From: Streptomyces sp. Q6
GTDB taxonomy: Bacteria > Actinomycetota > Actinomycetes > Streptomycetales > Streptomycetaceae
DNA length: 64,000 nucleotides
Assembly: GCF_036967205.1 (NCBI RefSeq)
Contig: NZ_CP146022.1
Coordinates: 930,001 to 994,000 of the forward strand
Direction: 5' to 3'
Shown: positions 1 through 64,000 of the stretch, piece by piece
How positions within the stretch are numbered: position 1 is the first letter of the stretch
Layout of the letters: each line of letters starts with the position of its first letter
Translations under genes and position numbers: made by a program
Notes under the pieces: model-generated
Databases searched by the model: none
What the model was told of the DNA's origin: nothing
The model's input: the letters and a program-made list of their open reading frames with translations, nothing else

Positions 1-1
1 G

Positions 2-469
2 CCGGTGCAGCGGAAGATCGAGGGGTTCGTGCGCACGATGAAGGACCGGTTCGGCCTCACCCCGGACGAGATCGAGCGGGACCTCGTCCAGCACTCGCTC
101 TACACGTTGGAGGGCGGGCAGGCGGCGGCGTCCGATCTGATGGACCGTGGTTGTACGGCGATCGTCTGCGCCAGCGACATGATGGCGCTCGGTGCGATCC
201 GCGCGGCACGGCAGCGCGGTCACGAGGTGCCCGACGACATCTCGGTGGTCGGTTTCGACGACTCGCCGCTGATCGCTTTCACCGATCCGCCGCTGACCAC
301 GGTGCGCAAGCCCGTGCAGGCCATGGGCCAGGCGGCGGTCCGCGCGGTGCTCGAGGAGATCGGCGGCACGCCGGCCCCGCACACCGAGTTCGTCTTCATG
401 CCGGAGCTCGTGGTGCGCGGCTCGACCGCTTCGGGCCCCGGTGTCGTGGGCGTCACGAGCCGGAACTGA
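2..469 (+). CDS. LacI-family transcriptional regulator, C-terminal part (cut by window edge)
   Basis: The frame is open from the first bases and stops at 469, so the HTH and the N-terminal half lie outside the window. The visible 155 residues form the second lobe of a periplasmic-binding-like sensor domain. They include the family signature around ASDMMALGAIRAARQRG, followed by VPDDISVVGFDDSPL and the closing TTVRKPVQAMGQAAV helix. Such proteins repress sugar-use operons and release DNA on binding a sugar. The target is probably upstream of the window; nothing downstream looks like a sugar operon. Confidence 0.9.
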   Translation, partial: PVQRKIEGFVRTMKDRFGLTPDEIERDLVQHSLYTLEGGQAAASDLMDRGCTAIVCASDMMALGAIRAARQRGHEVPDDISVVGFDDSPLIAFTDPPLTTVRKPVQAMGQAAVRAVLEEIGGTPAPHTEFVFMPELVVRGSTASGPGVVGVTSRN

Positions 470-633
470 ACGCGGCGGGCCCGCCGTCCGTACCCTCCGA
501 CGAGCCCGGCATCCACCGGGCGACCACGGGGGCCGTGCGGGAGGTACGGACAGTGCGCAGAACGCTCCACTGAGACGGGTGGTACGGCTGTCGACCGCAG
601 CCGCGCCGCCCGTCTGATCTTTTCTCACCTTTC

Positions 634-660
634 CTCAGGTAATTCCTGAGTTCTTTTTCC
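634..660 (+). terminator. Probable intrinsic terminator downstream of the LacI gene
   Basis: CTCAGG and CCTGAG form a 6-bp stem with a 5-base TAATT loop, followed at once by TTCTTTTTCC. The T-rich tract is unusual in this high-GC DNA, which supports a real terminator. The stem is short. Confidence 0.5.
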
Positions 661-766
661 TGTGCTCGGAGTGCGGCTCACGCCTGCCCGAAAACAGGTT
701 CACGGCGGCTCGAATTCCGATTCGACAGAGGCCCCCGAATTGATTTCCGGACCACTCGGTTCCTCG

Positions 767-796
767 TTGACAGGCCCCTTTCGCGACCCCAATGCT
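767..796 (+). promoter_or_regulatory. Candidate promoter of the peptide gene
   Basis: A perfect TTGACA (767-772) is followed after 18 bases by AATGCT (791-796), a weak -10 match. The gene starts 64 bases further on, and a strong ribosome site (GGAGGGAGGAAAG) lies just before the ATG at 861. The -35 is convincing and the -10 is not. Confidence 0.4.
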
Positions 797-860
797 GGCT
801 GCACACCAGCGATTCCGGGAATTCGCACAAGGCCAATGAACCCCGGGAGGGAGGAAAGCC

Positions 861-941
861 ATGAAGAAGATTTCCGTCCGCAAGGCGGGCCCGATCCGTC
901 TGACCACCGCCTGCTACTACCTCTGCGGCGACGCCGCGTAA
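861..941 (+). CDS. 26-residue two-cysteine peptide, candidate RiPP precursor
   Basis: ATG at 861 follows an excellent ribosome site 4-5 bases upstream. The peptide starts MKKISVRKAGPIRL, a basic N-terminal half typical of a leader. It ends TTACYYLCGDAA, with Cys18, Tyr19, Tyr20, Cys22 and Asp24 as possible modification sites. At 26 residues it is close to the size of PqqA or MftA, the precursors of peptide-derived cofactors. The next gene encodes a PqqD-like domain fused to an intramembrane-type protease, the usual partner set for a ribosomally made, modified peptide. I do not recognise the family. The precursor role is inferred from size, ribosome site, downstream hairpin and neighbours. Confidence 0.65.
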   Translation: MKKISVRKAGPIRLTTACYYLCGDAA

Positions 942-953
942 TTCCAGTCCACA

Positions 954-995
954 GGTGGGAGCCGGGCCGCCTTCGGGGCCCGGCTCCTTCCCACC
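954..995 (+). terminator. Strong hairpin between peptide gene and downstream genes (attenuator-like)
   Basis: GGAGCCGGGCC (958-968) pairs perfectly with GGCCCGGCTCC (977-987) across an 8-base loop. Flanking GGTG and CACC extend the stem with a small bulge. There is no T-tract, which is common for Streptomyces terminators. Lying 13 bases after the peptide stop and 28 before the protease gene, it would favour high peptide mRNA with limited read-through, as often seen after RiPP precursor genes. Confidence 0.65.
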
Positions 996-1022
996 GTTCC
1001 CACCCGCGGGAGGGGGTGCCGG

Positions 1023-2228
1023 ATGACGCAGCTGACGCGGACCGTGCGTCTGCACCGGCTCACGATGGTCGACGAGGACGACGGCGTGATGGTCGGCAGG
1101 CCCGACGTCGGCTCGTACGCGGTCTTCCCCGAGGAAGGGGCGCAGGCGCTGCGGATGTTCGCCGACGGGGTGCCCGTCGACGAGGTCGGCGCCTGGTACG
1201 AGCGCACCTGCGGGGCGCCGCTCGACATGGCGGACTTCCTGGAGACCCTGGCCGACCTGGAGTTCCTGCGTACCGACGAGGAGGCCGACGCGCCGGGCAC
1301 GGTGCGCTGGCAGCGTCTGGGCCGCGCCGTGTTCTCCTGGCCGGCGTGGCTCGCGTACGCCGCGCTCGTGGCGGGCGCGGTGACGGCGATGGTGCGCGAC
1401 CCCGGCCTGCGGCCGACGTACCACCAGGTGTTCTTCACCGACTACGTGTCGCTGATCCCCGTCACGATCTTCGCGCTCGCCATCCCGTGCATCGTCGTGC
1501 ACGAGGGCTCGCACGCGCTCGCCGGGCGCCGGCTCGGCCTGCCGTCGACGCTCGGGCTCGGGCGCAGGCTCTACTACCTGGTCGCCGAGACGCGGCTCGA
1601 TTCCCTGCTGAGCGTCGAACGCAAGAAACGCTATCTTCCGTTCTGCGCGGGCATGCTGGCGGATGTCGTCCTGTTCTGCGGGCTCACCCTCCTTTCGATT
1701 CCGCTCGACGGGCACGGTATTCCGTCCTGGATTCACAAACTCTGTCTCGCTGTCGCCTTCACCTGCGTCCTGCGCCTCATCTGGCAATTCCTGTTCTATT
1801 TGGAAACGGACCTGTATTACGTGGTGACGACAGCGGCCCGTTGTACGGATCTCCAGAACGCGACCCGTTTCCGGCTGCGCTCCGGACTGCGCCGGGCACT
1901 GCGCCGCCCGCCCACCGGGGCCGACACGGAGTACTCGCCGCGCGACCGTTCCGTGGCCCGCTGGTACGCGCCGCTGCTGGTCGCCGGGTACGGGTTCTCG
2001 CTCGCCTCGCTCGCCTGGGCCGGCCTGCCGACCGCGCTGCATTTCTGGTCGACGATCGTCGACCGGCTCGGCGGGGCGGAGACCTCGTTCTGGGAGCTCT
2101 TCGACGCGGCCGTGTTCATCGCCCTGTCGGGGTCGCAGATCGCCCTGCTCGTCCACGTCACTCTGCGGGACCGGCGCGAGCGCGCCCGGTCCCGGACCAC
2201 CACCGCACCGCAAGGAGCCCTGCCATGA
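1023..2228 (+). CDS. PqqD/RRE-like domain fused to M50-type membrane zinc metalloprotease
   Basis: A protein of 401 residues. Residues about 20-85 resemble a PqqD-type RiPP recognition element (GRPDVGSYAVFPEEGAQALR followed by a helical part ending ADLEFLR), which in known systems binds the leader peptide. Residues about 105 onward are membrane segments with HEGSH at 160-164, the HExxH zinc site. A later ETDLYYVVTTAARC stretch around Asp263 fits the third-ligand region of M50 relatives. At least two further hydrophobic segments lie near the C-terminus. The likely role is recognition and cleavage of the peptide encoded upstream, at the membrane. GC content drops around 1590-1850, unlike its neighbours. 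ATG at 1023 is preceded by GGGAGGGGG. The stop overlaps the next start (ATGA). Confidence 0.8.
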   Translation: MTQLTRTVRLHRLTMVDEDDGVMVGRPDVGSYAVFPEEGAQALRMFADGVPVDEVGAWYERTCGAPLDMADFLETLADLEFLRTDEEADAPGTVRWQRLGRAVFSWPAWLAYAALVAGAVTAMVRDPGLRPTYHQVFFTDYVSLIPVTIFALAIPCIVVHEGSHALAGRRLGLPSTLGLGRRLYYLVAETRLDSLLSVERKKRYLPFCAGMLADVVLFCGLTLLSIPLDGHGIPSWIHKLCLAVAFTCVLRLIWQFLFYLETDLYYVVTTAARCTDLQNATRFRLRSGLRRALRRPPTGADTEYSPRDRSVARWYAPLLVAGYGFSLASLAWAGLPTALHFWSTIVDRLGGAETSFWELFDAAVFIALSGSQIALLVHVTLRDRRERARSRTTTAPQGALP

Positions 2229-4419
2229 CCGCTCTGTCGACCCGTCACCGGTGGCTCGACGCCACCGCACGGCCCACCGACGCCGGGCCGCCGCCCGCCG
2301 CGTCCCTGGAGGTGCGCTGCCACCGCCGGTTACGCGGGCCGTTCACCGCCGCGCACTTCCTGCTCAACCGGGCGGTGCCCGAACTCGTCGCGCGGGATCG
2401 CGAGTTGGTGGCCGCCGCACGGGCCGCCGAGGTGGAGGCCATCGCGCCGGAACTGCTCGCGATCGTGCCGACACCGCCGCAGACCCTCACCCAGCTCGCC
2501 GTGGCGACGGAGCGCACCCGCTTCTATCCGGCGACCCGGGCGCTGCGCATCGCGCACGGCGTCGCCGAACTCCTCATGGACTGGGCCAGGTTGACGCGTC
2601 CGGGCGGGGTGACGATCGTCTTCCGGGACCTGGACGACGCCGACCCCACGGACCGCGACCTGGTGGCGGTGCTGCTGCGCCGCTGCGACCCGGCGCTCCT
2701 GACCGTCGTCGTGGACGGCGCGGGGGCCGCCGACGACCTGCTGGGCACGGCGCTCGCCGCGCACACCGTGCGCACGCCCCGCATCCCGCGCGTCGACCCG
2801 GAGCTGCTGCCCGACACGGATCTCGCGCAGCTGTTCATCGACTCCGACGGCACCAGCGGCGATCCGCGCCTGCGCCGGGCGTACGCGGCACTGCCCGCGG
2901 CCGAACGGGCCCGCAGGCACACCGCGCGCGCCGCGGTCCTCGCCGCCCGGGACGAGCCGACGCTGCGGCTCGGCGCGATCCCATACCACCTGGAGCGGGG
3001 CACCGACCCGCGGGGCGCGGGCGTCGACGCCATCGCGGAGGCCGTCAACTCCTGCTTCGCCAAAGGGTTCTACGAGGCCGTGGTCGACCTCGCGCTGCGC
3101 GGCCGCGCCCTGCTCGCCGACGAGGAGCCCGGCCGTACGTACTGGAACCTGACCCACAAGGCCGGCGCGTGCCTGTGCTACCTGGGACGCGGCGCGGACG
3201 CCTTCGCGTACTTCGAGGAGATGCGGCGCGGCTCGACGTCGGCGGACGCCCACATGGGGACGGCGTACCTGATGGCGATGCTCTACACGCGCTTCCTGCC
3301 GAAGGACGACCACGACGAGGATCTCGCCCTGGCCTGGGTGAACACCGCGATCTCGATCGCCGACGTGCACCCCGATCCGCACAAGCGGGTCCTGGTGCGG
3401 GCGTTCATGCGCAACGCGCGCGCCCTCGTGGAGCTGCACCGCGGCGACGCGGACGCCTCCCTCGCGCTGGTCGACGAGGCGATGGCGATCACCGACGCCG
3501 ACTTCGGCCCGGACGAGCAACTCCTGCACCGCTCGGTGCTGTTGTACAACCGGGCGCAGGTGCGCGGGGCCCGCCGCGACCACACGGCCTCGCTGGAGGA
3601 CTACGACGAGGTGATCCGCCGCGACCCGGACTACGGGGACTACTACTTCGAGCGGGCCGCGCAGCACCGCGCCCTCGGGCACCACCGGGAGGCGCTCGCG
3701 GACTACGCGACGGCGATCCGGCTCACGCCGCCGTTCTACGAGGCGCACTTCAACCGGGCCGATCTGCTGCGGGAACTGGGCGACGACGCGGGTGCGCTGC
3801 GCGACCTGGACCGGGCCCTCGATCTCGAACCGGACCATGTCGACTCGCTGATCCACCGCGCCGATCTGCTGCTGTCGCGCGGCGGGTTCGACGCGGCCCG
3901 CGCCGACATCGACCACGGCCTGTCGCTCGCTCCGGCGAACGCCCGACTCCTGACCGCACAGGGGGCGTTGGAGGCGGAGCTGGGTGACGCAGAAGCGGCC
4001 TTCGCCAGCTACTCGCAGGCGCTGCGCGCGGACCCGGCGTGCGCCGCCGCGTGGGCGAACCGGGCCGTGCTCGCCTTCGACGCGGGGGACGCGGAGCGGG
4101 CGGCCCGCGACCTCGACGAGGCGCTCGCGCTCATGGACGACGCCGAGTTGCGGACCAACCGGGCGGTGGCGCTCCAGGCCCTCGGCGAGCACGGGCGCGC
4201 GGCGGACGACCTGGACCGCGCGGTGGCGGCGCTCGACGGCGTCACCGACCCGGAGCTGCTGTATCTGCGGGGCGTCAGCCGGTTCGCGCTCGACGACACG
4301 GAGGGCGCGCTCATGGACTGGCGGGCGCATCTGGCCGCGTACGAGGACGACGACGCGTCGCCGCACGCCGCGGAGATCCGTGCCCGCGCCGGTTCGGCGC
4401 TGCGGGAGGAGCGGCGTGA
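2225..4419 (+). CDS. Large tetratricopeptide-repeat protein of the peptide locus
   Basis: Starts at ATG 2225, overlapping the protease stop. Residues about 25-190 resemble the front of actinobacterial STAND/TPR proteins (RRLRGPFTAAHFLLNRAVPE and a later VTIVFRDLDDADPTDRDLV), but no Walker A motif is visible, so it is probably not an ATPase. From about residue 270 to the end it is helical TPR repeats, clearest around DYDEVIRRDPDYGDYYFERA and its successors. It may act as a scaffold between peptide and enzymes. Leu36 is encoded by TTA (2330-2332). The frame has no stop until 5491. A TGA one frame away at 4417-4419 overlaps the next GTG start, so one base is probably missing at about 4412-4417 and the true protein is near 731 residues. 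Confidence 0.7.
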
Positions 4420-4970
4420 GCCGGACCGACACCACCCGGCACCTGACGGTGGCGCCCGCGGCGGGCGCCGCCGCCGAACCGGAGCGTTCCGACGTCGTGC
4501 GGTCCGTGCTGCGCCGGCACGCCAAGGGCGTCGCCGTCGTCACGGTCGGCGGCGAGCGCCCGGTCGGTTTCTGCGTGACGTCGCTGGCCTCGCTCTCCCT
4601 CGACCCGCCGCTGATGTCGTTCACGGTCGGGCTGCGCTCCACGTCGTGGGGCGCGGTCCGGGACGCGACCTGGGTGATGGTGCAGCTTCTGGCGGCGGGG
4701 CAGGAGGACGTGGCGCGGGTCTTCGCGGGGCCGACCCCGGCGCGGTTCGGCCCCGGCACGTCCTGGCACCGGGACCCGCTCGGCCTGCCCGCGCTCGACG
4801 GGGTCCTCGCGCGCTTCGTCCTGACGCCGGTCAGCCGCCGCCCGGTCGGCGATCACGCCCTGGTCATCGGGCTCGTGGTGCGCGCCGGACGGGGCGCGGA
4901 CGCGGGGCCGCTGGTGCACCACGACGGCCGGTTCGTCGACCTGCCGCGCGTGTGCGACCCCGCCGTCTGA
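4416..4970 (+). CDS. Flavin reductase-like FMN-binding protein
   Basis: 184 residues, the usual length for the flavin reductase-like split-barrel family (HpaC/ActVB relatives). The family pattern appears as VLRRHAKGVAVVTV, then GFCVTSLASLSLDPPLMSFTV, ending with LVHHDGRFVDL. Such proteins bind FMN and either supply reduced flavin to a monooxygenase or catalyse their own redox step. No monooxygenase is nearby, so in this locus it may act directly on the peptide or its product. GTG at 4416 overlaps the preceding TPR gene (GTGA) and follows GGAGGAG. Confidence 0.85.
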   Translation: MSRTDTTRHLTVAPAAGAAAEPERSDVVRSVLRRHAKGVAVVTVGGERPVGFCVTSLASLSLDPPLMSFTVGLRSTSWGAVRDATWVMVQLLAAGQEDVARVFAGPTPARFGPGTSWHRDPLGLPALDGVLARFVLTPVSRRPVGDHALVIGLVVRAGRGADAGPLVHHDGRFVDLPRVCDPAV

Positions 4971-4973
4971 GAG

Positions 4974-5012
4974 CCCGCACCGAGCCCGCCGGGAGCGCGG
5001 TCACGGTGCGGG
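4974..5012. terminator. Hairpin between converging flavin reductase and LysR genes
   Basis: CCCGCACCG (4974-4982) and CGGTGCGGG (5004-5012) form a 9-bp stem across a 21-base loop between two converging genes; the right arm lies in the end of the LysR gene. It probably terminates both transcripts. Confidence 0.45.
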
Positions 5013-5861
5013 TTCGGCCGCCTGGGCGATCAGCCACGAGTACAGCGCCGCCGTCCGTGGATCGCCGGCCACGGGCCGTCGGGCGAGCAGGTGGTAGCCG
5101 GTCCCGTCGGGCACGAAGCCGTACGGCGCCACGAGCACACCGCGCTCCAGGTCGTCGTGGACCAGGGCGTACGGGCCGATGGCCGTGCCCACTCCGGCCA
5201 CGGCGGCCTGGAGGGTCAACGAGAAGTGCTCCAGGGTCTGTTCGGACCCGGCCGGGTGTGTCTGCCCGGTCCTGGCCCGCCAGTCGGCCCACGCGCCGGG
5301 CCGGGTCGCGGTGTGCAGCAGCACGTCGGGCGGCACGCCACCGGGGCGGTGCACGGGCCCGACGTGCTCGGCGAACAGGCGGGCGCTGTGCGTACCGGCG
5401 GGGAACGGGAAGTCGTCGCGGCGGATCGCCACGTCGATGCCGTCGCGCTCGAAGGCCACGGGTCCGCCCGCGGCGGACAGGTGCAGCGTGAGGTCGGGGG
5501 CCGTGCGGGCGAGGTCGGGCAGGCGGGGGATGAGCCAGCGCATCAGGAGCGTCGGCTCGCAGGAGAGGGTGAGCGGTCCGGTGGGCGGGCGCCGGGCGAT
5601 CTCCCGGGCGGCGTCCTCGATCCGGTCGAGCGCGTCCCGGACGACGGCCGCGAGTCCGCGGGCCTGCGGGGTGGGGGTGAGCTCCCGGGTGCCGCGCACG
5701 AACAGGTCGGCGCCGAGGGCCCGTTCGAGGTTGCGGACCTGGCGGCTGACGGCGCCGTGCGTGACGTGGAGTTGGCGCGCGGCGGCCGTCATGCTGCCGT
5801 GCCGGACGGTCGCCTCGAAGGGCCGCAAGGTGCTCAGCGGGGGCAGGTCGGGCCGGGACAT
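5001..5861 (-). CDS. LysR-family transcriptional regulator
   Basis: 286 residues. The N-terminal winged HTH is clear (FEATVRHGSMTAAARQLHVT, then GAVSRQVRNLERALG and FVRGTRELTPT). It is followed by the two-lobed effector domain, with HLSAAGG and AGVGTAIGPYALV in the positions expected for GcvA-like members. The gene is transcribed away from the sugar-acid operon starting at 6021. The 19-bp dyad at 5915-5933 in the shared promoter region is a plausible binding site. LysR proteins usually activate the divergent operon and repress themselves. The inducer is unknown, perhaps a four-carbon sugar acid. Confidence 0.92.
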   Translation of the reverse strand: MSRPDLPPLSTLRPFEATVRHGSMTAAARQLHVTHGAVSRQVRNLERALGADLFVRGTRELTPTPQARGLAAVVRDALDRIEDAAREIARRPPTGPLTLSCEPTLLMRWLIPRLPDLARTAPDLTLHLSAAGGPVAFERDGIDVAIRRDDFPFPAGTHSARLFAEHVGPVHRPGGVPPDVLLHTATRPGAWADWRARTGQTHPAGSEQTLEHFSLTLQAAVAGVGTAIGPYALVHDDLERGVLVAPYGFVPDGTGYHLLARRPVAGDPRTAALYSWLIAQAAEPAP

Positions 5862-5914
5862 GGGTGAACTCTAGTCACCGGTGCACGGGCGTCCACCGCA
5901 CTCAGGGCTCCCAC

Positions 5915-5933
5915 CTGTGACCTGCGCTCACAG
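5915..5933. promoter_or_regulatory. Dyad in the LysR/kinase divergent promoter region
   Basis: CTGTGA-N7-TCACAG, a perfect 6-bp inverted repeat that also satisfies the LysR T-N11-A rule (T16 of GTGACCTGCGC type). It sits 54 bases from the LysR start and about 88 from the kinase start. Confidence 0.5.
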
Positions 5934-6020
5934 CCCCCGTGCGAAACGATCGCTTGTCCCGTCGTACCGGGCGACGCCACGATGAGCCCGTCACCGACCA
6001 TCACTCCGAAGGGCTTCGTC

Positions 6021-7084
6021 TTGCGTGTCGCGATTCTGGCCGACGACCTCACGAGCGCCGGGGACGGCGCGGCCCCGTTCGGTGCGGCGCGCGTCGTGGT
6101 GGCGCCGCCGCACGCGCCGCCACCGGCCACGGACGGCGTGCTGGCCGTCGACCTCGCCACCCGTACCGCCTCGGTGGCGGTCGCGGCGTCCCGCACGGAG
6201 CGCGCCGCGCGCCTGCTCCGTGGCGCCGACCTCCTGATGAAGACGGTGGACTCCACGCTCCGCGGTCATCTCGCCGCCGAGACGGAGGCGGCCCGGCGCG
6301 GCTCCGGGCGCGGTACCGTCATCGTCGCGCCCGCCTTCCCCGCCGGGCGCCGCGGCACCGTCGACGGAATCCAGTACGTCGGTGACGTCCCGGTCCACCT
6401 GAGCGAGTTCGGCCGCGATCCGGTGCATCCGGTGCGCTCCGCGAACCTGCGGGAGGTGCTGCCCGGAGCGGTGCTCGTGGCCCGGGGGGAGGTCCCGGAC
6501 CGGGAGGCCGGCGGGGTGTTCGTGTGCGACGCGGTGACCGACGCCGACCTCGACCGGCTCGTGGCGGCCGCACCGCACCCCGGCGACGCCCTGTGGGTGG
6601 GCTCCCCGGGCTCGCGGCGGCACTCGCCCGTCGGTGGCCGACTCGCCCCGCGCCGCCCGTGCCGCTGCCGCCCGTCGCCGCCCCGCTCGTCGTCGTCGGC
6701 AGCGCCCACCCGGCCTCGCGCCGTCAGCTCGCCGCGCTCCGCGAGGCCGCCCCGTACGTCCGCGTGGTGCACACCCCGGACGACCGGCGGGATCCGGGCG
6801 GCCTGCTGCCGGGGCTCGCCGAGCAGGTCCGCGCCCACGTCACCGGCGGCACGGCCGACGCTCTCGTGCTGACCGGAGGCGAGACCGCGGCGGCCGTGCT
6901 CGCCGCGCTCGGCGCCGACGGATTCGACCTGCTCGCCGAGCCCGAACCCGGGGTCGCCCAGGGCCTCTTGACCGGCTCCCCGCGCATCCCGCTGGTCATC
7001 AAGGCGGGCGGCTTCGGCGACGACGGGACGCTGGCGCGGCTGTGCCGCGCCCTGACGACCGCCGTGCCGGACGGTGCCGCGTGA
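6021..7084 (+). pseudogene. Four-carbon acid sugar kinase family protein (frameshifted)
   Basis: The first half reads in one frame (RVAILADDLTSAGD, then LMKTVDSTLRGH, the DUF1537 N-domain) to about 6604. The second half continues in another frame (GLAAALARRW, VVVGSAHPASRRQL, then LTGGETAAAVLAALG and PRIPLVIKAGGFGD, the nucleotide-binding C-domain). One missing G at CCCCGGG (about 6604-6610) explains the break, so the reconstructed protein has about 354 residues. Family members (DtnK/OtnK type) phosphorylate D-threonate, D-erythronate or related acids at O4. TTG 6021 has GAAGG upstream and gives the typical RVAILADDLT start; ATG 5982 in the same frame has no ribosome site. It overlaps pdxA by GTGA. 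Confidence 0.8.
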
Positions 7085-8016
7085 AGCCGCTCGCGCTCAC
7101 CCTGGGCGACCCCGCGGGCATCGGACCCGAGATCGTGGTGAAGGCCTGCGCCGATCCTTCGCGGACGGTGCCCGTGACCGTGATCGGCGACCCGGGCGTC
7201 CTGGCCCGCGCGACCGCGTCGACCGGTGTCCGCCTCCCCGAGGACGTCGACGTCGTGGCCGAGACGCGGTTGCGGCCCGACGTGCGGTGGGGCGAGGTGG
7301 ACGCCCGTGCCGGCGCCGCCTCGTACGCGTACATCCGTCGCGGTGTCGAGCTGACCCTCGCCGGTGAGACGCGTGCGCTGGTCACCGCCCCGATCAACAA
7401 GGAGGCACTGCGTCTCGCCGGGATCGGCCACCCCGGGCACACGGAGATCCTCGCCGAGCTGTCCGGAACCGGCGACTACGCGATGATGATGGCCAACGAC
7501 GAGCTGCGGATCGTCCTGGTGACGGTGCATCAGTCGCTGCGGTCGGCGCTGGACGCGCTCACCGTCGAGCGCGTACGCGACGTCATCCGACTCACCCACC
7601 GCACGCTGCGGCGCTCGGGGCAGACCGCGCCGCGCATCGCCGTGGCCGGGCTGAATCCGCACGCGGGCGAGAACGGGCTCTTCGGCCGCGAGGACCTGGA
7701 CGTCATCGCCCCCGCCGTACGGGCGGCACGCGCCGAGGGCATCGACGCGAGCGGGCCGTGGCCCGCGGACACCGTGTTCATGCGGGCCCGCGCCGGGGAG
7801 TTCGACGTGGTCGTCGCCCAGTACCACGACCAGGGGCTCATCCCGGTCAAGTACCTGGGCATCGAGCACGGCGTGAACATCACCATCGGGCTGCCGTTCG
7901 TGCGCACGAGCGTCGACCACGGCACCGCGTTCGACCTCGCGGGCCGCGGCGTCGCCGACCACACGAGCCTCCTCACGGCGCTGCGCCACGCCGACGCGCT
8001 GACGACCCCCCGCTGA
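7081..8016 (+). CDS. pdxA: PdxA-family dehydrogenase (4-hydroxythreonine-4-phosphate or 4-phospho-sugar-acid dehydrogenase)
   Basis: 311 residues with all PdxA landmarks: LGDPAGIGPEI at the start, HPGHTEILAE (metal/substrate His), GLNPHAGENGLFG and VAQYHDQGLIPVKYLG. PdxA oxidises 4-phosphohydroxy-L-threonine with NAD. The PdxA2 subgroup oxidises 4-phospho-D-threonate or erythronate followed by decarboxylation to dihydroxyacetone phosphate. Coupling to a four-carbon acid kinase by a GTGA overlap points to the PdxA2 catabolic role. Streptomyces normally make vitamin B6 by PdxS/PdxT, so a biosynthetic role is unlikely. Confidence 0.92.
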   Translation: MKPLALTLGDPAGIGPEIVVKACADPSRTVPVTVIGDPGVLARATASTGVRLPEDVDVVAETRLRPDVRWGEVDARAGAASYAYIRRGVELTLAGETRALVTAPINKEALRLAGIGHPGHTEILAELSGTGDYAMMMANDELRIVLVTVHQSLRSALDALTVERVRDVIRLTHRTLRRSGQTAPRIAVAGLNPHAGENGLFGREDLDVIAPAVRAARAEGIDASGPWPADTVFMRARAGEFDVVVAQYHDQGLIPVKYLGIEHGVNITIGLPFVRTSVDHGTAFDLAGRGVADHTSLLTALRHADALTTPR

Positions 8017-8045
8017 AAGCACACCACGGCACACGGAGGCATCCC

Positions 8046-8729
8046 ATGGACTTCATCCTCATGCTCACCCGCGCCGACCGCACCGTCTCGGACTGTCTGC
8101 GGGCCCTCGACGCCGTCGCGGACGCCGGCGTCCGCCACATCGGCTTCAAGGACATCGGCGTCGACCACGCGACGCTGAAGGAACTGGCCTCCCGTATCGG
8201 CGACTTGGGGGCGACCAGCTATCTGGAGGTCGTCAGCACGGGGCGCGAGGCCGCGCTCGACTCCGCGCGCGCCGCGGTCGATCTCGGCGTGGACCGGCTC
8301 ATGGGCGGCACCTGGGTGGAGGAGACCCTCCCGCTCCTGGACGGCTCGGAGATCGCCTACCTCCCCTTCGTCGGCGATCCGATCGGGCACCCCACCCGCC
8401 TCGGCGGCACACCCGGGAAGATCGCCGCAGACTGCCGCCGGGCCGAGGCGGCGGGGTGCGCCGGTGTCGACCTGCTCGCCTACCGGACCACCGGCGACGA
8501 TCCGCTCGCCCTGGTCCGCGCGGCGCGGGCGGCGACGGCCGGGCGGCTCGTCGTCGCGGGCGGCATCACGGGGCCGGCGCAGATCGAGGCGCTCGCCGCC
8601 GCCGGAGCGGACGCCTTCACGGTCGGCTCCGCGCTCTTCGACGGCAGCGTCGACCCGAACGCCGCGACGCTGGCCGCGCAGCTCGCCCCGATCCTGGCCA
8701 CGACGGCCACGACCGGCGGCGGCCACTGA
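8046..8729 (+). CDS. TIM-barrel phosphate-binding protein of the sugar-acid operon
   Basis: 227 residues starting MDFILMLTRADRTVSDCLRA, with ATG at 8046 after CGGAGGC. The end shows the HisA/HisF or ribulose-phosphate-binding barrel pattern: LVVAGGITGPAQIEALAAAG followed by ADAFTVGSALFDG, which forms the phosphate-binding site. Mid-protein FKDIGVDHATLKEL may hold catalytic Lys/Asp. It lies 29 bases after pdxA, so it probably acts on a phosphorylated three- or four-carbon intermediate, for example as an isomerase, epimerase or aldolase. The exact reaction is not recognisable. Confidence 0.65.
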   Translation: MDFILMLTRADRTVSDCLRALDAVADAGVRHIGFKDIGVDHATLKELASRIGDLGATSYLEVVSTGREAALDSARAAVDLGVDRLMGGTWVEETLPLLDGSEIAYLPFVGDPIGHPTRLGGTPGKIAADCRRAEAAGCAGVDLLAYRTTGDDPLALVRAARAATAGRLVVAGGITGPAQIEALAAAGADAFTVGSALFDGSVDPNAATLAAQLAPILATTATTGGGH

Positions 8730-8793
8730 GCCATTGGTACAGTCGCCATGATCACGCTCCCGCGAGCAGCGCCGTCGAAAGGGGCCGCCGACC

Positions 8794-9279
8794 ATGGCCG
8801 TGGACCAGCTCGACACCCGCATCCTGCGGCTCCTCCTGGAGCAGCCGCGCACCAGCGTCCGCGAGTACGCCCGCATCCTCGGCGTCGCCCGGGGCACGCT
8901 CCAGGCGCGGCTCGACCGTCTCGAACGCGACGGGGTGATCACGGGCGTCGCCCCGTCCCTGTCGCCCGCGGCGCTCGGTCATCCGGTCCTGGCGTTCGTG
9001 CACATCGAGGTGACCCAGGGCCACCTGGGCGACGTCGCGGACGCCCTCGCGGGGGTACCGGAGATCATCGAGGCGCACTCCATCACCGGCGGCGGCGACC
9101 TGCTCGCCCGGGTGGCGGCCCGGGACGCGGGGCATCTGGAGGACGTCGTCCAGCAGCTCAACCGGGTGCCCGGCGTGGTCCGCACCCGCACCGAGGTGGC
9201 CCTGCGCGAGCGGGTCCCGCACCGCCTGCTGCCGCTGGTCGAGGCGATCGGGCGGGCGGCGGCGCAGGACCGCAGGTGA
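8794..9279 (+). CDS. Lrp/AsnC-family transcriptional regulator
   Basis: 161 residues. An N-terminal AsnC HTH (LDTRILRLLLEQPRTSVREY, then GTLQARLDRLERDGVITG) is followed by a RAM/ACT ligand domain (LAFVHIEVTQGHLGDVADAL, then ITGGGDLLARVAARD). GGG and LLARV occupy the usual oligomer-ligand site. It lies 64 bases after the TIM-barrel gene, in the same direction, and may be a local amino-acid or metabolite sensor. ATG 8794 has AAAGGGG upstream. Confidence 0.9.
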   Translation: MAVDQLDTRILRLLLEQPRTSVREYARILGVARGTLQARLDRLERDGVITGVAPSLSPAALGHPVLAFVHIEVTQGHLGDVADALAGVPEIIEAHSITGGGDLLARVAARDAGHLEDVVQQLNRVPGVVRTRTEVALRERVPHRLLPLVEAIGRAAAQDRR

Positions 9280-9313
9280 TCGTCGCGGCTCCGGTTCCTG
9301 CATGCTGGAAGGC

Positions 9314-10021
9314 ATGAGCGACCTCTCCCACCACTTCGGCGACACCGCGGTCGTCTTCGACCTCGACGGCACCCTCGTCGACAGCGAGCCCAACTACTAC
9401 AAGGCGACCCTGGGCACCCTCGGCCGCTACGGCGTCACCGACTACACCTGGGCCGACAACGAGGCGTACGTCGGGATCTCCACGCAGGAGACGATCGGGC
9501 TGTGGAAGCGGCGGTACGGGATCGACGCGCCGGACACCGAGATGCTCGACGACCTCAACACGCGCTATCTCGACATCGCGCGCGTCGACACGCATGTCTT
9601 TCCGCAGATGGGACTGTTCGTCGACCGTCTGCACGCGGCGGGTGTACCGATGATCGTCGCGTCGGGTTCGTCGCCGCGGGCCATCGAGGCGATCCTCGGC
9701 GGCACCGGGCTCCTGGCGAAGCTGCCGCTGTACGTGTCCGCGGACGAGGTCGACCACGGCAAGCCCGCGCCGGACGTGTTCCTGGAGGCGGCGCGGCGCC
9801 TGGGCCGCCCCGCGTCGCACTGTGTGGTGCTGGAGGACGCGGCGCCCGGTGCGGCCGCCGCGCACGCGGCGGGCATGCGCTGCATCGCGGTGCCGTACGT
9901 GGCGGCGCAGGCGGACGACCCGTCGTTCACCACGGCGGACCTGCTGTTCAAGGGGGGTCAGGAGGAGTTCACGGCGCGGGCCGCGTGCGACTGGCTGGAA
10001 CGATCAGCTCCGTCTTCGTGA
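9314..10021 (+). CDS. HAD-superfamily phosphatase, phosphoglucomutase/YcjU-like
   Basis: 235 residues. HAD motif I is VVFDLDGTLVDSEPN, motif II VASGSSPRAIEAI, the motif III lysine is in DHGKPAPDVFLEA and motif IV is VVLEDAAPGAAAAHAAGM. The cap domain between residues 15 and 85 is of the helical subclass I type. Substrates are likely small sugar phosphates. ATG 9314 has GGAAGG upstream; an in-frame ATG at 9302 has none. It stands alone between the Lrp gene and the Ppx gene. Confidence 0.85.
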   Translation: MSDLSHHFGDTAVVFDLDGTLVDSEPNYYKATLGTLGRYGVTDYTWADNEAYVGISTQETIGLWKRRYGIDAPDTEMLDDLNTRYLDIARVDTHVFPQMGLFVDRLHAAGVPMIVASGSSPRAIEAILGGTGLLAKLPLYVSADEVDHGKPAPDVFLEAARRLGRPASHCVVLEDAAPGAAAAHAAGMRCIAVPYVAAQADDPSFTTADLLFKGGQEEFTARAACDWLERSAPSS

Positions 10022-10079
10022 GGCCCGGCCGTCGCCCCGCGAGGCTTTGACGACCCCTCGTTCGGGTACTCGGACGATC

Positions 10080-11075
10080 ATGCGAATCAGTGTGGTGGAT
10101 GTCGGGTCGAACACGGTACGGCTCGCGATCGCGGACGCGCGGGACGGCGCTCCGCTCCCGGTGCACACGGCCAAGCGCCGATTGCGTCTCGCCGAGGAGG
10201 TCGAGGGGGACAGAAGACTGGGCCCGCGGGCGGTGGACCGGATCGTCGAAGCGGTCACGGCGGCGTTCGCCGAGGCCGAACGGTGGGGTAGCGACGAGCC
10301 GTTCGCCTTCGCCACGGCCATCGTGCGGGACGCGCCCAACTGCGACGAGGTCCTGAAGGCCGTCGAGGACGGCACGGGCGTACGGCTGCGGATCCTGCCC
10401 GGCGAGGTGGAGGCCGAGCTGACGTTCCTCGCCGCGCGCCGCTGGATGGGCTGGCGGGCGGGGCCCCTCGGCGTCCTGGACATCGGCGGCGGTTCGCTCG
10501 AAGTGGCCTTCGGCCGCGGCCGGTTGCCGGACTTCGCGATCTCGCTGCCGCTCGGCGCGGCCCGGCTGACGCGGGAGCACCTGCGGGACTGCGATCCGCC
10601 CACCGATGACCAGCTGAAGGCCGTGCGCCGTCACGTGCGCCACCAACTGCGGGACGTCGCGGCCCGGATCCGCTGGGAGGGGCCACTGACGGCGGCGGCC
10701 ACCTCGCGCACGTTCACCCAGCTGGCCCGGCTCTGCGGGGCCCCGCCGGGACGCCACGGCCCGTTCGTGCCACGGCGGTTGAGCCGCGGGGCACTGCGTA
10801 CGGCGATAGCCGACCTGTCGGTGCTGCCGACGGAGCGCCGCGCGGAACTCCCCGGCATCTCCGCGCCCCGGGCGTCCCAGTCCCTCGCGGGAGCCCTCGT
10901 GGGGCACACGGCGATGAAGCTGATGGGCATCCGCGAGCTGACGGTGTGCCCCTGGGCGATCCGCGAGGGCATCCTGTTGCGCCGCATCGAGGGGGACACG
11001 CAGTGGTGGCGTGGAGCCCACGAGCTGCCGCCCGACTCCTCCCCCACCTTGCGCCTCGCGGGCAGCGCCCCGTGA
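10080..11075 (+). CDS. Ppx/GppA-family exopolyphosphatase
   Basis: 331 residues of the short actinobacterial Ppx/GppA type. The actin-like ATPase fold is shown by VVDVGSNTVRLAIADARDG at the start and VLDIGGGSLEVAFG in the middle. A catalytic Glu region lies in FAFATAIVRDAPN. The C-terminal HD domain of the long enzymes is missing, as in mycobacterial Ppx1/2. It hydrolyses polyphosphate and/or pppGpp, linking phosphate store and stringent response. ATG 10080 has no strong ribosome site. It stands 58 bases after the HAD gene. Confidence 0.9.
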   Translation: MRISVVDVGSNTVRLAIADARDGAPLPVHTAKRRLRLAEEVEGDRRLGPRAVDRIVEAVTAAFAEAERWGSDEPFAFATAIVRDAPNCDEVLKAVEDGTGVRLRILPGEVEAELTFLAARRWMGWRAGPLGVLDIGGGSLEVAFGRGRLPDFAISLPLGAARLTREHLRDCDPPTDDQLKAVRRHVRHQLRDVAARIRWEGPLTAAATSRTFTQLARLCGAPPGRHGPFVPRRLSRGALRTAIADLSVLPTERRAELPGISAPRASQSLAGALVGHTAMKLMGIRELTVCPWAIREGILLRRIEGDTQWWRGAHELPPDSSPTLRLAGSAP

Positions 11076-11183
11076 GCGGCCCGCGGCACGTGACGTTCGC
11101 CATGAACGGCCCGGGGCCCTTGCTGGCGTCCGTACCGGGCTGATCAGCTGGAGTCTTCGCGACGCACCGAGCTGGAGGCCCTG

Positions 11184-12041
11184 TTGTTCACTTCCGTGGA
11201 CGATGTCACCGCACGCCTGGCCGGCACCGGCTATCTGGCCTCGCCCGCGGTGGCGACCACCGTCTTCCTGGCCGCCCGGCTCGGCAAGCCGCTGCTCGTC
11301 GAGGGCCCGGCGGGCGTCGGCAAGACGGAGCTGGCGAAGGCCGTCGCCGCGATCAGCGACGCGCGCCTCATCCGCCTCCAGTGCTACGAGGGCGTCGACG
11401 AGAGCCGCGCGCTGTACGAGTGGAACCACGCCAAGCAGCTGCTGCGGATCACGGCGGGCCGCGACGAGACGTGGGACCAGACGCGCACGGACATCTTCAG
11501 CGAGGAGTTCCTGCTGACCCGGCCGCTGCTGGAGGCGATCCGGGGCGCCGACGCGAAGGTCCTGCTCATCGACGAGATGGACAAGGCCGACGTGGAGGTG
11601 GAGGGGCTCCTCCTCGAAGTGCTGTCCGACTTCCAGGTCACGGTGCCCGAGCTGGGGACGATCGAGGCGACGCGCCGCCCGTTCGTCGTGCTGACGTCGA
11701 ACGCGAGCCGTGAGCTGTCGGAGGCGCTGCGCCGCCGCTGTCTGTTCCTGCACATCGACTTCCCCGACGAGGAGCTGGAGCGGCGCATCGTCGCCCTGAA
11801 GGTGCCGGAGCTCGACGCGGTGCTCGCGCAGTCCCTGGTCCGGGTGGTGGGCGCGCTGCGCGCGATGGACCTGCGCAAGGCGCCGTCGGTCGCGGAGACG
11901 GTCGACTGGGCGCGGACGCTGCTCGCGCTGGGCGCGGACCAGCTCGACGAGGAGGTCGTACGGGCGTCGCTCGGCGTCGTCCTCAAGCACCAGGAGGACG
12001 TGAACAAGGCCGCGGCCAAGCTCGATCTGGACGCCGTGTGA
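11184..12041 (+). CDS. MoxR-family AAA ATPase
   Basis: 285 residues. Walker A is EGPAGVGKTELAKAV, Walker B LLIDEMDKAD, sensor 1 VVLTSNASRELSEALRRRC. A MoxR/CoxD-like C-terminal lid follows. TTG at 11184 follows GGAGG by 5 bases and is preferred because no better start precedes the conserved fold. It overlaps the VWA gene by 4 bases. MoxR plus VWA pairs act as metal-insertion or complex-remodelling chaperones; CoxD/CoxE in carbon monoxide dehydrogenase maturation is the closest analogue. Confidence 0.88.
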   Translation: MFTSVDDVTARLAGTGYLASPAVATTVFLAARLGKPLLVEGPAGVGKTELAKAVAAISDARLIRLQCYEGVDESRALYEWNHAKQLLRITAGRDETWDQTRTDIFSEEFLLTRPLLEAIRGADAKVLLIDEMDKADVEVEGLLLEVLSDFQVTVPELGTIEATRRPFVVLTSNASRELSEALRRRCLFLHIDFPDEELERRIVALKVPELDAVLAQSLVRVVGALRAMDLRKAPSVAETVDWARTLLALGADQLDEEVVRASLGVVLKHQEDVNKAAAKLDLDAV

Positions 12042-13378
12042 ACACGGCGGACCGGGTCACGTCCCTGGTGCGGGCGCTGCGCGCGCACGGCATCCGGATC
12101 GGCACGGGCGAGAGCGTGGACGCCGCGCGGGCGGTGGCCGCCCTCGGCCTCGACCACCGTGAGCACCTGCGCGAGGGCTGGCCGCGGCGCTCCTGCACGA
12201 CCAGGGGCAGCGGCCCGTCTTCGACCCGGTCTTCGAGCTGTACTTCCCGCGCGGCATCGGGGCCCCGGACTCCCCGGGGGCGATGTCGACCGCGACGATC
12301 TGCGCGAGCGCCTCGCCGACGCGCTGGCCGCGGGTGACCGCGCGGCCATGGCCCGGTTGGCGGCCGAGGCCGTCGACGGACTCGGCGGCTACGACGCGAA
12401 CGGCTGGTCGTCGCAGCAGACCCTGGACCGGCTGCGCCCGCAGACGCTCCTCGCCCGGATCATGGCGGGGATCCGGGCGGGCGGCGGCCAGGCGGGGGCG
12501 TTCACCGACCGCATCGAGGCCGACGAGATCCGGCGGCGCATCGAGGAGTTCCGCGAGCAGGTGCGCGGTGAGGCGCGGCGCCGGGTCGCCGAGGCGCGCG
12601 GCCGGGACGAGATCGCCCGGCGGATGCCCGTGCAGACCCCGGACCGGACGCTCTTCCTGTACGCGGGCAAGGAGCAACTGGCCGAGCTGCGCAGGACCGT
12701 GCACCCCTGGCGCGCAAGCTCGCCACTCGCCTCGCGGCCCGCAGGCGCCGCGCCGCCCGCGGGCAGATCGACCTGCGGCGCACCCTGCGCGGCTCGCTGT
12801 CGACGGGTGGTGTCCCGATGCGCCCGGTGCTGCGCAGGCGTCGCCCGGCCCGGCCCGAACTGGTGCTGCTGTGTGACGTGTCGGGCTCGGTGGCGGGCTT
12901 CGCGAACTTCACGATGCTGCTCGTCCAGGCGCTGCACGACCAGTTCAGCAAGGTCCGCGTCTTCGCCTTCGTCAACCGGATCGACGAGGTGACCGACCTC
13001 ATCGCGCGCGGCACCGCCGACCCGGAGGGCCTCGGCGGGCGGATCACCGAGGAGGCCGCGATCACCGGCTGGCACGGGAGCAGCGACTACGGCACGGCGC
13101 TCGGCGAGTTCGTCGAGCGGTACGACGCGGCGGTCGGCCCGCGTACGACGGTGTTCGTCCTGGGCGACGCCCGCAACAACCAGCAGGACCCGAACCTGCC
13201 GGCGCTGCGCCGCATCGCCCGCCAGGCCCGCCGGGTGCACTGGCTCAACCCGGAGTCCCGCGGCCAGTGGGACACCGGGGATTCGGCGGCCGGTCTGTAC
13301 GGGGACGTCGTCGAGATGTACGAGTGCCGCAACGCACGGCAGTTGAGCGCGCTGGTGGGCCGGCTGCTGCCGGTGTGA
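12038..13378 (+). pseudogene. CoxE-like VWA-domain protein (three frame breaks)
   Basis: Reads in frame from GTG 12038 (DRVTSLVRALRAHGIRIGTG) to about 12176, then shifts at GGG (12175-12177), GGGGG (12276-12280) and CCCC (12704-12707). Restoring one base at each gives one protein of about 447 residues. It has a central charged helical part (IEADEIRRRIEEFREQVRG) and a C-terminal VWA domain whose MIDAS motif is LLCDVSGSVAGF, with later VFVLGDARNN. It is the partner of the MoxR ATPase in front, overlapping by 4 bases. Three identical-direction errors suggest sequencing faults rather than decay. Confidence 0.8.
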
Positions 13379-13406
13379 GCGGACCCCGCCGCGCGGGGTC
13401 CGCTCA
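13376..13406. terminator. 14-bp stem terminator between converging VWA and UvrA-like genes
   Basis: TGAGCGGACCCCGC (13376-13389) pairs perfectly with GCGGGGTCCGCTCA (13393-13406) across a 3-base loop. The left arm contains the VWA stop codon. It should terminate from both sides. Confidence 0.8.
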
Positions 13407-13414
13407 GCGGTGGT

Positions 13415-15802
<2,388 letters not shown>

Positions 15803-15917
15803 GCTGGTCTCGTCTCCATCTGTCGGGCGCGTCGGGCTCACGCAGCAGTATCGCCGGGTTGCGGTGCGTCGGCGCGGGCACGGCGGAATCGCCCCGGCGT
15901 GCCCGCGCCCGGCGGCG

Positions 15918-16343
<426 letters not shown>

Positions 16344-16425
16344 GGCCGCCACGCTAGGCGCGGCCCTTCGGCGCGGGCTTCTCGAATCCTGATCGATGCG
16401 GTCCCGCGTGTGGGATTCTGGAGAA

Positions 16426-16839
16426 GTGACTGGCCAGGGAAAGCGGCAGGACCTCGACGACCTCGTCCGGCTGCGGCGCGCCCGTGACCGCATGGACCGC
16501 GACTACGCCGAGCCGCTCGACGTGCCCGCCCTCGCGCGGGACGCGCTGATGTCTCCGGGCCACTTCCACCGCAGCTTCCGCACCGCGTACGGCGAGACCC
16601 CGTACGCGTATCTGATGACGCGCCGCATCGAGCGGGCGAAGGCGCTGCTGCGCCGGGGCGATCTCACGGTGACGGAGGTCTGTTTCGCGGTCGGTTGTAC
16701 GTCGCTGGGGTCGTTCAGCTCGCGGTTCACCGAGCTCGTCGGGGAGAGTCCGAGCGCCTACCGGGCCCGCGACCACGCGGACGGCGCGCCGATCCCCGCC
16801 TGCATCGCGAAAATCCATACGCGACCGGTCAGGAACTGA
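16426..16839 (+). CDS. Short AraC-family transcriptional regulator
   Basis: 137 residues, essentially only the double-HTH DNA-binding domain: DVPALARDALMSPGHFHRSFR followed by YLMTRRIERAKALLRRGDLT and SLGSFSSRFTELVGESPSAYR. No ligand-binding domain precedes it. GTG 16426 with GGAGA just upstream is the best start. It lies between two homologous VOC genes, one divergent and one 37 bases downstream, so it probably controls both. Confidence 0.9.
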   Translation: MTGQGKRQDLDDLVRLRRARDRMDRDYAEPLDVPALARDALMSPGHFHRSFRTAYGETPYAYLMTRRIERAKALLRRGDLTVTEVCFAVGCTSLGSFSSRFTELVGESPSAYRARDHADGAPIPACIAKIHTRPVRN

Positions 16840-16876
16840 GAAGCGCGTGCCGTCCGCCGCCCGTAGCGTGGGCGGC

Positions 16877-17293
16877 ATGGACATCAACCTTTCCACGTGC
16901 TTCATCGCCGTCGACGACCACGACAAGGCGCTCGCCTTCTACCGGGACGTGCTCGGCTTCGAGGTCCGCAACGACGTCGGGTTCGAGGGCATGCGCTGGG
17001 TGACGGTCGGCTCGCCCGAGCAGCCGGACGTGAACATCGTCCTCGAACCGCCGCTCGCCGATCCGAACGCGTCGCCGGACGACCGTCGGACCATGGCCGA
17101 GCTGATGGCGAAGGGGCTGCTGCGGGGCGTCATCTTCACCACGGACGACGTCGACGCGGCCTTCGAGCGGATCAGCGGCGCGGGCGGCGAGGTCCTCCAG
17201 GAGCCGATGGACCAGCCGTACGGCGTCCGGGACTGCGCGTTCCGCGACCCGTCGGGGAACATGCTGCGCTTCAACCAGACGCTGAAGAAGTAG
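16877..17293 (+). CDS. Glyoxalase/VOC-family protein B
   Basis: 138 residues; same fold and many identical motifs as the protein at 15918-16343 (FYRDVLGFEVRNDVGFEGMR, then YGVRDCAFRDPSGNMLRFNQ). Co-directional with the AraC gene and probably in one transcript with it. ATG at 16877 in GGCGGCATGG. The two proteins likely arose by duplication around their regulator and may act on related substrates or as a heteromer. Confidence 0.88.
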   Translation: MDINLSTCFIAVDDHDKALAFYRDVLGFEVRNDVGFEGMRWVTVGSPEQPDVNIVLEPPLADPNASPDDRRTMAELMAKGLLRGVIFTTDDVDAAFERISGAGGEVLQEPMDQPYGVRDCAFRDPSGNMLRFNQTLKK

Positions 17294-17365
17294 GGCCCGG
17301 CCCCCGGGTTCCCGCGCGGTTTCCTGCGCGCAACGCGGCGGAAACACCGCGTCTCTACGGTCACC

Positions 17366-17400
17366 CACACACCGGTCATGGCTGCAACGGCCGGTGTGTG
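17366..17400. repeat. 10-bp inverted repeat upstream of the purine permease gene
   Basis: CACACACCGG (17366-17375) and CCGGTGTGTG (17391-17400) are separated by 15 bases. It could terminate the VOC transcript or be an operator for the permease operon that starts 74 bases further on; nothing decides between these. Confidence 0.45.
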
Positions 17401-17473
17401 CGGGGCCGTTGCCTGTTGACCCGACGACCCGGCGCTAACCAGCCGTCTTTCCACCGAGCTTCAGGGAGGAACG

Positions 17474-18810
17474 ATGGCTGTCGTCACCCATGCCGTCGCG
17501 CCCGCGCCGGACCCGCACCCCGTCGACGTACGGCCGCCGCTGCGCCGACTCGTGCCGCTGAGCCTTCAACATCTGCTCGTCGCCTATGCCGGCATGGCCA
17601 CGATGCCGCTGCTCGTGGGCACCGCGCTCCATCTGCCCGAGGACCGCATCCGCTTGCTGATCAGCGCGAACCTGCTGGTCAGCGGTCTCGCGACGATCCT
17701 TCAGTCGATGGGCTTCAAGTGGTTCGGGGCGCGGCTGCCGATCGTCATGGGATCGACGTTCACCGCGATCACGCCGGCCATCCTCATCGGCGCGGAGCAC
17801 GGGCTCGCCGCGGTGTTCGGGGCCACGATCGTGTCGGGCCTGGTGACGGTGGCGGTCGCGCCGTGGTTCGGGCGGTGGCTGCACCTGTTCCCGCCGCTGG
17901 TGACCGGGACCGTGATCGCCGTGATCGGGTTCTCGCTGGTCCCGTCGGCGGCCGGCCTGGTGACGGGCGGGCAGGGCGGCAGCGGCGGACGGGGCTCGCC
18001 CTCGCCGCGGCGACCGTGCTGCTCGTCGTGCTCGTCGAGCGGCTGGCGCCGCCCGCGATCGCCCGCTTCTCGGTGCTCGTGGCGATGGCCGCGGGGACCC
18101 TGCTCGCCCTGCCCCTGGGCCTGTTCGACGGGTCGGGGGTCACGGAGGCCAAGGCGGTGACGGCGCCGGACCCGACCGCGTTCGGGGCGCCCACGTTCGT
18201 CGTGCCGGCGATCGTCGCGATGCTCGTCGTGCAGTTGGTGAACATGGTGGAGTCCGTGGGCGACACCCTCGCCGTCGGACAGATCGTGGGGCGCGGCGAC
18301 GACGCGCCGACCGTCGTACGGGCGCTGCGCGCGGACGGGGCGGCGACCGTGGTGTCCGGGGCGCTCGCCTCGTTCCCCATCGTGACGTTCGGGCAGTCGG
18401 TGGGGCTGGTCAGCGTGACGCGGGTGCGCAGCCGCCATGTCGTCGCCCTGTCCGGGGTGTTGATGGTGGTGCTGGCGTTCGTGCCGGTGCTCGGCGCGGC
18501 TGTCGCCGCGGTGCCGGGCCCGGTGCTCGGCGGGGTGTCGCTGGTGATGTTCGGCATGGTCGGCGCCGTCGGGCTGCGGATCCTGGCGCGCGCCGATCTC
18601 ACCGACGCCCGCGATCTGCTGACGGTCGCGCTGGCCTTCGGGCTCGGCATGATCCCGGTCGGCGCGCCGGAGTTCTACGCGCCGCTGCCCTCGTTCGCGC
18701 GCACGGTCCTGGACAGCGGGATCGCCGTCACCGGCATCGTCGCGTTCACCCTGAACCTGCTGTTCCACCACACGGCGCCGCGCCGTTCGCGAAAGGACGT
18801 GTCCGGATGA
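17474..18810 (+). pseudogene. NCS2-family purine/uracil permease (frameshifted)
   Basis: ATG 17474 follows AGGGAGGA. Residues to about 172 read in one frame (LSLQHLLVAYAGMATMPLLV, then GSTFTAITPAILIGAEHGLA), the rest in another (LALAAATVLLVVLVERLAPP onward). One missing G at GGGG (17991-17994) explains the break, giving about 445 residues and 12-14 membrane segments. The conserved TM8 region appears around LVNMVESVGDTLAVGQIVG and TM10 near FGQSVGLVSVTRVRSRHV. Members are proton symporters of xanthine, uric acid or uracil. The ATGA overlap with an 8-oxoguanine-deaminase-like gene indicates purine uptake. Confidence 0.82.
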
Positions 18811-20123
18811 GCGTCGACACGATCACCGACGTCACCGTCTACAGCGACGGCACCTGGCGCGAGGGAACGGACGTCCACCTGTCCGGCGGACGCGTCACGG
18901 CACTGGTTCCGCACGGGGAACTCCCATACGGGGAGCGCGTGTTGGACGGCTCCGGCGGGCACCTCACCCCCGGTCTCGTGAACACGCACACGCACCTCTT
19001 CCAGTCGGGGCTGCGCGGCATCGGCGAAGGGCTTCCGCTGCTCGCGTGGCTGAGCGCCGTCGGCGACGAGGCGGCGCGGCTCACACCGGAGCGCGCGTAC
19101 GCGACGGCGGCGGCGGCCGCGGCGGAGGCGCTGCGCAGCGGCACCACGACACTCGTCGAGCACATGTGGCCGCACCCGTCGCCCGAGGTGCACGACGCGG
19201 TGCTGCGGGCGCTGCGGGACAGCGGGGTGCGGGCCGTCCTCGGCCGGGGCGTCGCCGACCGCGCCGACGGCAGCCGCCGGTGGGGGTTCGACCCGCGCCT
19301 GATGCAGCCGGTGAAGGAGGCCCTCGCGCACACCGACGACCTGATCGCCGCCGCGCACGGCAGCCGGGTGTCCCTGGGGCTCGCCGTGCCCAACCCGCGG
19401 TGCCTGACCCCGGAGGGCATGGCGGAGGTGCGCGCGTACGCCGACGCACGCGAACTCCCGGTCTCCCTGCACCTGTTGGAGACGACGACGGACGACGCGA
19501 TGTGCCGCGAGCACGCCGGGGTCGGCGCGGTGGAGTACCTGGAGCGGGCCGGGTTCCTGTGGGACCGGCTGCTCGCCGTGCACTGCGTCGAGCTGGACGC
19601 GGCGGGGCGGGCCACCCTCGCCCGGCACGGCGTGGGCGTCTCGTACAACCCGCTCAGCAACATGCGGCTCGGCAGCGGGATCGCCCCGGTGCCGCAGATG
19701 CTCGCCGCGGGGCTGCCGGTGGGGCTCGGGGTGGACGGCGCGGCCAGCAACGACACCCAGGACATCCTGGAGGCGCTGCGCATCGGCGCGTACCTCCAGC
19801 GGGCGGCGCACCGCAAGGCCGATCTGTTCGGCTTCCCGGAGATGTTCGCGCTCGCCGCGAACGGCGCGAACCGGGTGCTCGGCCTGGAGGAGCGCCCGGC
19901 CGGCGTCCAGGCGGGCATGCAGGCGGACCTGGTGCTGCACCGCTTCGACCGGGACTACGCGGTGCTTCCCGTACGGGATCCGGGGGCGACGCTGCTGACG
20001 TGCGCGGGCAGCAGGACCGTGGCGGCGGTCATGGTCGGCGGGGAGGTCCTGGTGCGCGACGGCGAGCATGTGCGGCTGTCCTCGAAGGAGTTGAGCGCCG
20101 GGCTGGCCTTTACGGCCGCGTAA
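18807..20123 (+). CDS. Amidohydrolase, 8-oxoguanine deaminase/chlorohydrolase type
   Basis: 438 residues of the TrzN/SsnA/8-oxoguanine-deaminase group. Metal ligands are visible in LVNTHTHLFQSGLRG, the later HLLETTTDD and HCVELD stretches, and Asp in GVDGAASNDTQD. The C-terminal composite sheet is also recognisable (ADLVLHRFDRDY and VAAVMVGGEVLVRDG). These enzymes hydrolytically remove an amino or halide group from purine or triazine rings. Translational coupling to a purine permease favours a purine such as 8-oxoguanine or isoguanine. ATG at 18807. Confidence 0.85.
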   Translation: MSVDTITDVTVYSDGTWREGTDVHLSGGRVTALVPHGELPYGERVLDGSGGHLTPGLVNTHTHLFQSGLRGIGEGLPLLAWLSAVGDEAARLTPERAYATAAAAAAEALRSGTTTLVEHMWPHPSPEVHDAVLRALRDSGVRAVLGRGVADRADGSRRWGFDPRLMQPVKEALAHTDDLIAAAHGSRVSLGLAVPNPRCLTPEGMAEVRAYADARELPVSLHLLETTTDDAMCREHAGVGAVEYLERAGFLWDRLLAVHCVELDAAGRATLARHGVGVSYNPLSNMRLGSGIAPVPQMLAAGLPVGLGVDGAASNDTQDILEALRIGAYLQRAAHRKADLFGFPEMFALAANGANRVLGLEERPAGVQAGMQADLVLHRFDRDYAVLPVRDPGATLLTCAGSRTVAAVMVGGEVLVRDGEHVRLSSKELSAGLAFTAA

Positions 20124-20344
20124 CACCGTGATCCCCGGAGGTAACACACGCCGGGCAGGCTGGACGCATCGCGTGCGGGTCCCCGGAGATCACCGGGGCC
20201 CGCGCCAGCCCACGGCGCCGGGCCCGCAGGAGGGCCCGCCGTGACCGTGCCCCGCGGACCTCTGAGCGTCCGCGGTGGGGATCGCAGGGGCGGTGACTGC
20301 ATCCCGTCAGGACACCCGAGGCGCTTCGAGGAGCGACAGCCGCG

Positions 20345-21331
20345 ATGACCGACACGACGTACGAGCTGGCCGAGTTGGACAAGGAGACCCGCATGGGCGG
20401 GGCCGGGACGGAGACCTCCGCCCGGGAGATCCGCAGGATCGACCTCACCGACTTCGAGCACCGCAAGGCCGAGATCACCGAGGAGCTGTGGGCCGCCGCG
20501 ACCGACATCGGCTTCTTCCAGCTGGTGAACCACGGCATCGAACTCCCCTTCGTGGACGGCGCGTTCGCGGACGCCGCCCGCTTCTTCGCCCTGCCCGAGG
20601 AGGCCAAGGCGCGACACGCCCTGAAGAAGGGCCTCAACTCGGGCTGGGAGTCCATGACCCAGGTCCGCCCGTCGATCGGGACGCCGGACCAGAAGGAGTC
20701 GTACCAGGTCACCCGGCCGCACATGGACGGTCTGTGGCCGGACGACGCGCTGCCCGGGTTCCGGGAGCGCACGCTCGCGTTCGAGGCGCGGTGCCGCGAT
20801 CTCGCGATGCGCGTACTGGACTGCTTCGCGAGCGAGTTGGGGCTGCCGCAGGGGTTCTTCGGGCGGGCCCACGACCCGGCGAGCCCGCAGTACCAGTCGA
20901 CGCTGCGGATGCTGCACTACTTCGCGGTGCCGGACGACGCGGTGATCCCCGCGGACATCTGGCGGGCGGGCGCGCACACCGACTTCGACTGCCTGACGCT
21001 GCTGTTCCAGCGGGACGGGCAGGGCGGGTTGCAGGTGTGCCCCGGCAAGGAGGCCGAGGCACAGGAGTGGACCCCGGTGGAGCCGGCCGACACCGTCATC
21101 ACCTGCAACATCGGGGACATGCTGACGCGCTGGAGCGACGACCGGCTGCCCTCGAACTTCCACCGGGTGAAGTCACCGGGCCCGGACGACGACCGCTCGG
21201 CCCGCTACAGCATCGCGTTCTTCGCGCAGGCCGACCGTGACGTGGTGATCGAGGGCCCGCAGCGGCGCTATCCCCCGATCACGGCCGCCGACTACATCCA
21301 GCAGCGGATCGCGGCGAACTTCGCCCGCTAG
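20345..21331 (+). CDS. 2-oxoglutarate/Fe(II)-dependent oxygenase, isopenicillin N synthase-like
   Basis: 328 residues. The N-domain is ELWAAATDIGFFQLVNHGIE; iron ligands appear in HTDFDCLTLLFQRD and later PSNFHRV, and the oxoglutarate-binding stretch is RYSIAFFAQAD. Members hydroxylate or desaturate small molecules. It lies 221 bases after the purine amidohydrolase in the same direction, so it may oxidise a purine-derived substrate; known fungal xanthine hydroxylase is of a different oxygenase subfamily. ATG 20345 has GAGCGACAG upstream, a weak ribosome site. Confidence 0.88.
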   Translation: MTDTTYELAELDKETRMGGAGTETSAREIRRIDLTDFEHRKAEITEELWAAATDIGFFQLVNHGIELPFVDGAFADAARFFALPEEAKARHALKKGLNSGWESMTQVRPSIGTPDQKESYQVTRPHMDGLWPDDALPGFRERTLAFEARCRDLAMRVLDCFASELGLPQGFFGRAHDPASPQYQSTLRMLHYFAVPDDAVIPADIWRAGAHTDFDCLTLLFQRDGQGGLQVCPGKEAEAQEWTPVEPADTVITCNIGDMLTRWSDDRLPSNFHRVKSPGPDDDRSARYSIAFFAQADRDVVIEGPQRRYPPITAADYIQQRIAANFAR

Positions 21332-21342
21332 GAGGTCGCGCC

Positions 21343-21375
21343 CCTGAGCGCCGCTCCTGGAGGGCGGCGCTCAGG
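21343..21375. terminator. Bidirectional hairpin between oxygenase and decarboxylase genes
   Basis: CCTGAGCGCCGC (21343-21354) and GCGGCGCTCAGG (21364-21375) form a perfect 12-bp stem with a 9-base loop. The right arm covers the stop codon of the minus-strand decarboxylase. Confidence 0.75.
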
Positions 21376-22840
21376 CCTCCTCCGCGACCACGCGGATCGT
21401 ACGCAGTGAGGTGTCGGCCACGTCCGGGATGTTCATGCCCGCCGCGATCCCGGTGCGCAGGTACTCCGCGACGGGTTCGTTGATGCGTTCCCCCGGGAGG
21501 ACCGTCGGGATGCCGGGCGGGTAGGGCGTGGCCATCTCCGCCGCGATGCGGCCCGGTGACCGGTCGAGGGGCACCTGTTCCACCGGGCCGAAGTAGGCGT
21601 CGCGGGGCAGCATGGCCTGTTCCAGGCGCAGGTCGGCGGGCTCGGGGACGGCCACCGTGGGGGCGTCGCGCAGTTCGTCGCGGTGGGCGACGACGTCGCG
21701 CAGCCCGTCGAGGAGCGCCGCCACCGTCGCCGCCGAGTCGGCGTGGGTGAGTTGGGCGACGATCCTGCGGTGGTCGGCGATGTGCACGTCGAGCGAGCGG
21801 CGGGCGCGCAGCCAGTCGGCGACGCGGTACCCGGTGGTGCCGAGGTCGCGGACGTCGATGGTGATCGGCAGCGGGTCGAGGGCGGCGGCCCGCCCGTGGC
21901 CGGTGAGCTCCTCGGTGCCGTACACGTGCAGGCCGGGGATCTTCTCGATCGCCCTGCGGGCGTCGTACGCCAGGTCGAGGGCCGCGTCGAGGAGTTCGTG
22001 CCCGTGGAGCCGCATCTGGCGGCGCCAGCCGTCGAGTCCGGCGTAGATGAGGACGGACGGGCTGGTGGTGCCGAGCAGGTCGGCGCGGGAGGTGAGGGTG
22101 GCCGGGTCGATGAGGTCGCCGCGCAGATGGAACACCGAGCCCTGTTCGAGGCCGCTGCCCATCTTGTGGATGCTGGTCACGCAGACGTCGGCCCCCGCGT
22201 CCATCGCCCAGGCCGGCAGATCGGGGTGGAACGGCAGGTGCGCGCCCCACGCCTCGTCGACGATGAGCGGAAGGCCGCGCGCGTGGCAGACATCGGCGAG
22301 GGCGGCCAGGTCGGCGGCGGTGCCGTACGGCGTCGGGCTGGTGACGAGCGCGCCGCGCGCCCGCGGATGCCGCTCGAAAGCCTCCTCGTACGCCTGGACG
22401 GACGGCGGGTGCGCGAGCCCTCGCTCGGCGTCCCACTGCGGGTCGACCCAGACGGGGTCGATGCCGCAGAGGATCAGCCCGCTCACCACGGACTTGTGGG
22501 CGTCGCGCCCGATGAGGAACTGCTCGTGGGGTCCCGCGACGGACAGCATCGCGGCCTTCACCGACAGGGAGCTGCCGCACGTGGTGAAGAACGTGTGGTC
22601 GGCGTGGACCGCGTCCGCCATCAGCTCCTCCGCGCGCTCCAGGATGTGCCCGCGGGTGCGGCGATCGTCGAGGCCGCCGGAGGCGAGGACGTCGGAGTGG
22701 AAGACGGCGTCCCCCAGGACCCTCCTGGCCTGTTCGTCGGCGCCCCTGGCCTGCTTGTGACCGGGCGGCGTGAAGGCCAGACGGCCGTGCGACCGGTAGG
22801 CGTCGAGGGCTTCGAGGACGGGGGCGGCGGTGTGATCCAT
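21371..22840 (-). CDS. PLP-dependent Orn/Lys/Arg decarboxylase family protein
   Basis: 489 residues, the short form of group III decarboxylases. It shows FTPPGHKQARGADEQ near the start, FFTTCGSSLSVKAAML, IVDEAWGAHLPFH with the PLP-ring Asp, and SIHKMGSGLEQGS with the Schiff-base lysine. The C-terminal domain has YPPGIPTVLPGERI. It decarboxylates ornithine, lysine or arginine to a diamine. ATG 22840 (MDHTAAPVLE) is preferred over upstream in-frame starts that would overlap the divergent HAD leader. It stands alone. Confidence 0.9.
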   Translation of the reverse strand: MDHTAAPVLEALDAYRSHGRLAFTPPGHKQARGADEQARRVLGDAVFHSDVLASGGLDDRRTRGHILERAEELMADAVHADHTFFTTCGSSLSVKAAMLSVAGPHEQFLIGRDAHKSVVSGLILCGIDPVWVDPQWDAERGLAHPPSVQAYEEAFERHPRARGALVTSPTPYGTAADLAALADVCHARGLPLIVDEAWGAHLPFHPDLPAWAMDAGADVCVTSIHKMGSGLEQGSVFHLRGDLIDPATLTSRADLLGTTSPSVLIYAGLDGWRRQMRLHGHELLDAALDLAYDARRAIEKIPGLHVYGTEELTGHGRAAALDPLPITIDVRDLGTTGYRVADWLRARRSLDVHIADHRRIVAQLTHADSAATVAALLDGLRDVVAHRDELRDAPTVAVPEPADLRLEQAMLPRDAYFGPVEQVPLDRSPGRIAAEMATPYPPGIPTVLPGERINEPVAEYLRTGIAAGMNIPDVADTSLRTIRVVAEEA

Positions 22841-22931
22841 GAGGGGCGGGTACCGGCATCGGGCCTGTTCATGCGCGGTTTCCACGAGCCGTACGGGGTA
22901 CTCGTGGAGATCCGTACGTGAGGAGCAGACG

Positions 22932-23621
22932 GTGACCGACCGTGATGAGAACCAGCGGGAGACGGCGCGAGCCGCGCTCTTCGACGTCGACGGCACGCTC
23001 GTCGACACGAACCATCTCCATGTGACGGCCTGGTGGGAGGCGTTCCGGCAGGCCGGTCACCGGGTGGACATGCACGACATCCACCGCTCGGTGGGGCTCG
23101 GCGGCGACGATCTGATCGCCCACCTCCTCGGTGAGGACCGCGACCGGGACGCCGACGCCTCGATCAGCGCCGCGCACAAGACGCTGTACGGGACGTACTT
23201 CGAACGGCTGCCCGCGTTCGAGTCGGCGGGCGAGCTGCTGCGGACGCTCGCCGGACGGGGGCGGCGGATCGTGCTCGCCACGTCGGCGGGCGGCGCCGAG
23301 CTGGGCGCGCTGCGCCGGGCGATCGACGCCGACGACGTGATCGCGGGAACGGCGAGCGCGGACGACGTCGACGCGGGCAAGCCCGCTCCCGATCCGGTGG
23401 AGCAGGCCCTGGAGCTGGCGGAGGTACCGGCGGAGCGGGCGGTGTTCGTGGGCGACACGGTGTGGGACATGCAAGCCGCCGCACGGGCCGGGGTCGTCCC
23501 CGTGGGCCTGCTGTGCGGCGGCATCCCGGAGGAGGCGCTGCGGGATGCCGGGGCGCGGGCGCTGTTCCGCGACCCGGCGGATCTGCTGCGGCGCCTGGAC
23601 GAGAGCCCGTTCGCGGACTGA
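22932..23621 (+). CDS. HAD-superfamily hydrolase, phosphoglucomutase-like
   Basis: 229 residues. Motif I is ALFDVDGTLVDTNHLH, motif II LATSAGGAELGALRR, motif III DAGKPAPDPVEQAL and motif IV AVFVGDTVWDMQAAARAGV. GTG 22932 with AGGAG 6-7 bases upstream is the chosen start. It is divergent from the decarboxylase gene across 91 bases. The substrate is not evident. Confidence 0.87.
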   Translation: MTDRDENQRETARAALFDVDGTLVDTNHLHVTAWWEAFRQAGHRVDMHDIHRSVGLGGDDLIAHLLGEDRDRDADASISAAHKTLYGTYFERLPAFESAGELLRTLAGRGRRIVLATSAGGAELGALRRAIDADDVIAGTASADDVDAGKPAPDPVEQALELAEVPAERAVFVGDTVWDMQAAARAGVVPVGLLCGGIPEEALRDAGARALFRDPADLLRRLDESPFAD

Positions 23622-23645
23622 GCCCGGGGGCGTGCGCCAGGTTCG

Positions 23646-23972
23646 TCAGTCCTGGCGCCGTACCCGGCGGTGGCTCGCGTCGCACCACGGGTAGCGGCGG
23701 CTGCGACGGCAGGTGCAGACGGCGACCAGGAAGCGGTCCGAGGACACGGTGGTGCCGTCGTCCAGGGTGATCTCCACGGGTCCCTCCACCAGGAGGGGCC
23801 CGTCGTCGCGTCGGGCCGTGATGCGCGTGACGCGGCGGCGGCTCGCGGCGGCCCCACCGGCATCAGTGAGGCCCTTGTCCGTGGGCGAGTCGTCCGTGGA
23901 CTCGGTGTCCGTGGGCTCGGTCCAGGTGGGCGAGCCGTCCGTGGGCTCGGTGTCAGTGGGCTCGTGCGGCAC
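23646..23972 (-). CDS. CDGSH-type iron-sulfur protein with acidic repeat N-terminus
   Basis: 108 residues. The C-terminal 45 residues hold the CDGSH iron-sulfur ligands CTCRRSRRYPWCDASH (three Cys and one His) preceded by GPVEITLDDGTTVSSDRF. This cluster is redox active and can transfer iron or electrons. The first 40 residues are low-complexity repeats of PTDTE/PTDGS type, encoded by a tandem repeat, and are probably disordered. The gene overlaps the end of the methyltransferase gene by 20 bases and is the last of a three-gene operon. Confidence 0.85.
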   Translation of the reverse strand: MPHEPTDTEPTDGSPTWTEPTDTESTDDSPTDKGLTDAGGAAASRRRVTRITARRDDGPLLVEGPVEITLDDGTTVSSDRFLVAVCTCRRSRRYPWCDASHRRVRRQD

Positions 23973-24612
23973 GAATGACCACCAGCCCTTCCCGCGTCTG
24001 CTCGGGTTCGAGGAGCTCCTGCTCCAGCAGCCACGGTTGACGCTCGATGAGCACGGGTCCGAAGGGGACCCAGCGGCGCCGGATCAGCGAGGCGTGCAGT
24101 CCGTGCCCCCGGAGGAGCTCCAGCGTCCGGTCGGGGTCGCTCAGCGCCGAGTGCACCAGGAGCAGCCGGCCGCCCGGCCGCAGCAGGGCCGGGGCGCCGT
24201 GGCAGATCCGGTCCAGGACGAGCCGCCCGTCGCGGCCCGCGTCCCAGGCACGGGACGGTCCGCGGCTCGGGAGGCGCGACGAGGGCGCGGGCACGTACGG
24301 CGGATTGGCGAGGACGAGGTCGAAGGTGCGGCCCGCGACGGGTGCGAGGAGGTCGCCGCGCAGGACGCGCAGCGGCAGCCGCGCGAGGCGGGCGTTCAGC
24401 CGGGCGGTGAACACGGCCCGCCAGGAGATGTCGACGGCCGTGACGCGCGCGCCCCGTCCGGCGGCGGCGAGCGCGACGGCGCCGGAACCGGTGCCGATGT
24501 CGAGGACCTCGGCGCCGGGCGCGAGGGGTTCGCGGTCCAGTTCGGCGGCGAGCAGCTGTGTGTCGTGCTGCGGGGCGTAGACGCCGGGCAGGGTGAGCAG
24601 CGGGCTGGTCAT
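23953..24612 (-). CDS. HemK/PrmC-like SAM-dependent methyltransferase
   Basis: 219 residues. SAM motif I is VLDIGTGSGAVALAAAGRG, motif II follows with VTAVDIS, and the catalytic LANPPYVPAPSS is the NPPY motif of N-methyltransferases acting on glutamine or adenine-like nitrogens. It lacks the HemK N-terminal helical domain, so the substrate need not be a release factor. The start overlaps the stop of the upstream iron-containing enzyme gene (ATGA), indicating coupled translation. Confidence 0.87.
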   Translation of the reverse strand: MTSPLLTLPGVYAPQHDTQLLAAELDREPLAPGAEVLDIGTGSGAVALAAAGRGARVTAVDISWRAVFTARLNARLARLPLRVLRGDLLAPVAGRTFDLVLANPPYVPAPSSRLPSRGPSRAWDAGRDGRLVLDRICHGAPALLRPGGRLLLVHSALSDPDRTLELLRGHGLHASLIRRRWVPFGPVLIERQPWLLEQELLEPEQTREGLVVIRAARAH

Positions 24613-25631
24613 GCCGCACCTCCTGTGCGCAGGGACGACTCCCCCGCGTCCCAGGCCGCGCGAAGGCGCCGCGCGAACCGGTCCTCCAGCCATCCGGTCG
24701 CGTCGGCGCCGAACGCGACATCGCCGTCCAGGGCCGGTTCCTGGTCGAGGAGCCCGTCGACGACCTCGTGCCGTACGACCTGTTCGTGCACGGCGTCGGC
24801 CTCCACGTGCTCGTCGTAGAAGAAGACGGCCCGCTCGCCCGCGCCGACGCGGCGCAGCGCCTTCGCGAGCCGCCGTGAGCCGGGCGACGAGGTGATCTCG
24901 ACGGCGGCGAAGTGCCCGACGAGTGCGCCGCGCAGCGAGCGGTGCAGGCCGAACAGGGACATCAGGTTGACCAGGGCGAGGGCCTCGGCGGACCCGGCGT
25001 CCAGGTAGTGGCCGTAGCCGGTGTCGAGGTCCAGGTCGGCCATGAGGTCGGCGAAGAGGCGGGCGTGGACGCGGTCGGCGCGCCCGCCGCCGTACTCGTC
25101 GAACTCGATGGCGGCCATCCCGGCCTTGGCCCGGCCGCGCAGTCGCGGCAGCACCCAGGCGTGCGGATCGGCCTCCTTCAGGTGGTAGAGCGAGCGGTGC
25201 ACGGCGTACTCGCGCAGCTGCCACAGCTCTCCGCGCTCGCTCAGGAAGTGGCTGACGCCGTCGCCGTCCGCCGGTTCCACGAGGAGCTCGTCGAGGGCGT
25301 CGCGCGCGTGTGCGTGGCGGGTGGCGTGGGTGCGCAGCTCCCGCAGGAACGGCCATTCGAGCTCTCCGCGTACGCGCAGCAGCTCGTGGTCCCATTCGCG
25401 TGCGTCGGGGACACCGGCGAAGCCGCGGTAGTGAAGCTCGTAGCAGGCGTAGAGGGCGAGCTGGACGTCGTCGCCGAACGGGTCCGCGGCCCCGATGCGG
25501 GCGGGTTCGGGCAGGAGGTGTCTCTCGTCCCGCAGATAGCCGAGCACGGCCGCGGAGATCGGCCCCCGCGCGGACGGCAGGGCCGGGTCACGCTCCTCGG
25601 TGGCCGCGCAGGCGGCTTGGTCATCGCGCAT
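24609..25631 (-). CDS. Iron-containing redox enzyme, heme-oxygenase-like diiron fold
   Basis: 340 residues. Likely metal ligands occur as the E-x2-H pair in ALYACYELHYRG, EYAVHRSLYHLKEADPHAW, then EFDEYGGG and, in the last third, HFAAVEITSSP and FYDEHVEADAVHEQV. These match the heme-oxygenase-like diiron oxidase group, which carries out oxidative C-N or C-C cleavages or N-oxidation. It heads an operon with a methyltransferase and a CDGSH protein, which could be its electron donor. ATG 25631 is used; GTG 25658 is in frame and has GGGAG upstream, so it is an equally good start. Confidence 0.8.
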   Translation of the reverse strand: MRDDQAACAATEERDPALPSARGPISAAVLGYLRDERHLLPEPARIGAADPFGDDVQLALYACYELHYRGFAGVPDAREWDHELLRVRGELEWPFLRELRTHATRHAHARDALDELLVEPADGDGVSHFLSERGELWQLREYAVHRSLYHLKEADPHAWVLPRLRGRAKAGMAAIEFDEYGGGRADRVHARLFADLMADLDLDTGYGHYLDAGSAEALALVNLMSLFGLHRSLRGALVGHFAAVEITSSPGSRRLAKALRRVGAGERAVFFYDEHVEADAVHEQVVRHEVVDGLLDQEPALDGDVAFGADATGWLEDRFARRLRAAWDAGESSLRTGGAA

Positions 25632-25747
25632 GACCGCCGAGTACCCGGGTCTGCCCACACCACTCCCGACCTGCGGTGTTTCAGCCGCAGCCGAGGGGGG
25701 AACCCGGCTCCGCCACGATCACCCCGCCGACCCTGGAGGCCAGCGTC

Positions 25748-26962
25748 ATGCCGCGTACACGGGGGCTCGCGGCCCCGGCTCGGGAGGTACGGTCCGTCGC
25801 CCTTTCCGCCCACCGTGCCGTCACGTCCGCCGGGCCCGAACGGGCGACGGCCGTGCAGGCGCTCAAGGCGGCGGGAGCGGCACTGCTCGCCTGGGCGCTC
25901 GCCGGCTGGTGGTGGGACGCCCCGATGGCGCTGCTCGCGCCCTGGACCGCGGTGGTTCTCGTCCAATGGACGGTGTACCGCTCGGTACGTTCGGCGGTGC
26001 AGCAGTTCGTGGTCGTGGCCGCCGCCACCCTGATCGCCGCGGCGGCGGGGGCGCTGACCAGGGACGTGATGGCCGCACTGGCGATCGCGCTGCCGCTGAC
26101 GGCGCTGCTCGGCTCGTACGGACGGTTCGGCGACCAGGGCTGGTACGCGCCGACGGCCGCCCTGTTCGTCCTCGCCTACGGCAGCTACGCGCCCGTGGAG
26201 ATCCTGCACCGGCTCCTGGAGACGCTGCTCGGCGCGGTGGTCGGCGTCCTCGTGAACGCGTTCGTGCTGCCCCCGCTGCACACGGGCGACGTGAGCCGAC
26301 TGCGGGCGCGGGTGCCTGCGGACTGCGCGGAGCTCTTGCGCGACGTCGCCGACGGGATCGACGCCGGGTACGACGCGGCGGACGCGGAGGAGTGGCACGC
26401 GCGGGCGCTACGGCTCGGCTCCACCGTGGCGCGGCTGCGGGCGGCCCGGCGGCGCGCCGCGGAGGGCCTGCGGTTCAACCCGGGCCGCCGGTTGCGCCGC
26501 CGGGCGCCGGAGCCGCCGCCCGGCGATCTCGCCTGGGCGCGGGTCGCCGATCACCTCGCGACGGCGCTGCGCTCGCTCGCCGAGTCCGCCGTGGAGCGTT
26601 CGCGCTTCGCGGCGCCGCCGGGCCGGGCCCTGGTAGCCCTGGCGCCGCTGCTGCGGGCGGCCGGGGAGGCGTGCGCGGCGGACGCGGAGCGCAGCGGCGG
26701 GGCGCGGGACCACGGGGACGCCGGTCGGGCGCTCGGCGAGGCGCGGGAGGCGGCCCGCTCCCTCGCGGCGCTGCTCGGCGACCCGGACCACGGCCCCTCG
26801 GCCGCGCTCGGCGAGCTGACGGCGGCGACGACGCGGCTGCTCGACGATCTGGCGGCGGCCACGGACCACGCCCGGGTCCCGGGCACCCGCTCCGGCACCT
26901 CGACTCAGGTCGGTGCCCACGGGCGCAACGGGGCAGTACGTGTACCGGAAAACGAAGCGTGA
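25748..26962 (+). CDS. FUSC-type aromatic acid exporter-like membrane protein
   Basis: 404 residues. The first 170 hold about six hydrophobic segments (ALKAAGAALLAWALAGWWWD, then VVLVQWTVYRSVRSAVQQF and ALAIALPLTALLGSYG), typical of FUSC/ArAE-family transporters. The remaining 230 residues are a cytosolic, Ala/Arg-rich helical region (ALRLGSTVARLRAARRRAAE). ATG 25748 has GGAGGCCAGCGTC upstream. Function is probably export of an aromatic or weak-acid compound. It ends 28 bases before the FAD oxidoreductase gene. Confidence 0.8.
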   Translation: MPRTRGLAAPAREVRSVALSAHRAVTSAGPERATAVQALKAAGAALLAWALAGWWWDAPMALLAPWTAVVLVQWTVYRSVRSAVQQFVVVAAATLIAAAAGALTRDVMAALAIALPLTALLGSYGRFGDQGWYAPTAALFVLAYGSYAPVEILHRLLETLLGAVVGVLVNAFVLPPLHTGDVSRLRARVPADCAELLRDVADGIDAGYDAADAEEWHARALRLGSTVARLRAARRRAAEGLRFNPGRRLRRRAPEPPPGDLAWARVADHLATALRSLAESAVERSRFAAPPGRALVALAPLLRAAGEACAADAERSGGARDHGDAGRALGEAREAARSLAALLGDPDHGPSAALGELTAATTRLLDDLAAATDHARVPGTRSGTSTQVGAHGRNGAVRVPENEA

Positions 26963-26990
26963 GCAGCAGGTTCAGGGGGACCCGGCGGGC

Positions 26991-28519
26991 ATGAGCGAGA
27001 ACGCGCACGTCACCGGCTCGTACTGGATCGAGTCCGCTCCCGGCCCGCGCCATCCGCCGCTGGAGCAGGACGTGACCGTCGACGTCGCGGTGATCGGGGC
27101 CGGCGTCGCCGGGCTGAGCACCGCGTGGGAGCTGACCCGCGCGGGGCTGAGCGTGGCGGTCCTGGAGGCCGGGCGGATCGCCGAGGGCGTCACCGGCCAC
27201 ACGTCGGCCAAGCTGTCCGTGCTGCACACGCTGGTCTACGAGCGACTGCGGCGCACCCGGGGCGCCGAGGCGGCCCGGCTGTACGCGCGGTCGCAGACGG
27301 AGGCCGTCGAGCACGCCTGGGAGGTCGCGGAACTCATCGGCGCGGACTGCGAGTTGGAGCGCGCCGACGCGTACACGTACGCGACCGGCGGCCACTACCT
27401 GGACGCGGTGCGGGCCGAGGCCGAGGCGGCGCGCGCGGCGGGGCTCCCGGCGTCGTTCGTGACGGACACGGGTCTGCCGTTCGACGTCGCGGGGGCCGTT
27501 CGCGTCACCGGTCAGGCCCAGTTCCATCCGCGCAAGTACCTGCTGGGCCTCGCCGACGACCTGCGGGCCCGGGGCGCCCTGCTGCACGAGCGGACGGCGG
27601 TGTCCGGCCTGAAGGAGGGCGACGTGTGCCGGTTGACGACCGCCACGGGGGCCCGGGTGACCGCCCGTGACGTGGTCGTCGCGACGCACTACCCGCTCTT
27701 CGACCGGGCCCTGCTGTTCGCGCGGCTCGCGCCCCGCAGGGAACTGGTGGTGGCGGCGCCGATCGACGCGGACCGCGATCCGCACGGCATGTACATCACG
27801 CCCGCGGACCACACCCGGTCGGTGCGGACCGCCCGCTACACCGACGGGCAGCGACTGCTGATCGTCACCGGGGAGAAGTTCTCCCCCGGCACCGGCGACA
27901 CACCGCGGCGCTTCGCGCGGCTCTCCGCGTGGGCCGAGCGGCACTTCCCCGGCATCGAGCCGCGCTACCGCTGGGCGACGCAGGACACGTTCCCCAGCGA
28001 CACGACACCGCTCATCGGGCCGCTGCACCCGGCGGCCCGCCACACGTACGTGGCCACGGGCTTCGGCGGCTGGGGGATGAGCAGCGGCATCATGGCGGGC
28101 TCGCTCCTGACCGCCCTGATCACGGGCCGCGAGGAGCCCGCCTGGACGGCGCTGTACGACCCGCGCCGGGTGCGGTCCGTGCTGCGCGAGGCGCCGCGCC
28201 TCCTGAAGCAACAGGCCGAGGTGGCCTCCCACTTCGTCGGCGACCGGCTGCGGTCACCGGCTGTCGACTCCGCGGACCGGCTGCCCCCGGACAGCGGCGC
28301 GGTACTGCGCACATCGGACGGACGCACCGCCGTGTACCGCGACGGCGACGGGGCAAGCTGCACGCCGTGTCCGCGCGCTGCACCCACCTGGGCTGCCTGG
28401 TCGCGTTCAACGCGGCGGAGCGGGCCTGGGAGTGCCCCTGCCACGGCTCCCGGTTCGACCCGGACGGGCAGGTCGTGCAGGGCCCCGCGGTCCGCCCGCT
28501 GGAGCGGCGTGACATCTGA
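26991..28519 (+). pseudogene. FAD-dependent oxidoreductase with C-terminal Rieske domain (frameshifted)
   Basis: ATG 26991 follows AGGGGGA. Residues 25-400 are a DAO-type FAD domain: VAVIGAGVAGLSTAWELTRA (dinucleotide fold), GHTSAKLSVLH and [15 protein letters not shown] near the FAD-binding end. The Rieske end is in a shifted frame: [20 protein letters not shown] then [10 protein letters not shown], providing Cys-His and Cys-His ligands for a [2Fe-2S] cluster. One missing G at GGGG (28350-28353) joins them to about 509 residues. Fused proteins of this type are known from actinobacteria and bacilli; the substrate is not established. Confidence 0.82.
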
Positions 28520-28576
28520 GCCGTACCCACAGCATCACCCAACCCCCCATTCATCACAGACCTATGAGGGAGCGTC

Positions 28577-28765
28577 ATGACTCGCGAGAAGCGTCACGAC
28601 GACGAGGACACACAGGCCCGGACGGCCGTGGAGAGCGTGCTGGACGAGTTCGAGCGGGCGCAGACGGACCCGCGCCACCGCGAGGAGAAGGACCGCCGCC
28701 GAGGCGAGAGCGGCGACGCCCTCACGCCCGACGAGGAGGCGCAGGAGCAGGCCCATGGCGAGTGA
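28577..28765 (+). CDS. Small acidic/basic hydrophilic protein of unknown function
   Basis: 62 residues, almost entirely charged (REKRHDDEDTQARTAVESVL, then HREEKDRRRGESGDALTPDE), no membrane segment, probably disordered or a short helix. ATG 28577 follows GGGAGCGTC. It overlaps the start of the YihY gene by 11 bases, so it is probably co-translated with it. I do not recognise a family. Confidence 0.6.
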   Translation: MTREKRHDDEDTQARTAVESVLDEFERAQTDPRHREEKDRRRGESGDALTPDEEAQEQAHGE

Positions 28766-29771
28766 CACGGACGATCCCGACCGCCCCGTCGGGCGGGACA
28801 CCGACGCCGAGGCGGACGCTCCGACCGATCTGCCCGCGCGCTCCTGGCTCGCGGTGCTGCGCCGCACCGGCAAGGAGTTCCTCGACGACGACCTCCCCGA
28901 CCGCGCCGCCGCGCTCACCTACTACGGCGTCCTGTCGCTCTTCCCCGCGCTGCTCGTCCTGGTGTCGCTGCTCGGCGTCGCCGGTGAGACGGCGACCCGC
29001 AAGGTCCTGGACAATCTGCGCCATCTCACACCGGGGCCGGTCCGGGACCTGCTGGACGACTCGGTGCGGCAGTTGCAGGACAGCGGCGGCACCAGCGGGG
29101 TCGTCGCGGCGCTGAGTCTGGTGGCGGCCGTGTGGTCGGCGTCCGGGTACGTCGCCGCGTTCATCCGCACGGCGAACGCGGTGTACGACACCCCGGAGGG
29201 CCGGCCGGTGTGGAAGCTGACGCCGCTGCGCCTCGCGCTGACCATCACGCTGATGGTGCTGCTCGCGGTGAGCGCGACGATCGTCGTGTTCACCGGCCCG
29301 CTGGCGGAACGCGCGGGGGACGCGATCGGCGTGGGGGACGCGGCGGTCGCGACGTGGAACATCGCGAAGTGGCCGGTGCTGTTGATCCTGGTCGTGCTGA
29401 TGGTGGCGCTGCTGTTCTGGCGCGCCCCCAACGTCCGTGGCCCCGGCTTCCGTTGGCTGAGTCCCGGCAGTCTGGTCGCGGTCCTGCTCTGGCTGATCGC
29501 CTCGGGCGGTTTCGCGCTCTACGTCGCGAACTTCGCCTCGTACAACAAGACGTACGGCACGCTGGCCGGCGTCATCATCTTCCTCGTCTGGCTGTGGCTC
29601 TCCAACCTGGCCATCCTGCTCGGCCTGGAGTTCGACGCCGAGCTGGCCCGCCAGCGCGCCATCAGCGGCGGCCTCCCGGAGGGCGAGGAGCCGTACGTGG
29701 AACCCCGCGACACCCGGAAGTGGCCGCCGCGTCTGCGCCGCCGCCAGGGCCTCCCGGAACACGGCGACTAG
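28755..29771 (+). CDS. YihY/BrkB-family inner membrane protein
   Basis: 338 residues. About six hydrophobic segments include AALTYYGVLSLFPALLVLVS, VVAALSLVAAVWSASGYVAA and GVIIFLVWLWLSNLAILLG. The conserved FASYNKTYGTLAGVI motif is present before the last segment. An acidic N-terminal extension of about 30 residues precedes it. Family function is not settled; some members were once called ribonuclease BN in error. A shorter relative is encoded at 46300. Confidence 0.9.
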   Translation: MASDTDDPDRPVGRDTDAEADAPTDLPARSWLAVLRRTGKEFLDDDLPDRAAALTYYGVLSLFPALLVLVSLLGVAGETATRKVLDNLRHLTPGPVRDLLDDSVRQLQDSGGTSGVVAALSLVAAVWSASGYVAAFIRTANAVYDTPEGRPVWKLTPLRLALTITLMVLLAVSATIVVFTGPLAERAGDAIGVGDAAVATWNIAKWPVLLILVVLMVALLFWRAPNVRGPGFRWLSPGSLVAVLLWLIASGGFALYVANFASYNKTYGTLAGVIIFLVWLWLSNLAILLGLEFDAELARQRAISGGLPEGEEPYVEPRDTRKWPPRLRRRQGLPEHGD

Positions 29772-29779
29772 GCCGGGCC

Positions 29780-29827
29780 GAGGCGGTCGAGGAGGGCGGG
29801 GCAAGGCCCCGCCGCCCCGACCGCCTC
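29780..29827. terminator. Compound hairpin between YihY and XdhC genes
   Basis: Outer arms GAGGCGGTCG (29780-29789) and CGACCGCCTC (29818-29827) enclose an inner 8-bp stem GGCGGGGC/GCCCCGCC. It lies between two converging genes and overlaps the XdhC stop. Confidence 0.7.
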
Positions 29828-30949
29828 AGAGTCCTGCCGGAGCGGCGTGGATCGGTCCCGCCGCGCCCTTCAGCGGGGCGCCCGTGCCGCCCCGGCGCAG
29901 CGCCACGATCTCCGCCCCGATCGAGATCGCCGTCTCCTCCGGTGTACGCCCGCCCAGGTCGAGCCCGATCGGAGAGCGAAGCCGCGCCAACTCCCGCTCC
30001 CCCAGGCCCGCTTCGCGCAGCTTGTCCAGGCGGTCGTCGTGCGTGCGCCGCGACCCCATCGCCCCGACGTAGGCGACCGGAAGCCGCAGCGCCACCTCCA
30101 GGAGGGGCACGTCGAACTTGGCGTCGTGGGTGAGGACGCACAGGACCGTCCGCTCGTCCGTGGCGGTCTCGCGCAGATAGCGGTCGGGCCATTCGACGAC
30201 GACCTCGTCGGCCTCGGGGAACCGCGCGCGCGTCGCGAAGACACCCCGCGCGTCGCACAACGTCACATGGAACCCGAGGAGTTTGCCGACCCGGACCAGC
30301 GCGCCCGCGAAGTCCACCGCGCCGAACACGATCATCCGCGCGGGCGGCACGCTCGACTCCACGAAGAGTTCCACGTCGCCGCCGCACCGCGCCGAGCTCT
30401 CCGGCACCGCGCACACCCCGGTCCGCCCGAGGTCGAGCAGCGCCCGGGTCTGCGCGGCGAGCCCGGCGTCGTCGGCCGAGCCGAGGCCGCCCTCGTACGT
30501 GCCGTCGGGGCGGACCAGCAACAGCCCTCCCCGTCGGCCAGTCGGCCGGGTCCGTCGAGCACGCGGGCGAGGGCGACCGGCTCGCCGCGCGCGGCGACAG
30601 CGAGCGCCGCCTCCACCGTGGAACGGCCCACGGAGCCGGACAGCACGGGCACGACATGCACGTCGACGACACCGCCGCAGGTCAGACCCACGGCGAACGC
30701 GTCGTCGTCGCTGTACCCGAAACGCTCCCTGCGCGTCCGCCCGTCACCGAGGGCCTCGACGCACAGGTCGTACACGGCGCCCTCGACGCAGCCGCCGGAG
30801 ACGGAGCCGATGACCGCTCCGGCGGCGTCGACGGCGAGGGCCGCGCCGGGCGGCCGGGGCGCGCTGCCGCTCACCGAGACGACGGTGGCGACGGCGAACT
30901 CCCGGCCCTGCGCGGCCCATTCGCTCAGTTCGGCGGCGAGGTCAAGCAT
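29826..30949 (-). pseudogene. xdhC: XdhC-like molybdenum cofactor insertion protein (frameshifted)
   Basis: The N-terminal half reads to about 30530 (FAVATVVSVSGSAPRPPGAA, then GSVSGGCVEGAVYDLC, the XdhC/CoxI signature). The second half continues in another frame as LLVRPDGTYEG, VFGAVDFAGALVRVGKLLGF and a Rossmann-type YVGAMGSRRTHDDRL. One missing G in the run at about 30524-30532 explains it, giving about 374 residues. XdhC binds and sulfurates molybdenum cofactor and hands it to xanthine dehydrogenase, whose large subunit gene overlaps it by 8 bases. Confidence 0.85.
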
Positions 30950-33071
30950 CCCGCTCGGTCCGCTCGGCGCGCCGGGCCTCCGCGAGCAGCACCCGGTCGG
31001 GCCTGATCGGCAGGTCGCGGTGGCGGACGCCGGTGGCGTGCCACACCGCGTTGCCGATGGCGGCGGCCGTGCCGACGATGCCGATCTCGCCGACGCCCTT
31101 GATGCCGACGGGGTCCTCCGGGTCGGGGTCGTCGACCCAGTGCGCCTCGACGGCGGGGACGTCGGCGTGCGCGGCGACGTGGTAGCCGGCGAAGTCCGCG
31201 CCGACGTGTCCGCCGGACGCCTCGTCGCGCACGGCTTCCTCGTGCAGCGCCATGGAGATGCCCCACGTCATGCCGCCGACCAGCTGGCTGCGCGCGGTGA
31301 GCGGGTTCACGATGCGGCCGGCCGCGAAGACGCCGAGCATCCGCCGCACCCGTACCTCGCCGGTGGTCACGTCGACCGCGACCTCGGCGAACTGGGCGCC
31401 GTACGCGTACCGCTCCTTCTCGGCGAGCGTCGCCATGAGCGCGGTCGTGTCCGTACGGACGGTGACGCCGTCGGCCGGAAGGTCACCGCCGGCCAGGGCG
31501 AGCCGTTCGCGCAGTTCGCGGGCGGCGGCCATCACGGCCCAGCCCCAGGAGCGGGTGCCCATGGAGCCACCGGCCACCCAGGCGGGCCCGAAGTCGCTGT
31601 CGGCGATGCGGACATGGACCCGGTCGGGGGCCACGTCGAGCGCGTCGGCGGCGACGAGGGTGAGCGCGGTGCGGGCGCCGGTGCCGACGTCGGCGGCGGT
31701 GACCTTGACGGTGAACGTGCCGTCGGGTTCGGCGGTGACGGACGCCGTGGTGGGCGCGACACCGGCCGGGAAGGTGGAGGCGGCGACGCCGGTGCCGAGC
31801 AGCCAGCGGCCCTCGCGGCGCACGCGCGGGCGCGGGTCGCGGGCGTCCCAGCCGAAGCGGCGGGCGCCGTCCTCCAGGCAGGCGAGCAGGTTGCGGCTCG
31901 CGAACGGCAGCCCGGACACGGGCCCGACGGCCGGTTCGTTGCGCACGCGCAGCGCGATCGGGTCCATGCCGAGCCGCTCGGCGAGTTCGTCGAGAGCCGA
32001 CTCCACGGCGTACGAGCCCGGGGCCTCGCCGGGCGCCCGCATCCATGTCGGCGTGCCCACGTCGACCGGCACGACCCGGTTCACGGTGTGGTGCGCGACG
32101 GCGTCGTACAGAGTGCGCGCGTACCCGGCGCTGCCCTCCACGAACTCGCGCAGGTTCGAGGTGAGGGACCGGTTCTCGTGCCCGAGGGCGCGCAGCCTGC
32201 CGTCCGGGTCGGCGCCGAGCCTGACGCGCTGGGCGGTGGGGCTGCGGTAGCCGGTGATCGCGAAGACCTGTCGCCGGGTCAGCGCGACGCGTACGGGCCG
32301 CTGGAGCTGGGTCGCGGCCATCACGGCGGCCACGTGGTGCGAGCGCAGGCCCTTGGAGCCGAACGCGCCGCCGACGTGCTCGGAGCGGACGTGGACGGCG
32401 GCGCCGTCCAGCGAGAACATCTGGGCGAGGTCGTCGGCGATCCACTTGCTGCCCTGGTTGGAGTCGAAGACCTCCAGGCGCCCGCTGTCCCAGCGCACGG
32501 TCACGGCATGGGGTTCCATGGCGCTGTGGTGCTGCTCGGGCGTGGTGTAGGACGCGTCGAGCACCACGGCGGACGCGGCGAGTTCGGCCTCCAGGTCGCC
32601 CTTCTCGGCGGCGGACTCCTGCGGCGTGTAGACGTCGGGGTGGTCCGCGCGGAACGTGACGTCGTGCGGCTCCCGCTCGTACGTCACGACGAGCGCCTCG
32701 GCCGCCTCGCGCGCCTGCTCGGGCGTCTCGGCGACGACGAGCGCGACGGGCCAGCCGGCGTGCGGCACCCGGTCGTCCTGGAAGACCGCGACGATCGGGT
32801 CGGGCTGGCCGAGCGCGCCGAAGAAGTCGATCGTGACGCGCGGCGCGTTCCCGTGGTGCAGGACGGCCAGGACGCCGGGCAGTCCGAGGACGGCCTCGTC
32901 GCCGATCTCGGAGATCCGGCCGCGGGCCACGGTCGACAGCACGAGCCAGCCGTGCGCGAGCCCCGTGAAGGGGATCTCGCTCGCGTACCGGGCGGCGCCG
33001 GTGACCTTCTCGCGGCCCTCGATCCGGGTGTGCGAGACGCCGACCGCGTCCGCTTTCGCCGTGGTGGTCAT
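30942..33071 (-). CDS. Xanthine dehydrogenase-family molybdopterin-binding subunit
   Basis: 709 residues. The N-terminal a/b hammerhead domain has VTGAARYASEIPFTGLAHGW. The molybdopterin domain shows VRSEHVGGAFGSKGL, YAVESALDELAERLGMDPIA and the closing GVGEIGIVGTAAAIGNAVWH with the catalytic Glu. It forms the large subunit of a periplasm-independent, cytosolic molybdenum hydroxylase, with subunits encoded by the next two genes on this strand. The substrate could be xanthine, an aldehyde or carbon monoxide-like compounds; the absence of a VAYRCSFR-type CO dehydrogenase loop argues against CO. Confidence 0.9.
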   Translation of the reverse strand: MTTTAKADAVGVSHTRIEGREKVTGAARYASEIPFTGLAHGWLVLSTVARGRISEIGDEAVLGLPGVLAVLHHGNAPRVTIDFFGALGQPDPIVAVFQDDRVPHAGWPVALVVAETPEQAREAAEALVVTYEREPHDVTFRADHPDVYTPQESAAEKGDLEAELAASAVVLDASYTTPEQHHSAMEPHAVTVRWDSGRLEVFDSNQGSKWIADDLAQMFSLDGAAVHVRSEHVGGAFGSKGLRSHHVAAVMAATQLQRPVRVALTRRQVFAITGYRSPTAQRVRLGADPDGRLRALGHENRSLTSNLREFVEGSAGYARTLYDAVAHHTVNRVVPVDVGTPTWMRAPGEAPGSYAVESALDELAERLGMDPIALRVRNEPAVGPVSGLPFASRNLLACLEDGARRFGWDARDPRPRVRREGRWLLGTGVAASTFPAGVAPTTASVTAEPDGTFTVKVTAADVGTGARTALTLVAADALDVAPDRVHVRIADSDFGPAWVAGGSMGTRSWGWAVMAAARELRERLALAGGDLPADGVTVRTDTTALMATLAEKERYAYGAQFAEVAVDVTTGEVRVRRMLGVFAAGRIVNPLTARSQLVGGMTWGISMALHEEAVRDEASGGHVGADFAGYHVAAHADVPAVEAHWVDDPDPEDPVGIKGVGEIGIVGTAAAIGNAVWHATGVRHRDLPIRPDRVLLAEARRAERTERDA

Positions 33072-34060
33072 CGCCCGGCCTCCTCACTGAGTTCGGTGAG
33101 CATCGCCACGACGAGATTGCGCAGCAGCGGCACCTTGTACGTGTTCTGGGTGAGCGGTGCGGCGGCCGCGAGCTCGGCGTCGGCGGCGGCCGCGAACGCC
33201 GCGCCGTCGGCGGCCCCGCCGAGCAGCGCCCGTTCGGCGGCGCGGGCCCGCCACGGCCGGGACGCCACGGCCCCGAAGGCGAGCCGCACGTCGTGTACGA
33301 CACCGTCCTGGACGTCGAGGGCGGCGGCCACGGAGCCGATCGCGAAGGCGTACGAGGCGCGCTCGCGGACCTTGCGGTAGCGGGAGTTCACGGCGACGGG
33401 CGCGGGCGGCAGCGTCACGGAGGTGATGAGCGCGCCGGCCGGCAGTGTGGTCTCCAGGTGCGGCGTGTCGCCGACCGGCCGGTAGAAGTCGGCCAGCGTC
33501 AACTCCCCCGGTCCGTCGAGGGTTTCGTACTGCACGACGGCGTCGAACGCGGCGAGCGCGACGCCCATGTCGGAGGGGTGCACGGCCACGCAGTGCTCGC
33601 TCGCGCCGAGGATCGCGTGGTTGCGGTGTTCACCGGTGACGGCGGGGCAACCGCTGCCGGGCTCCCGCTTGTTGCAGGGCTTGCTCACGTCGGTGAAGTA
33701 GCCGCAGCGGGTGCGCTGGAGCAGGTTCCCGCCGACGGTGGCCATGTTGCGCAGCTGCCCGGAGGCGCCGGCGAGGACGGCCTGGGCCAGCGCCGGGTAG
33801 CGGCGCCGCACGTCGGGGTGGGCGGCCAGATCGCTGTTGGTGACGGTGGCGCCGATGCGCAGTCCGCCGTCCTCGGTCGACTCGACGCGGTCCAGGGGCA
33901 GTTCGCGTACGTCGACGAGGAGCGCGGGGCGCTCGATGCCGGACTTCATCAGGTCGACGAGGTTGGTGCCGCCGCCGAGGAACCGGGCCTCGGGGTCGGC
34001 GCCGAGCACCGCCACGGCGCCCGTCACGTCGGCCGCCCGCTCGTATCCGAACTCCCTCAC
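33068..34060 (-). CDS. Xanthine dehydrogenase-family FAD-binding subunit
   Basis: 330 residues. It has FLGGGTNLVDLMKSGIERPA (FAD pyrophosphate contact), TVGGNLLQRTRCGYFTDVS with the second FAD motif, and a C-terminal CO_deh_flav_C domain ending at PLTQNTYKVPLLRNL. The insert CNKREPGSGCPA suggests an additional Fe-S cluster as in 4-hydroxybenzoyl-CoA-reductase-like medium subunits. GTG 34060 overlaps the 2Fe-2S gene (GTGA); its stop overlaps the large-subunit start. Confidence 0.9.
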   Translation of the reverse strand: MREFGYERAADVTGAVAVLGADPEARFLGGGTNLVDLMKSGIERPALLVDVRELPLDRVESTEDGGLRIGATVTNSDLAAHPDVRRRYPALAQAVLAGASGQLRNMATVGGNLLQRTRCGYFTDVSKPCNKREPGSGCPAVTGEHRNHAILGASEHCVAVHPSDMGVALAAFDAVVQYETLDGPGELTLADFYRPVGDTPHLETTLPAGALITSVTLPPAPVAVNSRYRKVRERASYAFAIGSVAAALDVQDGVVHDVRLAFGAVASRPWRARAAERALLGGAADGAAFAAAADAELAAAAPLTQNTYKVPLLRNLVVAMLTELSEEAGR

Positions 34061-34623
34061 GCCACCGGCTCCTTGACGTCGTCGCCCACCTGGGACGCGG
34101 CCTGTGCGACGGCCCGCACGATCGAGGTGTAGGCGCCGCAGCGGCACAGGTTGCCGCTCATCCGTTCCCTGATCTCCTCGGGGGTCAGGGGTGGCGGCCC
34201 GGCCTCGGGCCGTACGTCCTCGGTGGCCGCGCTCGGCCAGCCCGCCGCGTGCTCCTCGATGACGGCGAGCGCGGAGCAGATCTGCCCCGGCGTGCAGTAG
34301 CCGCACTGGAACCCGTCGAGTTCCACGAACGCCTCCTGCACCGGGTGCAGTCGGCCGTCCTGGGCGACGCCCTCGATGGTGGTGATCTCGCGCCCCTCGG
34401 CGGCGACCGCGAGTTGCAGACAGGACACGGCCCTGCGGCCGTCGATGAGCACGGTGCAGGCGCCGCACTGGCCCTGGTCGCAGCCCTTCTTCGTGCCGGT
34501 CAGGTCGAGCCGTTCCCGCAGGGCGTCGAGCAGCGTGGTGCGGTGGTCGACGGGCAGGGTGTGCTTCTCTCCGTTGATGTGCAAGGTGATGGCGCTGGAG
34601 GTGGAGATCCCCGCTGGGGCCAT
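34057..34623 (-). CDS. Xanthine dehydrogenase-family 2Fe-2S subunit
   Basis: 188 residues. The plant-type cluster is KKGCDQGQCGACTVLIDG and the second cluster is in FQCGYCTPGQ and GNLCRCGAY. It passes electrons from the molybdenum site to FAD. It heads the operon (2Fe-2S, FAD, molybdopterin subunit, XdhC) and is divergent from the TetR gene across 180 bases that contain two operator-like boxes. The N-terminal 15 residues are not Tat-like. Confidence 0.92.
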   Translation of the reverse strand: MAPAGISTSSAITLHINGEKHTLPVDHRTTLLDALRERLDLTGTKKGCDQGQCGACTVLIDGRRAVSCLQLAVAAEGREITTIEGVAQDGRLHPVQEAFVELDGFQCGYCTPGQICSALAVIEEHAAGWPSAATEDVRPEAGPPPLTPEEIRERMSGNLCRCGAYTSIVRAVAQAASQVGDDVKEPVA

Positions 34624-34715
34624 GAGCAGCCTTCTTTCACGTATCTGGTGCGTGGAGAATCAGCGCTGTACGTAGGAGGGAGCGGGTGCGCCGCTATGGT
34701 GGGGGCACCCCAAAT

Positions 34716-34727
34716 GGACAACTGTCC
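34716..34727. promoter_or_regulatory. Operator-like box 1 (GGACAACTGTCC)
   Basis: Inverted halves GGACA and TGTCC around AC. The identical 12-mer recurs at 34750-34761, 34 bases away, in the divergent promoter region of the TetR gene and xdh operon. Confidence 0.65.
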
Positions 34728-34749
34728 GGTCCAGGCTCCCGAACGTAAC

Positions 34750-34761
34750 GGACAACTGTCC
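34750..34761. promoter_or_regulatory. Operator-like box 2 (GGACAACTGTCC)
   Basis: Exact copy of box 1. It lies 42 bases before the TetR start at 34804, a position suited to autorepression. Both boxes are also followed by G (GGACAACTGTCCG). Confidence 0.65.
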
Positions 34762-34803
34762 GCTCAGCAAGGACGTTTACGCGCCACGGCCGAAGGAGGA
34801 CGC

Positions 34804-35376
34804 GTGCCGCAGCAGAAGAAGCAGGCCGCGCTGCGCTCGGACGCACAGCGCAACCGCGAGCGCATTCTCGAGGTGGCCCTCGCCGAGCTGACGCGGTCGG
34901 CGGACGCCCCGCTGAGCCTGATCGCCCGGAAGGCATGCGTCGGCCAGGGCACGTTCTACCGCAACTTCCCGAGCCGGGAGGCGCTGGTCCTCGAGGTGTA
35001 CCGGTACGAGGTGCAGCAGGTCGCCGACACGGCGGCCCAGTTGCTGCGCACACGGCCGCCCGAGGTGGCGCTGCGCGAGTGGATGGACCGTCTCGCCCAG
35101 TACGCGATGGCGAAGGCGGGCCTCGCGGACGCGCTGCGCGAGGCGACGACCGCGCGCGGCACGATGAAGAGCCTCGCCCACGGTCCGCTCACCGAGGCGG
35201 TCACGACGCTCCTGGCGGCGAACGAGGCGGCGGGCACGATCCGTTCCGGTGTCACGCCCGACGACTTCATGCTCGCCATCGCGGGTCTGTGGCTGATCGA
35301 CCCGCACGGCGACTGGCAGTCCCGCTCGGGCCGGCTCCTCGACCTGGTGATGGACGGCCTTCGGGCGAGGACGTAG
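34804..35376 (+). CDS. TetR-family transcriptional regulator
   Basis: 190 residues. The HTH is DAQRNRERILEVALAELTRS followed by LSLIARKACVGQGTFYRNFP and SREALVLEVYRYEV. The effector domain is a standard all-helical TetR_C. GTG 34804 has GAAGGAGGA directly upstream. It is divergent from the molybdenum hydroxylase operon and most likely its repressor, acting through the twin boxes in the shared promoter region. Confidence 0.92.
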   Translation: MPQQKKQAALRSDAQRNRERILEVALAELTRSADAPLSLIARKACVGQGTFYRNFPSREALVLEVYRYEVQQVADTAAQLLRTRPPEVALREWMDRLAQYAMAKAGLADALREATTARGTMKSLAHGPLTEAVTTLLAANEAAGTIRSGVTPDDFMLAIAGLWLIDPHGDWQSRSGRLLDLVMDGLRART

Positions 35377-35378
35377 GA

Positions 35379-35497
35379 CCTGTCCGGCGGATCAGGTCAC
35401 GGCTCGTCGGCCCGTGCCCTGCCGCGCCGGCGAGCGGGGTCCGGCGCGCGGAGCGGCACGGCGGACCTCGCGTCCGCGACACGGTCCGCCGGACAGG
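35379..35497. repeat. 119-bp segment bounded by perfect 13-bp inverted repeats
   Basis: CCTGTCCGGCGGA (35379-35391) and TCCGCCGGACAGG (35485-35497) are exact reverse complements 93 bases apart, filling the gap between the converging TetR and LysR-like genes. No target-site duplication is evident. It may be a long-range terminator hairpin or a small mobile remnant. Confidence 0.55.
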
Positions 35498-35507
35498 CCC
35501 TGGCGGA

Positions 35508-36296
35508 CTACGAGCGCTTGCGCGGCTTTCCGCGCTTGCCACCGGACTGCGGCTTCCCGCCCTGTCCGCGCCCGCCCGGCTTGGGGCGCCCCGTGCCCTT
35601 GGCGGTCGGCTTGCGGGCGACGGGCTTCTTGGCGGCCTTCTTCTCGGACTTCTCGGGGGCCGTGGTGCGGCCGCGCGAGCTGTTCACGGTGCGGCCGCGC
35701 ACGATGCCGATGAAGTCCTCGACCTGGTCGGTGGTGCGCTCCTGCGGCCAGGCGAGGGCGACGTCCGAGCCCGGCGCGTCCGTCACCGTCCGGTAGGTGA
35801 GGTCACGGCGGTGGTGCAGCCGGGCCAGGGACTGCGGGACGACCAGCACGCCCACGCCCGCCGCGACCAGTTCGATCGCGTCGGCGGTGGTGGCGGGCCG
35901 CTCCAGGGCCGGCTGCCCCGGCAGCGCGCCCTCCCACGGCAGGACGTCGTCCAGCGGGTGCTGCACGATCTCGTCCGCGAGGTCCGCGAGGACGACCTCC
36001 TCGACGGCGGCCACGACGTGGTCCTTGGGGACGACGACGACGCCGGTCTCCGTGTAGAGGGGGATCGCGCTGAAGAACGTACGGTCGACGGGCAGGCGCA
36101 CCAGGCCCGCGTCGGCGTCCCCGGCGCGCAGCGCGTCGGCGATGTCGGCGGCGGCCACCGGGACGAGGGTCAGCGGGACGTCGGGCAGGCGTTCGTTCCA
36201 GATCCGCACCCACTTGGCGGGCGTCGCCCCGGGAACGTACGCGAGCCGAAACGTGGGACCCGAGGCCTGAGCGGGGGTTTCTTCCGTGCCTGTCAC
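35508..36296 (-). CDS. LysR substrate-binding domain protein lacking an HTH, with a basic tail
   Basis: 262 residues. Residues 15-205 match only the two-lobed ligand domain of LysR proteins (FRLAYVPGATPAKWVRIWNE, VPVAAADIADALRAGDADAG and VGVLVVPQSLARLHH). No N-terminal HTH is present. Residues 210-262 form a Lys/Arg/Pro/Gly-rich tail (EKSEKKAAKKPVARKPTAKG and on), resembling histone-H1-like actinobacterial tails that bind DNA or RNA. It is divergent from the DUF5997 gene across 57 bases, an arrangement I recall as common in actinobacteria. Confidence 0.82.
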   Translation of the reverse strand: MTGTEETPAQASGPTFRLAYVPGATPAKWVRIWNERLPDVPLTLVPVAAADIADALRAGDADAGLVRLPVDRTFFSAIPLYTETGVVVVPKDHVVAAVEEVVLADLADEIVQHPLDDVLPWEGALPGQPALERPATTADAIELVAAGVGVLVVPQSLARLHHRRDLTYRTVTDAPGSDVALAWPQERTTDQVEDFIGIVRGRTVNSSRGRTTAPEKSEKKAAKKPVARKPTAKGTGRPKPGGRGQGGKPQSGGKRGKPRKRS

Positions 36297-36353
36297 GCGG
36301 CAAGGCTACCCGCCGTGGTCGGCGGCGGCCGCCGCGCTGGATACCCTTGACCC

Positions 36354-36764
36354 ATGAAGTCGCACCAGAGCACCCAGACCATGAAGCCCGCCACCGCGGC
36401 GAAGAAGCTGGGTGTGTACCTCGAGGCCACCCCCGCCGAGTTCCGGGAGGGCGTCGTCTCGCGCGCCGAGCTGGCCGCGCTGGAGGCCGAGCCGCCGCAG
36501 TGGCTCGCCGATCTGCGGGCCGACGGGCCGCACCCGCGTCCCGTCGTCGCCTCGCGCCTGGGCATCTCCATCGCGGGCCTGGCCCGCGGCGGGGTCACCG
36601 AGGCGCTGACCACGGCGCAGATCGAGGAGCTCAGGGACGAGAACCCGGAGTGGCTCCAGAAGGAGCGGGCCACGCAGGCGGACGTCCGCAAGGAGACCGT
36701 CCGGATCAAGAAGAAGCACGCCGAGGAGGCTGAGCGCAAGGCGCAGCAGCCCCCGCGGGACTGA
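36354..36764 (+). CDS. DUF5997-family protein
   Basis: 136 residues: TMKPATAAKKLGVYLEATPA, then AELAALEAEPPQWLADLRAD and VVASRLGISIAGLARGGVTE, which match the uncharacterised actinobacterial DUF5997 family. The end is strongly charged (ERATQADVRKETVRIKKKHA). The protein has no membrane segment and appears cytosolic. Divergent pairing with the HTH-less LysR-like protein suggests shared function; none is established. Confidence 0.8.
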   Translation: MKSHQSTQTMKPATAAKKLGVYLEATPAEFREGVVSRAELAALEAEPPQWLADLRADGPHPRPVVASRLGISIAGLARGGVTEALTTAQIEELRDENPEWLQKERATQADVRKETVRIKKKHAEEAERKAQQPPRD

Positions 36765-36773
36765 CCGCACGCA

Positions 36774-36813
36774 CGACTGAGCGGCCGGGACGGGTGTCCC
36801 GGCCGCTCAGTCG
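36774..36813. terminator. 18-bp perfect hairpin between DUF5997 and MFS genes
   Basis: CGACTGAGCGGCCGGGAC (36774-36791) pairs with GTCCCGGCCGCTCAGTCG (36796-36813) across a GGGT loop. The right arm contains the MFS stop codon. This is the strongest hairpin in the window. Confidence 0.85.
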
Positions 36814-38036
36814 TTCCCGCGCACCGGTCGGCCGTCGGCCACGACGGCGACCCCGGCCAGGACCCGTCCCGGCGCAGGCCGAGCACCCCGGCGAGGGCCA
36901 GCGCCGCGCAGACCGCTCCGGACGCGGCGGGCCAGCCGCCGAGGGTGAGCAGCGGGGCGGCGAGGGCGGAGCCGACGACGCCCGCGAGGAAGTACAGGAG
37001 CAGGTAGACGCCGCTGAGGCTGCCGCCGCGCGCCGGGTCGACGGCGAGGATGCGGGCCTGGTTCGCGGCCTGCGCGGTGAAGCACCCCGCATCGACGAGG
37101 GCGAGCCCGGCCACGGTGAGCACCGGCCGGTCCAGGCCCGTGCACAGCAGGACGGCCCCGGCGGTGGCCACGGCCATGCTCCCGCAGATCACCGGGCGCG
37201 TCCCGAACCGGTCGCCGAGTCGCCCGGCCAGCGGCAGCGCGGCGAACCCGAGCGCGCCGGCGAGACTGTAGAGGCCGATCGCGGCGGCGTCGAGCCCGTA
37301 CGGGGGCTGCGCGAGGCGGACGGTGAGCGCGACCCAGACGAGGCTGAACGCGAAGTACCAGAGGCTGCCGTTCACGGTGGCGCGGCGCAGGGTGCGATGG
37401 CGGCGCAGCAGGGACGGCGCCGCCGCGAGCGTGTGGAGGTAGCCGCCGGTGGGTGCGGGCCGCTCCGGGGCAGCCGGAGCCAGGCCCCGGCGGCGCAGAG
37501 CAGGACGAGTCCGGCGAAGACGAGCAGCATGCCGCGCCAGCCGAACGCGTCGGCGAGGGCGCCGCCGACGAGACGGCTCAGCAGGATCCCGGCGGACATT
37601 CCGGCGGCGACGAGCGCGACGGCCGCGCCGCGCCGCTCCCCGGCACGCCGCGTCCCGCGATCGTCGAGGCCATGGCGCTGACGGAGGCGCCCGCGCCGAT
37701 GACGAGATACGCGAGGAGCAGTACCCCGAGCCCCGGCGCGGCCGCCGCGAGGACCAGGCCGCTCGCCAGCAGCCCGAGCTGCCCCGCGACGAGGCGGCGG
37801 GGCGCCGCCCGGTCGGCGAGCGGCAGCAACAGGGCGAACCCGGCGATGCATCCGGTCAGCGCGGCCGTCGTGACGAGCCCGATCGCGGCCGTCCGCGTTC
37901 CGGTGTCGTGGGCGACGTCGCCGAGGGCGGGCTGGATCGCGTAGTTGTTGGCGAGGGCGATCCCTGCGGTGCAGGCGAGCAGGGCGACGCCGCCACGCGG
38001 GAGCGTCACGACACCGCGCTCATGATCGCCATCCAC
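36807..38036 (-). pseudogene. MFS transporter (three frame breaks)
   Basis: Four frame segments together form a typical 12-helix major facilitator. From the start they are GIALANNYAIQPALGDVAHD and GPGLGVLLLAY-like helices (to about 37640), then VALVAAGMSAGILLSRLVGG (to about 37467), then VWVALTVRLAQPPYGLDAAA through LLLYFLAGVVGSALAA (to about 36865), and finally AGVAVVADGRPVRGND. Single missing bases at G runs 37638-37641, 37465-37470 and 36863-36865 restore one frame of about 410 residues. The family resembles the small drug/arabinose efflux branch. GTG 38036 is the likely start. Confidence 0.75.
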
Positions 38037-38145
38037 ACGCCCGCTTCACTTCCCGTTCGATTCCCCCGTGCGTCATCCGCGTGGCCTCGCCCGCACGTGT
38101 CCCCGGATTCTCCCAGGCCGTGCCGCGGCGCTGTCGGCGGGCCGG

Positions 38146-38682
38146 TCAGGCGACCCGGTCGTCTTCCGGCCCGGCGGCTTCGGCGGCCCAGGCCGCGAGC
38201 GTGCGGAAGTCCGTGTCGAGCAGGCCGAGGCGCGGGCTGACCCAGTGCAGGAGCGCGGGTCCGTCGTGGTGCGCGGTGACGTAGCCGCGATCCCGATCGG
38301 TGAACTCGTCGTCGATCCAGGCGAACGCTCGCCCCGCCGCCCACGCGACGACGTGCCGCGTCTTCCAGAAGATCCCGCCCGACTCCTCCTCCCGGGCCCC
38401 GTCCGGCCATGTGATGACGGGCAGCTCGGGCAGTCCGAGGTGGGGCCCGATCCACTCGTTGGCTTCGGCCTGCCAGGTGGTGCACCAGACGAGGTCGAAC
38501 GGCAGGTCCTGGAGCGCGGGCCCGTGGCTCGGATTGAGCCAGACACGGAGTGGCTTCTGCCACGGGTCCTGCCAGCCGGTGGGCCGCATGCGGTGCGTCC
38601 GATATCCCTCAGGACGCCGACTCGGCGCGGCCGCGTACGGGTTGAGCGGCCCGTCGACGTCGACGAGGAGAAGCGGCTTCAC
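38146..38682 (-). CDS. HAD-like hydrolase, actinobacterial secretion-independent type
   Basis: 178 residues starting with LLLVDVDGPLNPYAAAPSRR, a HAD motif I with the two aspartates DVDG. LVWCTTWQAEANEWI supplies the motif II Thr, and FAWIDDEFTDRDRGY the motif IV aspartates. The protein is short and lacks a cap domain, as in many actinobacterial hypothetical HAD proteins. GTG 38682 follows a GGGGG stretch. The substrate is unknown. Confidence 0.75.
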   Translation of the reverse strand: MKPLLLVDVDGPLNPYAAAPSRRPEGYRTHRMRPTGWQDPWQKPLRVWLNPSHGPALQDLPFDLVWCTTWQAEANEWIGPHLGLPELPVITWPDGAREEESGGIFWKTRHVVAWAAGRAFAWIDDEFTDRDRGYVTAHHDGPALLHWVSPRLGLLDTDFRTLAAWAAEAAGPEDDRVA

Positions 38683-38741
38683 GAAACGTCCCCCTGTCTG
38701 TGCCCGGCTCTCTCTGTCCGGCTCTGTCCGGCTTCGCTGCC

Positions 38742-39440
38742 TCAGTCGATGATCCCGGCGGCGGTCGCGGCGCGGACCCAGTCGGGGAACTCGCCCATGA
38801 GCCGGTCGTAGAGCACCCCGTCGGGGATCAGCTTGGGGTCCTTGCCCGCGGCGAAGAAGCCGGCGTTGTCCACGGCCCGCTTCTTCGGCACGGCGAGTTC
38901 GTCGAGCTTGCGCAGGAACCGGAACTCGTCGTCGCCGTACCCGATGAACTGCCAGAACAGGGGCAGCTCCGCGGCCTTGCACAGGGTCTGTTCGGCGGCA
39001 CGGCGGGAGTCGGGGGAACCGTCGGTCTGGAAGATGACGAACGCGGGGTGCCTCGTGTCGCTGTCGAGGTAGTGGTCGATGACGGATTCCATGGCATCCG
39101 CGTAGTTGGTGGTGCCCATGTGCCCGTAGTGCTCATGGAGTTTGCCGATCCGGCCCTGGTAGTTGTCGAGGCTGATGTCGACGGCCTCGTGGGCCTCGGT
39201 GTCGAAGAAGACGGTCGGCACGACGCCGTCGTCGTCGAGGTTCACGGACAGGCCGAGGGCCTGCTCGGCGAGGTGCTGCATGCTGCCGTCCTTGTAGTAG
39301 CGGCGCATGCTCCCGGACCGGTCCAACACCAGGTAGACGGCGGCCTGTTGTCCGCCGAGCCCCTGCTTCTCCAGGGAGACGGCAGCGGTCTTGGCGAGAC
39401 TGACGAGCCCGGCGGGCACCTTCTGGTAACTGATCGGCAT
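38742..39440 (-). CDS. VWA-domain protein, tellurium-resistance TerF/TerY-like
   Basis: 232 residues. MIDAS motif VYLVLDRSGSMRRYYKDGSM (D-x-S-x-S) at about residue 40, a later MGTTNYADAMESVI (second threonine) and FVIFQTDGSPDSR (third aspartate). The ending FDDEF-like GYGDDEFRFLRKLDELAVPK is typical of Ter-associated VWA proteins, which bind metal and partner proteins in stress responses. No terD-like gene is adjacent. ATG 39440 has GGAGC upstream at a suitable distance. Confidence 0.87.
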   Translation of the reverse strand: MPISYQKVPAGLVSLAKTAAVSLEKQGLGGQQAAVYLVLDRSGSMRRYYKDGSMQHLAEQALGLSVNLDDDGVVPTVFFDTEAHEAVDISLDNYQGRIGKLHEHYGHMGTTNYADAMESVIDHYLDSDTRHPAFVIFQTDGSPDSRRAAEQTLCKAAELPLFWQFIGYGDDEFRFLRKLDELAVPKKRAVDNAGFFAAGKDPKLIPDGVLYDRLMGEFPDWVRAATAAGIID

Positions 39441-39532
39441 ACGGACGTGCTCCTTGCATGGCGCTGACGCGTGGCGGTGGGAGGGATGACGATCGGGACG
39501 AGTGAACGGTTGCGCTCCCCCCCCCGCTTTGT

Positions 39533-39741
39533 TCAGGTGCGCGACCCGTGCCGAAGGCCTCGACCGCCGCGCTCGGCGCTCGGGGCCTTCTGGTTCGGGG
39601 CGGGCGCCGCTCTTTGCCGGCGGCGAGCGCGAGCCGCGCAGCCGCGAGCGCGCGGTGGACTTCATCAGGGTGCGAGGTGCCATTCACCTTGCTCACCGCT
39701 GCCTCGGCCTTGCCGATGAGGTGCTGGGCGGACGAAGCCAT
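39533..39741 (-). pseudogene. Small protein of about 69 residues (probable frameshift)
   Basis: ATG 39741 follows a strong GAGGGAG. The product begins MASSAQHLIGKAEAAVSKVN and continues VHRALAAARLALAAGKERR, helical and basic. At the G/C run 39596-39608 one missing base would switch to a frame ending APNQKAPSAERGGRGLRHGS-RT and a stop at 39533; without the change the frame runs uninterrupted into the VWA gene on the wrong frame. It lies upstream of the VWA gene, same strand. I do not recognise a family, and the reconstruction is an inference. Confidence 0.45.
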
Positions 39742-39907
39742 GACTCCCTCTCAAGGTTCGTGACGTGTCCCGGCCACGGTAGATGCGGGGGGGGCACGGG
39801 CCACCGGAGAGCGCCGCGGTCTCCGGTGTTCGGCTCCGCGCGCGGATTGGGTAGGTTGGCGGGGCGAAGGCCCACTTCAGGGGCCTGCTGACACCGAATG
39901 CCTGGAC

Positions 39908-40429
39908 ATGAATCCTCCTTACGAGACCGGGGTACGGGCGGTGACGGTCCGCCCGGCGCTGCCTGGCGACCTGGACGCCGTTCTCGCCATCCGCAATCAC
40001 GCCATCGAGCACGGCACGGCCCTGTGGACCGACTCCCCGCAGTCCCGTGACGAGGGTGCGGAGTGGCTCGACGCGCATCTGGCGCGGGGCTCCGCGTTCG
40101 TGGCGGAGCGTGACGGCGGCGTCGTGGGATTCGGCGTCTACGGCCCGTGGAAGGCGTACTCGGGCTTTCGGCACACGGTCGAGAACTCGGTGTACGTCAC
40201 CGAGGGGCACCACGGCGCGGGCATCGGCTCCGCCTTGCTCGGCACGCTGATCGACTCCGCGCGGGCGGCCGGTCTGCACGTGATGATCGCCGGGATCGAG
40301 GCGGGGAACGCGGCGTCGATCCGGCTGCACGAGCGGCACGGTTTCGAGCACGCGGGCACGGTGCGCGAGGTCGGTACGAAGTTCGGGCGCTGGCTCGATC
40401 TGACGCTGATGCGGCTCCCGCTCGACTGA
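39908..40429 (+). CDS. GNAT N-acetyltransferase, phosphinothricin acetyltransferase-like
   Basis: 173 residues. It has VTVRPALPGDLDAVLAIRNH at the start and the acetyl-CoA motif VYVTEGHHGAGIGSALLGTL, then AGIEAGNAASIRLHERHGFE and VGTKFGRWLDLTLM, which match the PAT/bar family. Such enzymes acetylate phosphinothricin-like or methionine sulfone/sulfoximine substrates. It is alone. The start at ATG 39908 lacks a strong ribosome site; GTG further in is possible. Confidence 0.85.
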   Translation: MNPPYETGVRAVTVRPALPGDLDAVLAIRNHAIEHGTALWTDSPQSRDEGAEWLDAHLARGSAFVAERDGGVVGFGVYGPWKAYSGFRHTVENSVYVTEGHHGAGIGSALLGTLIDSARAAGLHVMIAGIEAGNAASIRLHERHGFEHAGTVREVGTKFGRWLDLTLMRLPLD

Positions 40430-40441
40430 CGCGCCCGCGCT

Positions 40442-40762
40442 TCAGGCGCGCGGGGCGAGCGGCTGCGCCGCCGCTTTCGCGCGGGCGAGCGCGACATCCA
40501 GCGCGTGCCGCACATCCTTGTCGAGCGGGCCGCCGGAGGTCCAGGCCACGACCTGGCCCGCGATCTCGCGCAGCTTGGTGTTGGTGTGCTGCGACACCTC
40601 TTTCAGGACGTCCCACCCCTGTTCGGGGGCGAGTCCGCCGAGTACCAGCACGACTCCGATCGCCTGGTCCACGATGGCGTGCGAGGCGATGGCGCGGTGC
40701 AACTGCCGTACCTCGTCCTGCAGCACACCGATCCGCTGGTCCGGCCCGCCGCCGTCCCTCAT
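40442..40762 (-). CDS. Stand-alone ANTAR-domain protein
   Basis: 106 residues. Residues 12-75 match the ANTAR RNA-binding domain: VLQDEVRQLHRAIASHAIVD, then QAIGVVLVLGGLAPEQGWDV followed by LKEVSQHTNTKLREIAGQVV. ANTAR proteins stop terminator formation in nascent RNA. No receiver or GAF sensor is attached, as in some Streptomyces proteins. It is divergent from the AraC gene at 40889. Confidence 0.85.
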   Translation of the reverse strand: MRDGGGPDQRIGVLQDEVRQLHRAIASHAIVDQAIGVVLVLGGLAPEQGWDVLKEVSQHTNTKLREIAGQVVAWTSGGPLDKDVRHALDVALARAKAAAQPLAPRA

Positions 40763-40888
40763 GCAGGGCCGTCCCTTCTCTTTTTCTGACGCTCTCGTCC
40801 AATCTCCGTCACCGGGGGGCTCGGGCACGACACTGAGAACGAAGAGCGAGGGTAGAGGCGGTACGGAAAACGAAATGGAGGTTTCTTC

Positions 40889-41857
40889 ATGGAGACGTTG
40901 CAGAACCTGCACTTCGAGAGCAGCGACATCGAGGTGACGGAGGACTTCCTCAGCAAGGCGTACGCGTCGATGCGGATCGGCGACGGAGCGCCGGGTTCCG
41001 GCCGTGCCCTGATCGACCGCACGGCCATGCCGGGCGTGAGCATCGACGAGCTCGACCTCGACCTCGGCCTGCGGTACGACGTGACGCCGCTGGGGCGGAT
41101 CTGCGTCTGCCTGGTCCACGACGGCATGATCGAGGACCACGGCTACCGGGACGTCGAGGACGCGTTCGGCCCGGGGGACGTCGTGTCCCTCGCGCCGCCC
41201 GACCTTCCGTACCAGGGCCGTATCCGTTCCGCCCGCTACAACATCACCATGCTGGACACCGCCCTGCTGTCCCAGGTCGCCGCCACCGCGCCGGACGCGA
41301 AGGGCGGCCCGGTCCGGCTCATCGGGCACCGGCCCACGTCCGACGCCGCGGCCCTGCACCTGCGGCACACGATCAACCACGTACGCGACCACGTCCTCGC
41401 CGTTCCCGAGCTGGCCGCACAGCCGCTGGTCACGTCGACCGCGGCGCAGCACCTCGCCGCGAGCGTGCTGACCGCGTTCCCGAACACCGCGCTGCACGCG
41501 CCCACCGCGACCGACCGGAACGACAGCCACACCGGGACCCTGCGCCGCGCGCTCGCCCACATCGACGACCACGCGCGCGAGCCGCTCACCGTCGCGGACA
41601 TCGCGGCGGCGGCCCACGTGACCGTGCGCGCGCTGCAGTACGCGTTCCGCCGCCACCTGGACACGACGCCGCTCGCCCATCTGCGGCGGGTGCGGCTGTC
41701 GCACGCGCACCACGACCTGCTGGCGGCGGATCCGTCCACGGGTGCCACGGTCACCGGGGTCGCGGCGATGTGGGGGTTCCACCACTCGGGCCGCTTCGCC
41801 ACGCTCTACCGCGAGGCCTACGGGCGCCCGCCCCTCCACACCCTGAACGAGCGCTGA
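40889..41857 (+). CDS. AraC-family transcriptional regulator
   Basis: 322 residues. N-terminal ligand-like domain (IDELDLDLGLRYDVTPLGRI then GPGDVVSLAPPDLPYQG) of the AraC-binding-domain-like cupin type; C-terminal AraC HTH with EPLTVADIAAAAHVTVRALQ, ALQYAFRRHLDTTPLAHLRR and GFHHSGRFATLYREAYGRPP. ATG 40889 has GGAGG upstream. It is divergent from the ANTAR gene across 126 bases, a pairing common in Streptomyces, which suggests joint control of nearby genes or of a distant regulon. Confidence 0.9.
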   Translation: METLQNLHFESSDIEVTEDFLSKAYASMRIGDGAPGSGRALIDRTAMPGVSIDELDLDLGLRYDVTPLGRICVCLVHDGMIEDHGYRDVEDAFGPGDVVSLAPPDLPYQGRIRSARYNITMLDTALLSQVAATAPDAKGGPVRLIGHRPTSDAAALHLRHTINHVRDHVLAVPELAAQPLVTSTAAQHLAASVLTAFPNTALHAPTATDRNDSHTGTLRRALAHIDDHAREPLTVADIAAAAHVTVRALQYAFRRHLDTTPLAHLRRVRLSHAHHDLLAADPSTGATVTGVAAMWGFHHSGRFATLYREAYGRPPLHTLNER

Positions 41858-41941
41858 CCGCGATGGCGGCCGGGAACGCCGGTGCCCCCGGGACGCTCGA
41901 CGTCCCGGGGGCTTGCGGGTCCGGGGCGGCGCCCGGCCCTC

Positions 41942-42361
41942 TCAGGCCTGCTGATCGGTGATGTCGACCATCCAGGCGATGCCGAAGCGGTCCGTGCACA
42001 TGCCGAAGACATCGCCCCACATCTGCTTCTCCAGCGGCACGGTGACCGTCCCGTCGGCGGAGAGTTTCTCCCAGTAGCCGCGCAGCGCGTCCGCGTCGTC
42101 GCCGCTGACGCTCACCGAGATGGCGGTGCCGGGGGTGTGGTCCATGCCGGGCGGAGTGTCCGAGGCCATGATCGTGAAGCCGTCGGGGGTCTCCAGGAGC
42201 GCGTGCATGATCTTGTCGGCGAAGTCGGCGGGCGCGCCGCCGCCACCCGCGGAGCCGAAGGTGTTCAGGGCGAGCTCGCCGCCGAAGACCTCCTGGTAGA
42301 ACTCCATGGCCCGGCGGGCGTCCCCGTTGAAGGCGATGTACGGATTGAGGCGAGCAGCCAC
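41942..42361 (-). CDS. PhnB-like VOC-family protein
   Basis: 139 residues with RLNPYIAFNGDARRAMEFYQ at the start, then FGGELALNTFGSAGGGGAPA, IMHALLETPDGFTIMASDTP and WGDVFGMCTDRFGIAWMVDI. This is the PhnB/3-demethylubiquinone-9-methyltransferase-like branch of the glyoxalase fold. GTG 42361 with AAAGGATC upstream is a better start than ATG 42403. The ligand is unknown. Confidence 0.87.
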   Translation of the reverse strand: MAARLNPYIAFNGDARRAMEFYQEVFGGELALNTFGSAGGGGAPADFADKIMHALLETPDGFTIMASDTPPGMDHTPGTAISVSVSGDDADALRGYWEKLSADGTVTVPLEKQMWGDVFGMCTDRFGIAWMVDITDQQA

Positions 42362-42544
42362 AGCGCGATCCTTTCCCCGTGGGTGGCCGTTCCGGGCCGC
42401 CATGGACCGGATCCGGCGCGGACGGGCGCCTCCGCGGACCGCCGCGCACCCCGGTCCTCCGCATTATTCGACGCCGCCCGCGCGTCCGCACGGCGACATC
42501 CGCCGCGCGGACCCGGGGCGACGCGGCTCCCCCGGTGGCGCGGG

Positions 42545-43960
42545 TCAGCCCGCGTGCCGGGCCATCCACGCCTCGACCTCGTCCGCCGACCGGGGCAGGC
42601 CGCCGGACAGGTTCTCGTGTCCCTCGGCGGTGACGAGCAGGTCGTCCTCGATCCGGACGCCGATGCCGCGCCACTCCTGCGGCACGGTCAGGTCGTCGCT
42701 CTGGAAGTACAGACCGGGCTCGACGGTGAGCACCATGCCCGGCTCCAGGACGGCGTCGACGTACTCCTCGGTGCGGGCCTGGGCGCAGTCGTGCACGTCG
42801 AGGCCCAGCATGTGCCCGGTCCCCGCCATCGTGAAGCGGCGCTGGAGTCCGAGTTCGTACGCGCGCTCGGCGGGACCCTCGATGAAGCCCCACTCGACGA
42901 GCTGGGCCGCGAGGTGGCGCTGGCACGCCTCGTGGAAGTCGCAGTAGGCGGCGCCCGGCTTGACGGTGGCGAAACCCGCCTCCTGGGCCGCGTACACCGC
43001 GTCGTAGACCTTGCGCTGTACGGGCGTGAACGTGCCGTCGATCGGGAGGGTGCGGGTGACGTCGGCGGTGTAGAGGGTGCGCGCCTCCACGCCGGCGTCG
43101 AGCAGGAGCAGGTCGCCGGGGCGGACGGGGCCGTCGTTCTCGGTCCAGTGCATGATCGTGGCGTGCTCGCCGGCGGCGCAGATGGTGCCGTAGCCGACGG
43201 CGTTGCCCTCGAGTCGCGCCCGGCGGAAGAAGGTGCCCTCGATCCACCGCTCGGACGAGGCGACCGCCTTGGAGAGCTCGCCGACGACGTCGGTGAAGCC
43301 GCGCACGGTGGCGTCGACGGCCTTGCGCAGCTCGCCGATCTCCCACTCGTCCTTGACGGCGCGCAGGTCGCTGAGCGCCTCCTCCAGCTCGGCGTCCCGC
43401 TCGGCGTCGGTGGTGACCGCCGCCTCCAGGGCCGGGTCGACGCCGCGGACGATACGGGTCGGAGCGGCCTGCGCGCCCGCGGCCAGGTCCTCGGCGGCGG
43501 TGCGCACGTCGCGGCACGGCAGCCCGAGCACGCGCTCCGACTCGGCGAGCGAGCGGCGGCGGCCCATCCACAGCTCGGCCGTCGGACCGGTCCAGAACTC
43601 GTTGTCGTCCCGGCTGTCGCGCGGCAGCTGGTAGCAGTACGCGTCGTGCCCGCCGTCCGCGCGGGGTTCGAGGACGACGGCGCCGTCGCGGGCCTGGTCG
43701 CCGGACATGTGGACGTAGCCGGAGTAGGCGCGGAAGGGGTACGTGTCGTCGTTCGAGCGGACCTTCAGGTTCCCGGAGGGGATCACGAGGCGCTCGCCCG
43801 GGAAGCGCGCCGAGAGCGCGGCGCGGCGCGCGGCCGCGTACGGGGCCTGCTCGCTCGGGGTGAGGTCGTGCCGCTCGGTGTCGGCCCATCCCGAGCGCAT
43901 CAGGGTGGACAGCTCCTCGGAGATCCCCGAGTAGAGCCCGTTCTTCCGGCCTTCCGCCAC
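42545..43960 (-). CDS. pepP: Aminopeptidase P (Xaa-Pro aminopeptidase)
   Basis: 471 residues. The N-domain (GLYSGISEELSTLMRSGWAD and SGDQARDGAVVLEPRADGGH) precedes the pita-bread M24 domain. Metal and catalytic residues lie in LLLDAGVEARTLYTADVTRT (two Asp), GTGHMLGLDVHDCAQA (His), LTVEPGLYFQ (Glu) and GIGVRIEDDLLVT (Glu). It releases the N-terminal residue before proline. GTG 43960 has GAAAGG upstream at 8 bases. Confidence 0.93.
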   Translation of the reverse strand: MAEGRKNGLYSGISEELSTLMRSGWADTERHDLTPSEQAPYAAARRAALSARFPGERLVIPSGNLKVRSNDDTYPFRAYSGYVHMSGDQARDGAVVLEPRADGGHDAYCYQLPRDSRDDNEFWTGPTAELWMGRRRSLAESERVLGLPCRDVRTAAEDLAAGAQAAPTRIVRGVDPALEAAVTTDAERDAELEEALSDLRAVKDEWEIGELRKAVDATVRGFTDVVGELSKAVASSERWIEGTFFRRARLEGNAVGYGTICAAGEHATIMHWTENDGPVRPGDLLLLDAGVEARTLYTADVTRTLPIDGTFTPVQRKVYDAVYAAQEAGFATVKPGAAYCDFHEACQRHLAAQLVEWGFIEGPAERAYELGLQRRFTMAGTGHMLGLDVHDCAQARTEEYVDAVLEPGMVLTVEPGLYFQSDDLTVPQEWRGIGVRIEDDLLVTAEGHENLSGGLPRSADEVEAWMARHAG

Positions 43961-44175
43961 GGCGTACACCTTTCTCTGGTCCTGCGTCTCTGGTCCCGCG
44001 TCTTCGCGGCCGCATCCGCGCGGCCACGTACGTGCGTCCGCCGGATGCTGTCGGGAAGCTATCGCGCGATCCCCGGCCCGGACGCCCATCAGCGCCACTG
44101 GCACAGATCGGCCACGCGGCGGTACGCGAAGCGGTCGATAATGCCCTTCATGACGAACGACAACGGCTGCGCCGC

Positions 44176-45159
44176 ATGACGAACGCGCGCATCGACGCCG
44201 CGCTGCGGCTTCTGGGACTCGACGACGCGGCGGCCCTGGTCTACCGCACGCTCCTGGAGCTGGCCCCCGCCCCGCTCGACGAGATCGCGGAGGCGGCCGG
44301 TCTCGACGGCACGGAGCGGGACGCGGCCTATGCCGCGCTCGTCGACGCGGGGCTGGCCGGGCCCGCGGGTCGGGACGGCGCGCTGGTCGCCCCGGTGCCG
44401 CCGACCGCGGCCCTGGATCTGCTCGTCCGGCAGCGCGCCGCGGAGGTCGAGGAGTCGCGTCTCGCGGTCGGCGGCGCCTTCGAGTCGTTCCGGCGCCGGC
44501 GGCTCGACGCGCTCGACGGGCATCCGGTCGAGGTCATCACCGGCGACGCGCTGGGCCCCCGGGCGCGGCAGGCCTGGGCGAGCGCACGCCACCAGATCCG
44601 GCAGCTGGAGTCGCCCCCGTACCTTCCGCTGCCCGAGGCGACGGACGACGCGCTGGCCACGCTCGCGCGCGGGGTGACCCAGCGGGTCGTCTACTCGCGC
44701 GAGTCGCTGGAGCACCCGGGCCGTCTGAAGGAGGCCATCGAGCCGGTCATCAACGCCGGTGAACAGGCCCGGGTGCTGCCGTCGGTGCCGGTCAAGCTCA
44801 TGATCATCGACGATGCGTACGCGCTGGTGTCGCTGTCGATCGAGGAGGCCGACGTGCACCACACCACGCTGGTGGTGCAGCCGTGCGGACTGCTCTCGGC
44901 TCTCATCGCGCTGTTCGAGCTGTCGTGGCGCAGTGCCCTGCCCTTCCACGGCAGCACGGCCCGTCCCGGGGGCCTCGCGCCCGCCGACCGCCGGCTGCTG
45001 TGGCTGCTCGCGGGCGGTGCCGCCGACGACGCGATCGCCCGCGAACTGGGCATCAGCCGCCGCACGCTCTTCCGTCGCCTCCAGATCCTGATGACCCGGC
45101 TCGGCGCCGCGAACCGTTTCCAGCTGGCTCTTCAGGCACAGCGCAATGGCTGGCTCTGA
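44176..45159 (+). CDS. LuxR/TrmB-type transcriptional regulator
   Basis: 327 residues. N-terminal TrmB-like winged helix (LRLLGLDDAAALVYRTLLEL and PLDEIAEAAGLDGTERDAAY), a central region VYSRESLEHPGRLKEAIEPV and a C-terminal LuxR-type HTH (LLWLLAGGAADDAIARELGI, then SRRTLFRRLQILMTRLGAAN). Such architecture is frequent in Streptomyces, often linked to secondary metabolism or sugar control. ATG 44176 fits the family. It stands divergent from pepP. Confidence 0.85.
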   Translation: MTNARIDAALRLLGLDDAAALVYRTLLELAPAPLDEIAEAAGLDGTERDAAYAALVDAGLAGPAGRDGALVAPVPPTAALDLLVRQRAAEVEESRLAVGGAFESFRRRRLDALDGHPVEVITGDALGPRARQAWASARHQIRQLESPPYLPLPEATDDALATLARGVTQRVVYSRESLEHPGRLKEAIEPVINAGEQARVLPSVPVKLMIIDDAYALVSLSIEEADVHHTTLVVQPCGLLSALIALFELSWRSALPFHGSTARPGGLAPADRRLLWLLAGGAADDAIARELGISRRTLFRRLQILMTRLGAANRFQLALQAQRNGWL

Positions 45160-45245
45160 CGAAGGGTGCGGGGTACTCTCCGACGCACCTATTCAAAAAG
45201 TTCAGTACTCGGCCTCGGGTTCCCGAGTCCGTGAGGGGTGATCGC

Positions 45246-45638
45246 ATGCACGCGTTCCGCACAGCCGTCGAGGCGCGCGACGAGGCCGCCATCGAGGCGC
45301 TGCTCGCCGAGAACGTCGTCTTCACCAGCCCGGTCGCCTTCACGCCGTATCCCGGCAAGGCGATCACCGCGGCGATCCTGCGCGGCGTGATGCGCGTGTT
45401 CGAGGACTTCCGCTACGAGCGCGAGATCGCGAACCCGGACGGCCGCGACCACGCCTTCGTCTTCAGCGCCACGGTCTCGGGCCGCCGGATCCAGGGCTGC
45501 GACTTCCTCCACTTCGACGAGGAGGGGAAGATCGACGAGTTCACCGTCATGGTCCGCCCGCTGTCCGCGGCGCACGCGCTGTCCGAGGCGATGGGCGCCC
45601 AGTTCGAGCGGATCGCCCGCGAGGCGGCAGAACAGTGA
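45246..45638 (+). CDS. SnoaL-like/NTF2-fold protein
   Basis: 130 residues. It begins HAFRTAVEARDEAAIEALLA and has FTSPVAFTPYPGKAITAAIL, GCDFLHFDEEGKIDEFTVMV and RPLSAAHALSEAMGAQFERI, a typical cone-shaped NTF2/SnoaL fold. Members range from polyketide cyclases to dehydratases and non-catalytic binders. Stop to the PadR start is 13 bases, so the two form an operon. An AT-richer stretch (about 45188-45210) precedes it. Confidence 0.85.
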   Translation: MHAFRTAVEARDEAAIEALLAENVVFTSPVAFTPYPGKAITAAILRGVMRVFEDFRYEREIANPDGRDHAFVFSATVSGRRIQGCDFLHFDEEGKIDEFTVMVRPLSAAHALSEAMGAQFERIAREAAEQ

Positions 45639-45651
45639 CGGAGTCCGACTG

Positions 45652-46215
45652 ATGGCCCTGCGGCACGCGGTGATGGCCGCCCTCCTGGAGGGCGAGGCCT
45701 CCGGGTACGACCTGTCGAAGAGCTTCGACGCGTCGGTCGCCAACTTCTGGACGGCGACGCCCCAGCAGCTGTACCGCGAGCTGGACCGCATGACGGCCGA
45801 CGGCCTGGTCACCGCCCGCGTGGTGCGCCAGGAACGCCGCCCGGACAAGCGCCTGTTCAGCCTCACGGAGGCCGGCCGCGCCGCGGTGCGGGCCTACACC
45901 GAGGAACCGCCCGGCAGGCCGACCGCCATCCGCGACGAGCTCCTCGTCAAGGTGCAGAGCGTGGACGCCGGTGACCTCGACGCCGTACGGAAGGCGGTCG
46001 GCGTGCGCGTCGAGCAGGCCGGGGCCAAGCTCGCCCGGTACGAGCGGCTGCGCGCGAAGCTCCTCGACGGCCGCACGCAGGAGCGGTACCTCGCGGACGC
46101 CGAGTCCGTCGGGCCCTACCTCACCCTGCTGCGGGGCATGGAGTTCGAGCGGGAGAACATCCGCTGGGGCGAGCTGGCGCTGCGGGTTCTGGAGGCACGG
46201 GCCGACCGGAGCTGA
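45652..46215 (+). CDS. PadR-family transcriptional regulator
   Basis: 187 residues. Winged helix: LRHAVMAALLEGEASGYDLS, then NFWTATPQQLYRELDRMTAD and GLVTARVVRQERRPDKRLFS. A C-terminal helical dimer domain follows (LDAVRKAVGVRVEQAGAKLA). It is the Vir/PadR C subtype of about 180 residues. It may repress its own operon with the SnoaL-like protein in response to an aromatic compound. Confidence 0.9.
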   Translation: MALRHAVMAALLEGEASGYDLSKSFDASVANFWTATPQQLYRELDRMTADGLVTARVVRQERRPDKRLFSLTEAGRAAVRAYTEEPPGRPTAIRDELLVKVQSVDAGDLDAVRKAVGVRVEQAGAKLARYERLRAKLLDGRTQERYLADAESVGPYLTLLRGMEFERENIRWGELALRVLEARADRS

Positions 46216-46224
46216 GCCCGTGTG

Positions 46225-46241
46225 TCACCCGGCGCGGGCGA
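46225..46241. promoter_or_regulatory. TCACC-N7-GGCGA box upstream of second YihY-like gene
   Basis: TCACCCGGCGCGGGCGA, one mismatch from the palindrome TCACC-N7-GGTGA seen at 50690, 55226 and 56676. It lies 59 bases before the start at 46300. Confidence 0.45.
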
Positions 46242-46299
46242 CGTGCGCGGGGCCTTTCCGTCCGAGGGTTGCGGGAGCCGCGTACCTCGGGAGGTCGTC

Positions 46300-47139
46300 A
46301 TGCCGATCGCCGGTGCCGCCCGGCAGCTGACGGGCCGCGTCGCCCAGCAGCTGGTCCACGTGAACATCCTGGACATGGCCACCCGCCTCGCGGCCCAGGC
46401 CTTCCTGACCGCGCTGCCGATGCTCATCGCCGTGGCGTCGTTCTGTCCGGACGCGGTACGGCGCGAACTCCTCGCCTCCTTGCGGACGTTGATCGGAACG
46501 GGCGGGCTCGTGGCGGCTCAGGCCGAGAAGCTGAGCGCGGGCGGGGACTCCGATCTGCACAGCTGGGGTGCGGCGGGCGTACTGGTCGCGCTGCTGTCGG
46601 CCACGGCGTTCACGCGGGCGTTGCAGCGGCTGTGCGAGCGGTCCTGGCGGCTGCCCCGCGCCGGCATCCGGGTCGTGGTCTGGCGCTGGGCGGTGTGGCT
46701 GCTGGTGTGGATCGCGATGCTGATCGTCCAGGGTTCGCTGCACCGGGCGTTCGGCGCGGGCCCGGTGATCGGCTTCCCCTTGCAGGTCCTGGCGGCGGTC
46801 CTGATGTGGTGGTGGACGCAGCATCTGCTGCTCGCCGGGCGAGTGCCGTGGTGGCCGCTGCTGCCGGGGGCCGTCCTGACCGGCGTCGGCGTGGTCTCGT
46901 TCTGCGCGGTGTCGGATCTGTGGCTGCCACGCGCGCTGCGACTGAGCATGGCGCGGTACGGGGCGCTGGGCTCGGTGTTCACCGTGCTGTCGTGGCTGAT
47001 CCTGTTCTTCACCATGGTGGTGTTCGGCGTGGCCGTCGGGCGCACGCTGGCCCAGGAGGAATTCGTGCGGCGCCACTTGGGCACACCGGCGCCGCCCCAG
47101 AGGCAGACACAGACGCAGACCCAGACGGGCTCAGGCTGA
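46300..47139 (+). CDS. YihY/BrkB-like membrane protein
   Basis: 279 residues. Hydrophobic segments include LAAQAFLTALPMLIAVASFC, WAVWLLVWIAMLIVQGSLHR, FPLQVLAAVLMWWWTQHLLL and GSVFTVLSWLILFFTMVVFG. It resembles the YihY/BrkB group but lacks the FASYNKTYGTL motif of the 28755 protein. The end PPQRQTQTQTQTGSG is a short polar repeat. ATG 46300 has GGGAGG upstream. The stop overlaps the convergent DUF2252 gene by 9 bases. Confidence 0.78.
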   Translation: MPIAGAARQLTGRVAQQLVHVNILDMATRLAAQAFLTALPMLIAVASFCPDAVRRELLASLRTLIGTGGLVAAQAEKLSAGGDSDLHSWGAAGVLVALLSATAFTRALQRLCERSWRLPRAGIRVVVWRWAVWLLVWIAMLIVQGSLHRAFGAGPVIGFPLQVLAAVLMWWWTQHLLLAGRVPWWPLLPGAVLTGVGVVSFCAVSDLWLPRALRLSMARYGALGSVFTVLSWLILFFTMVVFGVAVGRTLAQEEFVRRHLGTPAPPQRQTQTQTQTGSG

Positions 47140-48534
47140 TTCCGCCGTCACCCGTCCGTCGCGTACGGCGGCGCCCAATGCCGCGTGGTCGCGCTCGTTC
47201 TGGTCGGCGTAGGCCTCGGCGAAACGGACGAGGGCCTGGTCGAAGGTGTCGGAGCCGCCCAGGTAGGCGGCGATGGCGATCCGGTCACCGGAGCGGGCGT
47301 GGGCGCGCGCCAGCGTCGCGCCGCACGCCCGGGCGAACAGCCGCATGACCTCCGGGGTCATCAGGTCCGCCTGCGGGATGGCCTTCCAGTCGTGCAACTG
47401 CCGCAGGTAGAAGTCGCGTGGGCGGCCGTCGAGACCCTCGGCCCGCTCCCAGCCGAGGAACATGTCGCCGGCCACCTGCATGAGGCGCTGGCCCGTGACG
47501 ACGCGTTCGCCCTGGTTCGCGTACCCGCTCGGGCCCGCGAAGTCCGCGAGGACGGAGGGCTGGGCCTCCTTGGCCTGGAGCAGCAGCGGGTCGCGGTCGT
47601 CGCGGCCGAGCAGCAGGATGATCCAGCAGCGCGTCCCGACACTGCCGACGCCGACCACCTTGCGCGCCATGTCGACGACCCGGTACTGGGTCAGCAGGGC
47701 GCGGCGGTCGGCGGCGAGCGTGCGCGCGTAGCGGTCGACGAGGCCGGTCAACTGCTGTTCCAGTTCCTTGCGTTCGACGTCGGGGAGCAGGTCGCCGAGC
47801 GGGACGACCAGGGGTGGGTCGGGGGCGATGCGCAACTCGCCGTCGACGACGTGGGCGAGCTTCTCCAGGGCCCGGAGGTGGTCGCGCCCCCGGGCTTTGG
47901 TGAGCGCGCGCGACATGCGCCGACGGCTCACCGTGTCGAGGTGCCCGGACACGGCGGTGTACAGCTCGTCGGCCTCGATCCGCGCGTACCAGACGTCGAG
48001 GGTGCGCATGGCGGCGAACGTCTCCATCGACCGCCGGTACGAGCGGGCGGCGGCCCGCACCACGCGGGCGCGCTCGGAGCGGCCGAAGCCGTTGCCGCGG
48101 CCCGCGATGACGAGGCTGGTCGCGAGGCGTTTGACGTCCCACTCCCAGGGGCCGGGCAGCGTCTCGTCGAAGTCGTTGATGTCGAACATCAGGCGCCGTT
48201 CCGGCGAGGCGAGCAGCCGGAAGTTCAACAGGTGCGCGTCGCCGCACAGTTGGGCCCTGAAGCCGGTGCTCGGCGTGTGCGCCAGGTCGGCGGCCATGAT
48301 CGACGCGGCGCCCCGGAAGAACCGGAACGGCGATTCCAGCATGCGGCCGTAGCGGATCGGCACCAGCTCCGGGAGCCTGGTCGCCGACTGCTTCTCCAGG
48401 AGATCGACGGGGTCGAAGCGGTCGGCGGCGGGGGCCCATTCGGCGTGCCCGGACCGCGGCACCCGGAACCGCGCCGCGCGTCCGCGGTCCGCGCGCTCGC
48501 GCGCGGTGGGACGACGGCTCGTCATCTCGGCCAT
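47131..48534 (-). CDS. DUF2252-family protein
   Basis: 467 residues. Marker motifs: ARFRVPRSGHAEWAPAADRF, then SPFRFFRGAASIMAADLAHT, CGDAHLLNFRLLASPERRLM and FDINDFDETLPGPWEWDVKR, a kinase-like (aminoglycoside phosphotransferase-related) core with GDAH in the position of the catalytic loop. Function is not established. ATG 48534 has AGGAGG upstream. It is divergent from the lipid-kinase gene at 48665 with two TCACC/GGTGA-type boxes in between. Confidence 0.88.
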   Translation of the reverse strand: MAEMTSRRPTARERADRGRAARFRVPRSGHAEWAPAADRFDPVDLLEKQSATRLPELVPIRYGRMLESPFRFFRGAASIMAADLAHTPSTGFRAQLCGDAHLLNFRLLASPERRLMFDINDFDETLPGPWEWDVKRLATSLVIAGRGNGFGRSERARVVRAAARSYRRSMETFAAMRTLDVWYARIEADELYTAVSGHLDTVSRRRMSRALTKARGRDHLRALEKLAHVVDGELRIAPDPPLVVPLGDLLPDVERKELEQQLTGLVDRYARTLAADRRALLTQYRVVDMARKVVGVGSVGTRCWIILLLGRDDRDPLLLQAKEAQPSVLADFAGPSGYANQGERVVTGQRLMQVAGDMFLGWERAEGLDGRPRDFYLRQLHDWKAIPQADLMTPEVMRLFARACGATLARAHARSGDRIAIAAYLGGSDTFDQALVRFAEAYADQNERDHAALGAAVRDGRVTAESA

Positions 48535-48593
48535 GACAGCTACCTCCTGGGGCCTGGGGGTACGTACTGTGCGCTCGGCCGACCGGGCGCACG

Positions 48594-48610
48594 TCACCCC
48601 GTCGGTGTGA
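48594..48610. promoter_or_regulatory. TCACC-N7-TGTGA box
   Basis: TCACCCCGTCGGTGTGA, one mismatch from TCACC-N7-GGTGA, in the DUF2252/lipid-kinase divergent promoter region. Confidence 0.4.
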
Positions 48611-48612
48611 GG

Positions 48613-48629
48613 TCGCCTCCCGGGGGTGA
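48613..48629. promoter_or_regulatory. TCGCC-N7-GGTGA box
   Basis: TCGCCTCCCGGGGGTGA, a second single-mismatch copy centred 19 bases from the first, 36 bases before the lipid-kinase start. Confidence 0.4.
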
Positions 48630-48664
48630 GTCCATCGGCGCGCCGGCACCGCAGACTGTCGGCC

Positions 48665-50040
48665 ATGGAAGAACCGACGATTCACGGACCGACGACGCCG
48701 GGCCGGGGGTGGAGCCACCGGTACGCGCACGGACGGGCACCGGGCCAGGGACCGCCGCGCCGGTGGCTGGCGCGGGCGTCCCTGGCAGCCGCCGCGGCCG
48801 CCGTGCTGGTCCTCGCCGTGTTCGCGGGGCTGCGCACCTTCGCCCTGCTCGGCACGGGGCTCGCGGGGATGGTGGTCACCGCCGCGGCCGTCTGGTGGGT
48901 GCTGAGCAGGCGGGGCGTCCTGCGCTACCTCGCGCTGCTCCTCGCGCTCGCGGCCCCGGTCTGGGTCCTGGTCGCGTACAGCCGGGCCCATCTGCTGTGG
49001 GTGGTGCTCGCGTCGGGCGCGCTCTGGCTCCTCGCGGCGGGCACGGGCCGGTCCGCGCTGGTGGACCGCTCCCCGCCCCCGCGATGCCCGAGGCCCCGGC
49101 GCCCCTCGTCCACCGGCCCGCGCTGATCATGAACCCGCGGTCGGGCGGCGGCAAGGTGCGACGGTTCGGGCTGCGCGAGAAGGCCGAGAAGCTGGGTGCG
49201 CGGGTGGAGCTCCTGGAGGGGCCCGAGCAGATCGACGTGACGGCGCTGGCCCGCGCCTGCGCGGCCGACGGCGCCGATCTCCTCGGTGTCGCCGGCGGGG
49301 ACGGCACCCAGGCGCTGGTCGCCGACGTCGCCGCCGACCTCGGGCTGCCCTTCCTGGTGATCCCGGCGGGCACCCGCAACCACTTCGCCCTCGATCTGGG
49401 CCTGGACCGGGGCGACCCGTCGCGGGCGCTCGACGCCCTGCGCGACGGTGTGGAACTGCGGGTCGACCTCGGCCGGGCGGGCGGCCACCCCTTCGTCAAC
49501 AACGTGTCGTTCGGCGCGTACGCGGAGGTCGTGCAGAGCCCCGCCTACCGCGACGGCAAGACCCGTACGACGCTGGAGCTGCTGCCCGATCTCCTCGTGC
49601 GGCACCAGGGGGCGCGGCTGACCGCGCGGGCCGGGGAGCACGAGATCACCGATCCGCAGGCTCTGCTGGTGAGCAACAACCCGTACGGCGGCAACGACAT
49701 CGCGGGGCTCGGCCGGCGCACCCGCCTCGACGCCGGGGTGCTCGGCTGCGTGGGCGTACGGGTCACCAGTGCCGCGCAGGCGGCCGGGTTGTTGCGCGGC
49801 CGGCGCTCCACCGGACTGAGCGCGCGCACGGCGACGCGCGTGGACGTCGACGCCGACCGGGAGTCGATCCCGGTCGGCGTCGACGGCGAGGCGCTGCACA
49901 TGGACGTCCCGGTGCGCATCGAGGTGCGGCCGGGCGCCCTCCGGGTGGTCGTGCCGCGCGACCGGCCCGGCGTGTACCGGGAGCGCCCGCGCCTCGACTG
50001 GCGCGACATCGGCCGTCTCGCGCTGACGACCTGGCACTGA
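48665..50040 (+). pseudogene. Diacylglycerol kinase-family protein with N-terminal membrane region (frameshifted)
   Basis: The first part (from ATG 48665) has three or four hydrophobic segments (LARASLAAAAAAVLVLAVFA and YLALLLALAAPVWVLVAYSR) and runs into a frame break at CCCCC (49076-49080). The second frame gives RPALIMNPRSGGGKVRRFGL, LLGVAGGDGTQALVADVAAD and LGLPFLVIPAGTRNHFALDL, the GGDGT nucleotide site of diacylglycerol and sphingosine kinases. One missing C makes about 458 residues. If the break is real, 48665-49126 and 49084-50040 would be two overlapping genes. Confidence 0.78.
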
Positions 50041-50077
50041 ACGACCCCGAGGGGCGCCCGGGGCGCGAGCGCGCCGG

Positions 50078-50539
50078 CTACATCGGCGCTCCGTAGACCT
50101 TGTGCGCCTCGCGGTGCCCGTACATCGTCAGCGACCAGATCACGAGGACGTCGAGCGCGATGATGATGGCCGACCACATCGGCTGGTACGGGGTGAAGAA
50201 GAAGTTCTCCACCGCGCTGAGTCCGGCGACGACGATGCCGACGGCGCGGGCCCAGGTCTTGCCGGTGAAGAGGCTGAAGGCCGCGCCGAGAATGACGACG
50301 CCGAAGATCATCTGCACCCAGCCGCGGATGTTGGTGTCGAAGTCGAACGCGTAGTCGTTCTGGGCCTGGTAGTAGTTGTCGCCGAGGACCGCGGAGAGCC
50401 CGGCGATCGTGTGGTACGTGCCCACGATGGCCAGCACGCACACGGCGAAGACGACTCCGCCGACGGCGACCGCGTTGACGCGGGGTTCCGCCTCGGGTAC
50501 TCCGGCACGCGCCGCCTGCGGGGGGATCTGCTCAGACAT
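50078..50539 (-). CDS. Small four-helix membrane protein, DUF7144-like
   Basis: 153 residues. Four hydrophobic segments: AVGGVVFAVCVLAIVGTYHT, VQMIFGVVILGAAFSLFTGK, AVGIVVAGLSAVENFFFTPY and AIIIALDVLVIWSLTMYGHR. The order resembles the actinobacterial DUF7144 membrane family. ATG 50539 has GGAGG upstream. It is divergent from the small gene at 50780 across 240 bases, which carry two TCACC/GGTGA-type boxes. Confidence 0.75.
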   Translation of the reverse strand: MSEQIPPQAARAGVPEAEPRVNAVAVGGVVFAVCVLAIVGTYHTIAGLSAVLGDNYYQAQNDYAFDFDTNIRGWVQMIFGVVILGAAFSLFTGKTWARAVGIVVAGLSAVENFFFTPYQPMWSAIIIALDVLVIWSLTMYGHREAHKVYGAPM

Positions 50540-50651
50540 GTCGAACCTCCTTCTCGACAGAGCCGGGTGAAGCCCGATCAAGCTCGCTGACGCTCGATCA
50601 AGTCCGTTGGAGAGGAAGTCGGAGCATGTCGCCCGCCCGGCCCCCACGGGT

Positions 50652-50668
50652 TCACCCGCAGCGGATGA
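50652..50668. promoter_or_regulatory. TCACC-N7-GATGA box
   Basis: TCACCCGCAGCGGATGA, one mismatch; lies 38 bases before the perfect box at 50690. Confidence 0.4.
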
Positions 50669-50689
50669 GTCGGGGTCGCGGGGCGCCCG

Positions 50690-50706
50690 TCACCCGCCCG
50701 AGGTGA
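50690..50706. promoter_or_regulatory. Perfect TCACC-N7-GGTGA box
   Basis: TCACCCGCCCGAGGTGA. It lies 74 bases before the start of the gene at 50780, with a -10-like GAGAAT (50731-50736) 24 bases downstream. Confidence 0.6.
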
Positions 50707-50779
50707 TGCCCCGCTCCGTGGTCCCGCCCCGAGAATGGCGTGCGGGGAGGCGGGTCGCGGTCGCACAGGAGGTGGCGTC

Positions 50780-51073
50780 ATGGACGGGGCACCAGCGGGT
50801 CCGGAACGCGGGGCGGCCGGAACTCCCCGAGGCGGCGACTTCGAGATCCGGATCCGGGGCCGGATCGGGGAGGCCTTCCGTTCGGCGTTCGCCGAGCTGA
50901 CGGTCGTGCTGCACCCCACCGAGACGGTGCTCATCGGCGCCGGTCTCGACCAGGCGGCCCTGTACGGCATCCTCGACCGCATCCAGGGTCTCGGTCTGGA
51001 GCTCCTGGAGGTGCGCCGGCTGCCGGGACCGAGCGGCGCCGCAGGTGGGGAGGGTGGCCGGAACCCATGGTGA
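50780..51073 (+). CDS. Small protein of unknown function
   Basis: 97 residues. A folded core is visible as FEIRIRGRIGEAFRSAFAEL then TVVLHPTETVLIGAGLDQAA and LYGILDRIQGLGLELLEVRR, a beta-alpha-beta pattern without recognisable catalytic residues. ATG 50780 has AGGAGG upstream. It is preceded by two TCACC/GGTGA-type boxes. I do not recognise a named family. Confidence 0.7.
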   Translation: MDGAPAGPERGAAGTPRGGDFEIRIRGRIGEAFRSAFAELTVVLHPTETVLIGAGLDQAALYGILDRIQGLGLELLEVRRLPGPSGAAGGEGGRNPW

Positions 51074-51170
51074 GAGGTCCCGGGCAATCGGGCCGAACAG
51101 GGCCTTCCGCTGGAGCCGTACGACCAGCACGGTGGTGGGGTGATGCCCTGCACATGGGGAGGTGAGGGGC

Positions 51171-51638
51171 ATGTTCGCACCCCCGTGCCCGCGTACGGCC
51201 GACGACGTGGCGAGCACCGCGCGCGTCTCCGTCCTGCACGGCCGTCTCTGGTCGCTGGCCCATGACGGGGCCGCGGCCGACGAGGCGGTGACGGCCTGTC
51301 TGGTCTGGGTGGCCGGTGTCCTGGTGGATGTCGCGGGCGATGTGGCGGACGCGCGCAGCGCGGGCGCGCTCGTGCACCAGGCGACGGCCGCGCTCGCGGC
51401 GGTACCGGTACCGGTGCCGTGCGAGTCCCGCGCCCTGCCCGCGGCGCAACCGCTGACGGTGCGAGAACTCGCCGTTCTGCGGCAGCTCGACGGGGAGGTC
51501 CCGCTGCGGCAGATCGCCGACGGCCTCTACGTCTCGTACAACACGGTCAAGAGCCACACGCGCGCCGTGTACCGCAAGCTGGGCGCCCGCTCGCGGGCCG
51601 AAGCGGTCAGCAGGGCACGGGAGTTGGGGCTGGTGTAG
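51171..51638 (+). CDS. LuxR-type HTH regulator, short
   Basis: 155 residues. The last 60 are a GerE-type HTH: LTVRELAVLRQLDGEVPLRQ, then IADGLYVSYNTVKSHTRAVY and RKLGARSRAEAVSRARELGL. The N-terminal part is short and Ala-rich (AVTACLVWVAGVLVDVAGDV), without a recognisable receiver or sensor. ATG 51171 is used; GTG 51162 is possible. Next to a large MalT-like regulator on the other strand. Confidence 0.85.
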   Translation: MFAPPCPRTADDVASTARVSVLHGRLWSLAHDGAAADEAVTACLVWVAGVLVDVAGDVADARSAGALVHQATAALAAVPVPVPCESRALPAAQPLTVRELAVLRQLDGEVPLRQIADGLYVSYNTVKSHTRAVYRKLGARSRAEAVSRARELGLV

Positions 51639-51665
51639 CGGATTCTCGGGCCGAGCGGAGCCCGC

Positions 51666-53942
51666 TCACAGGAGCTGGAGTTCGCGGGCGCGGCGGACGG
51701 CGGCCGAACGGCGCGACACGGCGAGCTTGCGGTAGACGCTCTTGAGGTGGGTCTTCACCGTGTTGACGGAGAGATAGAGCTCCTCCGCGATCTCCTCGGT
51801 GGTCATCATCTGCGCGAGCCGGTTCAGCACATCGCGTTCGCGCGCGCTCAGCCGCTCGGCGGGGACCGGCGGCCGCGCGGCCGGTTCCGGAGCGGCGGCC
51901 GCCGGTCGTGGCCGCGCGGGGGTCAGCAGTCCGGAGCAGGTGGGGACGACCGTCCGCTGCACGGTGCGGGGCAGCCGTGACACGGCCACCACGTCCGCGA
52001 CGGACCCGTGGCCCCTGCCACCGGACTCCACCATGGCCGCCAGCCGCGTGACCAGCGCGCCCATCTCCAGGACGAACGTGTCGGGCGCACGGCTCGCCAC
52101 GTTCGCGCCCGCGTCGACCTCCTGCCGGGCCCGGCGGACGTCGCCGCGCGCCATCGCGACCCAGGCGCGCACCAGATGCAGCGTGCCGCGGTGCGGGTCG
52201 CCCGCGGACCAGGCGGGCAGTGGTGGCTGGGTGGCCAGCGAGGCCAGTTCGTCCGCGGCACGGAAGCGGCCGCGCAGCGCCTCCAGGAGCGCGAGTTCGA
52301 CCAGGCAGTCGCGGCGCAGCGATCCGTTCCCGGCCGCGCTCGCCGCTTTCAGGCCGCCGGTGAGCGAGGTCTGGGCGGCTTTGAGGCTGCCGGAACGCAG
52401 TTCGCCGCTGCCCCGCACGGCCAGTGTCAGCGCGGAGAGTTCCGGCCGCTCCGCGAGTGCCGTGTGCGACAGGTGCGGTCCGGCCGACTCCGCTTCGGCG
52501 GCGGCGGCCTGGGCCTTCCTCGGGTCGCGGCAGCGCAGCCGCTCCATGCGGATCACGGCGTGCGCGAGGCGGCAGCGCGCCCCGCGCGTGCTCTCGCCCG
52601 GCGGCAGTTGGTCGAGCAGGAGCGCGGACCGCTCCAGGTGCCGGACGCACGCCTGGTCGTCGCGGCGCGTGCGGGCGACGGCCGCCGCGAGCAGGACCGG
52701 TTCGGGCTCGTCGGCCGTCAGTTCCTGGGGCACCTGGCGGAAGAGTTCGGCGGGCAGCCTGCCCCGGGCGAGGCCGAGGACGTGCCCGATGGCCAGGCCG
52801 TGGACGACCAGCCGGGCCGTCTCGTCCCAGTCGCCGGCCGCCAGCAGATGCCGTACGGCGTCGGCGAGCAGTCCGTGCTCGCCGAGCCAGGCGGCGGCCC
52901 GGCGGTGCAGCGGGGCGACGAGTCCCGGCGCCTCGTGCCGCAGGCAGGTGCGCAGCACGTCGGCGAACATCTGGTGGCACCGGTACCAGCCGTGCCCCAG
53001 GGGTTGCAGGAAGGAGCTCTCCCGGACGAGGTCGGCGAACAGCCTGCCCCCTCCGTCGCCCGCCAGCTCGGCGGCCAGTTCGGCATTGATACGGTCCAAC
53101 ACGCTGGTCTTCAGGAGCAGTTGACGCATCTCGGAGGTCTGGAGGTCCAGTACCTCTTCCACCAGATAGCTGGCGATCGCCTCGTCGTCGCCGGCGAACT
53201 GCGCGACGAAGCGGTCGGGGTCGGGCCGCTTCTCCATGGACATCGCGGCGAGCCGCAGGCCCGCGGCCCAGCCGTCCGCGCGCCGGCGCAGGGTGGTCAC
53301 GGTCTGCTTGGTCACCTCGATGCCGTGCTGGGCGAGGAGCGCGGCCGTCTCCCGGTCGTCGAAGGCGAGATCGGCCGTGCGCACCTCGGTGACCTCGCTG
53401 GTGAGGCGCCCTCGGTAGAGGTGCAGGGGCGGGTCGCGGCGGGCGAGCACCATGAGGCGCAGCGACTGCGGGGCGTGCCGCAGGAGGCTGGTGACGCCGT
53501 CCGCGACGGGTGAGTTGAGCGCGGGCTGGAAGTCGTCGAGGACCAGGGTGACCGGTTCGCCGTGCCGGTTCAGGCAGCCCGCGAGGGTCGCCACGAGCGG
53601 CGGTCCGTCCTCGGCCGTGAGGGGGTCGGGGACCGCCACGCCGGCCGTGCGCAGCGCCTCGAAGACGCGCGTCCAGAACACGCTGGGGTGCTCGGCCCGC
53701 CCGTCGCAGGAGACCCAGGCCAGCGGTCCCGGCGGGCGGCGCGTGTGCGCCCATTCCAGGGCGAGGGCCGTCTTGCCCGCGCCGACCGGGCCGACGACCA
53801 CGGTGAGCGGGCCGCGCACCCCCCTGGTCAGCTGGTCGGTCAGCCGGGGGCGGGGCACGATCCAGTCGGGAAGGGCCAGCATGCTGCCGACCGGTTCCCG
53901 GTCCGGGGCGGCGCCCGGGGTGGGGCCTGACCACTCGGCCAT
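51666..53942 (-). CDS. MalT-like LuxR-family ATPase regulator
   Basis: 758 residues. N-terminal STAND module with Walker A VVVGPVGAGKTALALEWAHT, Walker B TLVLDDFQPALNSPVADGVT and sensor LMVLARRDPPLHLYRGRLTS. A long helical repeat region follows from about residue 330 to 650. The C-terminal GerE HTH is LSARERDVLNRLAQMMTTEE, then IAEELYLSVNTVKTHLKSVY. The protein is the size of MalT minus part of its repeats. It sits among genes preceded by TCACC/GGTGA boxes and is a candidate regulator of them. ATG 53942 has GAGG upstream. Confidence 0.9.
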   Translation of the reverse strand: MAEWSGPTPGAAPDREPVGSMLALPDWIVPRPRLTDQLTRGVRGPLTVVVGPVGAGKTALALEWAHTRRPPGPLAWVSCDGRAEHPSVFWTRVFEALRTAGVAVPDPLTAEDGPPLVATLAGCLNRHGEPVTLVLDDFQPALNSPVADGVTSLLRHAPQSLRLMVLARRDPPLHLYRGRLTSEVTEVRTADLAFDDRETAALLAQHGIEVTKQTVTTLRRRADGWAAGLRLAAMSMEKRPDPDRFVAQFAGDDEAIASYLVEEVLDLQTSEMRQLLLKTSVLDRINAELAAELAGDGGGRLFADLVRESSFLQPLGHGWYRCHQMFADVLRTCLRHEAPGLVAPLHRRAAAWLGEHGLLADAVRHLLAAGDWDETARLVVHGLAIGHVLGLARGRLPAELFRQVPQELTADEPEPVLLAAAVARTRRDDQACVRHLERSALLLDQLPPGESTRGARCRLAHAVIRMERLRCRDPRKAQAAAAEAESAGPHLSHTALAERPELSALTLAVRGSGELRSGSLKAAQTSLTGGLKAASAAGNGSLRRDCLVELALLEALRGRFRAADELASLATQPPLPAWSAGDPHRGTLHLVRAWVAMARGDVRRARQEVDAGANVASRAPDTFVLEMGALVTRLAAMVESGGRGHGSVADVVAVSRLPRTVQRTVVPTCSGLLTPARPRPAAAAPEPAARPPVPAERLSARERDVLNRLAQMMTTEEIAEELYLSVNTVKTHLKSVYRKLAVSRRSAAVRRARELQLL

Positions 53943-54028
53943 CACGTACCTCACTCTCGCAGTGCCGCGGCGCGGCACAGGCAAGTGTGGGGCCGGGAGC
54001 GCGTGGCTGGCACATGCCAGGCGCCATC

Positions 54029-54040
54029 TCACCCGGGTGA
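54029..54040. promoter_or_regulatory. TCACCCGGGTGA palindrome upstream of the MalT-like gene
   Basis: A perfect 12-bp palindrome with the same arms as the other boxes but a spacing of 2, 87 bases before the regulator start. It may be a compact site for the same protein. Confidence 0.45.
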
Positions 54041-54116
54041 AGTTCCGGCGTGAGACGGCGCACTGGAGGGGCTCACGTACGGGCGGCTCGCTCACCGGGG
54101 CGGCTGCCGCCTCCGC

Positions 54117-54602
54117 TCACTTCGTCTGGAGGGCCGCGACCAGTTCCTCCTCCTTGTCCTTGGTGAGCGAGGTGCGGATCACGGTCGGGTTGAACGGGCG
54201 TACGGCGTCGCGGACCCGGTCCGGGGTGGAGCGGCGGACGAGGGCGAAGACCGCCGCGCGGCCCGGTTCGAGGGCGCTCGCCGTCTCCTTGACGAAGGCG
54301 TCGTTGATGCCGATGTCGGTGAGCTTTCCCGCGACGGCGCCGGTGGCCGCGCCCACCGCGGCGCCGAACACGGGCATCAGGAAGAGGAGTCCGAACAGGG
54401 ACCCCCACAGCGCGCCGCCCGCGGCGGCGGCACCGGTGGTGCTGTGCGTCTGATGGACGTGGATCTTGCCGTCCATGGTCCGCCAGGCCACCGCGGCGTC
54501 ATCGAGGTCCAGCAGTTCCTGACGGGACATCTCGCCCGCGAGGCGCAGGACCGCTTCCGCCTTTTCCTTGTCCGAGAATCCGAGTACGACGAGGTCTGCC
54601 AT
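54117..54602 (-). CDS. DUF1269-family membrane protein
   Basis: 161 residues. It shows VVLGFSDKEKAEAVLRLAGE and LDDAAVAWRTMDGKIHVHQT, then a glycine-rich hydrophobic segment ALWGSLFGLLFLMPVFGAAV of the DUF1269 type, and GRAAVFALVRRSTPDRVRDA. Members are often stress-associated in actinobacteria. The ATG overlaps the stop of the preceding gene by one base. Confidence 0.85.
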   Translation of the reverse strand: MADLVVLGFSDKEKAEAVLRLAGEMSRQELLDLDDAAVAWRTMDGKIHVHQTHSTTGAAAAGGALWGSLFGLLFLMPVFGAAVGAATGAVAGKLTDIGINDAFVKETASALEPGRAAVFALVRRSTPDRVRDAVRPFNPTVIRTSLTKDKEEELVAALQTK

Positions 54603-55156
54603 CACGTCCTCCTTCGACGGTTGCGTGGTGCCGGGTCCGCCGCGGAGGGCGGCCCGGCGGGCTCGCCGAGGCGTTCGGCCGCCGCGGCGAGTTCGGCGGC
54701 GATGGGTTCCAGGGCCTCCTCGGTGAGGAAGCCCTCCGCGACGGGCACTCCACCGGCGTCGCGGACCGCTGTGCGCAGGTGTTTCGCCCATACGTGCTCG
54801 AGCAGGATGAAGGCCGCCGACGTGTCGGGGTCGAGGGAGTCGGCCATCTCCCGGATCTCGGACATGGTCAGTCCGAACGCGTTGCCCTCGGCCAGGCTCG
54901 GGAACTCCTCCTCCGCGCCCCGCAGCCGCTCCCTGGAGATGCCGAGCAGGGCGGCGACCGTCTCCCCCATGCCCTCCTCCTGGACGTCGAGGGTGAACAG
55001 CCCGCCACCGGACTCCTTGCTGACGAAGAGCATGTCGAGCACCCGGATCTGGCCGTTGGCCTCGAGGATCGCCAGCTCCTCGATGATGCGCCCCTCGAAC
55101 TTGGCGTCGGGCCCGAACTCGATCGTCAGCAGCTGCACCGGTCCGATGCCTGTCAT
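54602..55156 (-). CDS. DUF6325-like protein
   Basis: 184 residues. The N-terminal core is TGIGPVQLLTIEFGPDAKFE then GRIIEELAILEANGQIRVLD and MLFVSKESGGGLFTLDVQEE, which resembles the DUF6325 family (GPIDYLVVEF-type start). The remainder is acidic-helical (AEEEFPSLAEGNAFGLTMSE). ATG 55156 has GGAGG upstream. It forms an operon with the DUF1269 gene and is divergent from the 55293 gene, with a perfect TCACC-N7-GGTGA box between them. Confidence 0.75.
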   Translation of the reverse strand: MTGIGPVQLLTIEFGPDAKFEGRIIEELAILEANGQIRVLDMLFVSKESGGGLFTLDVQEEGMGETVAALLGISRERLRGAEEEFPSLAEGNAFGLTMSEIREMADSLDPDTSAAFILLEHVWAKHLRTAVRDAGGVPVAEGFLTEEALEPIAAELAAAAERLGEPAGPPSAADPAPRNRRRRT

Positions 55157-55225
55157 GGTGCCTCCTTCCGGCGGAACCTCCACCGTCACGACCGTCATCA
55201 CAGCGTCGGCGAGCGGTACGGCGCG

Positions 55226-55242
55226 TCACCCGCCGCAGGTGA
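55226..55242. promoter_or_regulatory. Perfect TCACC-N7-GGTGA box
   Basis: TCACCCGCCGCAGGTGA in the divergent promoter region: 70 bases from the DUF6325-like start and 50 from the membrane-protein start. Confidence 0.6.
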
Positions 55243-55292
55243 GCACGGCACGCCGCCGGCCCGGCGAACCTGACCGGCGGAGGTGCGACGCC

Positions 55293-56735
55293 ATGAGCGA
55301 CGGACAGACACCGGGCCCCGGCGACGGGGTGCCCGCACCACAGCCCGGCACCGAGGCGGAACTGGAGCGGCTGCGCGCCGAGGTCGAGTTGCTGCGTGAC
55401 CGGGCCGGCACCGAACGGCGGCGCCGTGCCCGCACGTTCGTCGTCCGGCGCACGATCGCGGCGGTCCTGATCGCCCTGGTCGCGGTGCTCGCGGTGACGT
55501 CCGTGGTGGGCCTGTGGGGTTCGCGGACGACGTTGGACACGGACCGGTGGATCGCCACGGTGGGCCCGCTGCCGGAGGACCCCGAGGTGAACGCCGCCGT
55601 GTCCACGTACCTGTCGAACGAGATCTTCGACCAACTCGACGTGGAGCAGCGGCTGTCCGAGTCGCTGCCGCCCCGGGCCGCGTTCCTCGCGGCCCCGGTC
55701 ACCGGCGCCGTGCACGACTATCTGCGCGACTCGATCTCCCGGTTGATCGCCACGGACCGGTTCCAGGAGCTGTGGCGGGCGACGAACCGGTTCGCCCACG
55801 CCCGCATCATCGCCGTACTGGAGAAGCGGAACGAGAACGTGCGGGTGCGGGGCGACACGGTCACGCTGAATCTGCTGCCCATGGTCAACAACCTGCTGGG
55901 GTCCCTGGAGGACCGGTTGCCGTCCCTGTTCGACAAGAAGCTGGATCTGCCGGCCCTGTCGTCCGGGGAGATCCCGCCCGGTCTGCACGAGCGGATCGAG
56001 AAGGCGCTCGGGGTGTCGCTGCCCGAGGACTTCGCGCAGATCCGGCTCTACAACCGGCACGAGCTGGGCCAGTTGCAGGAAGCCGTCCTGCTGTTCAAGC
56101 GGGCGGTCGTGGGCCTGTTGATCGCCGTGCCCGTGCTGCTCGCCGTCTCGCTGTGGGTCTCGCCGAACCGGCGGCGCACCCTGCTCCAGCTCGGCCTGTG
56201 GCTGGTCGTGACGGTCACCGTCCTGACAGCGGTGCTGCGGGCCGTACGGGACCAGTTGCTCGGCCAGATGCCGCAGGGCGTCTACCGCGACGGGCTGCGC
56301 GCGGCGCTGTGGACCGTGTTCACGACGCTGCGCGAGCGGGGCGACCAACTGCTGTGGCTCGGCATCGGGATCGCCCTGCTCGCTTATCTGGTGGGCCCGG
56401 GGCGGCTGCCGGTCGCGCTGCGCGGGTACGCCGGCCGGGGCGCCCGCGCCACGGGCCGCTCCCTGTCGAAGGCGGGCGAACGCGTCGGCAAGCACCGCAC
56501 GGGCACGTCCGTACGGCCGTGGCTCGCCCGGCACGCGGACGCGCTGCGGGTCGGCGGCGCCGTCGTCGCGGCGCTGATCTCGATCCTGCTGTCGTCGTGG
56601 ACCGGCCTGCTCGTCGTCGGCGTCCTGCTGGCGGCGTACGAGATCGGCGTGACGCTCGGGGCCCGTACGGGGAGCTCACCCCCGGCAGGTGAGGCGGACC
56701 CGCGGGGCGCCGCCGAGACTGGCGCCCCGGGCTGA
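55293..56735 (+). CDS. Multi-pass membrane protein of unknown function
   Basis: 480 residues. A short cytosolic coiled stretch (ELERLRAEVELLRDRAGTER), one hydrophobic segment (RRTIAAVLIALVAVLAVTSV), a long extracytoplasmic helical domain (DTDRWIATVGPLPEDPEVNA to about residue 260), then three further segments (AVVGLLIAVPVLLAVSLWVS, LGLWLVVTVTVLTAVLRAVR, LLWLGIGIALLAYLVGPGRL) and a last one near the C-terminus. No enzyme motif. ATG 55293 has GGAGG upstream. I do not recognise a named function. Confidence 0.78.
   Translation: MSDGQTPGPGDGVPAPQPGTEAELERLRAEVELLRDRAGTERRRRARTFVVRRTIAAVLIALVAVLAVTSVVGLWGSRTTLDTDRWIATVGPLPEDPEVNAAVSTYLSNEIFDQLDVEQRLSESLPPRAAFLAAPVTGAVHDYLRDSISRLIATDRFQELWRATNRFAHARIIAVLEKRNENVRVRGDTVTLNLLPMVNNLLGSLEDRLPSLFDKKLDLPALSSGEIPPGLHERIEKALGVSLPEDFAQIRLYNRHELGQLQEAVLLFKRAVVGLLIAVPVLLAVSLWVSPNRRRTLLQLGLWLVVTVTVLTAVLRAVRDQLLGQMPQGVYRDGLRAALWTVFTTLRERGDQLLWLGIGIALLAYLVGPGRLPVALRGYAGRGARATGRSLSKAGERVGKHRTGTSVRPWLARHADALRVGGAVVAALISILLSSWTGLLVVGVLLAAYEIGVTLGARTGSSPPAGEADPRGAAETGAPG
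56676..56692. promoter_or_regulatory. Perfect TCACC-N7-GGTGA box
   Basis: TCACCCCCGGCAGGTGA, lying inside the 3' end of the membrane-protein gene, 83 bases before the GH63-like start at 56776. Confidence 0.55.
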
Positions 56736-56775
56736 CCGAAGGCGTACTGGCGTACGGGGTACTGGGAGGAATCAC

Positions 56776-59457
<2,682 letters not shown>

Positions 59458-59462
59458 CGCCG

Positions 59463-60938
59463 ATGGCCGCATTGCCCGCACAGCCCGTCGTCCACGAGAT
59501 CAACACCCGGGTGTGGCTGCGCGAGACGGGGCAGCGACTCGGCCGCGCCGTCTCGCTCGCGGACGTGCCCAAGGACGTGTGGGACGAGGTCACGCCGTCC
59601 GGGGTCGACGCCGTCTGGCTGATGGGTGTCTGGGAGCGCAGCCCCGAGGGCCGCGCCATCGCCCTGCGCGACCCGGTGCTCCGGGACGCCTTCGAGGCGG
59701 CGCTCCCCGGCGCCGTCGAGCGGGACATCGCGGGGTCGCCGTACTGCATCCGCCGCTACGAGGTCGACGGGGACCTCGGCGGCGCGACCGGCCTCGTCGC
59801 CGCGCGCGCCGAACTCGACGGGCGCGGCGTCGGGCTGCTGCTCGACTACGTGCCGAACCATGTGGCGCCGGACAGCCCCTGGGTGGGCGAGCATCCCGAG
59901 TACTTCGTGCGGGGCGACGCCGACGACCTGCGGCGCGACCCGGCCGCCTTCCTCGACGCGGGGCGCTCGGTGCTCGCCCGCGGCCGGGACCCGTTCTTCG
60001 CGCCCTGGCCGGACGTCGTCCAACTCAACGCGTTCGCAGGGCCGTTGCGGCACGCGACCGCCCAGATCCTGGGGCACATCGGACGGTTCTGCGACGGTGT
60101 GCGCTGCGACATGGCGATGCTGATGATGAACGACGTCTTCGCTCGGACCTGGGGCGAGCGGGCGGGAACACCGCCGGAGGAGGAGTTCTGGCCCGAGGTG
60201 ATCTCCGCCGTGCGCGCCGAGCACGCGGGGATGCTCTTCACGGCCGAGGCGTACTGGGACCTCGAATGGGCCCTGCAACGGCAGGGGTTCGACTTCTGCT
60301 ACGACAAGCGCCTGTACGACCGGATCCTCAACGAGGACGCCGCCTCCGTCCGCGGGCACCTCAGCGCCGACGTGGACTTCCAGCGCCGTCTCGTGCGGTT
60401 CCTGGAGAACCACGACGAGCCGCGCGCCGCGCACACCCTGTCCCCCGCCAAGGAGCGGGCCGCGGCGGCGCTGATCGCGACACTGCCCGGCGCGACGCTC
60501 TGGCACGAGGGGCAGTTCACCGGACGCCGCGTCCGGCTGCCGGTCTTCCTCGACCGGCGCCCCGAGGAGCCCGCCGACGTGTCGCTGCGCGCCTTCCACG
60601 AGCGGCTGCTCGCGAGCGTGCACCGCAGCGGCATGCGGACGGGGAGCTGGCGTCTGCTCGACTGTGCGGGATGGCCGGACAACAACTCGGCCCGACAGCT
60701 CATCGCCTCCTGCTGGACGGGCCCCGCGGGCCGCTTCCTGACGGTGGTCAACCTCTCCGACCAGCAGGCGCAGGGCCGCATCCGGCTTCCGTGGGACGAA
60801 CTCGGCCCCGACACCTGGGAGTTGACGGACGTCCTCGACGGCGACCGGTACGGGCGCTCCGGCGCCGAGCTGCTCGGCGCCGGCATCTACGTCGACCTGC
60901 CGCCCTGGGGGACGCATCTCCTGTCGGTGACCACCTGA
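59463..60938 (+). CDS. GH13 alpha-amylase-family protein
   Basis: 491 residues. Catalytic motifs: LLLDYVPNHVAPDSPWVG (region I), DGVRCDMAMLMM (nucleophile Asp), FTAEAYWDLEW (acid/base Glu) and RFLENHDEPRA (third Asp). The N-terminal segment has VVHEINTRVWLRETG instead of a signal peptide, so the enzyme is cytosolic. Typical of GH13 proteins associated with trehalose or glucosylglycerate metabolism. The start is at ATG 59463 after GAGGAGGTAGCGCC, 6 bases after the GH63-like stop, indicating one mRNA. Confidence 0.92.
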   Translation: MAALPAQPVVHEINTRVWLRETGQRLGRAVSLADVPKDVWDEVTPSGVDAVWLMGVWERSPEGRAIALRDPVLRDAFEAALPGAVERDIAGSPYCIRRYEVDGDLGGATGLVAARAELDGRGVGLLLDYVPNHVAPDSPWVGEHPEYFVRGDADDLRRDPAAFLDAGRSVLARGRDPFFAPWPDVVQLNAFAGPLRHATAQILGHIGRFCDGVRCDMAMLMMNDVFARTWGERAGTPPEEEFWPEVISAVRAEHAGMLFTAEAYWDLEWALQRQGFDFCYDKRLYDRILNEDAASVRGHLSADVDFQRRLVRFLENHDEPRAAHTLSPAKERAAAALIATLPGATLWHEGQFTGRRVRLPVFLDRRPEEPADVSLRAFHERLLASVHRSGMRTGSWRLLDCAGWPDNNSARQLIASCWTGPAGRFLTVVNLSDQQAQGRIRLPWDELGPDTWELTDVLDGDRYGRSGAELLGAGIYVDLPPWGTHLLSVTT

Positions 60939-60969
60939 CGCCTGACGGACGCGGGGCCGCCGCGGTCCG

Positions 60970-62757
60970 CTAGGGCGTGTCCGTCGCGGCCCACTCCGCT
61001 CCCGTGCGGGAGCGGAAGGCCTCGACGGCGCTCTCCACGGTCGGGAAGAACGCCTCGGGTCCGAAGGCGCGGTCCAGTCCGTACCGCTCGATCCTGCGCC
61101 GCACCGGGTCCTTGAGTTCGCCGAAGACGAGGTCGATCCCCCGTCCGCGCAGCGTCCGCTGGAGCTCCTCGAGCACGTCGGCGGCCGTCGTGTCGACGTC
61201 GGTCACCGGCTCGGCCGCGATCACCACGCACCGCGGCGCCGGCACATCGCGCACGGCCCGCAGCACCTCGTCGCGGAACGACTTGGCGTTGGCGAAGAAC
61301 AGCGGCGCGTCGAAGCGCACGACCACGAGTCCGTCCAGGCGCTGCGCTCCGGGGTGCGAGCGGACGTCGTGATAGCCCGCGACGCCGGGGACCCGGCCGA
61401 GCACCGTGCTGTACGGCCACCAGGCGCGCCGGAACACGTTCAGGATGGACAGGCCGACGGCGACGGCGATCCCGGGCAGCACTCCGAGCAGCGCGACCCC
61501 GAGGAACGCGGCCACGCACAGCCAGAACTCGGCCTTGCGCCGGCGCCACAGACGAGCCGTACCGGCGATGTCGGCGAGCGACAGGGACGCCGTGATGACG
61601 ACGGCGGCGAGCGCGGGCTGCGGCAGGTCGCGGAAGAGCCCCGGCAGCAGGACGAGCATCAGGAGGATCAGCGCGGCGCCCACGACCCCGGTCAACTGCG
61701 TGCGGGCGCCCGCCCGTTCGGCGACGGCGGTGCGCGAACCGCTGGTGCTCACGGGGAAGCCCTGGAAGAGCCCGGCCGCCGCGTTGGCCGCGCCGATGGC
61801 GATCATCTCGTCGTTGCCGCGCACTTCCTGTCCGGTGCGGTGCGCGAAGGCGCTGGCGTTGGAGATGGTGTCGGCCAGGGACACCAGGGCGATGCCGAGC
61901 GCTCCGGCGCACAGCGGGGCGAGGTCGTCCCAGCGGATGTCCGGGACCGTGAACGGCGGCAGCCCCTCGGGCAGCCGGCCGACCCGCTTCACCCCGTGCT
62001 CCCCGAGGTCGAACGCGACGGTCGCGCCGATCGCGAGCACCACCATGACGAGCACGGCGGGCACCTTCGGCAGCAGACGTTGCAGCAGCATGATCAGCAC
62101 GATGCAGCCGCCGCCCACGGCGACCGCCGCCGGCACCGCCTGCCCGTCGGCGAGCCCCCGTACGAACGCGTCGACCTCGCCGATCAGGCCGTCGGCGTCC
62201 GTGGAGAAGCCGAACAGCTTGGGCAGTTGGCCGACGAGGATGGTCAGGGCCAGGCCGTTCATGTAGCCGATCATCGTGGGCTTGGAGATGAGATCGGCGA
62301 TAAAGCCGAGCCGAGCCACCCCCGCAAGGATCGTGATCGCGCCGACCATCAGGGCGAGTACGGAGGCGAGCGCGACGGCGCGTGCGCTGTCGCCGTCCGC
62401 GGCGACCAGCGGGAGGACCGTCGCGGCGATCATGGGGCCGAGCGACGAGTCGGGTCCCAGCACGAGGATGCGCGAGGGGCCCGTCACGGCGTACGCGAGC
62501 AGGCACAGGACGGACGTGTACAGGCCGGTGATCGGCGGCAGCCCGGCCAGCTCGGCGTACGCCATGCCCTGCGGCACCAGGAGGGTCGTCAGGACGACAC
62601 CCGCGACGAGGTCCTTCACCAGCCAGGAGCGCCGGTAGGTGCGCAGGGTCGTCAGCCCGGGGAGTCCGGGCGGCCCGGACGGCTCCGGTGGTCCCGGCGG
62701 TCCCGGTGGTCCGGGCGGTCCCGGTGGTCCGGGCGGTCCCGTCAGGTCTTCGGGCAC
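60970..62757 (-). CDS. SulP-family anion transporter with collagen-like N-terminus and STAS domain
   Basis: 595 residues. Residues 7-33 are a run of Gly-Pro-Pro triplets (GPP repeated about six times, then [10 protein letters not shown]). They are followed by 11-13 membrane segments with the SulP signature [20 protein letters not shown] and a C-terminal STAS domain ([20 protein letters not shown], then [20 protein letters not shown]). Sulfate, bicarbonate or other anions are typical substrates. GTG 62757 has GGAGGTGA upstream; its start lies 8 bases from the stop of the ATPase gene on the same strand. Confidence 0.92.
62688..62745 (-). repeat. Tandem 9-bp repeat encoding collagen-like GPP triplets
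   Basis: On the coding strand, alternating GGACCACCG and GGACCGCCC-type units encode Gly-Pro-Pro repeats at the N-terminus of the SulP protein. The near-identity of units at DNA level suggests recent slippage and likely strain-to-strain length variation. Confidence 0.75.
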
Positions 62758-62764
62758 CGCCGTC

Positions 62765-64000
<1,236 letters not shown>

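Follow-up and report, generated by a model that had tools for sequence, protein, structure and literature searches.

The window analyzed here, a 64,000-nucleotide stretch of the Streptomyces sp. Q6 genome (contig NZ_CP146022.1), contains a compact operon encoding a 26-residue peptide, an RRE-M50 membrane metalloprotease, a TPR protein and a flavin reductase (Table 1). The initial annotation had described an 81-bp peptide gene with an excellent ribosome site, a hairpin behind it, and a PqqD/RRE-like domain joined to a membrane zinc protease with an HEGSH motif. Each of these features was recovered, including a strong Shine-Dalgarno region ahead of the peptide ORF. It had also reported 4-base overlaps throughout, which holds for the M50 and TPR genes and fails for the TPR and flavin reductase genes, where the TPR stop is missing in the window. 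The stop found in five close relatives is lost through the absence of one base near 4411, leaving the TPR frame open to 5491 (1088 codons). The missing base is probably an assembly error, since a second gene, kinase-like and located at 5982-7084, also seems to be divided between two frames, but could be a real change.

Table 1. Features of the peptide-protease-TPR locus, in window coordinates.
Feature	Position	Strand	Details
Shine-Dalgarno region of the precursor gene	844..859	+	sequence
Precursor peptide gene	861..941	+	26 aa, MKKISVRKAGPIRLT-TACYYLCGDAA; leader 1-15 conserved, core with CYYxC
GC-rich hairpin, precursor-protease gap	954..991 (about)	+	possible partial terminator
RRE-M50 (site-2 type) membrane metalloprotease, 401 aa	1023..2228	+	profiles, HExxH alignment
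Predicted RRE-like (PqqD-fold) domain, N-terminal, about residues 1-90	1023..1292	+	family profiles
HEGSH zinc-protease motif, residues 160-164	1500..1514	+	sequence, alignment
TPR protein, N-terminal HRRxRGP domain	2225..4420	+	resembles part of AAA_16, no P-loop; window frame continues to 5491
Flavin reductase (PF01613), facultative tailoring gene	4416..4970	+	E 1.1e-30

The peptide ORF is a real gene, because its differences to five close relatives are almost all synonymous (synonymous/nonsynonymous counts of 2/0, 5/0, 2/0, 6/0 and 3/1). Against the more remote relatives L037 and L038, most differences are nonsynonymous (3/12 and 4/19). The peptide has no match in Pfam or NCBIfam (limit E 1 each) or in PHROGs (limit E 0.01). 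Precursors of this kind, which we call type I, share a leader with the approximate consensus MKKIx[VI]RKxGx[VI][RK]LT, behind which 43 distinct cores were found. The leader is fixed and the core hypervariable, so that these are ribosomal precursors with the conserved leader and variable core expected of a RiPP. Such core variability makes it unlikely that type I yields a peptide-derived cofactor, as had been suggested earlier.

Despite this variability, all 43 distinct cores contain both Tyr and Cys. The rule was seen in 26 cores and then held in 17 found later, eight of which were reached via the TPR domain and not via the peptide profile. When core residues were shuffled in 20,000 trials, on average 24 and at most 33 of the 43 cores contained both residues, a comparison that overstates independence as the core sequences are related. 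The spacing between Tyr and Cys differs widely between cores, and many cores hold a single Cys, which makes an internal disulfide impossible there. Precursor C-termini vary, and the invariant C-terminal Thr that is a daptide trait is absent.

A peptide with the same leader lies upstream of the RRE-M50 and TPR genes in 46/46 testable type I loci, far above chance. The initial annotation had named lack of peptide conservation beside homologous RRE-M50 genes as the finding that would refute it, and the opposite was observed. Co-occurrence of the four genes, which it had suggested as a check, holds for the precursor, M50 and TPR genes, which are together in all 46 of these loci, and does not extend to the flavin reductase (24/47). 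Among 295 genomes of the genus, surveyed with a peptide profile built partly from these same genomes, the peptide was found in 14, all within the 15 that carry a close M50 homolog; in the fifteenth, the contig starts inside the M50 gene. A search across the phylum with the first peptide profile gave matches in 29/296 genomes at E 0.05, strong in the Q6 genome and genome G491 only. A second kind of locus, type II, encodes the same leader and a TPR protein with no M50 protease, and its core is conserved and contains neither Tyr nor Cys. The TPR protein is therefore the constant partner of the precursor across both types, while the only constant proteins of type I are M50 and TPR. More distant RRE-M50 homologs (L057-L076, 26-35% identical) encode a related protease, but a ThiF/E1-like partner replaces the TPR protein and the conserved leader was not found, and these were rejected as members. 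When the RRE was compared with the N-termini of E1-like proteins, one pair reached E 0.0037, but with a probability of 9%. The operon has no transporter, none recurs in the flanks as read, and no further conserved neighbor gene was seen there beyond regulators and clade-specific genes.

The protease belongs to the M50 site-2 type by its motif arrangement, with hydrophobic segments close to HExxH and a distal Asp. HExxH is invariant in 22/22 aligned sequences (window included), as are residues H160, E161, H164, D214 and D263. The Pfam M50 model scores below cut-off on the window protein P0002 (11.9 vs 27.2 bits) and, with a limit of E 10, finds 10/22 family members, the best at 5.7e-4. Family profiles support the prediction of an RRE-like domain at the N-terminus. 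The best PDB matches of the N-terminal domain profile (A8) are TbiB1 (5v1u, E 0.0054) and TfuB1 (6jx3, E 0.043), which we take to be lasso peptide RREs and which are the nearest solved sequences to this domain. PqqD was matched in 12/23 members with the N-terminal domain (best 7e-4), and, more weakly, in 4/22 members in another scan (best 0.029). The full-length profile gave no significant RRE match, its sole one being TfuB1 in fourth place (E 0.45), and P0002 searched alone did not match any PqqD model. These results give modest sequence-level support for a leader-binding RRE, a domain that occurs in about half of prokaryotic RiPP classes.

Flavoenzymes accompany many of the loci. The window protein scores 107.3 bits against the PF01613 flavin reductase model (cut-off 27), and its PDB matches are flavin reductases. 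Such a gene lies downstream of the TPR gene in 24/47 loci, with an Old Yellow Enzyme in its place in 6/47; one or the other is present in 30/47 loci and neither in 16/47 (two of these ending at a contig edge). Well-supported branches of the M50 tree require at least six gains or losses of the flavin reductase (a minimum that falls by one or two if copies are hidden at contig ends), although it is constant within the window's own clade of ten. The flavin reductase, earlier put forward as the system's modifying enzyme, is thus facultative, and we rejected it as a class enzyme. Three loci (L047, L048 and L230) encode a PF02441 flavoprotein and have precursors ending in Cys. In a test that took 41 of the 47 loci, a Cys-terminal precursor was found in 3/3 loci with PF02441 vs 1/38 without (Fisher p 0.0004), an association confined to a single clade on the M50 tree and so representing one event. 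Excerpts of a report on the pristinin cluster tie this type of flavoprotein to cysteine decarboxylation (PMC7794033). No enzyme able to form a Tyr-Cys bond is common to all loci.

The TPR protein lacks a Walker A P-loop in 22/22 members and does not qualify as a STAND/AAA_16 ATPase; the AAA_16 match in the window protein (P0003) is below cut-off and spans profile positions 79-160 of 167. Its N-terminal domain had no match in the PDB. RRNPP-type TPR receptors sense peptides in Bacillota, and the operon could likewise serve peptide signalling, with the protease freeing an unmodified pheromone, the TPR protein acting as its intracellular receptor and the flavoenzymes as outputs. The TPR protein is the sole partner common to both types, the conserved type II core adjoins a TPR-containing, regulator-like protein with no protease, the variable cores could be pherotypes, and several loci have SARP-type (BTAD) regulators nearby. 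However, a domain search found no DNA-binding domain in the window TPR protein, and BTAD matches in 5/22 family members probably reflect TPR-like repeats. The RRE and the linked decarboxylase-type flavoprotein suggest that the peptide is modified, and the many single-Cys cores exclude an internal disulfide there. We consider signalling unlikely.

The Tyr/Cys rule would also fit a product or cofactor that binds a metal through the Tyr phenol and the Cys thiol, with the enzyme found after the TPR gene in most loci, flavin reductase or Old Yellow Enzyme, acting as the reductase that loads or frees it. This is improbable given the loci with neither flavoenzyme and the widely varying Tyr-Cys spacing, and no metal transporter was noticed in the flanks as read.

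The hairpin after the window precursor is by itself unremarkable in fold energy (z -1.75; 12/200 dinucleotide shuffles fold equally well). An uninterrupted stem of at least 9 pairs is present 3' of 38/42 type I precursors tested, vs 17% of mononucleotide-shuffled spacers. Such hairpins behind a short ORF, together with the Cys-rich ends of the L046 and L149 precursors, would suit a mere translated attenuator that tunes the M50-TPR operon to Cys/Tyr supply. This explanation is very improbable: the conserved part is the N-terminal 15 residues, many cores have one Cys, the decarboxylase-type flavoprotein accompanies terminal Cys, and type II retains the leader with no Cys or Tyr and has a comparable hairpin in 1/8 loci.

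Equally improbable is a diverged representative of an established RiPP class, with its main enzyme encoded at another genomic site, despite the RRE resembling lasso B1 proteins, the PF02441 flavoprotein in three loci and the protease architecture of daptides, because class-defining genes were not found in the flanks examined. In line with the initial annotation, which had noted the lack of such enzymes, the ten flanking genes scanned include no canonical RiPP enzyme. Daptides likewise have short precursors encoded near an RRE-site-2 protease fusion, MpaP, whose RRE is N-terminal and which is the leader peptidase (excerpts of PMC10036551). The daptide leader motif, ELExMEAP, differs from that of the window family, and NF041824, which models the daptide protease, gives 8.5 bits vs a cut-off of 300. 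The daptide oxidative decarboxylase, aminotransferase and methyltransferase are absent from the ten flanking genes, and neither these nor the other flanks, inspected by eye, contain the decarboxylase, aminotransferase or DUF-RRE protein. In lasso systems the RRE is paired with a cysteine protease, whereas that of the window is fused to M50; neither this protease nor an asparagine-synthetase-like cyclase was found among the ten flanking genes or, by eye, at other loci. Other M50 membrane proteases that mature RiPPs include EpeP (epipeptide) and TglG/TmoG (pearlin) (excerpts of PMC10885120). According to the same text, the site of action of TglG and TmoG is the C-terminus, whereas the protease of the window family is proposed to remove the leader. 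The ten flanking genes encode no radical SAM enzyme, and so no epipeptide epimerase, and no peptide aminoacyl-tRNA ligase. AviCys-type RiPPs (lanthipeptides, thioamitides) likewise use PF02441, which in the present family is limited to three relatives of one clade and is not in the window; a Ser/Thr dehydratase and cyclase were not found among the ten flanking genes or, by eye, in the L047 and L048 flanks. Daptide, lasso, epipeptide and lanthipeptide membership was rejected on these grounds. No such system was found among the open-access articles that the literature searches listed, and six leader fragments matched a single, unrelated paper; decRiPPter candidate families may include it.

We conclude, with a probability of roughly two in three, that the locus represents an undescribed RiPP-like family, a leader-guided peptide operon in which the core is modified and the leader removed by the RRE-protease. 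The basic 15-residue leader would be recognized by the RRE domain of the protease, and probably also by the TPR protein, because leader and TPR co-occur even where the protease is absent. Before leader removal, the invariant Tyr and Cys of the core would probably be modified, most simply through a crosslink between them or some other coupled change. The membrane zinc protease would then act like daptide MpaP and cut off the leader; cleavage directly after the invariant Leu-Thr would release a core of 10-24 residues. The flavoenzymes may act in clade-specific tailoring, with a flavin reductase in the window and, elsewhere, an Old Yellow Enzyme or, where the core ends in Cys, a cysteine-decarboxylase-type flavoprotein. 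A more ambitious proposal, tentative and rather unlikely in its full form, is a new RiPP class in which the P-loop-less, ATPase-like TPR protein is the class-defining, leader-binding maturase that installs a Tyr-Cys-based modification (e.g., a thioether macrocycle), type II is another form of the peptide-TPR pair, and flavin reductases, Old Yellow Enzymes and cysteine decarboxylases are exchanged for tailoring.

If the RiPP-like reading is correct, Streptomyces and other actinobacteria encode a RiPP family with none of the usual marker enzymes adjoining, which marker-based genome mining could miss. The constant TPR partner, with its degenerate ATPase-like domain, would be a possible leader-binding maturase. 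The family offers 43 natural cores under a single rule, Tyr plus Cys, and its three tailoring exchanges are natural experiments that tie core sequence to enzyme.

Every element proposed in the initial annotation is present in the window: a small gene with a strong ribosome site, a hairpin, an RRE-M50 protease fusion, a TPR protein and a flavin reductase. The four-base overlaps it described hold between the M50 and TPR genes and fail between the TPR and flavin reductase genes, as the window TPR frame lacks a stop before 5491. Five close relatives have a TPR stop that overlaps the beginning of the flavin reductase gene. Compared with these, the window frame is one base short near 4411 and therefore stays open from 4405 to 5491, through the flavin reductase gene; the missing base is probably an assembly error. 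A PF07005 gene (a sugar-kinase family) at 5982-7084 is also apparently broken across two frames (5982-6872 and 6524-7084), likely by a second indel, making assembly errors likely in the window. The ten flanking genes scanned, none encoding a RiPP enzyme, cover amylase, sugar transport, LacI, PF07005, PdxA, a His_biosynth-like protein, AsnC and HAD.

Features of the precursor locus in the window
Feature	Position	Remarks
Precursor gene	861-941	26 codons; strong ribosome site
Hairpin		between precursor and RRE-M50 gene
RRE-M50 protein	1023-2228	
TPR protein	from 2225	frame open until 5491
Flavin reductase	4416-4970	PF01613

Comparison with homologous loci (L-numbers) indicates that the 26-residue peptide is a real, conserved gene product. 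Of 295 genomes in the genus, 42 carry a protease match at 1e-5 or better: 15 are close (E at or below 3.6e-72), the others 26-35% identical. The leader MKKIx[VI]RKxGx[VI][RK]LT lies in a short upstream ORF in 24/24 loci with upstream DNA, a set made up of the close genus loci, window included, and ten loci from a named collection. A peptide profile, built partly from genomes among the 295 on which it was then run, found 14, every one among the 15 with a close M50; in the fifteenth the contig begins within the M50 gene. Class-wide, a close M50 was found in 8 of 394 genomes, and M50 matches split sharply (2.2e-146 or better versus 1.9e-73 or worse). Loci are here called type I where the leader peptide precedes an RRE-M50 protease and a TPR protein, and type II where it precedes a TPR protein without M50. 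A peptide of either type was found in 25 of 150 genomes of the family; a larger genus search gave 19 of 392, and querying with the N-terminal domain of the TPR protein gave 12 of 100 genomes. These searches overlap in genomes, and a few loci are near copies of one another. When 47 protease loci (the window, L033-L056, L119, L144-L149, L197-L203 and L226-L233) were read over wider stretches, a precursor lay upstream of the protease in all 46 having upstream DNA, with an ambiguous start codon in L231. Compared with five close relatives, the window gene shows 2, 5, 2, 6 and 3 synonymous and 0, 0, 0, 0 and 1 nonsynonymous changes; for L037 and L038, which are more distant, the synonymous/nonsynonymous counts are 3/12 and 4/19, with changes in the core.

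Within the leader, R7, G10, L14 and T15 are invariant across 33 distinct type I sequences (L214/L231 and L220/L232, with ambiguous starts, are left out). Beyond Leu-Thr, the type I core spans 10 to 24 residues and is variable at almost all positions. Tyr and Cys are nonetheless both present in 26/26 distinct cores of the first set and in 17/17 found later, eight of which were reached via the TPR domain and then recognised by the leader pattern, and the rest via a profile containing core columns. Shuffling residues among cores left both in a mean of 24 of 43 (maximum 33; 20,000 trials, kinship uncorrected). The nearest Cys stands three residues before Tyr in 15 cores, directly before it in 10 and four to six after it in 10; the window clade (ten loci) has CYYxC or CYYxxC cores.

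The precursor's constant partner is the TPR protein, which follows the protease in 47/47 loci and, in 14 short type II loci (eight read widely), directly follows the same leader (MKKIIVRKPGTVKLTGTASVIHKG and near copies). Its N-terminal domain, searched in 100 genomes, returned 18 genes; 16 of the 17 with upstream DNA have a precursor there (the window, 13 further type I, one type II and one divergent variant), and none was found for the L222/L225 gene despite its upstream DNA. The L225 homologue (39%; about 6328-8370, +) has no recognisable precursor or M50. The variant in L223 (about 8830, -), MKKIIVHKPGTAKLSAAASPRHLT, stands ahead of a TPR homologue that has no M50 beside it; type II is present in the same genome. 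The N-terminal domain resembles AAA_16 in 8/22 members (best 4.5e-4), with a P-loop in 0/22 sequences and no PDB match. Of the groups searched, a single family of the class yielded type II, and neither M50 nor flavin reductase was found in its loci. Upstream in the eight widely read loci and L224 lie genes for an acetyltransferase and for a regulator-like protein containing TPRs (no Pfam HTH match), within a neighbourhood of genes recurring between genomes. The cores of type II are conserved and contain neither Tyr nor Cys; GTSSVIHKG is an example from the loci L189-L196 and L224. The acetyltransferase there is a GNAT, which might acetylate the core Lys. Both types occur together in two genomes (G967 and G1005). 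The main rival to a RiPP-like reading is peptide signalling, in which the TPR protein would act as receptor.

An uninterrupted stem of nine or more pairs lies behind the precursor in 38/42 type I loci tested (four more fell outside the script's pattern), compared with 17% of mononucleotide shuffles, and in 1/8 type II loci; the window hairpin by itself is unexceptional. The hairpin is plausibly a partial terminator, yielding more precursor than enzyme. That the small ORF is an attenuator is unlikely, because the leader itself is conserved, not the Cys/Tyr codons alone, and type II loci mostly lack the hairpin. SARP/BTAD-type regulators (assigned by Pfam for L053 and L145 only, otherwise by sequence cluster or eye) lie near L040, L044, L047, L049, L050, L052, L053, L144-L147, L199, L200 and L203, suggesting regulation as in other natural-product clusters.

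Searched against 177,635 PDB sequences, a profile of the protease N-terminal domain from 23 family and distant members gave TbiB1 (E 0.0054) and TfuB1 (E 0.043) as its best two matches, both lasso RREs. Pfam PqqD matched 12/23 of these domains at a permissive limit (best 7e-4), with no match for the window domain alone. Full-length sequences gave weaker results: TfuB1 ranked only fourth (E 0.45) and PqqD matched 4/22 members (best 0.029). Comparing profiles with the N-termini of E1-like proteins gave E 0.0037 for one pair, at a probability of 9%. HExxH and two Asp are invariant in 22/22 sequences; the Pfam M50 score of the window protein is under the cut-off. The architecture is that of the daptide leader peptidase MpaP, which is described as carrying its RRE at the N-terminus of an intramembrane site-2 protease and as cleaving off the leader (PMC10036551). 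The family itself looks unlike daptides: the daptide protease model NF041824 scores 8.5 bits against a cut-off of 300 and the flanking genes scanned contain no daptide enzyme. Distant RRE-M50 proteases (26-35% identical; L057-L076) adjoin one protein family in 20/20 loci, with three members matched as ThiF by Pfam, and a second in 13/20, whose tested member matches M14 carboxypeptidases; these loci may represent another unassigned RiPP-like system.

Flavoenzymes are optional in the family. A PF01613 flavin reductase comes next on the same strand in 24/47 loci and is convergent in L200; in six loci of one clade its position is taken by an Old Yellow Enzyme (PF00724, assigned by Pfam for L144, L146, L147 and L199). 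Neither enzyme is seen in 16 loci, although absence is uncertain in L149 and L226, whose contigs end just past the TPR gene. A RimK-like ATP-grasp gene adjoins the Old Yellow Enzyme in L144 (3517-4509, +; Pfam on this locus only) and L145 (3363-4355, +). An M50 tree was built from 45 loci (all but L042 and L055) plus three outgroups, with L200 scored as without flavin reductase; its well-supported branches force at least six flavin reductase gains or losses, perhaps one or two fewer if contig ends hide copies. All ten rows of the window's clade carry the enzyme, so it may well matter there. In L047, L048 and L230 a PF02441 flavoprotein divergently adjoins the precursor, and their three different cores each end in Cys, as does 1/38 of the other loci with enough upstream DNA (Fisher p 0.0004; 41 of 47 loci used). 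Since these three form a single clade, the association counts as one evolutionary event; the pairing is retained while the remaining core changed. Cysteine decarboxylation is assigned to such a flavoprotein in the pristinin cluster (PMC7794033).

No family model matched the peptide, and the open-access literature held no description of the system among the matches listed; an earlier mention as an unnamed candidate family is possible, since supplements and subscription papers lay outside this scope. The simplest account is that the precursor loci constitute an undescribed RiPP-like family. The leader would guide maturation of the precursor by the MpaP-like protease, and Tyr and Cys would be the chemically essential core residues, their chemistry falling either to the TPR protein or to an enzyme encoded elsewhere, or else involving no covalent step, as in a signal or metal-ligand peptide. 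The flavoenzymes would then provide interchangeable tailoring.
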